Shown here one piece after another: positions 1 to 35,224 of a stretch of DNA of 35,224 nt. The position numbers were made by a program, and so were the translations under genes. The DNA comes from a bacterium. Its GTDB lineage: Bacteria; Vulcanimicrobiota; Vulcanimicrobiia; Vulcanimicrobiales; SCRA01. The DNA is taken from NCBI GenBank assembly GCA_004298675.1, contig SCRI01000056.1, positions 1 through 35,224 of the forward strand, given 5' to 3'. Positions within the stretch are counted from its first letter, which is position 1. Every line of letters starts with the position of its first letter. The notes beneath the pieces were generated by a model. That model was given only the letters and a program-made list of their open reading frames with translations, ran no database searches and was not told the DNA's origin.

Positions 1-1
1 C

Positions 2-1288
2 GCGAGCGATGCCGTCACGATCGCGACCATCCATTGGGCCAAGGGCCGTGAATGGCCGGCGGTCTTCATCGCCGACGTCAGCACCAACGTCTTCCCCGCC
101 TATCACTCGCCGGGTACGATCGTTTGGGATCACGGTGAGCGGGCGCCGCTGATCACGCGCGACCTGGACGGCGCTCCCACCTATCACGCTCTGTGGGCGC
201 GCTTCGGTCTGGGCGGCGATGCCGGCGAAGACGCCTGGAAGGCGCGCGAACTAGCCGAAGAGCGGCGGCTCTTCTACGTGGCACTCACGCGCGCGCGCGA
301 CCGCGTCTACGTCTGCGGCACCGTGACCGAACGCGGCAACGGTGAAGAGAGCTGCTCCGAGTTCCTCAGCGCCGTGCGCAACCTCCCGGGCACGCGCAGC
401 ATCGCAGCACCATCCACGCCGGAGGTGCGGACGGCAGCCGTGACGCTCGCGGACGGCAGCCGTGACGACGGCACGCTCGTGGCGTTGCTCCGGCAGCAGG
501 ACGAGCGCGAGGCAACGCTGAGCCGAACCGTCACAGCGGAGCGCTCCGCCGACGGCGGACGCGTGCTCTCGTTCACCGCGCTCGACGCCTACGCCACCTG
601 CCCGTTGCGCTATTCATACGAAGAGGTCTTGAGACTCCCGGGCCTGGCACGCAGCGCCGTATCCGGCGCGCACGACGACGTCAACGCCGCCGAATACGGC
701 ACGCTGATCCACGTGACATTGGAGCGCTACAATCTCGCGCAGCTCGACGGCGGCAAGGGCGATCTCCCCGCGGCTCTGGAGTCCTCGCTCGAGGAACTCG
801 GGCTGCGCGGACGCCTGGGAGCCGAGCGTCTCGCCGCCGCGCGAGCAGCACTCGCAGCCTACCGGCGTCACCCCATCGCGCAGGCACAGGTACTGGGCGC
901 GGAGGTTCCCTTTTCGCTCGAGTTGGGCGGAGTCACGCTCGCCGGCGCGATCGATCTGGTCGCGGAGCTGAACGGGCGGGCGCTCGTCATCGACTACAAG
1001 ACCGGCGGCGGCGACCTGGAGCACTACGGTCTGCAGCTCGCCATCTACCGTGAGGCCGCCGCGCGTCTCTTCGGCCGGCGGCCGTGGGAGACGTTGCTGC
1101 TGTTGATACGCGACGGCACCGTACGCGAGGTCCATCCCTCCGAGGCCGAAGCCGACGCCGCGCAGCGCGTGCGCGAGATCGCCGGACTGATCGCACGCAA
1201 CGAGTACCCGGCACGCCCCGGCCCCGCTTGCGCAACCTGCCCGTATCGCGATCAGCCCTGCACCGCGTACCAGGCCCTCACGCGATGA
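2..1288 (+). CDS. UvrD/PcrA-type helicase with C-terminal RecB-like Fe-S nuclease (3' part)
   Basis: The reading frame is open from base 2, so the 5' end lies outside the window; 428 residues are visible. The first part holds the last superfamily 1 helicase motifs: HWAKGREWP (motif V region, about residue 11) and EERRLFYVALTRAR (motif VI, about residue 83). After a linker comes a PD-(D/E)XK nuclease domain with GAIDLV (Asp about 318) and VIDYKTG (Asp 331, Lys 333). Four cysteines frame the nuclease: one in YATCPL (about 200) and three in CATC...C (410, 413, 420). This is the pattern of the 4Fe-4S-stabilised nuclease of AddB/AdnAB-type enzymes. The expected role is ATP-dependent double-strand-break end processing. 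It ends 11 bases inside the convergent dehydratase gene. A partner subunit is probably upstream, outside the window. Confidence 0.9.
   Translation, partial: ASDAVTIATIHWAKGREWPAVFIADVSTNVFPAYHSPGTIVWDHGERAPLITRDLDGAPTYHALWARFGLGGDAGEDAWKARELAEERRLFYVALTRARDRVYVCGTVTERGNGEESCSEFLSAVRNLPGTRSIAAPSTPEVRTAAVTLADGSRDDGTLVALLRQQDEREATLSRTVTAERSADGGRVLSFTALDAYATCPLRYSYEEVLRLPGLARSAVSGAHDDVNAAEYGTLIHVTLERYNLAQLDGGKGDLPAALESSLEELGLRGRLGAERLAAARAALAAYRRHPIAQAQVLGAEVPFSLELGGVTLAGAIDLVAELNGRALVIDYKTGGGDLEHYGLQLAIYREAAARLFGRRPWETLLLLIRDGTVREVHPSEAEADAAQRVREIAGLIARNEYPARPGPACATCPYRDQPCTAYQALTR
427..467. repeat. Tandem direct repeat, 19-bp unit
   Basis: GCGGACGGCAGCCGTGACG occurs at 427-445 and again, identical, at 449-467, with 3 bases between. 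The 22-base period is not a multiple of three, so the copies are read in different frames. It lies in the linker between the helicase and nuclease domains and probably reflects a local duplication. Confidence 0.85.
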
Positions 1289-2246
1289 GCGTGGCTAGAC
1301 GCGACATGTCGACGTTGCCGCCGCTGATCACGATGCCGGCCTTCTTGCCGGCGAGGTCGACCTTGCCGTAGAGCGCCGCCGCCAGCGACGTCGCGCCCGA
1401 GGGTTCGGCGAGCAGCTTCCCGCGCTCGAGCAGCAAGCGCAACGCCTGCGTGACTTCCTCATCGGAGACCAGCACGATGCCCGCGGCGAGCGCGCGCACG
1501 ATGGGGAACGTCAGCCGGCCCGGCGAGGTGGTTTGCATGCCGTCGGCGATGGTCTTGGGGACGCCGATCTCCACCCGCTCGCCGCGCTGCCACGACTGCC
1601 ACCAATCGTTGCCGGCCTCGGTCTCCACGCCGTACACGGCGATGCCGGGGCGCAGCGCCGTTGCCGCCACCGTACAGCCGGAGAGCAGACCGCCGCCGCC
1701 CGTGGGAACCAGCAGCACGTCCAGGTCCGGCACTTCCTCCAGCAGCTCGAGCGCGGTCGTGCCTTGGCCGGACATGATGCGCGGATCGTCGTAGGGCGGA
1801 ATCAGCGTCGCCCCCGTACGCGCTTGCAGCTCGTGCGCCAGTTCCTCACGGTTCACCTGATAGCGATCGTACTGCACGACCTCGGCACCGTAACCGCGCG
1901 TCGCCGCCAACTTGGAGGCGGGGGCGTCATTGGGCATCACGATGGTGGCGGCAATGCCCAGGAGCCGCGCCGCCAGGGCCACACCTTGCGCGTGGTTACC
2001 CGAGGAGAAGGCCAGCACGCCCTTGGCACGCTCCCCGGCGTCGAGCTGCGAGAGCGCATTGTAGGCTCCACGGAACTTGAACGCGCCCACGCGCTGGAGG
2101 TTCTCGCATTTTAGAAAGAGCTGCGCGCCGGCACGCTCGTCGAGCGCGTGCACGCGCACCACCGGCGTGCGATGCGCCACGCCCGCCAGGCGCTTTGCAG
2201 CCGCCCGCACGTCCTCGGCGCCGATTGCATACTGAGCCTGCGCCAT
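1278..2246 (-). CDS. Threonine/serine dehydratase, PLP-dependent, without regulatory domain
   Basis: A 322-residue fold-type II PLP enzyme. GAFKFRGA carries the PLP lysine (Lys57), SSGNHAQG (81-88) is the substrate loop, and the glycine loop PTGGGG (177-182) binds the phosphate. It would deaminate threonine or serine to 2-oxobutyrate or pyruvate in the cytoplasm. The protein stops soon after the catalytic domain. There is no ACT-like regulatory domain, so it resembles catabolic TdcB or serine racemase rather than feedback-inhibited IlvA. It starts 4 bases after the mntP-like gene stops, so the two are probably co-transcribed. The 3' end overlaps the helicase-nuclease gene by 11 bases. Serine racemase or a diamino-acid lyase is an alternative. 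Confidence 0.9.
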   Translation of the reverse strand: MAQAQYAIGAEDVRAAAKRLAGVAHRTPVVRVHALDERAGAQLFLKCENLQRVGAFKFRGAYNALSQLDAGERAKGVLAFSSGNHAQGVALAARLLGIAATIVMPNDAPASKLAATRGYGAEVVQYDRYQVNREELAHELQARTGATLIPPYDDPRIMSGQGTTALELLEEVPDLDVLLVPTGGGGLLSGCTVAATALRPGIAVYGVETEAGNDWWQSWQRGERVEIGVPKTIADGMQTTSPGRLTFPIVRALAAGIVLVSDEEVTQALRLLLERGKLLAEPSGATSLAAALYGKVDLAGKKAGIVISGGNVDMSRLATLIA

Positions 2247-2250
2247 GAAT

Positions 2251-2823
2251 TCAATGACCTCCGCGAAGCAGATGTTGAACCGTAAACAAGACGGCCAAAG
2301 CGATCAAGACCACGCCGGCCGAGCGCTCCGCGGCATCTTCGAAGCGCTCTCCCAGGCGCGCCCCAAAGGCCAAGCCGGTCAACGTGAAGATGACGGTGGT
2401 TACGGCCACCACGCTCACCAAGGCCACCACCGGCAGATGCAGCGCCGGGATCGAGAAGCCTACGCCCAGCGAGTCGAGGCTGATCGACAGCGACGCGACG
2501 AAGAGGCCGAAGCCCGTATCGACCGCAAACGCCTTCGTCTCGCGCTCGACGGAACTCTCCTTCAGCATCACGACGCCCAGTACGGCCAAGACCACGAAGC
2601 CCGTATAGGCCGCGAACTCACCGGCAACTCGCCCCAGTCCCGTGCCCAGGGCCACGCCGATGATCTGCATGGAGATCTCGGCGGCCGAGAAGGCCACGCC
2701 CATGCGGATCCGGGCGGACCAGGGGATACCCGAGATGCCGATACCCGTGGAGACCGCCAGCACGTCCAGTCCGATGGCGACGGCTACGGCGAAGATCTTC
2801 AAGGCCTCGTGAAACTCGAGCAT
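2251..2823 (-). CDS. mntP: MntP-family manganese efflux pump
   Basis: A 190-residue, very hydrophobic protein with about six membrane helices. It has the two family-typical acidic repeats: GLDVLAVSTGIG near residue 18, and SLDSLGVGFS near residue 115. This internal pseudo-repeat with paired Asp residues is the hallmark of MntP (former DUF204) proteins, which export Mn2+ across the inner membrane. It starts at an ATG and precedes the dehydratase gene by 4 bases. The opposite-strand thioesterase gene begins only 11 bases away, so its promoter must lie inside that gene. I looked for a yybP-ykoY manganese riboswitch upstream and saw none. Confidence 0.85.
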   Translation of the reverse strand: MLEFHEALKIFAVAVAIGLDVLAVSTGIGISGIPWSARIRMGVAFSAAEISMQIIGVALGTGLGRVAGEFAAYTGFVVLAVLGVVMLKESSVERETKAFAVDTGFGLFVASLSISLDSLGVGFSIPALHLPVVALVSVVAVTTVIFTLTGLAFGARLGERFEDAAERSAGVVLIALAVLFTVQHLLRGGH

Positions 2824-2829
2824 GGAGGG
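2824..2829 (+). promoter_or_regulatory. Shine-Dalgarno supporting a TTG start
   Basis: GGAGGG lies 5 bases before TTG 2835. It is a better match than anything before the in-frame GTG at 2862 or ATG at 2874, and it is why I place the thioesterase start at the TTG. Confidence 0.5.
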
Positions 2830-2834
2830 CTCGC

Positions 2835-3332
2835 TTGCGCGTCACAGAGAACGAAATCCTGGTGAGCATCGGCATGCTTCAGCCCTCCGAATCCGGCGGC
2901 CACGAGGCTTGGCTCGCCACATTCCGTCACGCCATCGAGATCCGCCCGCGCTACTGCGAGACCGACCAAGTCGGCCACGTCAGCAATACGTCCTACGCGC
3001 TCTACCTCGAGCAAGCGCGTCTCGCGTATGCGCGCGCGGCGCGCGTCGACGACCCAGCCGGACGGCTCAGCCTCGATCACTTGCCCGCGGAGATCACGAC
3101 GCGCTTCGTCGCGCCCTGCTTCTACGACGAGGTCCTACGGGTGCTGACGCGCTGTCTGCGCCTGGGGCACTCCAGCCTGGAGTTGGAGCAGGCGATCGTG
3201 AGCTCCGAGCGGGCGCTGCGCACGCTCTCGCGCACCGTGATGGTCTCGTACGACTTCGATGCACAGCGTAGCAGACCGTGGAGCGCGGAGCAGCGAGCCG
3301 GTTTGCGTGAGTTGGAAGAGAGAGAGCTATGA
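2835..3332 (+). CDS. Hotdog-fold acyl-CoA thioesterase (4HBT/YbgC-like)
   Basis: 165 residues from the TTG start. The hotdog signature RYCETDQVGHVSNTSYALYLE covers about residues 39-59; the Asp-x-x-Gly-His-x-x-Asn pattern is that of the 4-hydroxybenzoyl-CoA thioesterase family, with Asp as the catalytic residue. It would hydrolyse a short or aromatic acyl-CoA to the free acid and CoA. The start is uncertain: TTG 2835 has a good Shine-Dalgarno, while ATG 2874 would leave a 50-base divergent promoter gap and still keep the whole domain. The stop overlaps the start of the ligase gene by 4 bases (ATGA), so the two are translationally coupled and may share a substrate. Confidence 0.85.
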   Translation: MRVTENEILVSIGMLQPSESGGHEAWLATFRHAIEIRPRYCETDQVGHVSNTSYALYLEQARLAYARAARVDDPAGRLSLDHLPAEITTRFVAPCFYDEVLRVLTRCLRLGHSSLELEQAIVSSERALRTLSRTVMVSYDFDAQRSRPWSAEQRAGLRELEEREL

Positions 3333-4867
3333 GAGCCGCCGACAGCCTCGACGCGACGTTCAACGCGGCACAGTGGTTCGTGCAGCGCCACGTTGCCGAA
3401 GGCCGCGGCGCCCGCACGGCGCTGCTCACCGACGACGAAAGCGTGAGCTACGCACAACTCGACGAAGAGGTACGGCGCTTAGCTTCCGCGCTGGCCGCCG
3501 CAGGCGTCCAGCGCGGCGAGCGCGTGGCGATCGCACTGCCGGATTCGCATGCCTGGTCGGTGGCGTTCTGGGGGACGCTGGCCATGGGAGCGGTGGCGGT
3601 TCCGCTGAACACGCTCCTCAAGCCGCAGGACTACCGCGCGATCCTGGCCGACTGCGATGCGCGCCTCCTCATCGCCGACCTCGCGCTCGTCGACGGCGCG
3701 CAGACCGCTCCCAAGGACTGCGTGGTATGGGATGCCGCCCGCATGCTCGAGCAGACGGCGCGCAGCGCACCTCGCGCCGGCTACGAGCAGACCAACCGCG
3801 ATGCCTTCGCTTTCTTTCTTTACTCGAGCGGCACCACCGGAGAGCCTAAAGGCGTCGTGCATCTGCACCACGACCCCTGGATCTGCGCGCGCACGTACGG
3901 CGAGCAGATTCTCGGCGTGCGCCCGGACGATCGCGCGTTCAGCATCGCCAAACTCTTCTTCGCCTACGGCCTGGGCAACGCGCAATACTTCCCCATGGAC
4001 GTGGGCGCCGCGTGCATCCTCTACGCCGGGCGTCCGGCTCCGGCGAACGTCTTCGCGCAAGTGGCGCGCCACCGCCCCACGCTCTTCTTCGGCGTGCCCA
4101 CGGCCTACGCGCAGATGCTAGCGGCCATCGATGCCGGCGAGAAAGCCGATTTTTCCAGCGTGCGTGCCTGCGTTAGCGCCGGCGAGGCACTGCCCGCGCC
4201 GATCTTCGAGCGCTGGAAGGAGCGTACGGGCCTGGAGATCCTCGACGGCATCGGCTCCACGGAGATCTGCCACATCTTCCTGACCAACCGGCCCGGCGGG
4301 TGCCGCCCCGGATCGAGCGGCCAACCGGTTCCGGGGTATCGTGTGCGCATCGCAGACGAAGCTGGGCACGATGTCGAAGATGAAACCATTGGCGATCTCC
4401 TCGTGGAGGGCGACTCGACGATGGCGCTCTACTGGAATAAGCACGAGCGCACGAAGGCGGTGCTCGAGGGCCCGTGGATCCGAACAGGCGACAAGTACCG
4501 CCGTGACGCCGACGGCTACTTCTGGCACGCCGGACGCAGCGACGACATGCTCAAAGTCGGCGGCATCTGGGTCTCGCCGGTCGAGGTCGAAGCCGCGCTC
4601 ACCGCGCACGAGGCGGTCCTGGAGTGCGCCGTCATCGGTTGCGAGGACGACGACGGACTGGTCAAGCCACACGCCTACGTCGTGCTCAAATCAGCCCAGG
4701 GCGCGCCCGCGGAGGGCGAGCTCCAACGCTTCGTCAAGGAGCGCCTGGCGCCGTACAAATATCCGCGCTGGGTCACCATCGTCGAGGCACTCCCCAAGAC
4801 GGCTACCGGAAAGATTCAACGCTTCCAGCTGCGTGCCCAGGCCGCAGACGACCGAAAGGTACGGTGA
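3329..4867 (+). CDS. Benzoate-CoA-ligase-like acyl-CoA synthetase
   Basis: A 512-residue ANL-superfamily enzyme of normal length. It has the ATP-binding P-loop YSSGTTGEPKG (165-175), the A5-type motif GIGSTE (307-312) followed by HIFLTN and RPGGCRPGSSG, the hinge region TGD...GRSDDMLKVGG (386-411), and the adenylation lysine in PKTATGKIQR (Lys495). The GIGSTE-x-x-HIFL and GGIWVSP-x-EVE pattern is that of benzoate-CoA ligases. It should activate an aromatic or related acid to its CoA thioester via an acyl-AMP. It sits between a CoA thioesterase (4-base overlap) and a GH130-like gene (1-base gap). No ring-reducing or box-pathway genes are in the window, so benzoate as substrate is an inference. 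Confidence 0.87.
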   Translation: MRAADSLDATFNAAQWFVQRHVAEGRGARTALLTDDESVSYAQLDEEVRRLASALAAAGVQRGERVAIALPDSHAWSVAFWGTLAMGAVAVPLNTLLKPQDYRAILADCDARLLIADLALVDGAQTAPKDCVVWDAARMLEQTARSAPRAGYEQTNRDAFAFFLYSSGTTGEPKGVVHLHHDPWICARTYGEQILGVRPDDRAFSIAKLFFAYGLGNAQYFPMDVGAACILYAGRPAPANVFAQVARHRPTLFFGVPTAYAQMLAAIDAGEKADFSSVRACVSAGEALPAPIFERWKERTGLEILDGIGSTEICHIFLTNRPGGCRPGSSGQPVPGYRVRIADEAGHDVEDETIGDLLVEGDSTMALYWNKHERTKAVLEGPWIRTGDKYRRDADGYFWHAGRSDDMLKVGGIWVSPVEVEAALTAHEAVLECAVIGCEDDDGLVKPHAYVVLKSAQGAPAEGELQRFVKERLAPYKYPRWVTIVEALPKTATGKIQRFQLRAQAADDRKVR

Positions 4868-4868
4868 G

Positions 4869-5924
4869 ATGGATTTCGACGCGAACATCGTGCGCTGCGG
4901 CGTTCCACTAGTTCCGCAAGATGGCGAGCCCTATGAAAGCGAAGGCATTCTCAATCCGGCTTGCGCGCGCGATCGCAGCGGGCGCTTGCTCATCTATCCG
5001 CGCTGTGTGGCCGCCGGCAACATCTCGCGTATCGCCGTGGTGCGCGCGGAGCGCGGAGCCTACGAGCGACTAGGGTACGCGCTCGAGCCTAGCGCAGCGT
5101 ACGAAATACGTCCCGAGCCGGGCTACGGCTGCGAAGACCCTCGCGTCACCTTCGTGCAAGCCATCGACCGGTACGTGATGGCCTACACGGCGTTCGGCCC
5201 AGCGGGGCCGCGCATTGCGCTCGCGCTGTCCGACGACGCCTACCGCTGGGAGCGCCTGGGCTTGGTCGACTTCTCCGCCTTCAACGCGCGCGCGGGCGAC
5301 GACAAGGATGCCGCGTTCTTCCCCGAACCCGTGCTCTCGCCCGCAGGCGTGCCTTCGCTGGCAATGTACCACCGCCCGATGCTGCATCTCTCGGTGGTGG
5401 ACGGACGCGATGCGATCCCGCTGCTGCTGACGCTGGAGCCCGCGCAGCGCGAGTCGATCGAGATCGCCTACGTGCCGCTGGACGACGTGCTCGCCGACCG
5501 TGCGAATCTGTTGCGCATGCGCGAGAGCGTGCGCGTGGCGTCGCCCGACGGGAACTGGGGCAACGTGAAGGTCGGTGCGGGTACGCCGCCGGTGCGCGTG
5601 GCCGAAGGTTGGCTCAGCCTCTACCATGGCGTCGACGCCGTACCGTGCAACGGCGGCTACGATCTACGCTACTGCGCGGGCATCTTGATCCATGATATCG
5701 AGCGGCCCGACCGCATTCTCTACCGCTCCCCCAACCCCGTGCTCACTCCGGAGACGCCGCTCGAGCGCAACGGCATCGTTGCCAACGTGGTCTTCCCGAC
5801 CGCGCTCGATCTGCGCACCGATCTCGGCGGACGCGTCTTCGACGTCTATTACGGCATGGCCGACGCCCGCATCGGGCACGCACGTCTGATGCTCGGCGAA
5901 GAGGCCGCAGCCTCCGCCGCCTAG
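4869..5924 (+). CDS. GH130-like beta-mannoside phosphorylase/hydrolase family protein
   Basis: 351 residues from ATG 4869, one base after the ligase stop. The frame stays open far upstream, but that part is antisense-style run-on inside the ligase gene. Visible features are YESEGILNPA (22-31), the family motif GCEDPRVT (87-94, with the Glu-Asp-Pro-Arg core), KDAAFFPEP near 150, NWGN near residue 230, and YYGMAD near the C terminus. This is the five-bladed beta-propeller pattern of GH130, whose members phosphorolyse or hydrolyse beta-mannosides. No signal peptide is seen, so it should act in the cytoplasm. Why it is coupled to a CoA ligase is unclear. It could be a non-carbohydrate member of the propeller family. 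Confidence 0.82.
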   Translation: MDFDANIVRCGVPLVPQDGEPYESEGILNPACARDRSGRLLIYPRCVAAGNISRIAVVRAERGAYERLGYALEPSAAYEIRPEPGYGCEDPRVTFVQAIDRYVMAYTAFGPAGPRIALALSDDAYRWERLGLVDFSAFNARAGDDKDAAFFPEPVLSPAGVPSLAMYHRPMLHLSVVDGRDAIPLLLTLEPAQRESIEIAYVPLDDVLADRANLLRMRESVRVASPDGNWGNVKVGAGTPPVRVAEGWLSLYHGVDAVPCNGGYDLRYCAGILIHDIERPDRILYRSPNPVLTPETPLERNGIVANVVFPTALDLRTDLGGRVFDVYYGMADARIGHARLMLGEEAAASAA

Positions 5925-5936
5925 AAGCGCGAACCC

Positions 5937-6389
5937 GTGGATCAGGCACGCACGTTCACCCCCCGCACCGCCGGCGGCTGGCTCGGCGTCGAGCCCCGCG
6001 AGTACAAGCGCGACGGCGACTTCGAGGGCGTCACGCGACACACCATCGTGACGGGAGCGACCATGCAAGTGCGCCACTTCGACGTCGCCCCCGGTGGCTA
6101 CTCGAGCCTCGAGCGCCATCAGCACGAACACTACGTGATCATCTCGCACGGCAGCGGCACGGCCGTCGTCGGCCGTGAGGCGCATCAGGTCCACGAAGGC
6201 GACGTGATCTACGTGCCCGCCGGCACGGCTCACCAGTTCATCTGCGCTGCCGGAGCCGCTGCGCCGCTCGGTTTCTACTGCGTCGTCTCCGCCGAGCGCG
6301 ATCGCCCGCGTCTGCTCGACGAACAGGAGCTCCGCGCGCTCGACGGCACGCCCGCCGGAGCGGTCGCACGCCGGCGTCTGCCGGCCTAA
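5937..6389 (+). CDS. Small cupin-domain protein
   Basis: 150 residues from GTG 5937. A single double-stranded beta-helix carries cupin motif 1, ERHQHEHYVIISHGSG (about 59-74, with metal-binding His residues and Glu), and motif 2, GDVIYVPAGTAHQF (about 88-101, with the second His). Such cupins bind Fe, Mn, Zn or Ni and act as isomerases, dioxygenases or sensors. The sequence alone does not show which. It is the last gene of the plus-strand run, 12 bases after the GH130-like gene, and converges on the lipoprotein gene with only 13 bases between. Confidence 0.85.
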   Translation: MDQARTFTPRTAGGWLGVEPREYKRDGDFEGVTRHTIVTGATMQVRHFDVAPGGYSSLERHQHEHYVIISHGSGTAVVGREAHQVHEGDVIYVPAGTAHQFICAAGAAAPLGFYCVVSAERDRPRLLDEQELRALDGTPAGAVARRRLPA

Positions 6390-6402
6390 GCACACTCACG
6401 TC

Positions 6403-6846
6403 CTAGGGTAGGGTAGTCGAGGCAAAGGGCGCGCCATCCGGCGTGACCGCTTGCACTTGCGCACCGGGGCGGTAGACGAGGTTGGGTATGACCCACACCG
6501 TGTAGGAGCGGTTGGGACGGTCGACGCCCGGCTTGTCCGACGGCTGCTCGAAAGCTACCACGCGCACCCGCGTATCGTTGGCTTTGATCGAAACGATGAC
6601 TTGATGGAAGCCCTCGACGTCATGGGGACCCATCAAGAGCACGACGGCGAAGACGTGACGGTAATCAATCCCGCGCAGATCGATTCCCAAGCGCTCCATT
6701 TCGCCGGCACTGCGAATTACGGTAATCTGGGGTCCAGTGGCCGGAACGAACGAAAACCCTTGTGCATACGTGCGCACGCGGATGTCGCGGCACCCCGCTA
6801 GGATCAAGAGCAGCAGCCCACCGGCCAGCCAGAGCCCCCATTTCAT
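6403..6846 (-). CDS. Putative lipoprotein of unknown function
   Basis: 147 residues from ATG 6846. The N terminus, KWGLWLAGGLLLLILAGC, is a lipoprotein signal with the lipobox LAGC (lipidated Cys19). The frame extends to an ATG at 6909, but that would put 21 extra residues before the signal, so I prefer 6846. The mature part looks like a small beta-rich domain (GPQITVIRSAGEM, VFAVVLLMGPHDVEGFHQVIVSI). I do not recognise the family. It is divergent from ctaA, and the cysteine-anchored periplasmic location would suit an oxidase-assembly role, but that is only context. Confidence 0.7.
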   Translation of the reverse strand: MKWGLWLAGGLLLLILAGCRDIRVRTYAQGFSFVPATGPQITVIRSAGEMERLGIDLRGIDYRHVFAVVLLMGPHDVEGFHQVIVSIKANDTRVRVVAFEQPSDKPGVDRPNRSYTVWVIPNLVYRPGAQVQAVTPDGAPFASTTLP

Positions 6847-6930
6847 CGCGGGCCAAGGTTCGGCACGGCGGGGAAGCCGCCTGTCACTTGCCCCTTGCGG
6901 GGATGTCATCCGTTGCGGCGAAGCCTAATC

Positions 6931-6963
6931 TTGACCTTGCTCCCGAGCCAATCAACCTAGGAG
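6931..6963 (+). promoter_or_regulatory. Possible ctaA promoter -35 and ribosome binding site
   Basis: TTGACC at 6931-6936 matches a -35 element, but the -10 region about 17 bases on (AACCTA) is a poor match, so the promoter is tentative. AGGAG at 6959-6963, three bases before ATG 6967, is a clear Shine-Dalgarno. Confidence 0.4.
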
Positions 6964-6966
6964 CTC

Positions 6967-7926
6967 ATGGAAACTCAATACCGATCCTCTTTCGCCGCCA
7001 CTTCCGGCGTGCGATCGGCGGTGCCGCGTGTCGTGGCCTTCCGCTGGCTCGCGGCTTTTCTCGTTGTCTGCGTCTACCTGCTTGCGACCTTGGGTAGTTG
7101 GGTGCGCATCAACAACGACGGGATGAGCTGCCCAACCTGGCCCAATTGCAGCGCGAACTCGCTGCTCACACTCCATGGGTTCCCGTTTCTCGAATCGTTA
7201 CACCGGCTGATTGCAGGGCCCATCGTCGGTCCGCTGACGCTGGTCGTGCTGGCCTTGGCGTGGATCAACCGCCGCGAGCTGCCGCAAGCCGCGCGCGCAG
7301 CCTGGGCCGTGATCGGTTTCCTCGTCTTGCAGATCGCACTGGGCGGCGTCACCATCTTCGCCAGCAACGATCCGCCCTCGGTAACGGCGCACTGGACGGT
7401 GGGCATGCTGCTACTGGGCTCGATCATCGCCGTCGCGGTGCTGGCTTGGGGTCCCACGGCCTTCGAGCAAAGCGAGCGGCGCCATGCCGTCGCGGCGACA
7501 CCGTGGCTATGGCTGGTTGCGTTGGCGGCGCTCGTGACGACCGCCATGGGTGCCTACGTCAGCTCGAGCGGCTTCGGCTTGACGTGCGCCGGCTTCCCGT
7601 CTTGCAACGGACATTGGTTCGGTCTCGCGTGGCCGCAGGGAGCACAGATGACGCACCGCGCGCTGGCCTACGCCGTGCTGCTCACCGCCCTACTCGCGCT
7701 GGTCGCCACGTTGCGCGGCGAGCGCGGCGACTTGCGCGCTGTGGCGTTGATCGCGGCCCTCTTGGTCGTCGTGCAGATTGGACTCGGCGTAGCCAACGTG
7801 CTGGGCCGGCTCCCGACGCCGCTACGTGAGGCCCATGCCGCCAATGCGGCGCTGCTCTACGCCACCTACGTCGTTCTGCTCGTGCGCGCGGCGTTCTTAC
7901 CGCAGGCGCGAGCGGTACGCACATGA
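6967..7926 (+). CDS. ctaA: Heme A synthase (CtaA/COX15)
   Basis: 319 residues with about eight membrane helices in two similar halves. The four conserved heme-ligand histidines are visible: His79 (ESLHRL), His142 (TAHWT), His230 (MTHRA) and His290 (REAHA). Two extracytoplasmic cysteine pairs, Cys55/Cys61 and Cys207/Cys213, match the Bacillus-type enzyme. It oxidises the C8 methyl of heme O to give heme A for the cytochrome oxidase encoded downstream. The start is set by AGGAG. The stop overlaps the ctaB start by 4 bases (ATGA), giving coupled synthesis of the two heme-modifying enzymes. Confidence 0.95.
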   Translation: METQYRSSFAATSGVRSAVPRVVAFRWLAAFLVVCVYLLATLGSWVRINNDGMSCPTWPNCSANSLLTLHGFPFLESLHRLIAGPIVGPLTLVVLALAWINRRELPQAARAAWAVIGFLVLQIALGGVTIFASNDPPSVTAHWTVGMLLLGSIIAVAVLAWGPTAFEQSERRHAVAATPWLWLVALAALVTTAMGAYVSSSGFGLTCAGFPSCNGHWFGLAWPQGAQMTHRALAYAVLLTALLALVATLRGERGDLRAVALIAALLVVVQIGLGVANVLGRLPTPLREAHAANAALLYATYVVLLVRAAFLPQARAVRT

Positions 7927-8828
7927 TTTCGGAGACGCAAGGCTCGACGGCGCGTCCCACGTGGCTCGATCCCGCCGTGTACGGCGCGTACTTCGAGTTG
8001 TCCAAGCCGCGCATCATCGTCTTGCTGCTGATCACCACGGCAGCGGCGATGATCATGGCGGCGCGCGGCATGCCCTCGTTCGAGATCCTCTTCTGGACGC
8101 TCTTGGGCGGGGGACTTTCGTCGGCTAGCTCGGGAGCCTTCAACTGCTGGTACGACCGCGACATCGATCCGAAGATGAAGCGCACGGCGGGGCGCCCGCT
8201 CCCGACCGGGCGTCTGCAGCCGCACCAAGCGTTGGCCTTCACGGTTGCGACGGGCATCGCGGCCTACGTGGTGCTCGGCCTCTTCGTCAACGTGACCGCG
8301 ATGGTGCTGGCAATGTTCGGCCAGTTCTACTACTGCGTCATCTATACGGTCTGGCTCAAACGGCGCACACCGATGAACATCGTCATCGGCGGCGGCGCGG
8401 GCTCGATTCCGCCGCTCGTAGGCTGGGCTGCGGTAACACACCAGATCGGCTTGCCGGCGCTAGCGCTGTTCGCGGTGATCTTCCTCTGGACGCCGCCGCA
8501 CTTCTGGTCGCTTGCGCTCGCAGTGGAGACCGATTACGCGAAGGCCGGCATACCCATGCTGCCCAACGTCGCGGGGGAGCAGCACACGCGCGTCCAGATC
8601 CTGGTCTACACGATCATCCTGGCGGCGGCGACGTTGCTCTTCTACCCGTTGCACGTGCTGGGCGCCGTCTTCTTCGTCGCTGCGGCGCTGCTAGGCGGCT
8701 ACTTCCTGTACCTGGCGGTGCGCATGTTGGTGCAGCCGGCGCGGCCGCTCTACATGACAACGTTCAAGTACTCGCTCCTCTACCTGGCGCTGATCTGCGC
8801 CGCGATGGTGGCGGATCGGCTCGTCTAG
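7923..8828 (+). CDS. ctaB: Protoheme IX farnesyltransferase (heme O synthase)
   Basis: A 301-residue UbiA-superfamily membrane prenyltransferase with about eight to nine helices. The first aspartate-rich motif is N74-x-x-x-D78-x-x-x-D82 in NCWYDRDIDPKMKRTAGRPL. The family block FELSKPRI (24-31) and the second loop around ETDYAKAGIPMLP are also present. It transfers a farnesyl group to protoheme to make heme O, the substrate of CtaA. It overlaps ctaA by 4 bases, and the MFS gene follows after 13 bases. Confidence 0.96.
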   Translation: MISETQGSTARPTWLDPAVYGAYFELSKPRIIVLLLITTAAAMIMAARGMPSFEILFWTLLGGGLSSASSGAFNCWYDRDIDPKMKRTAGRPLPTGRLQPHQALAFTVATGIAAYVVLGLFVNVTAMVLAMFGQFYYCVIYTVWLKRRTPMNIVIGGGAGSIPPLVGWAAVTHQIGLPALALFAVIFLWTPPHFWSLALAVETDYAKAGIPMLPNVAGEQHTRVQILVYTIILAAATLLFYPLHVLGAVFFVAAALLGGYFLYLAVRMLVQPARPLYMTTFKYSLLYLALICAAMVADRLV

Positions 8829-8841
8829 AGGTCATCGTCTC

Positions 8842-10239
8842 ATGAGTTCGACAACGGAGGACCGCCCGGTCCTCGGCCACCGCGGCGTGCGAGAGGTCAT
8901 GCCGCTGCTGCTCACCTTGATGCTCGGTGTTTTCATGGGGGCGCTCGATCTTTCGGCGCTCTCTCCGGCACTGCATCAGATCGGCGCGCAGTTTGCCGTC
9001 GGGGCGCGCGCGCTCTCGTGGATCTTCACGGCCTACCTGCTCGCTTACGTCGTGGCCATTCCGGTGATGTCGAAGCTCTCCGACGTCTACGGACGGCGCA
9101 CGATCTACGTGCTCGACGTGGCACTCTTCGCGCTGGGCTCGCTCATCGCGATTCTTGCCACCACGTACGAAGTGCTGATCATCGGCCGCATCGTCCAAGC
9201 CGCGGGCGCAGGCGGTATCTTCCCGGTGGCCACGGCTACGGTGGCCGATCGCGTTCCGGAGGAGAGCCGCGGCGGCGCGCTGGGCATGTTGGGCGCGATC
9301 TGGGGTCTGGCTGGCATCGTCGGCCCCGCGTTGGGCGGCACGATCGTGCACGTCCTCGATTGGCGCTGGGTCTTCGCCATCAATCTCCCGCTGGCCGTCA
9401 TCGTCATCGCACTCTCGGCACGCCACGTGCATCGCGGCGGCACACCGCGCCGCGGTGCGCTCGACTTCGCCGGAATTGTTCTGCTGGGCGCGGCACTGCT
9501 CGCCGCGACGGCTGGGCTCACGCGTCTGCAGAGCAACCAGCTCTTCAGCGCCGCCAATGCCCCCTCGCTGTGGGAGCTGCTGATCGCGGCGGTGCTGCTG
9601 GCTGCGTTCGCGGCGGTGGAGCACCAGGCCGCCGATCCCGTCGTGCCGCCGCTGCTGCTGCGCATCCCCACGTTGCGGTTGGCGAACCTATTGGAGATCG
9701 GCATCGGCATCCTGGAAGGCTCGCTCTTCTTCGTGCCGGCCGCACTGATGGCGGCCGACGGGCTCAGCGCCATCTCCGCCGGTGGACTCGCCGCCCTCGC
9801 CGCCTTCTGCTTCGTGGTCGTCGTGCCCGTCGCGGGGCGCGCGCTCGACAAGGTTGGCGCACGCGCGGTGCTCTTCACCGGAAGCCTCTTCGTGGCCATC
9901 GGCATGGCCGCGTTTGCCGCGTTCGTCGCGGTGCTGCCGCTAGCGATCGTCTCGCTGGTGGTAGCCGGCTTCGGCTTCGGCTCGCTGCTCGGCGCGCCGA
10001 CGCGCTACCTGGTCACCAACGCCGCGCCTGAGGAGATGCGCGCCACCGCCGTAGGCCTGCTCTCGATCTTCCTGATCTTCGGACAGATCGTTGGCAGCGC
10101 GCTCGCCGGCGCGCTCGTGGGTCTGCACATCGCGTCGATCCCGGGTTACGTGCACGCATACGCGCTCTTTGCCGTGGTCGCCGTCATCGTCATGATCGCC
10201 ACGCTCCGCATCCCCAAGCGCGCCACCGCCACCACGTAG
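8842..10239 (+). CDS. MFS exporter, DHA2-like
   Basis: 465 residues and probably 14 membrane helices. Motif A appears as SKLSDVYGRRTIYVLD (about residues 76-91). The antiporter motif C appears as GLAGIVGPALGGT near residue 155, and a motif-D-like LDLSALSPAL lies in helix 1. These mark a proton-coupled drug or metabolite exporter. The substrate cannot be read from the sequence. It follows ctaB by 13 bases and probably belongs to the same transcript, although an exporter has no known part in heme A synthesis. Confidence 0.88.
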   Translation: MSSTTEDRPVLGHRGVREVMPLLLTLMLGVFMGALDLSALSPALHQIGAQFAVGARALSWIFTAYLLAYVVAIPVMSKLSDVYGRRTIYVLDVALFALGSLIAILATTYEVLIIGRIVQAAGAGGIFPVATATVADRVPEESRGGALGMLGAIWGLAGIVGPALGGTIVHVLDWRWVFAINLPLAVIVIALSARHVHRGGTPRRGALDFAGIVLLGAALLAATAGLTRLQSNQLFSAANAPSLWELLIAAVLLAAFAAVEHQAADPVVPPLLLRIPTLRLANLLEIGIGILEGSLFFVPAALMAADGLSAISAGGLAALAAFCFVVVVPVAGRALDKVGARAVLFTGSLFVAIGMAAFAAFVAVLPLAIVSLVVAGFGFGSLLGAPTRYLVTNAAPEEMRATAVGLLSIFLIFGQIVGSALAGALVGLHIASIPGYVHAYALFAVVAVIVMIATLRIPKRATATT

Positions 10240-10257
10240 CGGGTCGGTACGCTCGTC

Positions 10258-10277
10258 GGCGCGCGCTCCTGCGCGCC
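10258..10277. terminator. GC-rich hairpin after the MFS gene
   Basis: GGCGCGC (10258-10264) pairs with GCGCGCC (10271-10277) across a 6-base loop, 18 bases after the MFS stop codon. There is no T-tract, so intrinsic termination is uncertain. Confidence 0.35.
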
Positions 10278-10439
10278 TCCTGCTCCACCGCGTCCTCGCT
10301 CTCGCCATCCTGGCTCCGCTCGGACGTCGGAGGCCCTCTTCGGGGTCAATGCCTCCCCGGCGCCTCGCAGCTAGCGATCGGCGAACAATTCGTCGCCGCC
10401 AATCGAAGCGGCGCGGCACGCGAAGCGATCGCTTGCGTT

Positions 10440-10579
10440 AGGGCGGTGGGGTTGTCCCCTGAGGGGTCTCTGAGCCGCGCCAGGAACTCATGGATGAGCG
10501 GAGGCGCGGCGAAGGAAGCGATCGAGCGAGCGTGATGCGAGCGAGGAGCGTCCCCGAACGGGGGCAACCCCACCGCCCT
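10440..10579. repeat. Long inverted repeat with 110-base core
   Basis: AGGGCGGTGGGGTTG (10440-10454) is the exact reverse complement of 10565-10579. The similarity continues imperfectly inward (TCCCC-TGAGGGG against CCCCGTTCGGGGAC) and outward (CGCTTGCGTT against CGCTCTCGCGTC). The core holds no gene. It may be a dispersed, non-autonomous repeat of this genome or a bidirectional termination structure between convergent genes. Confidence 0.75.
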
Positions 10580-10592
10580 GACGCGAGAGCGT

Positions 10593-11597
10593 TCAGACGT
10601 TTTCGATGAAGATCTTGCGCGCGGACCAGTAGAAGAGGTAGCCGAAGACTCCCAAGCCCACGACCAGCCAGGCGAGGCTGAGCAGACCGCTGGCAACTTG
10701 TTGACTGCCGCCGCACAGCGCGATGACGCCCGACATCAGCCAAAGGTTGAGGCGGCGCAGCGGTGAGGACGAGAGACCGGCGAGGTTGCGTGCCGCGGCC
10801 AGCACGTCCTTGGGCGGCCAGGCATCGGTCTGAATCACCTGCGCGATGCGGCCGTCCGGCGCCACGAGCAGCGTGACGTCGTTGTGCAGGAAGTTGCCGG
10901 GCTTGTCCTCGACAACCGAGAGGTTGAAATCGTCGCCCACCGTCTTGACCGTCGACGGCTCGCCGGTCAAGATCGACCAACGCACGGGGTTAGCGTCGAA
11001 CTTCTTGGCGTAGGCGGCGATGATGGCCGGCGTGTCATACTTCGGATCGATCGTGATCTCGACGAGATGAAATGGTCCGTTTCCAAACTGCTCCTGCAAG
11101 TAATGGAACTTCGCGGTCACCGCGGGGCATTCGCCTAGGTCCTTACAGCGCGTATAGATGAAGCTCACGATGGTCGTCTTGCCGAAGGTGTTGCCCAAGC
11201 GCAACAAGCGCCCACGCTGATCCACCAGCGGAACGTCCGGGAGCCGGTCACCCACGCCCAGGATGCGCGTGACGCGTGCGTTGGCATCACCGGCCACGAA
11301 ATCGTTCGCGTCGTGCACGTGGCGCAACGACCACGGATTCGTGGTCATGTCGATGAACGCGTCGACTTGCTCGCCCGCGCTCAGCTTGGGACCATTGACC
11401 ACGTGATACTCGATGGATTGCGGATCGAGCGTGCCGGGGATCGCGTCGTTACGCAGGATGGGGTCGCCGTTCGGCATGACCGCAATGATCACGCCATGCA
11501 CCGGCACGAGCGTGGGATTGGCGCCGGCGGGCAGCACCGTCAAGACCGCGAGGAGCAGCGAGGCGAGTGGAGCCAACAGGTACGGCCGCAGGGTCAT
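10593..11597 (-). CDS. Sco1/SenC-like copper chaperone with N-terminal extra domain and C-terminal anchor
   Basis: 334 residues. Residues 1-26 form a Sec signal. Residues 30-95 form a small beta domain reminiscent of CusF-type domains (VHGVIIAV, DAIPG) but without the Met/His copper cluster. Residues 110-275 form the thioredoxin-fold Sco domain, with Cys151 and Cys157 in TRCKDLGECP, Asp184 in TIDP, and the distal copper ligand His238 in FLHND. The usual Sco spacing is C-x3-C; here it is C-x5-C, a known variant. The last 35 residues form a membrane helix with a short cytoplasmic tail. It should deliver copper to the CuA site of CtaC in the periplasm. It is the only minus-strand gene between the ctaAB run and the oxidase genes. 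Confidence 0.87.
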   Translation of the reverse strand: MTLRPYLLAPLASLLLAVLTVLPAGANPTLVPVHGVIIAVMPNGDPILRNDAIPGTLDPQSIEYHVVNGPKLSAGEQVDAFIDMTTNPWSLRHVHDANDFVAGDANARVTRILGVGDRLPDVPLVDQRGRLLRLGNTFGKTTIVSFIYTRCKDLGECPAVTAKFHYLQEQFGNGPFHLVEITIDPKYDTPAIIAAYAKKFDANPVRWSILTGEPSTVKTVGDDFNLSVVEDKPGNFLHNDVTLLVAPDGRIAQVIQTDAWPPKDVLAAARNLAGLSSSPLRRLNLWLMSGVIALCGGSQQVASGLLSLAWLVVGLGVFGYLFYWSARKIFIENV

Positions 11598-11657
11598 GAC
11601 ATGGAATCCTTATGGTTGCGAGGAGCAGCCTCCTGCGCACGCGAAGGCAACGGTTCC

Positions 11658-12224
11658 GTGACCGAGCGACGTTTGAGCCCTCGCGAGTTGCGCGAGTCCC
11701 TCCCCCACCGCGCCTGGCGGCGCGACGAGCGTCGCGTGGTGGTTCAGGGTGCGCTGGGCATGGCGACGATCGCCATAGAGTCGAGCGTGCTCGCGATCGG
11801 CTGCGGCATCCTCACGTACTTTCAGCTCCGGCACGAGCCGATCTGGGCGCCGCTGATCCTGTTGATGGCGCTCTCGTTCGCTGCCTATGCCGTGGCCCTG
11901 CTCGTGCGACCGGTTGCCGCCGTGTTGGCCACGCGCCGCCCCATCTTCATCGTCGACGGATACATCCGGCTGCGCGGTCGCGACGCTCGCAACGCACCCA
12001 ATGAAAGCGGCTACTTGGCGGTGCTGTCGGAATCCGGTGATGTAGCGGGCGAGTGGCCGATGCGCGGCGAGCAGCCGCAGACGTACGACATCGGCCCCGC
12101 GTTGATCGAGTTCAGCGAGTACGGCGGCGTTCACAGCATCGACGGGGCGCCGACGGGTGCGCTGCCGCAGGGGTTCCCGGCGCTGGGCGTCGGGCTCAAC
12201 TCCCGCAAGCGGATGATCGGCTAG
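11658..12224 (+). CDS. Membrane protein of unknown function, two helices
   Basis: 188 residues from GTG 11658, with AAGG ten bases upstream. An in-frame ATG at 11601 is also possible, but it would leave only 3 bases to the divergent sco gene. After a basic N terminus (RRLSPRELRESLPHRAWRRD) come two membrane helices, about residues 31-54 and 62-80. A soluble beta-rich domain follows (RRPIFIVDGYIRLRG, SGYLAVLSESGDVAGEWP). I do not recognise the family. Its place between sco and the oxidase operon suggests a link to oxidase assembly, but that is guilt by association. Confidence 0.65.
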   Translation: MTERRLSPRELRESLPHRAWRRDERRVVVQGALGMATIAIESSVLAIGCGILTYFQLRHEPIWAPLILLMALSFAAYAVALLVRPVAAVLATRRPIFIVDGYIRLRGRDARNAPNESGYLAVLSESGDVAGEWPMRGEQPQTYDIGPALIEFSEYGGVHSIDGAPTGALPQGFPALGVGLNSRKRMIG

Positions 12225-12228
12225 CGGG

Positions 12229-12423
12229 CTACTGCAGCGGAATCGTCAGCGTCTGATCGGGCGGCCACATCAAGCCGGTGCTCGAGTTGAACGCCGCGAA
12301 CGCCCCCACCGAGAAGAGCACGATCAGGCCGACGAATCCAAGCCAAACGACGGCACGCGGCACGCCGCCCGTGTCGCGCATCCCGTAGTCGCCGTCTCCT
12401 AAATGCCGTTGATCCAAAGCCAC
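12229..12423 (-). CDS. Tiny single-helix membrane protein, last gene of the oxidase run
   Basis: 64 residues. A soluble N terminus rich in Gly and Asp is followed by one helix (AVVWLGFVGLIVLFSVGAFAAF, about residues 24-45) and a short tail with WPP. It starts 12 bases after the stop of the 70-residue gene and is transcribed with ctaC-ctaD-ctaE. Small single-helix subunits or assembly factors are common beside caa3 oxidases. No sequence motif proves it. It stops 4 bases before the end of the convergent gene. Confidence 0.65.
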   Translation of the reverse strand: MALDQRHLGDGDYGMRDTGGVPRAVVWLGFVGLIVLFSVGAFAAFNSSTGLMWPPDQTLTIPLQ

Positions 12424-12435
12424 GATCTCTGACTC

Positions 12436-12648
12436 CTAGTGCGTGCTCAGCGGGGTCTGGCCGACGATACGCAGGCCGACCAGCAGTGCTTCGACACAGC
12501 CGATGACGAGCAAGGTCAACATGACCTTGGTGATGCCGATGTCGGCGCCCTTCAGCTTCCACTCTTTGCGCAGGAAGCGTACCGCGAAGAAACCCACGAC
12601 GATCGCTCCGATCGCCCCGATGGTGTCCGCCAAATGTGCCGTATCCAT
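12436..12648 (-). CDS. Small two-helix membrane protein, possible oxidase subunit IV
   Basis: 70 residues with helices at about 9-25 (TIGAIGAIVVGFFAVRF) and 42-62 (VMLTLLVIGCVEALLVGLRIV), joined by a basic loop (RKEWKLKGADIG). The position directly after ctaE (21-base gap) and the size suit a CtaF/COX4-type small subunit, but I cannot see a diagnostic signature. Confidence 0.65.
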   Translation of the reverse strand: MDTAHLADTIGAIGAIVVGFFAVRFLRKEWKLKGADIGITKVMLTLLVIGCVEALLVGLRIVGQTPLSTH

Positions 12649-12669
12649 TGCCTCGTTACGCCTCGCCGA

Positions 12670-13287
12670 TCAGTAGATGTAGAACAGGAAGAAGAGCACC
12701 ACCCAGATCACGTCGACGAAGTGCCAGTACAAGGTGGCGGCGGTGAGACCGAAATGGCGTTCCGGCGTGTACGTGCCGCCCAGCGACTGCAGCAGCGTGA
12801 CGATCAGGTAGATGACGCCCACGAAGACGTGGAACCCATGCAGGCCCGTCAACGTGAAGAACGCGGCACCGAACGAGCTGCCCGACCACGTGGCGTGGAT
12901 ATGAGCGTACTCGTAGGCTTGCCCGCCCAAGAACAGCGATCCCAGGATGATCGTCGCGATCGTGAACCAGATGTAGCCCGCGATGCGGCTTTCCTTCAGG
13001 CGGTGCATCGCGTAGTGCGCCGTGATGCCTGACCCGAACAGGAGGATCGCATTGACGGCGCCGAGGTTGACGTCGGGCCGCTCCACACCTACCGGCGGCC
13101 ACACCGGCGCGGCGCTGCGCAGGTAGAGCGCGGCGAAGATGTAGGCCGTGAAGAAGATCGAGTCGGTGAACAGGAACAAGAGGAAGCCGAGGAAGCGCGT
13201 GTCGCGCTGCTCGATATATTCCTCTTGCGTCATGATCCCGTGGCCGTGACCGTGCTCGTGGCCGAGGGCTTCCGTATGAACTGTCAT
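12670..13287 (-). CDS. ctaE: Cytochrome c oxidase subunit III
   Basis: 205 residues with five membrane helices, the short form that lacks the first two helices of the mitochondrial subunit. The conserved block FLGFLLFLFTDSIFFTAY covers about residues 32-49. Other family marks are LTGLHGFHVFVGVIYL near 147 and the C-terminal YWHFVDVIWVVLF. The N terminus has a His/Gly stretch (GHEHGHGHG, 9-17) that might bind metal. The subunit stabilises subunit I and assists proton uptake and lipid binding. It follows ctaD by 20 bases in the minus-strand oxidase operon. Confidence 0.95.
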   Translation of the reverse strand: MTVHTEALGHEHGHGHGIMTQEEYIEQRDTRFLGFLLFLFTDSIFFTAYIFAALYLRSAAPVWPPVGVERPDVNLGAVNAILLFGSGITAHYAMHRLKESRIAGYIWFTIATIILGSLFLGGQAYEYAHIHATWSGSSFGAAFFTLTGLHGFHVFVGVIYLIVTLLQSLGGTYTPERHFGLTAATLYWHFVDVIWVVLFFLFYIY

Positions 13288-13307
13288 GGATCTGCTCTGG
13301 CCTCTCC

Positions 13308-14969
13308 CTAGTACGTCGGCGTCGTGGAGACGCTGTTGTAGGGTGCGCTATAGGGCAACGGCTCCCCGTACCCGTACGGCGTCGCGTAAACTTCCGGTGT
13401 CTCCTTGAAGTTGTAGTACGGCGGCGGCGAGGGGATCATCCATTCCAACGTACGCGCACCCCATGGGTTGGGACCCGCGGCCGCGCCCTTCTTCAAGCTC
13501 CAGAACGCATTGACGAAGAGCAGCAGGAAAGAGCCCGCCAACAGGAACGCGCTGATGCTGATGAACAGGTTGAGTCCTTGGAAGGCCGGATCGTAGTAGG
13601 CGACGCGGCGCGGCATGCCCAGCAGGCCCACGAAGTGCATCGGCAAGAAGGTGGCGTTGAAGAAGATGAACGTCAGCCAGAAATGCCACTTACCCAAGCT
13701 CTCGCTCATCAGGCGGCCCGTCACCTTCGGCCACCAGTAGTACACGCCGCCGATCACGCCCATCAGCGTGCCGCCGAAGAGCACGTAGTGAATGTGCGCC
13801 ACCAGGAAGTACGTGGCATGCTCGTGCCAATCCACGGGGACCGACGCGAGCATGATGCCGGTGATGCCACCGATGGTGAACGTGGAGAGGAAGCCGAGCA
13901 CGAACAGCATCGCCGTCGTCAGGCGTAAGTTCGAGCCGAAGAGTGTGGCCGTCCACGAGAAGATCTTGATGCCGGTAGGCACGGCGATCAGCATGCTCAG
14001 AATCATGAAGGGCAGCGTCACCCACGGTCCCAGGCCCGAGGTGAACATGTGGTGCGCCCACACCATGAACGAGAGCAGCGCGATCGAGACCGTGGAGAAC
14101 GCGATCAACTTGTAGCCGAAGATCGGTTTGCGCGCGAAGGTCGGAATGATCTCCGACACGATGCCGAAGACCGGAATGATCAAGATATACACCGCGGGGT
14201 GCGAGTAGAACCAGAACATGTGCTGGAAGAGCACCACGGTGCCGCCGCGCGACGGATCGTAGAACGGCACGTTGAAGACGTGCGAGAGGAAGAGCGATCC
14301 CAGCGCGGAGGCTAGAGCCGTCGTCGCCACCAGCGAGAGCACGGCCGTTACCGCCGATGCCCACACGAAGAGGGGCATGCGGGTAAACGTCATGCCCGGC
14401 GCGCGCATCTTGATCACCGTCGTTAGGAAGTTCAGCGCCGTCAGCGTAGCGCCGATCCCGACCGTGAAGACCGCGGTCGTCCAAAAGACGATACCGACGC
14501 CGGCCTGCAGTGAGACCGGCGGATACTCGGTCCAGCCTGAATTGGGGGCACCAAAGGCAAGGCTCGAGAGCAGGATCAGCACGGCCGGCGGGAACGTCCA
14601 GAAGCTAAACATGTTGAGCCAAGGGAAGGCCACGTCGCGCGCGCCGATCTGCAGCGGCATCACGAAGTTTCCGAAGGCCCCCGTCACCATTGGAATGGCG
14701 CCGAACCAGACCATGAGCGTTCCGTGGAACGTGAACGCTTCGTCGAACTGCTGGGGCGTCAGAAACGTATTGTGCGGCGCGGTGAGCTGTACCCGGATCG
14801 CCTCCGCGAAGAGGCCCGAGAGCAGAATCATCAATCCCGAAACGATGAAGTACTGGACGCCGATGACTTTGTGATCGATCGAGAAGATGTACTTCCTGAC
14901 GAACGACTCCGGCGCCGGGTGAATCGGCGCCTCGGTCCGTCTCAGGATTTCGATGGTGTCCGTGCTCAT
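13308..14969 (-). CDS. ctaD: Cytochrome c oxidase subunit I (A2-type heme-copper oxidase)
   Basis: 553 residues and twelve helices. Ligands are visible: His82 (FHGT, heme a), His257 with Tyr261 in YSHPAVY (CuB and the crosslinked Tyr), His306 and His307 (AHHMF, CuB), His392 (heme a3) and His394 (heme a) in VAHIHYVLFGG. Helix VI has Tyr-Ser before the His and Ala in place of the Glu of HPEVY. This marks the A2 subfamily, known from Thermus caa3, in which the Tyr-Ser pair replaces the Glu of the D channel. It reduces O2 to water and pumps protons. It lies 24 bases after ctaC. Confidence 0.97.
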   Translation of the reverse strand: MSTDTIEILRRTEAPIHPAPESFVRKYIFSIDHKVIGVQYFIVSGLMILLSGLFAEAIRVQLTAPHNTFLTPQQFDEAFTFHGTLMVWFGAIPMVTGAFGNFVMPLQIGARDVAFPWLNMFSFWTFPPAVLILLSSLAFGAPNSGWTEYPPVSLQAGVGIVFWTTAVFTVGIGATLTALNFLTTVIKMRAPGMTFTRMPLFVWASAVTAVLSLVATTALASALGSLFLSHVFNVPFYDPSRGGTVVLFQHMFWFYSHPAVYILIIPVFGIVSEIIPTFARKPIFGYKLIAFSTVSIALLSFMVWAHHMFTSGLGPWVTLPFMILSMLIAVPTGIKIFSWTATLFGSNLRLTTAMLFVLGFLSTFTIGGITGIMLASVPVDWHEHATYFLVAHIHYVLFGGTLMGVIGGVYYWWPKVTGRLMSESLGKWHFWLTFIFFNATFLPMHFVGLLGMPRRVAYYDPAFQGLNLFISISAFLLAGSFLLLFVNAFWSLKKGAAAGPNPWGARTLEWMIPSPPPYYNFKETPEVYATPYGYGEPLPYSAPYNSVSTTPTY

Positions 14970-14993
14970 GATACCTTTGGCTCCCGTTGCTTC

Positions 14994-16082
14994 TTACTTG
15001 CTCTGACTCTTCAAGTAGGCGACGAGGTTGGCCACGTCGCTGCTCGAGAGACCGTTTGCCTGAGCGTTCGGCATGACGCCGATGTCTCCGGAATAGCCCT
15101 TTTCAATGATTCCCGCTACGTCCTCAGGTGTGGGCGCGCTGCCGTCGACCAGCTTGGGATGCGCCGGATCGCTGAAGATGTTTTGTAGGCCCGGGCCGAC
15201 TTTCTTCTGGGCGAAACCGGCCATGTTATGGCAGACCGCGCACTTCTGCTCGAAGATCGCCTGCCCCTTAGAGACCACGCCGGCCGCTAGGTTCAGCGCT
15301 CCAGCCGAGGCCGAGGCCGCCGCCACTTGCTGCTGCTCACCCGAGAACCACTTGTCGTAATCGGCCTGCGAGACCACGTGCACCGTGGTACGCATGTCGC
15401 CATGGCCGATGCCGCAGAACTCCGTGCACACCAGCGGGTAGTTACCGATCTGGGTCGGCGTGAAGTGCAGCTGCTGCACCATGCCCGGCACCATGTCCAA
15501 CTTCACGCGGAACTGCGGCACCCAGAACGAGTGCACGACGTCGGCGCTGGTGATGTTCATCGTCACCGGCCGGTCGATCGGCAGGTAGAAATCTCCGTAG
15601 AAGGAGCTCTTCAAGCCGGGGTAGCGCAGCTCGAACTTCCACTGATGCCCGATCGCCTCGACGTTGAGCGCGCCGGCCTGCGGCTTGTACAGTCCGAACA
15701 GCGTCACCGCGCTCCAAATCCCGAGTACGACCATCAAGAGTGCCGGCAGAACCGTCCACCAGATCTCGAGCGGCACCACTCCGTAGAGCGGGATACCGAC
15801 CGCATCGGCGGGCTCATCGCGGCGATGCTTGTAACGCCGCGCGAAATAGAGCACGTATCCGTTGACGAACACGAAGATTGGCGCGGCAAAGTAGAGCATG
15901 AACTTGAAGAGCGCGTCGATCCCGTAGTCCGACGTGGCCGCGACCGCGAGCGTATTGTTGATCGGCCATATCGCGATCAGCACGATGAGAATCGCGCTAA
16001 TCGCTGCCATGACTAAAGTCACAGACCAGAATGAGCGATCGAGGTGGCGTCGGAAATCAATCGTATTGACTTGATGAGCCAA
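14994..16082 (-). CDS. ctaC: Cytochrome c oxidase subunit II fused to cytochrome c (caa3 type)
   Basis: 362 residues from a TTG start; AGGAG lies ten bases upstream and no better start is seen. Hydrophobic stretches at about 19-40, 58-80 and 106-128 anchor the protein. The periplasmic cupredoxin domain has the CuA ligands His184, Cys219, Glu221, Cys223, His227 and Met230 (VCTEFCGIGHGDM). A fused C-terminal cytochrome c domain carries CAVCH (281-285) and the axial Met337 (GVMPN). The fused heme lets the oxidase take electrons from a soluble or membrane donor without a separate cytochrome c. It is the first gene of the oxidase operon. Confidence 0.96.
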   Translation of the reverse strand: MAHQVNTIDFRRHLDRSFWSVTLVMAAISAILIVLIAIWPINNTLAVAATSDYGIDALFKFMLYFAAPIFVFVNGYVLYFARRYKHRRDEPADAVGIPLYGVVPLEIWWTVLPALLMVVLGIWSAVTLFGLYKPQAGALNVEAIGHQWKFELRYPGLKSSFYGDFYLPIDRPVTMNITSADVVHSFWVPQFRVKLDMVPGMVQQLHFTPTQIGNYPLVCTEFCGIGHGDMRTTVHVVSQADYDKWFSGEQQQVAAASASAGALNLAAGVVSKGQAIFEQKCAVCHNMAGFAQKKVGPGLQNIFSDPAHPKLVDGSAPTPEDVAGIIEKGYSGDIGVMPNAQANGLSSSDVANLVAYLKSQSK

Positions 16083-16154
16083 TGCTGTCGTACTCCTAAG
16101 GTGCCCCTGAAGTTTAGGCGCCGGCTACTTGATTCCTCGTCTTTTCTCTATATC

Positions 16155-16170
16155 TTCTCATTTGAGAAGG
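16155..16170. repeat. Palindrome CTTCTCA-TT-TGAGAAG
   Basis: Two perfect 7-base arms around a 2-base centre, directly beside the 12-base dyad. With this symmetry it resembles a binding site for a dimeric regulator. The identity of the regulator is unknown. Confidence 0.7.
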
Positions 16171-16172
16171 GT

Positions 16173-16200
16173 CGGTACTGCGACATACGTCGCAGTACCG
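16173..16200. repeat. Perfect 12-base dyad upstream of ctaC
   Basis: CGGTACTGCGAC (16173-16184) and GTCGCAGTACCG (16189-16200) are exact reverse complements around ATAC. The right arm can also pair with CTGCGA at 16203-16208, an alternative exclusive fold. There is no T-tract, so an operator or RNA regulatory hairpin is as likely as a terminator for the gene upstream. Confidence 0.75.
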
Positions 16201-16222
16201 CGCTGCGAAGACACGCCGTTCG

Positions 16223-16756
16223 CTACTCGTTGAGTGCTTTGAGCAGCGCTTCGAGCCCGTTATCCTTGTAGATTTGGAGCAGGCGGCGATGCTCGGTGCC
16301 GATCACGGCATTGGGCACGTCTGAGGCTTGCCAAAACGTGCCGTCAGTAAAGGCAACAGCGGTGACGCGCGCGCGCAGGCTCGCCGAGATCGGATACGGC
16401 TGATCCCCACTGAAGTCGATGGTGGCCTCCTTGAGCGCAGCCAGCGGATCCTGCGACACGCCGTTGAAATAGCCCAAATCGCCGCCGAACGGATCGAAGA
16501 CGTCGAAGCGCACGCGCACCGCGCTGACCGCCTTGCGGTCGGTGTTGTGATACACGGTCGTGATGTCGATATCTCCGTCCACGTCGCGCTTGGCGTAAAC
16601 GTGGTCGAGCACCACGGGCTCGCCGGCCTCCGGCAGCACGGTCACCTTGATGGGAGGGATCGCCTCCACGGGCGCCGATAGCTCAGCGGCCGGCGCGGCC
16701 GCCGGCAACGCCGAGATCGCTCCGAGGGCGAGGGCAAGTAGGGCTCGTCTAAACAT
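16223..16756 (-). CDS. Secreted protein of unknown function
   Basis: 177 residues. Residues 1-24 form a Sec signal peptide (FRRALLALALGAISALPAAAPAAEL), and GGAGGA lies four bases before the ATG. The mature part looks like a beta-sandwich (VVLDHVYAKRDVDGDIDITTVYHNTD, AVRVRFDVFDPFGG) and ends in a helical tail (HRRLLQIYKDNGLEALLKAL). I do not recognise the family. It lies 50 bases after the NanE gene stop and 140 bases before ctaC on the same strand. A small amount of read-through into the oxidase operon is possible. Confidence 0.75.
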   Translation of the reverse strand: MFRRALLALALGAISALPAAAPAAELSAPVEAIPPIKVTVLPEAGEPVVLDHVYAKRDVDGDIDITTVYHNTDRKAVSAVRVRFDVFDPFGGDLGYFNGVSQDPLAALKEATIDFSGDQPYPISASLRARVTAVAFTDGTFWQASDVPNAVIGTEHRRLLQIYKDNGLEALLKALNE

Positions 16757-16805
16757 CTGGTCCTCCGTCGCGTAAGAGGCTGCGATGCTTCGCGCGCGCG
16801 AATCG

Positions 16806-17492
16806 CTAGGCCTGGCCTACGACCGCCGCCGCAAACGTGCGGGTGCGCGCGTCGACGTTGGTGATCGCGGTGCCCACCACGCACGCGTAAGCACCGCGAG
16901 CAAGCGCGCCGCTGACCTCCTCCGGCGAACCAACCCCGCCTTCGCAGATCACCGGCCGATCCGCGGCGTGCGCGATGCGCGCCACCAGCTCGAGCGCGGG
17001 CAGCGGAGTGCCGCGCGTCTGCCCGGTGTAGCCGCAGAGCGTGGTGGCGAGCAGATCGGCGCCAAGCCCCTGCGCCGCCAGCGCCTCTTCGAAGGTGGCG
17101 CAGTCCGCCATGACCGGGCGAGCCAACTCGTTGCGTACTACCGCGATGAGATCCGCAAGCCGCTCGCCGCCGGGGCGGGGGCGCGCGGTTGCGTCGAGTG
17201 CCACGACGTCGGCCCCCGCAGCCACGATCGCGCGCGCATCGTCCAGCGTGGGCGTGATGTAGACCTCGCAGCCGGCGACGCGACGCTTGATCAGTCCGAT
17301 GACCGGCAGCCCGCAGCGCGCGCGGATGGCGCGAACGTTGGCCACACCCTGGGCGCGCAGCGCGACGGCGCCGCTGCACTCGGCGACCCGCGCCAGCGCG
17401 GCCAGCACGCGCGGGTCGTCGAGCGCACTTCCATCTTCCGCTTGCACGCTCACCACCAGCCCGCGCGCGAACGGAACGCCGTATTCAAGCAC
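16806..17492 (-). CDS. nanE: N-acetylmannosamine-6-phosphate 2-epimerase
   Basis: 228 residues from GTG 17492, close to the 229 of E. coli NanE. The frame is open to an ATG at 17531, but GGGGGAGG five bases before the GTG decides for the shorter form and makes an 8-base overlap with the kinase gene. TIM-barrel marks are RGLVVSVQ at the N terminus, GLIKRR (catalytic Lys region), YITPTLDDA, VVALDATAR, LATTLCGYTG, and ICEGGVGSPEEV with VVGTAIT (phosphate binding). It converts ManNAc-6-P to GlcNAc-6-P. It is the last gene of the nine-gene unit. No NanA, NagA or NagB gene is in the window, so further catabolism must be encoded elsewhere. Confidence 0.93.
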   Translation of the reverse strand: MLEYGVPFARGLVVSVQAEDGSALDDPRVLAALARVAECSGAVALRAQGVANVRAIRARCGLPVIGLIKRRVAGCEVYITPTLDDARAIVAAGADVVALDATARPRPGGERLADLIAVVRNELARPVMADCATFEEALAAQGLGADLLATTLCGYTGQTRGTPLPALELVARIAHAADRPVICEGGVGSPEEVSGALARGAYACVVGTAITNVDARTRTFAAAVVGQA

Positions 17493-18396
17493 GCTCGCCT
17501 CCCCCTCTGCCTCCGGCCAGCCACAGCGCACCGATGACCGGCTCGGCCAGCGGCTCTCGCAGCGTTACCCCTTGCAGCGTCAGCTCGCGGGCCATGGCAC
17601 GGCGCAAGAGCGGGTCCACGGCGGCCCCGCCGACCACGGCCACCTCGCCGCGCCGCAGCCCCAAGCGCTCCAACGCCACCAGCGCCAACTCGGCCAGCGC
17701 ACGCCCTGCCTCCTCCACCAAGCTGATAGCGGCAACCTCGCCCTGCAGCGCTAGCGCCGTGACGACGGGGGCGAACCCCGCCAGCGTGTCCCGCGCCAGC
17801 GCGCGCCGGTAGAAGGCGGCGGGAATCTGTGCCGGCCGCTCCACGCCGAAGTGGCGGCAAGCCGCCTCCCCGAGCGCGGAGTCGCGGCCGCGATCCGCGC
17901 TGTCTAGCGCGCGGCGGATGGCCTCGGCGGCGATCCAGAAAGCGGACCCCCGGTCCCCGAACAGGTAGCCCCAGCCGCCCACGCGTACCTCGTCGCCCGC
18001 CGCGTTACAGCCAAAAGCCACCGAGCCCGTTCCGGCGATGACCGCCACGCCGGGGGCGCCGCCAAATGCCCCCATCCACGCGGCGGGAGCGTCGTGACCC
18101 ACCGTGAGGCGCTCCGCGCGCACGACGCTGCCTACCACGGCGACGCGCTGCTCCTCAACTTCGCCCGTGAGCGCGACGTGCGCTCCTTTGAAGAGCGTGG
18201 CGGAGGGGAGACCGGCGGCGCGCAGCGCGGCGCGCACGGCATCGTCGACGGCGGAACGCAGACGCTCCTGCGCCCCCGGCTCGTCGACGTGGTTGGCGGG
18301 GCCGCCGCCGCCACGCCCCAGCACCGTGCCGCGCTCATCGCCCACCACGGCCTGGGTGGCGGTTTGGCCGCCGTCGACACCGGCGTAGAGCTTCAT
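17485..18396 (-). CDS. N-acetylglucosamine-kinase-like ATPase (BadF/BadG family)
   Basis: 303 residues with the ASKHA kinase fold. AGVDGGQTATQAVV (5-18) is the phosphate-1 loop, VAVIAGTGSVAFG (about 118-130) is phosphate-2, GYLFGDRGSAFWIA (about 143-156) is the sugar-site signature, and VAVVGGAA near 255 is the adenosine motif. The GDxGSxxW-type signature is typical of human NAGK-like kinases that make GlcNAc-6-P or related amino-sugar phosphates. It overlaps the upstream mini-zincin by 4 bases and the downstream nanE by 8. With nanE it suggests cytoplasmic phosphorylation of an amino sugar, probably GlcNAc, ManNAc or a derivative. Confidence 0.88.
   Translation of the reverse strand: MKLYAGVDGGQTATQAVVGDERGTVLGRGGGGPANHVDEPGAQERLRSAVDDAVRAALRAAGLPSATLFKGAHVALTGEVEEQRVAVVGSVVRAERLTVGHDAPAAWMGAFGGAPGVAVIAGTGSVAFGCNAAGDEVRVGGWGYLFGDRGSAFWIAAEAIRRALDSADRGRDSALGEAACRHFGVERPAQIPAAFYRRALARDTLAGFAPVVTALALQGEVAAISLVEEAGRALAELALVALERLGLRRGEVAVVGGAAVDPLLRRAMARELTLQGVTLREPLAEPVIGALWLAGGRGGGERA
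17498..17505 (-). promoter_or_regulatory. Ribosome binding site deciding the nanE start
   Basis: On the minus strand GGGGGAGG ends five bases before GTG 17492. It lies inside the end of the kinase gene. It supports the GTG over the upstream ATG at 17531. Confidence 0.75.
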
Positions 18397-18719
18397 CGCC
18401 TGAGTCGCCTGCGCACGCTGGCGGGATCCACCGTGAGAGCGAAACTACGGCGCGCGTAGGCATCCGCACGCTCCTCACGCCGGCGCTTGTCCGGCTCGCA
18501 GGGCACCGCTCCGGCGTGCTCCAGGTGATGGTAGAGCTCGTGCGCGACGCACGCCGCGAGCACTCCGGCGCGGTCGGCGCTCCCGCACAGCAGGCGTGCA
18601 TTGACGTAGATGGCCCGGGCGTGCGGATCGTACTCGGCGGCGACGAAGCGCGCGGCCGCGCCGAAATCCTCGATCTCGACGCGCAGTCCCAAACGTGCCG
18701 CCTGCGCGAGCGGATCCAC
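18393..18719 (-). CDS. Mini-zincin metallopeptidase-like protein (HELYH)
   Basis: 108 residues from GTG 18719. The start is inferred from the TAGTG junction with the FAD gene (1-base overlap) and a GGAGG ten bases upstream. The frame is open further up to 18959, but that part is a shadow of the FAD gene. Residues 56-64 (AACVAHELYHH) hold an H-E-x-x-H zinc motif (His60, Glu61, His64), and a second helix, RREERADAYARRSF (about 80-93), supplies acidic ligands. No signal peptide is seen. This is the minimal zincin core of ImmA/IrrE or SprT-like folds. It could be a peptidase or amidase for peptide or muropeptide side chains, or a regulatory protease. Its position inside a sugar operon is unusual. 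Confidence 0.72.
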   Translation of the reverse strand: MDPLAQAARLGLRVEIEDFGAAARFVAAEYDPHARAIYVNARLLCGSADRAGVLAACVAHELYHHLEHAGAVPCEPDKRRREERADAYARRSFALTVDPASVRRRLRR

Positions 18720-20080
18720 TAGTGCGGCGCCTCCGCGGCGAGATCGACACCATCGCCTTGCAGCACGCCCCGCAGGCGCCGCCCGTCGAGAGCGCGCGGC
18801 TGCATGCGCTCGCGCGCGCAGAGCGCCGCCGCCGTTCCCGCCGCCTGCCCCAGCATCATGACCGTGGGCGTCAAGCGCGTGGAGGCGAGTGCCTCGTGCG
18901 TCGTGGAGATGCAGCGTCCCGTCGCCAGCAGGCCGTCGATACCCGCGGGCACGAGACAACGATACGGAATCTCATACGTCTCGCCGGGCGGCAACCGCTT
19001 GGTGATCGTTCCCGCACCGGCTGGATTGTGAATGTCGATGGGATAACCGCTGCGCGCTACCGCGTCGGGGAAGCGCCGGGCCGTCAAGAGGTCCTCCGCC
19101 GTCAGGACGTATTCACCAACGATGCGCCGTGTCTCGCGCACGCCCAGCTGGACGGCAACCGCGGCCAGGCGCGCGCGCTCGAACCCCGGTACGCGACGCT
19201 GGAAGAATGCCGTCAACTCCATCACTTGGCGGCGCCCCTCGATCTCGGCACGCGTGAGCTCGTCGGGGTCGAGCGGATCGATGCCGGTCACGCGCGTCAT
19301 GTTCACCGTCACCTCGTCGCCGTAGGGCGTGGCGAAGAGCGAGACCAGCTCGCGCGGCACGCTCACTTCGCCGGCCGCACGGGCGCGCTCCCAAATGTCG
19401 TAGAGCCCGGCCACCGCCGTGAGATCCTCAGCGCGCACGCCGCGTGCGTCGAGATGCGTGCGCATCTGATCCGGATGCGCGCGAATGTAGGCCGCCAAGG
19501 CCTCGCGGTCAACGTGCGAGAGGCGGAAGATCATCGTGCACGGCTGAACGCGTCCGCGCTCGTCGCCGCGCTGCATCGCCACGCCCGCGGAGGCGGAGAG
19601 ATGCGCGTCGGCCGTTGCGTCGATGCTGACCGTTGCGCGCGCCTCGCGCACTCCGCCTACCGTCGCGAAGCGTGCGCCGCGCACGCGCGCTCCGTCCATC
19701 AGCGCATCGAGCAGCCAAGCATGGAGCACGAGTTGGACGCCGGCTTCCTCCAGCAGCTCGAAGAGCACAACCTTGAGTATCTCCGGATCGAAGGGCGTGA
19801 TCGTCGGCACGTAGCTCGAGGCGTCGGGAAGGTGTCCGGGCGAGCCGCCGCGCGCCTGCAACCGCTCCACGATCTCCTGCGCGATACCGCCAACCACCCG
19901 GCGCTCGCCGGCGTGGAACGTCATCCACGGTCCCACCATTGCCGCCGTCGCCGTCCCGCCGAGAAAACCATAGCGTTCGATCAGCAGCACCGCCGCGCCG
20001 TGGCGCGCGGCCGCCAACGCCGCCACGCAGCCGGCGTTACCGCCGCCGGCTACCAGAACGTCCGCGGCGTAGGCGCTCAT
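18719..20080 (-). CDS. FAD-dependent oxidoreductase (FAD_oxidored family)
   Basis: 453 residues. The N-terminal Rossmann motif is VLVAGGGNAGCVAALAAA (G12-x-G14-x-x-G17), followed by the FAD ribose Glu in VLLIERYGFLGG (31-42). The second family block is SIDATADAHLSA (about 151-162), and the C-terminal FAD loop is GLLATGRCISTTHEA with GQAAGTAAALCA. It should oxidise or reduce a small substrate using FAD in the cytoplasm. Family members occur beside sugar and polysaccharide catabolism genes, and substrates are mostly unknown. It overlaps hyuA-like by 4 bases upstream and the mini-zincin by 1 base downstream. Confidence 0.85.
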   Translation of the reverse strand: MSAYAADVLVAGGGNAGCVAALAAARHGAAVLLIERYGFLGGTATAAMVGPWMTFHAGERRVVGGIAQEIVERLQARGGSPGHLPDASSYVPTITPFDPEILKVVLFELLEEAGVQLVLHAWLLDALMDGARVRGARFATVGGVREARATVSIDATADAHLSASAGVAMQRGDERGRVQPCTMIFRLSHVDREALAAYIRAHPDQMRTHLDARGVRAEDLTAVAGLYDIWERARAAGEVSVPRELVSLFATPYGDEVTVNMTRVTGIDPLDPDELTRAEIEGRRQVMELTAFFQRRVPGFERARLAAVAVQLGVRETRRIVGEYVLTAEDLLTARRFPDAVARSGYPIDIHNPAGAGTITKRLPPGETYEIPYRCLVPAGIDGLLATGRCISTTHEALASTRLTPTVMMLGQAAGTAAALCARERMQPRALDGRRLRGVLQGDGVDLAAEAPH

Positions 20081-22179
20081 GCGCGCCGGCGGGAGAGCAC
20101 GATCCCCACCCGTTCCTCGCCAGGCATGGCGCGCACTTCTTCACGCGCAAGGGCCACGGCCTGCGCAACTGCGGAGACGTCCCCGACTTCCGCGATACGG
20201 CTGCCCACCAACAACGCGCAGCGCGGCAGCGCGCGCCCCACGTCGCCAAACGTGGTCCAGCGCTCCAACGCACGTGCCAGCTGCGCCACGGCCTCGCCCG
20301 CGGGGAGCGCGCGCGCCCAGGCCTCGGACCTGCGCAGACGCACCACGCCGGCATAGTCGACGGCCGCAACGCGCCGCTCCGAGTTGATGAAGACGGCGAA
20401 GGCGCCCGTACGCGCCACCTCGCGCAGCAACTCCGGCGTGCAGCCGAGTGCGCGCGCCGCCTCTTCACGGCGTACCGCCTCGCCGGCGGCACGCGGCACG
20501 GCGGTTCCGCCGAGCGCCGTCGCCCCCGTAGCCACCGCTCGCACGCAGTTGCGGCGCGCATCCACCTCCACTTCGACTTGGACGCTCACGGGGTCGGCAC
20601 CGGAACGCACGGCGGCGGCCTCCGCCTCGGCCCGCACGCGCACCACGTCGTCGGGTGTGGGATCGACGACGGTACGCTCCACCACGTCACGCACCAGTGC
20701 CAGCGCCACGCCGATCGGCGAGATCACTTCGGCATCGCGTGCCAACCGCCAAGGCTGGCCCAAGCGCTGCGCGACATACGGGATCAACGCGCCCGCGCCG
20801 CCGCCGCCGCCAACGATGACCACCGGCGCGCGCAGTGCATACGCGCGGGTAAGCGCGGCGAAGACGGGCGCGAGCCGCTCGGTAGCAAGATCGAGAATCG
20901 CGCGCGCCAACGCGTCGGGCTCGCCGCCCAAAGCGTGCGCGGCGCAGGCAAAGGCCGCACGCGCCGCGGCAGCGCCGGCGGCACGCGCAAAGGCACCGGC
21001 GGGGATGCAGCCCAGCGCATTGGCGGCGCAGGTGGGCGTGAGCGCGAAGCGTGTGCCATCGGCACCGCGTAGGGCCAGATAGCCGTCCTCGGCCGGTGCA
21101 AACACCGCCTCGGCGAACGCATCCGCCGGCTCAAAGCAGGCGTAGCGCATTCCCGCGATATGCGCGCTGCGCGGCCCCAACTCGACGATGGAGCCGCTGC
21201 GCAAGCGCGCGAGGCTTCCGCCCGCCACCGCCAGCGTGCGCACGTCGAGTGCCTCCACGCTGGTGCGTGCTCCGCCCAGCAGCGCCGCTTTGGTCTGCGG
21301 GCGGCCGTCGACCACGGCGCTGCAGTCCGCACTCGTGCCTCCCACTTCGACGAAGATGCCCTCCGAGAGGCGCTCGTGAAAGAGCGCACCCGCCACGCCC
21401 GCCGCCGGGCCGGAGAGCATCGTGGCCACCGGACGGCGCTCCATCTCGCGCGCGTCCATCACGCCGCCGTCGCTGCGCATGATCATCAGCGGCGCGGGAA
21501 TGCCGGCGCGATGCGCCGCCTCCCCCGTCATGCGCGCGGTGCGCACCATGGTGGGAAGCATCGCGGCGTTGAGCGCCGCCGTGCGCGCGCGCACGCGCAG
21601 ACCGTACAGCGTGCTCACCTCGTGCGTGGCCGTGGCGAAGCCCATGCGCTCGCGCGCCACCTTGGCGACGTAGGCTTCGCGCGCGGGGCGGTCCACCGAG
21701 AAGGCGTCCGCAACCACGATCGCCTCGGCACCGGCGTCGCGCAGCGCGTCGACCGCGGCTTCCAAGCGTTCCGGCCGGCGCGTGGAGAGCCAGCCGTAGA
21801 GCGGCTTCAACTCCACGCCGGCCGCCAGACGCAGCGGCGGGACGCGCGCGGCCATGCGCGCGAGGACGCCTTCGAAACCGCTGCCCAGCGTCAGCACGCC
21901 GACGCGCGCAAGATCGCCCTCCAGCAGCGCATTGGTAGCCTGCGTGGTGGAGTGCGCGAGGAAGACGACGTCGTCCGCTACCACACCCCACGCTTGCGTC
22001 GCGCGCTCGAGCGCCTCCACGATGCCGCGCGCCACGCCTTCGGCGGCGCGGTGCGTCGTGGGAACTTTTAGCGAGCCCAGCAGCGCACCGCTGCCCGCAT
22101 CGACGGCCACCACGTCCGTGAACGTCCCGCCCACGTCGATGCCGATGCGCACGCGCGTGCCACGCGGCAGCGCGGTCAT
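20077..22179 (-). CDS. HyuA-like hydantoinase/oxoprolinase family ATPase, divergent
   Basis: 700 residues from ATG 22179. The frame is open to 22626 but that extension is a shadow of the PDZ gene. The phosphate-1 loop is IGIDVGGTFTDVV (12-24). Other blocks are HSTTQATNALLEG (about 77), LMIMRSDGGVMDA (about 230) and VEVGGTSADCSAV (about 275). In ordinary HyuA the last block reads D-M-G-G-T-S-x-D, so Asp-to-Glu and Asp-to-Cys-type changes are present, and the usual GAGGGS and GPACYG blocks appear altered (AVAGGS, AGMRYACF). HyuA enzymes use ATP to open a lactam or imide ring, often with HyuB; no hyuB is seen. It overlaps the PDZ gene by 4 bases. It may act on a cyclic amide or have a different ATPase role. 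Confidence 0.83.
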   Translation of the reverse strand: MTALPRGTRVRIGIDVGGTFTDVVAVDAGSGALLGSLKVPTTHRAAEGVARGIVEALERATQAWGVVADDVVFLAHSTTQATNALLEGDLARVGVLTLGSGFEGVLARMAARVPPLRLAAGVELKPLYGWLSTRRPERLEAAVDALRDAGAEAIVVADAFSVDRPAREAYVAKVARERMGFATATHEVSTLYGLRVRARTAALNAAMLPTMVRTARMTGEAAHRAGIPAPLMIMRSDGGVMDAREMERRPVATMLSGPAAGVAGALFHERLSEGIFVEVGGTSADCSAVVDGRPQTKAALLGGARTSVEALDVRTLAVAGGSLARLRSGSIVELGPRSAHIAGMRYACFEPADAFAEAVFAPAEDGYLALRGADGTRFALTPTCAANALGCIPAGAFARAAGAAAARAAFACAAHALGGEPDALARAILDLATERLAPVFAALTRAYALRAPVVIVGGGGGAGALIPYVAQRLGQPWRLARDAEVISPIGVALALVRDVVERTVVDPTPDDVVRVRAEAEAAAVRSGADPVSVQVEVEVDARRNCVRAVATGATALGGTAVPRAAGEAVRREEAARALGCTPELLREVARTGAFAVFINSERRVAAVDYAGVVRLRRSEAWARALPAGEAVAQLARALERWTTFGDVGRALPRCALLVGSRIAEVGDVSAVAQAVALAREEVRAMPGEERVGIVLSRRRA

Positions 22180-22937
22180 GGCAGCTCCAACGGCTGGCCT
22201 AGACGCACCTCCAGCGTGCGCCCCCCACGCTCTAATCCCAAGGTATGCGGCAATCCGTCGTACGCGCGCCGCTGCGTCTGAAACGTTCCGTACTCCCACC
22301 AGAACTTTCCGTCCAAACGCACCAGCACGTCGCCGTCGCGAACGCCGGCCTCCCAGGCCGGACCGCCCGGGCGTACGGCCACGCGCATCTTGCCATCGCT
22401 GGTCTTGTAGAACGCATACAGATAGGTGGGCGGATCGCCGGGCAGCAGCGCCAGCCCAACGCTGAACAGGCGTGCCGCACGCTCGCGCTGCAGGTGCGCC
22501 CAGACGTCGGCGTCGGTCGTCGCGTGCCTGGCCAGCGTGCGCAGCGCATGCACCACGCCGGCTCGCGGCGCGCTGGTTGGGAGCAGCCGTTGCTCGGTCC
22601 AGCGGTCCACCTCCCAGCCGGCGCAATCGACGAGATCGAAGGTCACCTCCACCAGAACGCCGTCCGCGTACGGCACGTCATCGGCATCGATACGCGCGGC
22701 GGCGGCATACGGTTTGACACGGCAATCACTTGGGGCGGCCTCGCTGTCAAGACTGATCGGACGCAGAGTGCTCCACGTTTGTTCGATGGCACGCCCGGTC
22801 TCACGCGCCGCCACGCGCGCGTCGTCGCTCTCAGCGGGCATCACCGCGATGGTGCCTGCCGCCGTCACCGGCGCAAAGAGCCCGGGAAACTGCGCGATCA
22901 GCGCCGCGGACGCCGCCAGCATCAGCGCGGCGATCAC
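22176..22937 (-). CDS. Membrane-anchored PDZ-domain protein
   Basis: 253 residues from GTG 22937, four bases before the permease stop (GTGA overlap). The long frame reading on to 24269 is a shadow of the permease. Residues 1-22 are hydrophobic (IAALMLAASAALIAQF) and act as a signal or anchor. A middle domain carries three Cys residues (SDCRVKP, VDCAGWEVD). The C-terminal PDZ domain (about 170-253) has the pattern MRVAVRPGGPAWEAGVRDGDVLVRLDG. No protease motif is seen, so it is not a complete S41 or HtrA protease. It may be a periplasmic binding or scaffold protein for the permease. Confidence 0.78.
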   Translation of the reverse strand: MIAALMLAASAALIAQFPGLFAPVTAAGTIAVMPAESDDARVAARETGRAIEQTWSTLRPISLDSEAAPSDCRVKPYAAAARIDADDVPYADGVLVEVTFDLVDCAGWEVDRWTEQRLLPTSAPRAGVVHALRTLARHATTDADVWAHLQRERAARLFSVGLALLPGDPPTYLYAFYKTSDGKMRVAVRPGGPAWEAGVRDGDVLVRLDGKFWWEYGTFQTQRRAYDGLPHTLGLERGGRTLEVRLGQPLELP

Positions 22938-24202
22938 AGGCGCAGCGCCCAGGCAGCGCCGGCGGCGACCGCAACGGCCACGGCCGTCTGAAACGGCAGC
23001 GTGCGCTTGGTGATCGCCTCCACCTCGACGCCTACCTGGTTGGCCACCCAGACATTCTGCGTGTTGGTGGGATCGCAGACGTTCTGCACTTGCACCACGG
23101 CCAACACCGCCGCCGCCAGCGCCAGCGGCGGCAGCGTGGCTTGCTGGGCAAGCACGGCAAAGACCGCGACGCCCACGCCCAGCGGATTGAGTGGACCGCG
23201 ATAGAGAGCCAACGGCGAGAGCAGGCCGAAGAGCAGCACGTACGCGAGCGGCTGACGCGGCGCGAGGCGCGCCATGACCGGCGCGAGCGCACCATGCACC
23301 TGCGGAAGCGCCGCTACCGCCAGCAGCATGCCGATGCCCATCATCAGAAAGACCGCGGGGGCAACGTCCTCGATGCCGCGCACAGCACTGGAGACCAGCG
23401 TCTGCACGGCATCGCGCGGACGCACGATCAGCGCCGCGTAGACCGCCGCAATCAGAAAGGCGGGCACGGGTCCCCACGCGCCCCAGTGGAAGACGAGGAT
23501 CAGAATCAGCGGCAGCACCGGAGCCAGCAGCGCCGGCCACGGCACGCGCGGCGAGACGTCGGCGAAGGGATCGTCGAGCGCCAAACGTGCAAAGCCCCGC
23601 TCGCGCCGCGCGCTCACCAGCAGAAACGCCCCCAGCGCCAGTGCGGCGGCGATGAAGACCGGCGGAGCCAGCGTAGCAAAGGCCGCGTTCGGACTCCCGA
23701 TGATCCCGCCGTACAGCGTCCACAGCGCGATATTGAAGGTCGCGCCCAGCGCAAAGAACATCAGGAAGGCGCAGGCGGCCGTCTCGCGCCGCACGCCGAC
23801 CGAGAGCATCACCGGTAACGCGATGCCGCCCACCATCACGATCGCGCCCAAGCCCGTCAGCGTGGTGAAGAGCGCCGCCACCGCGATGCCGACGGAGACG
23901 ATCACGGAGTAGGGGCGGTCGCCGCCGAACTCCGCCGCGCGCGACACCAAGTGCTCCGCGATCCCCGTGCGCATCGTGACGCGCCCCAGCAGCGCGCCGA
24001 AGATCACCGCCGCATAGGCTGGAGCGATGCGTCCGGCCGTGCCCTCGCCCAACGCCTGCAGCAACTGCTGCGGGTGCACGCCCGCAACTAAGCCCGCCAA
24101 CGCCGCCACTAGCGGCACGGCCAGGAGCGCGGGCAGCAGGCGCCGCCACATGAGCAGCGCGGCGAAGAGAAAGGTGGCGATCAGCGCGAGGCCGGCGATC
24201 AC
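22934..24202 (-). CDS. Ion-transporter-superfamily-like permease (organic anion or sugar acid)
   Basis: 422 residues from GTG 24202, with about eleven membrane helices. Visible marks are FGALLGRVTMRTGIAEHL (about 68-85), the GGDRPYSVIVSVGIAVAALFTTLTGLGAIVMVG helix pair, LYRGPLNPLGVGV, and the C-terminal DPTNTQNVWVANQVG. The re-entrant helix layout and the xGxGAxxMVG-type loop resemble the gluconate/citrate/dicarboxylate branch of the IT superfamily. It probably imports an organic acid, sugar acid or amino acid derivative by ion symport. It overlaps the GH20 gene by 4 bases and the PDZ gene by 4 bases. The substrate is inferred only from the operon. Confidence 0.8.
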   Translation of the reverse strand: MIAGLALIATFLFAALLMWRRLLPALLAVPLVAALAGLVAGVHPQQLLQALGEGTAGRIAPAYAAVIFGALLGRVTMRTGIAEHLVSRAAEFGGDRPYSVIVSVGIAVAALFTTLTGLGAIVMVGGIALPVMLSVGVRRETAACAFLMFFALGATFNIALWTLYGGIIGSPNAAFATLAPPVFIAAALALGAFLLVSARRERGFARLALDDPFADVSPRVPWPALLAPVLPLILILVFHWGAWGPVPAFLIAAVYAALIVRPRDAVQTLVSSAVRGIEDVAPAVFLMMGIGMLLAVAALPQVHGALAPVMARLAPRQPLAYVLLFGLLSPLALYRGPLNPLGVGVAVFAVLAQQATLPPLALAAAVLAVVQVQNVCDPTNTQNVWVANQVGVEVEAITKRTLPFQTAVAVAVAAGAAWALRL

Positions 24203-26247
24203 GGTGACTCGCTCCCCACGCCCAATCCGGAGAACAACTCCTCGCGCGTGGGAAGGCGGTGATCCTCACGGTAGTAACGCTCGCGCGTCACCGCTTGCAG
24301 GCGGTCCTCCATGCGCAGCACGTTGGCGCGCCACTCGTCGTAGCGCGCCAACACGTTGGCGAGGTAGGCCGGGCGGCACTCGGCTTGCCAGGCACGCGCG
24401 TACTCTTCGCGGATGACGCTGAGATTGTCACGCCACTCCCAGAGCAGGTAGCGCGCCAGGAAGAGATCGTGGAAGACGCGCTCGTCGTCCTTGCCCGCGT
24501 GCGCCAGCGCGTCGGCGTAATACGCGTCGAACTCACGGGCGATCTGATACTTACGCCCTAAGAAATCGTAGCGGCGCGCGGCCAGGCGCAGCGCCAGCAG
24601 CGCGTCGGCATGCAGCGGCGGCGGCGCGCCGCCGCTTTCGAGATCGTGCAGCGCGCGCTCCGCTTCGACGCGCACCTTGGCCACGTCGATTTGGGCGAAG
24701 ACGCGGCGCTGATTGCGGAACGGATCGCTCCAGAAGAGATAGTTGGAGGGATCGGTGGGCGTGGTGCGCAGGGCATCCTGCGCCGCGCGTAGCGCGTCGA
24801 GATCATCCGCCCAGCGCGGCTCGTCCGTGCCGAAGAACGCCCAATCGAAGCGCGCGTGAAAGGCGCGCTCGTCGATGGGCGCGGGCTGCCAGGCCGCGGC
24901 GAGCGCGAAGAGCACGGGATACCACGTGTTCGCGAACAGGCTCTCGCCGTCGTCGTGCCAGACCGTCTCCAGCATGCCGATCACGTGCGGCGTGGCTTGG
25001 CCGTCGCGCACGAAGCTCGCGGCGTTCTCGGTAGCCGCCGAGAGACCGGCGTAGATCTCTCCCCAGTCGGCTGCGCCCGGGGCGACGAATTGCTCGATGC
25101 CGGCGCTCGCGAAAGGCGTCAGATACTTTTCGTACGATGCCTCCGGCGCGTAGTGCCAGTTCGCCACGACCACATTCTTCGGAAGGCGCGCGGCGGCGTC
25201 CGGGTGCGCCAACAGCACGTCACCCCAGATCACCGGGCGCATGCCCAGCGACGTGACCGTCGTGAAGAGCGGGGCGTAGTAGCCCAGGTACATCGCCTCG
25301 CTGCCTTCGCGCTTCAACAGATCGGCGGAACGTCCCGTGCCCACGAGGTTCGGCTCGTCACCGCCCACGTGGAAGAACGGGGTGCGCCCCCGCACCTGCG
25401 CCGCCTCGTCTGCGATGATTCCGCGCATGAGTTGCCCGGACTCAGGCACGGCGGGGGCCAACACGTAGTCGTGCGGTAGCTCCGCCAAGCCGGAGTACTG
25501 CTCCACGGAGAGCAGACGGTGCATGTGGCCAAGCGTCTCCTGCTCCGGCATCAGCGCCACGTGAAAGCGCGCGGCGTACTCGGAGAGCTCGCGTAACTCG
25601 TGCGGAGTGATCGCGTCCGGCGGCGTGGGCAACGGCAGATGCGGATCCGCGAAGGCGCTCTCGAAATACAGCGAATAGAGGTTGCCCTTGAACGCGGCGA
25701 TGGTGCGGATGCGCTCTTTGAAAAATGCCAGCGTGGGAATCGGGCCGCGCGAGACGTCGTCGGAGACGCCGCGCCAACGCATGGCCGGATGATCGACGAT
25801 ATGCGCCTGCGGCAGGCACCAGCCGGCGCCGTCGCGCATCGGCAGTTGCGCCAGCGTCATCAGACCGTAGAAGCGCCCCGCCGCCGTATCGGCCAGGATC
25901 TCCGCTCCACCGCGCTCCACCCGGAGGACGTAGCCCTCCTCGCCCAGTTGCGCGTGCTGGGCGCGCTCGCCCGCGCCCAGCTCGGAGACGCGCACCACCA
26001 CGCCCGCGGGCGCGCCCGATGCGATGCCCAGCGCGTGCCAGCGCTCGCCCAGGATCTCCAGCGCGCCGTCTTCACGCGCCACACCTTCGAAGCGCACCTC
26101 GTACGTGTGCAGCGGCGCAACGCACGCGCCGACGGCGGCCTCACGCGGCTGCGGCAGCACCTTCGCCTGCGCTGGAGGCGGCATCAATGCAGCAGCGGCC
26201 AGCAACACCGCGAGCGCGGCATGGCCGCTAGCCACGCGCCCCCGCAC
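24199..26247 (-). CDS. Secreted GH20 beta-N-acetylhexosaminidase-like protein
   Basis: 682 residues from GTG 26247; GTG 26235 is also possible. Residues 1-28 form a Sec signal (basic n-region, HAALAVLLAAAALMPPPAQA). A GH20b-like N-terminal domain follows (about 30-150). The TIM barrel starts at MRWRGVSDDVSRG. The catalytic Asp297-Glu298 pair lies in FFHVGGDEPN, and a substrate-site His in HMHRL. A long helical C-terminal region (about 470-682, RYDFLGRKYQI, YLLWEWRDNLS) is not typical of short GH20 enzymes. It would release terminal GlcNAc or GalNAc residues outside the membrane. The aminotransferase overlap is 20 bases. Confidence 0.87.
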   Translation of the reverse strand: MRGRVASGHAALAVLLAAAALMPPPAQAKVLPQPREAAVGACVAPLHTYEVRFEGVAREDGALEILGERWHALGIASGAPAGVVVRVSELGAGERAQHAQLGEEGYVLRVERGGAEILADTAAGRFYGLMTLAQLPMRDGAGWCLPQAHIVDHPAMRWRGVSDDVSRGPIPTLAFFKERIRTIAAFKGNLYSLYFESAFADPHLPLPTPPDAITPHELRELSEYAARFHVALMPEQETLGHMHRLLSVEQYSGLAELPHDYVLAPAVPESGQLMRGIIADEAAQVRGRTPFFHVGGDEPNLVGTGRSADLLKREGSEAMYLGYYAPLFTTVTSLGMRPVIWGDVLLAHPDAAARLPKNVVVANWHYAPEASYEKYLTPFASAGIEQFVAPGAADWGEIYAGLSAATENAASFVRDGQATPHVIGMLETVWHDDGESLFANTWYPVLFALAAAWQPAPIDERAFHARFDWAFFGTDEPRWADDLDALRAAQDALRTTPTDPSNYLFWSDPFRNQRRVFAQIDVAKVRVEAERALHDLESGGAPPPLHADALLALRLAARRYDFLGRKYQIAREFDAYYADALAHAGKDDERVFHDLFLARYLLWEWRDNLSVIREEYARAWQAECRPAYLANVLARYDEWRANVLRMEDRLQAVTRERYYREDHRLPTREELFSGLGVGSESP

Positions 26248-27406
26248 GCTCCCGCACGAACGCGCAGAGGCGCGCGGCGCCCGTGCGGAGGTCGTCCTCG
26301 GAGCTGGCTAGGCTGATGCGTACCGCTCCCGCCGCAACGCTGCCGAAGGCGCTGCCGGGTGCAACCGCCACGCCGCGCTCGCGCAGCAGCGCCAGCGCGA
26401 AGTCGCGCGACTCCATGCCGCTGGGCGAGACGTCGGCCATCACGTAGAAGGCGCCCGCGGGCAATGCCGCCAGCAGACCATCCGCGCGCAAGATTTCGGC
26501 CACCAGATCGCGGCGACGGCGATAAGTTGCCACCATCTCCGCCACCGGCGCCTGCGGCCCCGCCAGCGCGGCTTCGGCCGCCTTCTGCGAGAGCGTGGGC
26601 GGGCACGAGCAGGTCGATTCCAGCACCTTGGCCATCGTGTCGATCAGCGGCTCGGGGGCGACCGCGTAGCCGAGGCGCCAGCCCGTCATCGCATAGGTCT
26701 TCGAGAACGTGAACGCGCTGATGATCGGCACGCCGGGAGCCAGCGCCGCCGCACTCCAGCCCTCGCCGTCGAACACGATCTGGTCGTAGCACTCATCGCT
26801 GAGCATCCAGACACCGTGGCGCTGCGCCAGCTCGGCGATGCGCACCAGCGCGTCACGGCTCCAGATCGCGCCGGTGGGATTGTTGGGGCTGTTGACGACG
26901 ATGAGTTTGGTGCGCGGCGTGATGAGCGACGCCAGGTGCTCCACGTCGGGTTGGTAGCCCGCCTGCGCGGGGCAGCGGTACGAGATCAGCCGCGCGTGCG
27001 CCCAGGCACACATGATGCGATAGTTGGGCCAGGCCGGGTCCGGCAGCAACACCTCGTCGCCGGCTTCGAGCACGGAGGCGAAGGCCGCCGCGATTACGCC
27101 GACGCCGCCCACGCCGCAGGTGATCTGCTGGGGCGTGGCCGCGATGCCGTTGACGCGCGCCAACTTCTCCACCAGCGCTTCGCGCAGCGAGAGCAGGCCC
27201 TGCGTCTGCGTGTAGAACGTCCAGCCCTCGTCGACCGCGCGGCGCGCCGCCGCGGCGACGTGCTCGGGCGTTCGAAAGTTCGGCTGGCCGACTTCAAGGC
27301 GAATCGCGCCTGGTATCGTCAGGGCGAGGTTCGCGATTTCGCGTATCCCGGAATGGGCCGTCTGCGCGCTCTCTCGCGCCAGCGGCGGAAGGCTTGAGGT
27401 CGTCAC
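26228..27406 (-). CDS. Class I/II aminotransferase, PLP-dependent
   Basis: 392 residues from GTG 27406. Fold-type I marks: YTQTQGLLSLREAL (65-78), VNSPNNPTGAIWS (171-183, with Asn176), Asp204 in LSDECYD, and the PLP lysine Lys236 in FTFSKTYAMTGWRLGY. The C-terminal Arg that holds the substrate carboxylate lies in AVRISLASSE. This is the aspartate/aromatic aminotransferase subgroup. It should transfer an amino group between an amino acid and a 2-oxo acid. It is the first gene of the nine-gene unit and lies 35 bases from the divergent symporter. Its promoter would lie inside that gene or in the 35 bases. Confidence 0.92.
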   Translation of the reverse strand: MTTSSLPPLARESAQTAHSGIREIANLALTIPGAIRLEVGQPNFRTPEHVAAAARRAVDEGWTFYTQTQGLLSLREALVEKLARVNGIAATPQQITCGVGGVGVIAAAFASVLEAGDEVLLPDPAWPNYRIMCAWAHARLISYRCPAQAGYQPDVEHLASLITPRTKLIVVNSPNNPTGAIWSRDALVRIAELAQRHGVWMLSDECYDQIVFDGEGWSAAALAPGVPIISAFTFSKTYAMTGWRLGYAVAPEPLIDTMAKVLESTCSCPPTLSQKAAEAALAGPQAPVAEMVATYRRRRDLVAEILRADGLLAALPAGAFYVMADVSPSGMESRDFALALLRERGVAVAPGSAFGSVAAGAVRISLASSEDDLRTGAARLCAFVRERAGARG

Positions 27407-27441
27407 AATGAGATGCCATTCGCGCCCTCGAACCTTCGTCC

Positions 27442-29283
27442 ATGCAGCTGACCACGATCGATTGGACCGTGATCGTCGGCTTCTTTGCCGTGAACATCGC
27501 GATCGGCCTCTGGTATGCGAGGCGCGGCGGACGGAGCGTCGGCGACTTCTTCCTCTCCGGGCGCAGCGTGCCGTGGTGGCTAGCGGGAACTTCGATGGTT
27601 GCCACCACCTTCGCCGCCGACACGCCGCTGGTCGTGACCGGACTCGTGTGGAAGAACGGCATCGCCGGCAACTGGCTGTGGTGGAACATGGTGATGAGCG
27701 GTATGCTCACGGTGTTCCTCTTCGCGGCACTCTGGCGGCGTGCGGGCGTGCTGACCGACGTGGAGCTGGTAGAGGTGCGCTACGCGGGTGCCGGCGCGAA
27801 GTTCCTGCGCGGCTTCCGCGCGGCGTACTTGGGGCTAGCGTTCAACACCATCGTGATGGGCTGGGTCAACTTGGCGATGGCGAAGATCCTGCTGGTGACG
27901 CTCCACACCACGAAGCTGGAGGCCGTCTTCGCGTGTCTGCTGCTCACCGGCATCTACGTTTCGGTAGGCGGGCTGTGGGGCGTGCTGGTCACGGACATGC
28001 TGCAGTTCGTGGTCAAGATGACGATGGCGATCGTGCTGGCGGTGGCGGCCGTCGCCGCCGTCGGCGGCCTAGGCGCGCTGCGTATGAAACTCGGCGCCGT
28101 CGACCTGGCGCGCCACGCCGTGCCGGGCTCGGCCGACTCCGTGCTCTCGTTCGCGCCGAATCTCGACAGCGTGTGGATGCCGCTGCTGACGTTCTTCGTT
28201 TACATCGGCGTGCAGTGGTGGGCCTCGTCGTATCCCGGCGCGGAGCCGGGCGGCGGCGGCTACGTGGCGCAGCGCATCTTCTGCGCGCGCGACGAGCGCC
28301 ACAGCCTGCTGGCCACGCTCTGGTTCACCATCGCGCACTACGCGCTGCGTCCGTGGCCGTGGATCCTGGTAGCGCTGGCGGCGCTGGTGCTCTACCCGCA
28401 CGGCGTGATCAACCCCACCACGCACCGGCCCGATGCGGAGCTGGCGTACGTGCAGACGATGATCGACTACCTGCCGCCGTGGCTGCGCGGGCTGATGATG
28501 GCGGGCTTCCTCTCCGCGTACATGTCCACCATCGGCACGCAGCTCAACCTCGGCGCCTCCTACGTGGTAAACGATCTCTACCGCCGCTTCTTCGTCAAGG
28601 ATCGCAGCGAGCGCCACTACGTCGGCGTTTCACGCGTGGCGACGCTGGCGCTGATGCTGCTCTCGGGCATCGTGACGCTGCACATGGACTCGATCACGGG
28701 CGCGTGGCAGTTCTTACTGGCCTTCGGCGCCGGCGCGGGGCTGGTCTTCATTCTGCGCTGGTACTGGTGGCGCATCAACGCTTGGAGCGAGATCTCCGCG
28801 CTCTTGGCGTCGTTTACGGTCTCGACGGTCATCGAGCAGTTCCACTTGGTCAATCCCGATGAGCCATTAGGCTTCGCCTACCTGATGCTCTGGACCGTCG
28901 GCATCTCGACGGCGGTGTGGATCGCGGTAACGCTGCTGACGCCGCCGGAGCCGATGGAACGCCTGGTCTCGTTCTACCGTCGCGTGCGTCCGGGCCGTGG
29001 CGGTTGGGGGCCGGTGGCGGCGCTGGCGCCCGACGTCGCAGACGGCATGGCGCGCGGGCCGGCGCTCGTGGATTGGGCCGCCGGCTGCGCGCTGATCTAT
29101 CTCTCGATCTTCGGCGTCGGCAAGATTTTGCTGGGCGCGCCGCTCCTAGGCACCACGCTGCTGCTGCTCGCCGCCGCCACGCTCTGGTTCATCCTCTGGG
29201 ATTTGGGGCGCCGCGGCTACGACGTGCTGGGCTCGTCGCGCCCGGAGCTTGCGCCTGAACTGGCTGTGGAGGCCGTGGAGTAA
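27442..29283 (+). CDS. SSS-family sodium:solute symporter
   Basis: 613 residues with about 13-14 membrane helices. N-terminal family pattern: YARRGGRSVGDFFLSGRSVPWW (25-46) followed by TSMVATTFAADTPLVV, and the helix AYLGLAFNTIVMGWVNLAMAK. Later GFLSAYMSTIGTQLNLGASYVVNDLYRRF matches the sodium-site helix of SSS transporters. Sodium-driven import is expected, and the solute could be a sugar, amino acid or carboxylate. It is divergent from the nine-gene unit by 35 bases, so it may serve the same pathway. Its 3' end overlaps the convergent DUF488 gene by 67 bases. Confidence 0.9.
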   Translation: MQLTTIDWTVIVGFFAVNIAIGLWYARRGGRSVGDFFLSGRSVPWWLAGTSMVATTFAADTPLVVTGLVWKNGIAGNWLWWNMVMSGMLTVFLFAALWRRAGVLTDVELVEVRYAGAGAKFLRGFRAAYLGLAFNTIVMGWVNLAMAKILLVTLHTTKLEAVFACLLLTGIYVSVGGLWGVLVTDMLQFVVKMTMAIVLAVAAVAAVGGLGALRMKLGAVDLARHAVPGSADSVLSFAPNLDSVWMPLLTFFVYIGVQWWASSYPGAEPGGGGYVAQRIFCARDERHSLLATLWFTIAHYALRPWPWILVALAALVLYPHGVINPTTHRPDAELAYVQTMIDYLPPWLRGLMMAGFLSAYMSTIGTQLNLGASYVVNDLYRRFFVKDRSERHYVGVSRVATLALMLLSGIVTLHMDSITGAWQFLLAFGAGAGLVFILRWYWWRINAWSEISALLASFTVSTVIEQFHLVNPDEPLGFAYLMLWTVGISTAVWIAVTLLTPPEPMERLVSFYRRVRPGRGGWGPVAALAPDVADGMARGPALVDWAAGCALIYLSIFGVGKILLGAPLLGTTLLLLAAATLWFILWDLGRRGYDVLGSSRPELAPELAVEAVE

Positions 29284-29786
29284 ACCACGCGGTCGCCCAC
29301 GATGCGCGCAGGGGGCATCAGCTTGTGCGCCTCGGCGAGGTCGGCGCGCATGATGTGGCGCACGTCCGCGCCGCGTGCCATGGTGGCGTCGGCGATCAGG
29401 CGGCGGTGGCAGCGCCACCACAGCGTCTCGCTGCACATCACCACCAGCGGCTCCTTCTCCGCCTTGACCAGCAGAGCGTCGAGCGCCTTCCAAAACTCGT
29501 CCTGCAGCATGTAGTCGGCGTAGCCGCGGAAGCTCTCGTTCTTCCACGCCATATTGGGGCTCTGCGCGCCCAGGCCCTTACGGAAGCCGCCCAACTCCGG
29601 ATGGTGCTCGTAGGCGATGCCGTTGCGCTCCAACATCCGTTGCAACGTCAGCATGCCGAACTGCGGATGCTTGCGTGAGCCCGGCGCCGTGCGCACGTCC
29701 AGCAGGCGCGCGATCTTGTGCGCCTGCAACAGGCGCAGAAACTCCTCCGCCGTGCGCGTGCCGTGACCGATCGTATAGAGTTTCAC
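29217..29786 (-). CDS. DUF488-family protein
   Basis: 189 residues from GTG 29786. The N-terminal signature is YTIGHGTRTAEEFLRLLQAH (4-23), then DVRTAPGSRKHPQF (31-44, with the conserved Arg/Lys-x-Pro-x-Phe), and a later VMCSETLWWRCHRRLIA (about 116-132, with Cys, Glu and His). These Cys/His residues suggest a small nucleic-acid- or metal-binding enzyme; the family has no firm function that I can name. It overlaps the FlK-like gene by 4 bases (GTGA) and continues 67 bases into the 3' end of the symporter gene on the other strand. Confidence 0.88.
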   Translation of the reverse strand: MKLYTIGHGTRTAEEFLRLLQAHKIARLLDVRTAPGSRKHPQFGMLTLQRMLERNGIAYEHHPELGGFRKGLGAQSPNMAWKNESFRGYADYMLQDEFWKALDALLVKAEKEPLVVMCSETLWWRCHRRLIADATMARGADVRHIMRADLAEAHKLMPPARIVGDRVVYSTASTASSGASSGRDEPSTS

Positions 29787-30208
29787 GCGTTCATGCGTGC
29801 GATCTTCTGGTCCAACCGCTCGTCGAACTTGGCACGCTTGATGGCGGCGCGGCGGTGCTTGCCTTCGCCGATGACGTCGAATTGGTCGCGCCCCACGATC
29901 TCGAAATCGTAGAACTTCCCGTCCATGGCAACCAGTTTCGCCGTGATCTCGACGGCCATGCCCGGCGGCGTCGCCGCCACGTGGCTCATGTCGATGTGGA
30001 CGCCCACAGACTGCTCCCCCTCATTGTGGTGGGGCAGCAGAATCTCCATGGCCGCCCATTCCATCAGCGCCACCAGCATCGAGGTAGCCAACACCTTGGG
30101 CATGCTCTGCCAGCTCCCGGCCTCCGGCATCATGCCGGGGACGGTCAGATGGTCGGGGACGGTGATCCGGAGCGTGTGCGTCATGCCGACGCGCAGCGTA
30201 TCGCGCAT
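29783..30208 (-). CDS. FlK-like hotdog thioesterase
   Basis: 141 residues, matching the 139 of fluoroacetyl-CoA thioesterase FlK. Recalling that family, the catalytic Thr42, Glu50 and His76 and the Gly69 all fall at the same numbers here: ATSMLVALME holds Thr42 and Glu50, VGVHIDMSH holds Gly69 and His76. The N terminus (RDTLRVG) also aligns, supporting ATG 30208. The gate residue Phe36 of FlK is Met36 here, so fluoroacetyl-CoA specificity is unlikely; another short acyl-CoA is a better guess. It overlaps the DUF488 gene by 4 bases. A 9-base hairpin lies just upstream at 30231-30256. Confidence 0.87.
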   Translation of the reverse strand: MRDTLRVGMTHTLRITVPDHLTVPGMMPEAGSWQSMPKVLATSMLVALMEWAAMEILLPHHNEGEQSVGVHIDMSHVAATPPGMAVEITAKLVAMDGKFYDFEIVGRDQFDVIGEGKHRRAAIKRAKFDERLDQKIARMNA

Positions 30209-30230
30209 GCCTCCGCCTTCCGCAAGACGC

Positions 30231-30256
30231 GAGGCCGCCCCTTGCGAGGCGGCCTC
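30231..30256. terminator. 9-base hairpin between the FlK-like and small secreted genes
   Basis: GAGGCCGCC (30231-30239) pairs exactly with GGCGGCCTC (30248-30256) around an 8-base loop. It lies 20 bases after the stop of the small secreted-protein gene on the minus strand and before the FlK-like start. The following bases, GCGTCTT, are only weakly T-rich, so it may terminate or attenuate. Confidence 0.5.
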
Positions 30257-30276
30257 CGGAGCGCAGCGGCGCGACG

Positions 30277-30519
30277 CTAACCCGGATCGGAGGCGATGGC
30301 GGCCTGCACGTCGTGGATGGCCTCGTTGGTCTCTTCGAGCGCCTTCACGCGCAGACCGTGGAAGTCATGGTTGCTGGTTTGCAGATGCCCCCGCGCGTTG
30401 AAGAGCGCGTTCAGCGCGGCGCGCATGTCGGGATGGTGCTCGACGGCCAGAGTCGGGACGGCGGCGCCGGCCACGAAGGCGAGTCCGGCGATCAGAACGG
30501 TCAGCTTGTGCTTCATCAT
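30277..30519 (-). CDS. Small secreted helical protein
   Basis: 80 residues. ATG 30519 (or the next ATG, 30516) is preceded by GGAAGAAG. Residues 1-25 form a signal peptide (MKHKLTVLIAGLAFVAGAAVPTLA). The mature 55 residues look like a two-helix hairpin: PDMRAALNALFNARGHLQ and VKALEETNEAIHDVQAAI, joined by a His-bearing loop (SNHDFHGLR). This A-L-x-x-A-x-x-x-L / A-I-x-x-V-Q pattern occurs in small secreted proteins of several phyla; the function is unknown to me. Its His residues (HH near the N terminus, HDFH) could bind metal. Confidence 0.75.
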   Translation of the reverse strand: MMKHKLTVLIAGLAFVAGAAVPTLAVEHHPDMRAALNALFNARGHLQTSNHDFHGLRVKALEETNEAIHDVQAAIASDPG

Positions 30520-30573
30520 CTTCTTCCTTGCTGCATGAGAGTTTGATGATGAAGACGGTAGCGGACGCGAGTT

Positions 30574-30583
30574 ACCCGCGGGT
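30574..30583. repeat. 10-base palindrome upstream of the small secreted gene
   Basis: ACCCGCGGGT is a perfect palindrome, about 55 bases before the start of the small secreted-protein gene on the minus strand. It could be an operator, but in GC-rich DNA such a match can also be chance. Confidence 0.3.
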
Positions 30584-30595
30584 TACACGCATCCG

Positions 30596-31978
30596 TTACA
30601 GCACGGCGGCCAGCTCATCCCAGAGGAACGCCATCGCCTTGATGCCGCCGTAGAACTGCGAGAGCGTGAACTTCTCGTTGGGCGCGTGGGTCTGATCGTC
30701 CGGAAGACCGACGCCCACCAGCACCTGCGGCAGCCCAAGGGTGCGGTCGAACGTAGCGACGGGACCGATCGAGCCGCCCATGCCGATCATCACCGCTGGC
30801 TTGCCGAAGGCGCGCTCCATGGCGCGCGCCGCGGCCTTGGTGGCGGGATGCTCGCGTGAGGTGACGATGGCGCGGCCGGCCTCATGGCTCTCCACGTTGA
30901 CGCGCACGCCAGGCGATGCGACCGACCGGATATAATCGGCGACGAGTTTGGTGATGCGCGCGGGGTCTTGATCCGGCACCAAGCGCGCGGTGATCTTGCA
31001 GCCGGCTTTGGCGGGGATGATCGTCTTGGAGCCCTCGCCTTGGTAGCCGCCCCAGATGCCGTTGCAATCCAACGTCGGGCGCCACCACATGCGCTCCAGC
31101 GGCGTATAGCCGCGCTCGCCGTGCAGCTGCGGCACACCCAAGCGCTTGGCCTCGGCCTGTTCGTCGAACGGCAGCGCGGCGATCTCCGCGCGCTCCGCCG
31201 GCCCCAGCTCGCGCACGTCGTCGTAGAACCCCGGCACCGTGATGCGGCCGTGTTCGTCCTTCAACTTGGCCACGATCTGCGCGAGCGCGTTGATCGGGTT
31301 GTCGATCGCACCGCCGAAGAGGCCGGAGTGCTGATCGCCCAACGTGGGACCGTCGACATGAACCTCCCAACTCACCAAACCACGCATGGCGATGGTGAGC
31401 GAAGGAACGTCCTCCGAGAAGACCGGGGTATCGGAGATCACGACCACGTCGCAGGCTAGCAGATCGCGGTGGCCGGCGACGAAGCCGTCGAAGTTGGGTG
31501 AGCCGATCTCCTCTTCGCCCTCGATGATGAACTTGAGGTTCAGCGGCAGCGCCTTACGTGTGCGCAGATGGGCGGCAAACGCCGCCCAATGCATCACCAC
31601 CTGCCCCTTGTCGTCCACCGCACCACGCGCGTGGAGCTTGCCGTCGCGCACCTGCGGCTCGAAGGGCGGCGAGGTCCAGAGCTCGAGCGGATCGACGGGC
31701 TGCACGTCATAGTGGCCGTAGACCAGCACCGTCGGCTTTCCAGGCGCGCCCAACCACTCGCCGTAGACCACGGGATGCCCCTTGGTCTCCAACACTTGCG
31801 CGCGCTGCATGCCCAGCGCCAGCATGCGCGAGGCGGCGTGCTCGGCCGCGCGGCGAACGTCGCCGCGGTAGGCGCCGTCGGCGCTAATGGACGGAATGCG
31901 CAGCCAAGTCTCAAGTTCTTCGAGTGCCTCTTGGCGGTGTTCGTCGCAGAAACGAGCGAGATCGTCGGAATGCAGCAT
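30596..31978 (-). CDS. M20-family dipeptidase-like metallopeptidase
   Basis: 460 residues of normal M20A/C length. Zinc and catalytic residues are visible: His89 and Asp91 in YGHYDVQP, bridging Asp122 in ARGAVDDKGQ, Glu156/Glu157 in EGEEEIGS (one the general base), Asp near 180 in VVISDTPVF, and a late ligand in GGSIGPVATF. A dimerisation lid domain (about 210-330) lies in the middle. It should hydrolyse dipeptides or N-acyl amino acids in the cytoplasm using two zinc ions. It has no signal peptide. A 60-base divergent gap separates it from the EamA permease. Confidence 0.93.
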   Translation of the reverse strand: MLHSDDLARFCDEHRQEALEELETWLRIPSISADGAYRGDVRRAAEHAASRMLALGMQRAQVLETKGHPVVYGEWLGAPGKPTVLVYGHYDVQPVDPLELWTSPPFEPQVRDGKLHARGAVDDKGQVVMHWAAFAAHLRTRKALPLNLKFIIEGEEEIGSPNFDGFVAGHRDLLACDVVVISDTPVFSEDVPSLTIAMRGLVSWEVHVDGPTLGDQHSGLFGGAIDNPINALAQIVAKLKDEHGRITVPGFYDDVRELGPAERAEIAALPFDEQAEAKRLGVPQLHGERGYTPLERMWWRPTLDCNGIWGGYQGEGSKTIIPAKAGCKITARLVPDQDPARITKLVADYIRSVASPGVRVNVESHEAGRAIVTSREHPATKAAARAMERAFGKPAVMIGMGGSIGPVATFDRTLGLPQVLVGVGLPDDQTHAPNEKFTLSQFYGGIKAMAFLWDELAAVL

Positions 31979-32005
31979 AGCAGTTGGCTTCGCCCATGAC
32001 GAGGG

Positions 32006-32017
32006 GCAAGGCCTTGC
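32006..32017. promoter_or_regulatory. Palindrome in the M20/EamA divergent gap
   Basis: GCAAGGCCTTGC is a perfect 12-base palindrome in the centre of the 60-base gap between two divergent genes, which is a natural place for a shared operator. No regulator gene is nearby. Confidence 0.35.
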
Positions 32018-32038
32018 GCACGGAAAGGACGACTGCTC

Positions 32039-32920
32039 ATGGCGGCGATTGCAATGCTCCTGCTGGCGCTCTTAGCGGTCTCGACCGGCGGCATCTTCGC
32101 GCGCATCGCGCTTGACGGCGCGGGGCCGCTAGCGGTGGCGGCGTGGCGCCTGTCCATCGCCTCACTCGCACTGGCCGCGCCGGGCGTGGTGCGTCCCGTG
32201 CACACGGAGCCAGCCGACCGCGCGCGCCTTGCCGCCGCGGGCGTCGCGCTTGCCGCACACTTCGCGCTGTGGATCGGCAGCATCGAATTCGTCAGCGTCG
32301 TCACCTCCACGCTGCTGGTCTCTACCACACCGGTGTGGACCGGACTCTACGGCGCAATCACCGGCGTCGAGCGGCCACGCCGCTCGTTTTGGGGCTGGCT
32401 CGTGGTGGCAGCAGCGGGAATGTGGCTGGTGGTCCGCAGCGATCGTACGCCGGTGCCGTACCCCGGCCACGACCTGCTGGGCTGGCTGATGGCACTGGGC
32501 GGCGCCATGGCAATCGGTGCGTACTTCCTGATCGTGCGGCCGATCCGCACGCGCCTGCACGCGCGCGCCGTGATCACCTGGACCTATCCCACCGCAGCGT
32601 TGGCGATGCTGGCGGCGCTGCTGCTCTCCCACCAGCCCGCCTGGGGTTTCCCCCGGCAGGCGTGGCTGGGAATCATCGGCATGGGGCTGATCCCGCAGTT
32701 GCTCGGCCACACAGGCCTCAACATCTCGCTGCGGCACTTCTCCGCCAGCACCGTCTCCTTCGCCGTGCTCCTGGAGCCAGCGCTCACCGCCGTGTTGGCA
32801 GTGATCTTCCTGCACGAGCCGCTGACGGCGGGACAGATCGCCGGCGGCGCCGCGCTGATCCTCTCGCTGGCACGAGTCTTGCACGAGGAGTACCGCTACG
32901 CGGAGGAGTCTCCGCAGTAA
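32039..32920 (+). CDS. EamA/DMT-family transporter
   Basis: 293 residues, ten predicted membrane helices in two EamA repeats. Visible marks: AMLLLALLAVSTGGIFARIALDGAGPLAVAAWRL (start of repeat 1), FVSVVTSTLLVSTTPVWTGLYGA, and in repeat 2 GLIPQLLGHTGLNISLRHFSASTVSFAVLLEPALTAVLAVIFLHEPLT. The ending L-L-E-P-x-x-x-x-x-x-x-x-x-x-L-x-E is typical of DMT carriers. It probably exports or imports a small metabolite or amino acid; the substrate is not readable. AAGGA lies about ten bases before ATG 32039. Confidence 0.9.
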   Translation: MAAIAMLLLALLAVSTGGIFARIALDGAGPLAVAAWRLSIASLALAAPGVVRPVHTEPADRARLAAAGVALAAHFALWIGSIEFVSVVTSTLLVSTTPVWTGLYGAITGVERPRRSFWGWLVVAAAGMWLVVRSDRTPVPYPGHDLLGWLMALGGAMAIGAYFLIVRPIRTRLHARAVITWTYPTAALAMLAALLLSHQPAWGFPRQAWLGIIGMGLIPQLLGHTGLNISLRHFSASTVSFAVLLEPALTAVLAVIFLHEPLTAGQIAGGAALILSLARVLHEEYRYAEESPQ

Positions 32921-32953
32921 CTCGCACGGGGCCCGCCGAATGCCACGCCCCAC

Positions 32954-33763
32954 ATGGAGGCGCTGGAATGCACGGCGAGCGACGGTGTGCGCTGTGCGGC
33001 GCGGGTAGCCGGGCGCACCGGTGACCCCCTGATCTTCGTCCACGGTTTCGACACGACGGCGGAGGTCTGGGAGTCGCAGCTCTCATCCCTTTCGAGACGC
33101 TTTCGCTGCGCGGCGGTGGAGTTACGCGGGAACGGCGTTGCACCGCTCCCCGTCAAACTCTCGTCGATCACGTGCGAAGGCTTTGCCTGCGACGTGCTCG
33201 CCGTCGCCGACGCACTCGGTGCGCCGAGCTTCCACCTGATCGGCTGCGACCTCGGCGGCATCGCCGGACTGGAATTGTGGCGCAGAGCACCCGAACGCAT
33301 CGCCGGTATCGCGCTGCTGGGCAGCTTCGCGGCCTTTCCCCACGGGAAGACGATCGCGAAGACGGTCATCGAAGACGCACTGGAAGCGAAGACGATGGTC
33401 GCATACGCGGAGCGGCACGTGGAGCTCGTGTTGCCGCCGCGCGCCCCCGCCTTCCAGCGCACGAGACTCGTGCGTCAACTGGCACTGAAGGATCGGCGGG
33501 CCTATTCGCGCTTCGCGCTGGCGACCTGGACCGCAGATTATCGCGGCCTCCTGGCGAGCATGGACATTCCCACGCTGGTGCTTTGGGGCGAGCACGATCG
33601 CATCACCCCACGTGCATGCTCGGAAGAATTGGCGGCGGCGATTCCAGGGGCGCGGCAGATCACCGTTCCCGATGCCGGCCACTTAGTTCAGGCGGATGCC
33701 CCGGTCTTCGTCAATGCGGCGCTGGAAGCGTTTGTGCGCCCCACCCCGAATCCTCGCCCATGA
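32954..33763 (+). CDS. Alpha/beta hydrolase with Asp at the nucleophile elbow
   Basis: 269 residues. The oxyanion region is IFVHGFDTT (27-35). The nucleophile elbow reads G97-C98-D99-L100-G101-G102, so Asp stands where most family members have Ser (GHSLGG). The acid is probably Asp215 in WGEHDRITP and the base His243 in AGHLVQAD. A short cap lies between about 130 and 195. An Asp nucleophile is found in haloalkane dehalogenases and epoxide hydrolases, but the usual HDWG or DRGGR residues are absent, so a distinct activity or loss of catalysis is possible. Its stop overlaps the amidohydrolase start by 4 bases (ATGA), so the two are coupled and may work on the same compound. Confidence 0.88.
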   Translation: MEALECTASDGVRCAARVAGRTGDPLIFVHGFDTTAEVWESQLSSLSRRFRCAAVELRGNGVAPLPVKLSSITCEGFACDVLAVADALGAPSFHLIGCDLGGIAGLELWRRAPERIAGIALLGSFAAFPHGKTIAKTVIEDALEAKTMVAYAERHVELVLPPRAPAFQRTRLVRQLALKDRRAYSRFALATWTADYRGLLASMDIPTLVLWGEHDRITPRACSEELAAAIPGARQITVPDAGHLVQADAPVFVNAALEAFVRPTPNPRP

Positions 33764-34932
33764 CGATCGCCATACCGCAAGACGTGCTCGACGATGTCGT
33801 TGCCACGCGCCGTGATCTCCACGCCCACCCCGAACTCGCTTTCGAGGAGACGCGCACCGCCGCCATCGTCGAAGCGCGCCTGCGCGCCTTGGGCTACGAC
33901 GTGCGCACGGGCATCGCCAAGACCGGAGTGCTCGGCATCTTGCGCAGCGGCAAGCCGGGGCGCACGGTGCTGTTGCGCGCGGACATGGACGCACTGCCCA
34001 TCGAGGAGCAGAACGATCTTCCGTTCCGCTCGACCGTGCCCGGGAAGATGCACGCCTGCGGCCACGATGCGCACGTGGCGATGCTCCTGGGTGCGGCACG
34101 CGTGCTGATGGAGCGCAGAGACGAACTTGCGGGCACGCTCGTCCTGTGTTTCCAGCCTGCTGAAGAAGGCAAAGGCGGCGGCCGCGAGATGGTCAACGAG
34201 GGGGTGCTCGACGACCCCAACGTCGACGCCGCCTTTGGGCTGCACATCTCCAGCAACTACCCAGCCGGCGTGGTGGCCTGGCGCCGTGGGCCCTTCTTCG
34301 CGTCGAGCGACTCCATCGAGATCACGATCCGCGGCAGAGGCGGCCACGGCGCCTCACCGCACGAGGGCGTCGACCCCATCTTCACGGCGGGGCAGTTCAT
34401 CACCAGCGTGCAGCAGGTGGTCAGCCGCAACATCTCGCCGCTGGAGCCGGGGGTGGTGACGATCGGAGCAATCCACGGCGGCACCACGCACAACGTGATC
34501 CCGGACACAGTCACGCTACTGGGCACGGTACGCGCCTTCGACGCCGAGGTGCGCGCGGCGATGCCCGAGCGCATCGAGCGCGTGCTCGCGGCTGCCTGCG
34601 CGAGCACGGGCGCCACGTACGACTATACCTACGTCTGGCGCTACCCGATCACGGTGAACGACGGCGAGCAGACCGGCCTGGTGGACGAGCTCGCACGCGG
34701 ACTCTTCGGCGTCGAGCGCTCGGTCGAGGGAGAGCGCACGATGGGAGCCGAGGATTTCTCGTTCTTTCTCGAGCGCGTGCCCGGCTCGTACTTTTTGATT
34801 GGAGCCGCCGGCGGCCCCGAGACCTCTAAACCACACCACAACGCCGCCTTCACCATCGACGAGCGCGCCTTGGAGACCGGAGTCCAGATGCTGGTGGCCC
34901 TTGGTTTGGAAGCGCCCCGCCGCGGCCGATGA
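33760..34932 (+). CDS. M20D amidohydrolase (hippurate/IAA-conjugate hydrolase type)
   Basis: 390 residues from ATG 33760; the frame is open much further upstream but that is a shadow of the hydrolase gene. Metal-binding marks: Cys100 and His102 in MHACGHDAHVAML, Glu135/Glu136 in FQPAEEGKGGG, His162 in GLHIS, and the late His in KPHHNAAF. RRDLHAHPELAFEE (17-30) is the N-terminal family block; THNVIPD lies near 245. Such enzymes cleave N-acyl or aromatic amino acid conjugates, N-acetyl-diaminopimelate or similar amides. It is coupled to the hydrolase by a 4-base overlap. No signal peptide is seen. Confidence 0.94.
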   Translation: MTIAIPQDVLDDVVATRRDLHAHPELAFEETRTAAIVEARLRALGYDVRTGIAKTGVLGILRSGKPGRTVLLRADMDALPIEEQNDLPFRSTVPGKMHACGHDAHVAMLLGAARVLMERRDELAGTLVLCFQPAEEGKGGGREMVNEGVLDDPNVDAAFGLHISSNYPAGVVAWRRGPFFASSDSIEITIRGRGGHGASPHEGVDPIFTAGQFITSVQQVVSRNISPLEPGVVTIGAIHGGTTHNVIPDTVTLLGTVRAFDAEVRAAMPERIERVLAAACASTGATYDYTYVWRYPITVNDGEQTGLVDELARGLFGVERSVEGERTMGAEDFSFFLERVPGSYFLIGAAGGPETSKPHHNAAFTIDERALETGVQMLVALGLEAPRRGR

Positions 34933-34945
34933 AAGACACGTGGCC

Positions 34946-35224
34946 ATGTTGATCGCGTCCCTGCTCCTGCTGGCAGCGGGGATCGCCCTCGCAGTTCCGG
35001 CGCTGCGCCGCGCTCGCACCGCGGAGAGCGAGCACGCGCGCATCCGCACCCTCTTCGCCCGCTACCTCTCGCCCGCGGTCGTCGACGAATTGCTGGCGCG
35101 CAAGGACGCACGTGCGCTGGAGGGGCGCTCGCTTACCGCCACGATCCTCTATGCGCGACTGTGGAACTTCACGCTGAAACAGGAGCGCCTGGCGCCCGAA
35201 GAACTACTGCGTTACCTCAACGAG
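34946..35224 (+). CDS. Class III adenylate/guanylate cyclase-like protein (5' part)
   Basis: 93 residues visible; the frame runs off the window end. ATG 34946 (or GTG 34940) lies 13 bases after the amidohydrolase stop. One hydrophobic helix (LIASLLLLAAGIALAVPAL) anchors the protein, then FARYLSPAVVDELLARKD, typical of the region before class III cyclase domains, then LTATILYARLWNFT in place of the usual L-F-x-D-I-x-G-F-T. The first metal-binding Asp is therefore replaced by Arg. Either this is a catalytically dead receptor-like cyclase or the remaining part compensates. The rest of the domain is outside the window. Confidence 0.7.
   Translation, partial: MLIASLLLLAAGIALAVPALRRARTAESEHARIRTLFARYLSPAVVDELLARKDARALEGRSLTATILYARLWNFTLKQERLAPEELLRYLNE

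Follow-up and report, generated by a model that had tools for sequence, protein, structure and literature searches.

Nine open reading frames on the minus strand of a bacterial contig, each overlapping the next, combine predicted enzymes of amino-sugar metabolism with a HyuA-like ATPase, an FAD-dependent oxidoreductase, a permease and a small zincin, and thereby raise the question whether one pathway accounts for them all. The stretch of DNA analysed (35,224 nucleotides, hereafter the window; contig C41 of genome G000) is part of an Eremiobacterota MAG of 3.03 Mb and 98.5% completeness, which belongs to the same order as the cultured species Vulcanimicrobium alpinum.

Extent and conservation of the gene block

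The block (positions 16806–27406; Table 1) was delimited from the ORF listing and by reading of the sequence. In transcription order, its junctions overlap by 20, 4, 4, 4, 4, 1, 4, and 8 bases. The 4-base junctions read GTGA (GH20/permease and permease/PDZ) or ATGA (PDZ/HyuA, HyuA/FAD, and zincin/NAGK), while the other three are aminotransferase/GH20 (20 bases), FAD/zincin (1 base, TAGTG), and NAGK/NanE (8 bases). The start of the GH20 gene is ambiguous: it may be the GTG at 26247 or an in-frame GTG 12 bases inward, in which case the overlap with the aminotransferase gene would be 8 bases. Strand, gene number, and overlaps given in the original prediction were all reproduced exactly from the sequence, and its family assignments were recovered with the caveats that the GH20 domain is weak but above cut-off, that the permease matches are weak, and that the zincin has no profile match. 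Because the chain is kept in a congener (locus L002), where seven of the eight junctions overlap (8, 4, and 4 bases, a gap of 6, then 4, 1, 4, and 8 bases), it is not peculiar to one assembly. A consensus scan for promoters and terminators gave matches at chance level.

Table 1. Features of the gene block and its surroundings, in window coordinates.
Feature	Position	Strand	Basis
Class I/II aminotransferase	26228..27406	-	PF00155, E 1e-74; PLP lysine motif TFSKTYA
GH20 beta-N-acetylhexosaminidase (predicted), divergent, secreted or periplasmic	24199..26247	-	PF02838 and PF00728 above cut-off
Permease, ion-transporter-superfamily-like (GntP/DctM-like)	22934..24202	-	Weak PF02447
PDZ protein, membrane-anchored	22176..22937	-	PF17820
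HyuA/oxoprolinase-A-like ATPase, stand-alone	20077..22179	-	PF01968, PF05378 (Hydantoinase_A)
FAD-dependent oxidoreductase	18719..20080	-	FAD_oxidored PF12831, E 3e-127
Mini-zincin, ~108 aa	18393..18719	-	HELYHHLEH; ImmA/IrrE-like by eye
BadF/BadG-type sugar kinase, GlcNAc/ManNAc kinase-like	17485..18396	-	PF01869 (BcrAD_BadFG), E 3e-35
NanE, ManNAc-6-P 2-epimerase (predicted)	16806..17492	-	NCBIfam NF002231, 253 bits (cut-off 189)
SSS sodium:solute symporter, divergent neighbour	27442..29283	+	PF00474
M20 dipeptidase	30596..31978	-	NF006053, 584 bits (cut-off 441)
GH130 mannoside-phosphorylase-like	4341..5924, coding probably from about 4863	+	Nearest beta-1,2-mannobiose phosphorylases, far below cut-offs

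Among 149 genomes of the phylum, a HyuA match was detected in 124, this GH20 in 101 (all but one within the window's order), and a NanE above cut-off in 101, all within that order and in single copy. A conserved neighbourhood, which had been named beforehand as the check on the unit, was found: GH20, HyuA, and NanE kept order and strand in all 52 genomes of the order that carry the three genes on one contig, with pairwise same-strand counts of 73/73, 66/66, and 54/54. From one family of the order to the other, amino acid identity is about 35–58% for most members and 65–71% for the FAD enzyme. The block is real and order-wide. The aminotransferase, originally counted as a general part, is a lineage-specific member; among the loci read, it was present only in the window and in L002, i.e., in the window's genus.

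V. alpinum WC8-2, a member of another family of the order, also carries the block (G118:C1, about 365660–380705); its assembly consists of one contig of 3,508,363 bp, the size given for the chromosome of this strain (PMC9758169). In the genus Vulcanimicrobium (L021/L022), two genes, for a GntR-type regulator and for an ABC ATPase, lie between permease-PDZ and M20, and the GntR-type protein is possibly a local regulator. HyuA, GH20, NanE, FAD, and M20 were all absent from one genome (G034). That this genome had cleanly lost the entire block was considered and rejected, since the cytochrome-oxidase (COX) operon there has a different neighbourhood and loss is indistinguishable from the block never having been present. 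The same genome contains a 3900-aa open frame (L124 8297–19999, G034:C3) that starts with short degenerate repeats (SASGNLNTALV...).

Amino-sugar enzymes and their genomic context

GH20 matched PF00728 at 35.7 bits (cut-off 22.3) and contains a hydrophobic N-terminal segment and the motif HVGGDEP; its PDB matches were hexosaminidases, and the Asp-Glu pair occurs in 24 of 24 sequences. By family, beta-N-acetylhexosaminidase activity is predicted. Where the window has HVGGDE, in line with the canonical HxGGDE motif, sister genomes mostly have H[IL]GSDE. PDB matches of the kinase included a hexokinase (2e2n), a MurNAc/GlcNAc kinase (8zo3), and human NAGK. Its score against the NagK_SO3507 equivalog was 103.7 bits, far under the cut-off of 370, and superfamily membership alone is secure for what is predicted to be a sugar kinase. 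Alignment of NanE to 4utt showed the IKR, LDAT, and ICEG motifs, and the protein falls within the NanE family. Judged from their sequences, a role of GH20, the NAGK-like kinase, and NanE in amino-sugar salvage is supported; their active-site motifs are retained throughout the order.

NagA-like genes were found in 12 of 12 genomes searched. In the window's genome this gene lies beside a PGM/PMM-type (phosphoglucosamine-mutase-like) gene, and its NagA match, at 200, is below the cut-off of 225.65. A comparison with known GlcNAc/ManNAc salvage (NagK or NanK, NanE, NagA) shows a likeness, in that GH20, the BadF-type kinase, and NanE would together yield GlcNAc-6-P, with the NagA-like gene located elsewhere. 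The block differs from this system by its linked HyuA, FAD, zincin, PDZ-permease, and M20 genes, and by the lack of matches above cut-off for NanA (14 genomes, including the window's own) and for classical NagB (profile search). These two negative results and the NagA-PGM/PMM context favour salvage of GlcNAc-6-P to the envelope over classical catabolism.

HyuA, the flavoprotein, the zincin, and signs of coupling

The HyuA-like protein belongs to the A-type, actin-like ATPase subunits, and its phosphate motifs are intact: the ATP motifs DVGGTFT[DH] and GGTSxD are conserved in 43–44 sequences. Its structure model (pLDDT 76) gave nearly full-length fold matches, with TM-scores near 0.5, to the A-type subunits of N-methylhydantoinase, acetone/acetophenone carboxylase, and caprolactamase. 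ATPase subunit, fold, and phosphate motifs are thus shared with HyuAB, 5-oxoprolinase, caprolactamase, and acetone carboxylase. However, HyuB (PF02538) gave 0 matches in the 98.5% complete genome of the window and in congener G029, and HyuA is here paired with a permease instead. In caprolactamase, it is the B subunit that carries the hydrolytic, ring-opening metal site (PMC8453981). Since the genome lacks HyuB, the known lactam hydrolysis cannot run here, and the lactam or amide part of the original prediction is not supported. By family, this protein is a HyuA-type ATPase outside the known two-subunit lactam hydrolases.

The FAD-dependent oxidoreductase is by far the most conserved member of the block, with 65–88% identity among relatives and a mean column identity of 75% in alignment A3. 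No PDB relative was found by sequence, its structure model (pLDDT 48) was too poor for use, neighbours of paralogues elsewhere were uninformative, and the literature found on PF12831 consisted of flavoproteome work only. Presence of selenocysteine was rejected, since the in-match TGA codons of three genomes are the terminal stop. A route for oxidised chitin (GlcNAc1A) was likewise discarded: in the pathway described by Ong, the first steps are deacetylation and deamination with no phosphorylation involved, and the paper mentions no flavin enzyme. No Pfam match was obtained for the mini-zincin, whose HExxH motif is present in 19 of 19 aligned sequences.

The permease contains about 9 hydrophobic segments and weakly matched GntP (PF02447) and, in a PDB profile search, TRAP DctMQ (9pym, E 5e-6). 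Permease and PDZ protein are separate in the window's genus and in one sister-family locus (L056), and form one ORF in 22 sister-family loci, some of which are from the same genome; in L006 and L011, the fused ORFs encode 704/705 aa, with PDZ as the C-terminal half. This fusion in nearly all sister-family loci bears out the proposed partnership of the two proteins. The SSS symporter, suggested as a possible accessory, also flanks GH20 divergently in several further genera (L011, L053, L056, and L059; 59–69% identity).

An M20 dipeptidase is absent from the gene list of the original prediction and is encoded outside its interval in the window. All 10 sister genomes with an M20 orthologue at 58% identity or more carry it within the block, downstream of the permease-PDZ gene and before HyuA where HyuA is present. 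Several other sister genomes lack the orthologue, as do both searched genomes of the class's other family; it occurs only in or near the block. In L030 and L058, a class A beta-lactamase-like gene joins M20 inside the block. A peptide component of the block is suggested by the dipeptidase. The permease-PDZ fusion and the in-block M20 are stronger signs of coupling than gene order.

A salvage locus or adjacent modules

The favoured reading, which we judge about as likely as not, is that the block is an order-level locus for salvage of amino sugars and peptides, into which a HyuA-permease module has accreted. The competing account with the most substance, itself somewhat improbable, holds that no single pathway exists and that independent modules (HyuA and permease; GH20, NAGK, and NanE; FAD and zincin; COX) merely stayed adjacent in a slowly rearranging order, the tight overlaps being a product of genome streamlining in the window's genus. 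Background synteny was judged from one flanking control, the GH130 gene, which is located 11 kb past NanE, beyond the COX genes; in 16 of 17 sister-family genomes, its distance from NanE is 6–16 kb. Because this flank is as syntenic as the block, synteny extends over the whole region throughout the order, and conserved order alone is weak evidence for a shared pathway. (An N-glycan substrate, prompted by the GH130 neighbour, was rejected: the GH130 protein is far below the family cut-offs and its gene is on the opposite strand.) Modularity is further apparent from six loci of other classes, in which permease and HyuA are adjacent without sugar genes; HyuA and the permease are an older independent pair, and the idea of one pathway for all nine genes is not supported by this observation. 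Genome G076 has GH20, PDZ, M20, FAD, NAGK, and NanE together, with the permease and a distant HyuA elsewhere, and G084 lacks a close HyuA and keeps the rest of the block. In 12 sister-family loci, an opposite-strand amino-acid permease is located between HyuA and FAD; because it splits the block, the block is not one operon in that family and co-expression is not given. Against mere adjacency stand the overlaps at all eight junctions of the window and at seven of those in the congener, the permease-PDZ fusion and the restriction of the M20 orthologue to the block or its vicinity, and the retention of gene order among members down to about 40% identity while the upstream flank differs. The GH130 control does not remove the fusion and the in-block M20 as signs of coupling. 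That control also counts against the salvage reading, as do the sister-family split and the kinase and NagA scores below their cut-offs, and salvage leaves the source of ManNAc and known steps for FAD, zincin, and HyuA unaccounted for.

Degradation of a muropeptide or glycopeptide, with HyuA opening a lactam or amide (e.g., pyroglutamate from D-Glu), follows the line of the original proposal of a muropeptide-like or modified amino-sugar conjugate, and is improbable. GH20, the M20 dipeptidase, the beta-lactamase-like gene of some relatives, and the lactam hydrolases among HyuA family precedents are compatible with it, but the missing HyuB, with the caprolactamase metal site in the B subunit, and the occurrence of HyuA orthologues without sugar genes argue against it. 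Moreover, the genome has a separate operon (L045 4408–11454, G000:C74) for a NagZ-like GH3, a beta-lactamase/PBP4B-like protein, AnmK, a second BadF-type kinase, and MurQ, and a muropeptide route as such is not supported for the block; this operon ends with a DUF4127 gene. With MurQ-type recycling operons of E. coli, B. subtilis, and T. forsythia, the block shares the theme of glycosidase, kinase, peptidase, and transporter, whereas MurQ, NagZ, and AnmK are missing from it, MurQ being on contig C74. Of the original idea of a degraded amino-sugar conjugate, the amino-sugar part stands, since GH20, NAGK-like kinase, and NanE fit it, and M20 hints at a peptide; the lactam or amide step, without HyuB, is not supported. 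Catabolism of sialic acid or ManNAc, of the NanE type, appears very improbable. It would account for the joint presence of NanE and a NAGK-type kinase, and in the available part of the source on the Listeria lmo2795-nanE operon (PMC10667646), NanE is required for growth on ManNAc itself; as far as that part describes the operon, the block shares NanE with it and adds GH20, HyuA, FAD, PDZ-permease, and M20. Against it stand the negative NanA search and the families identified in the window, which include no sialidase.

In the salvage scheme, a periplasmic GH20 would, to go by its family, free terminal N-acetylhexosamine, and the products would enter through the SSS symporter, the IT-like permease, or both. 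The BadF-type kinase may then phosphorylate GlcNAc and/or ManNAc at O6, and NanE would convert ManNAc-6-P to GlcNAc-6-P, both reactions again being those expected of the families. Deacetylation of GlcNAc-6-P by NagA, encoded elsewhere, could return the sugar to UDP-GlcNAc for the envelope. On the peptide side, the M20 dipeptidase would act, joined in sister genomes by the amino-acid permease. HyuA, as part of the older HyuA-permease module built into the locus, has kept its ATP site and most likely would act without HyuB to activate a small carbonyl or amide compound after its import. A bolder and unlikely extension is that HyuA and its dedicated IT-like permease form a HyuB-free uptake-and-activate module, joined in this order to a novel pathway for amino sugars or peptides that depends on flavin and is centred on the FAD enzyme.

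Strain WC8-2 grows on yeast extract and on no single sugar or amino acid tested, and amino sugars are absent from the compounds listed for its growth tests (PMC9758169). Since this strain carries the block, the substrate question is open to direct test. The block includes conserved enzymes without an assigned function, namely a HyuA without HyuB and a PF12831 flavoprotein, and its presence in almost all genomes sampled from this order, which is largely uncultured, indicates that it is part of the way of life of these bacteria.
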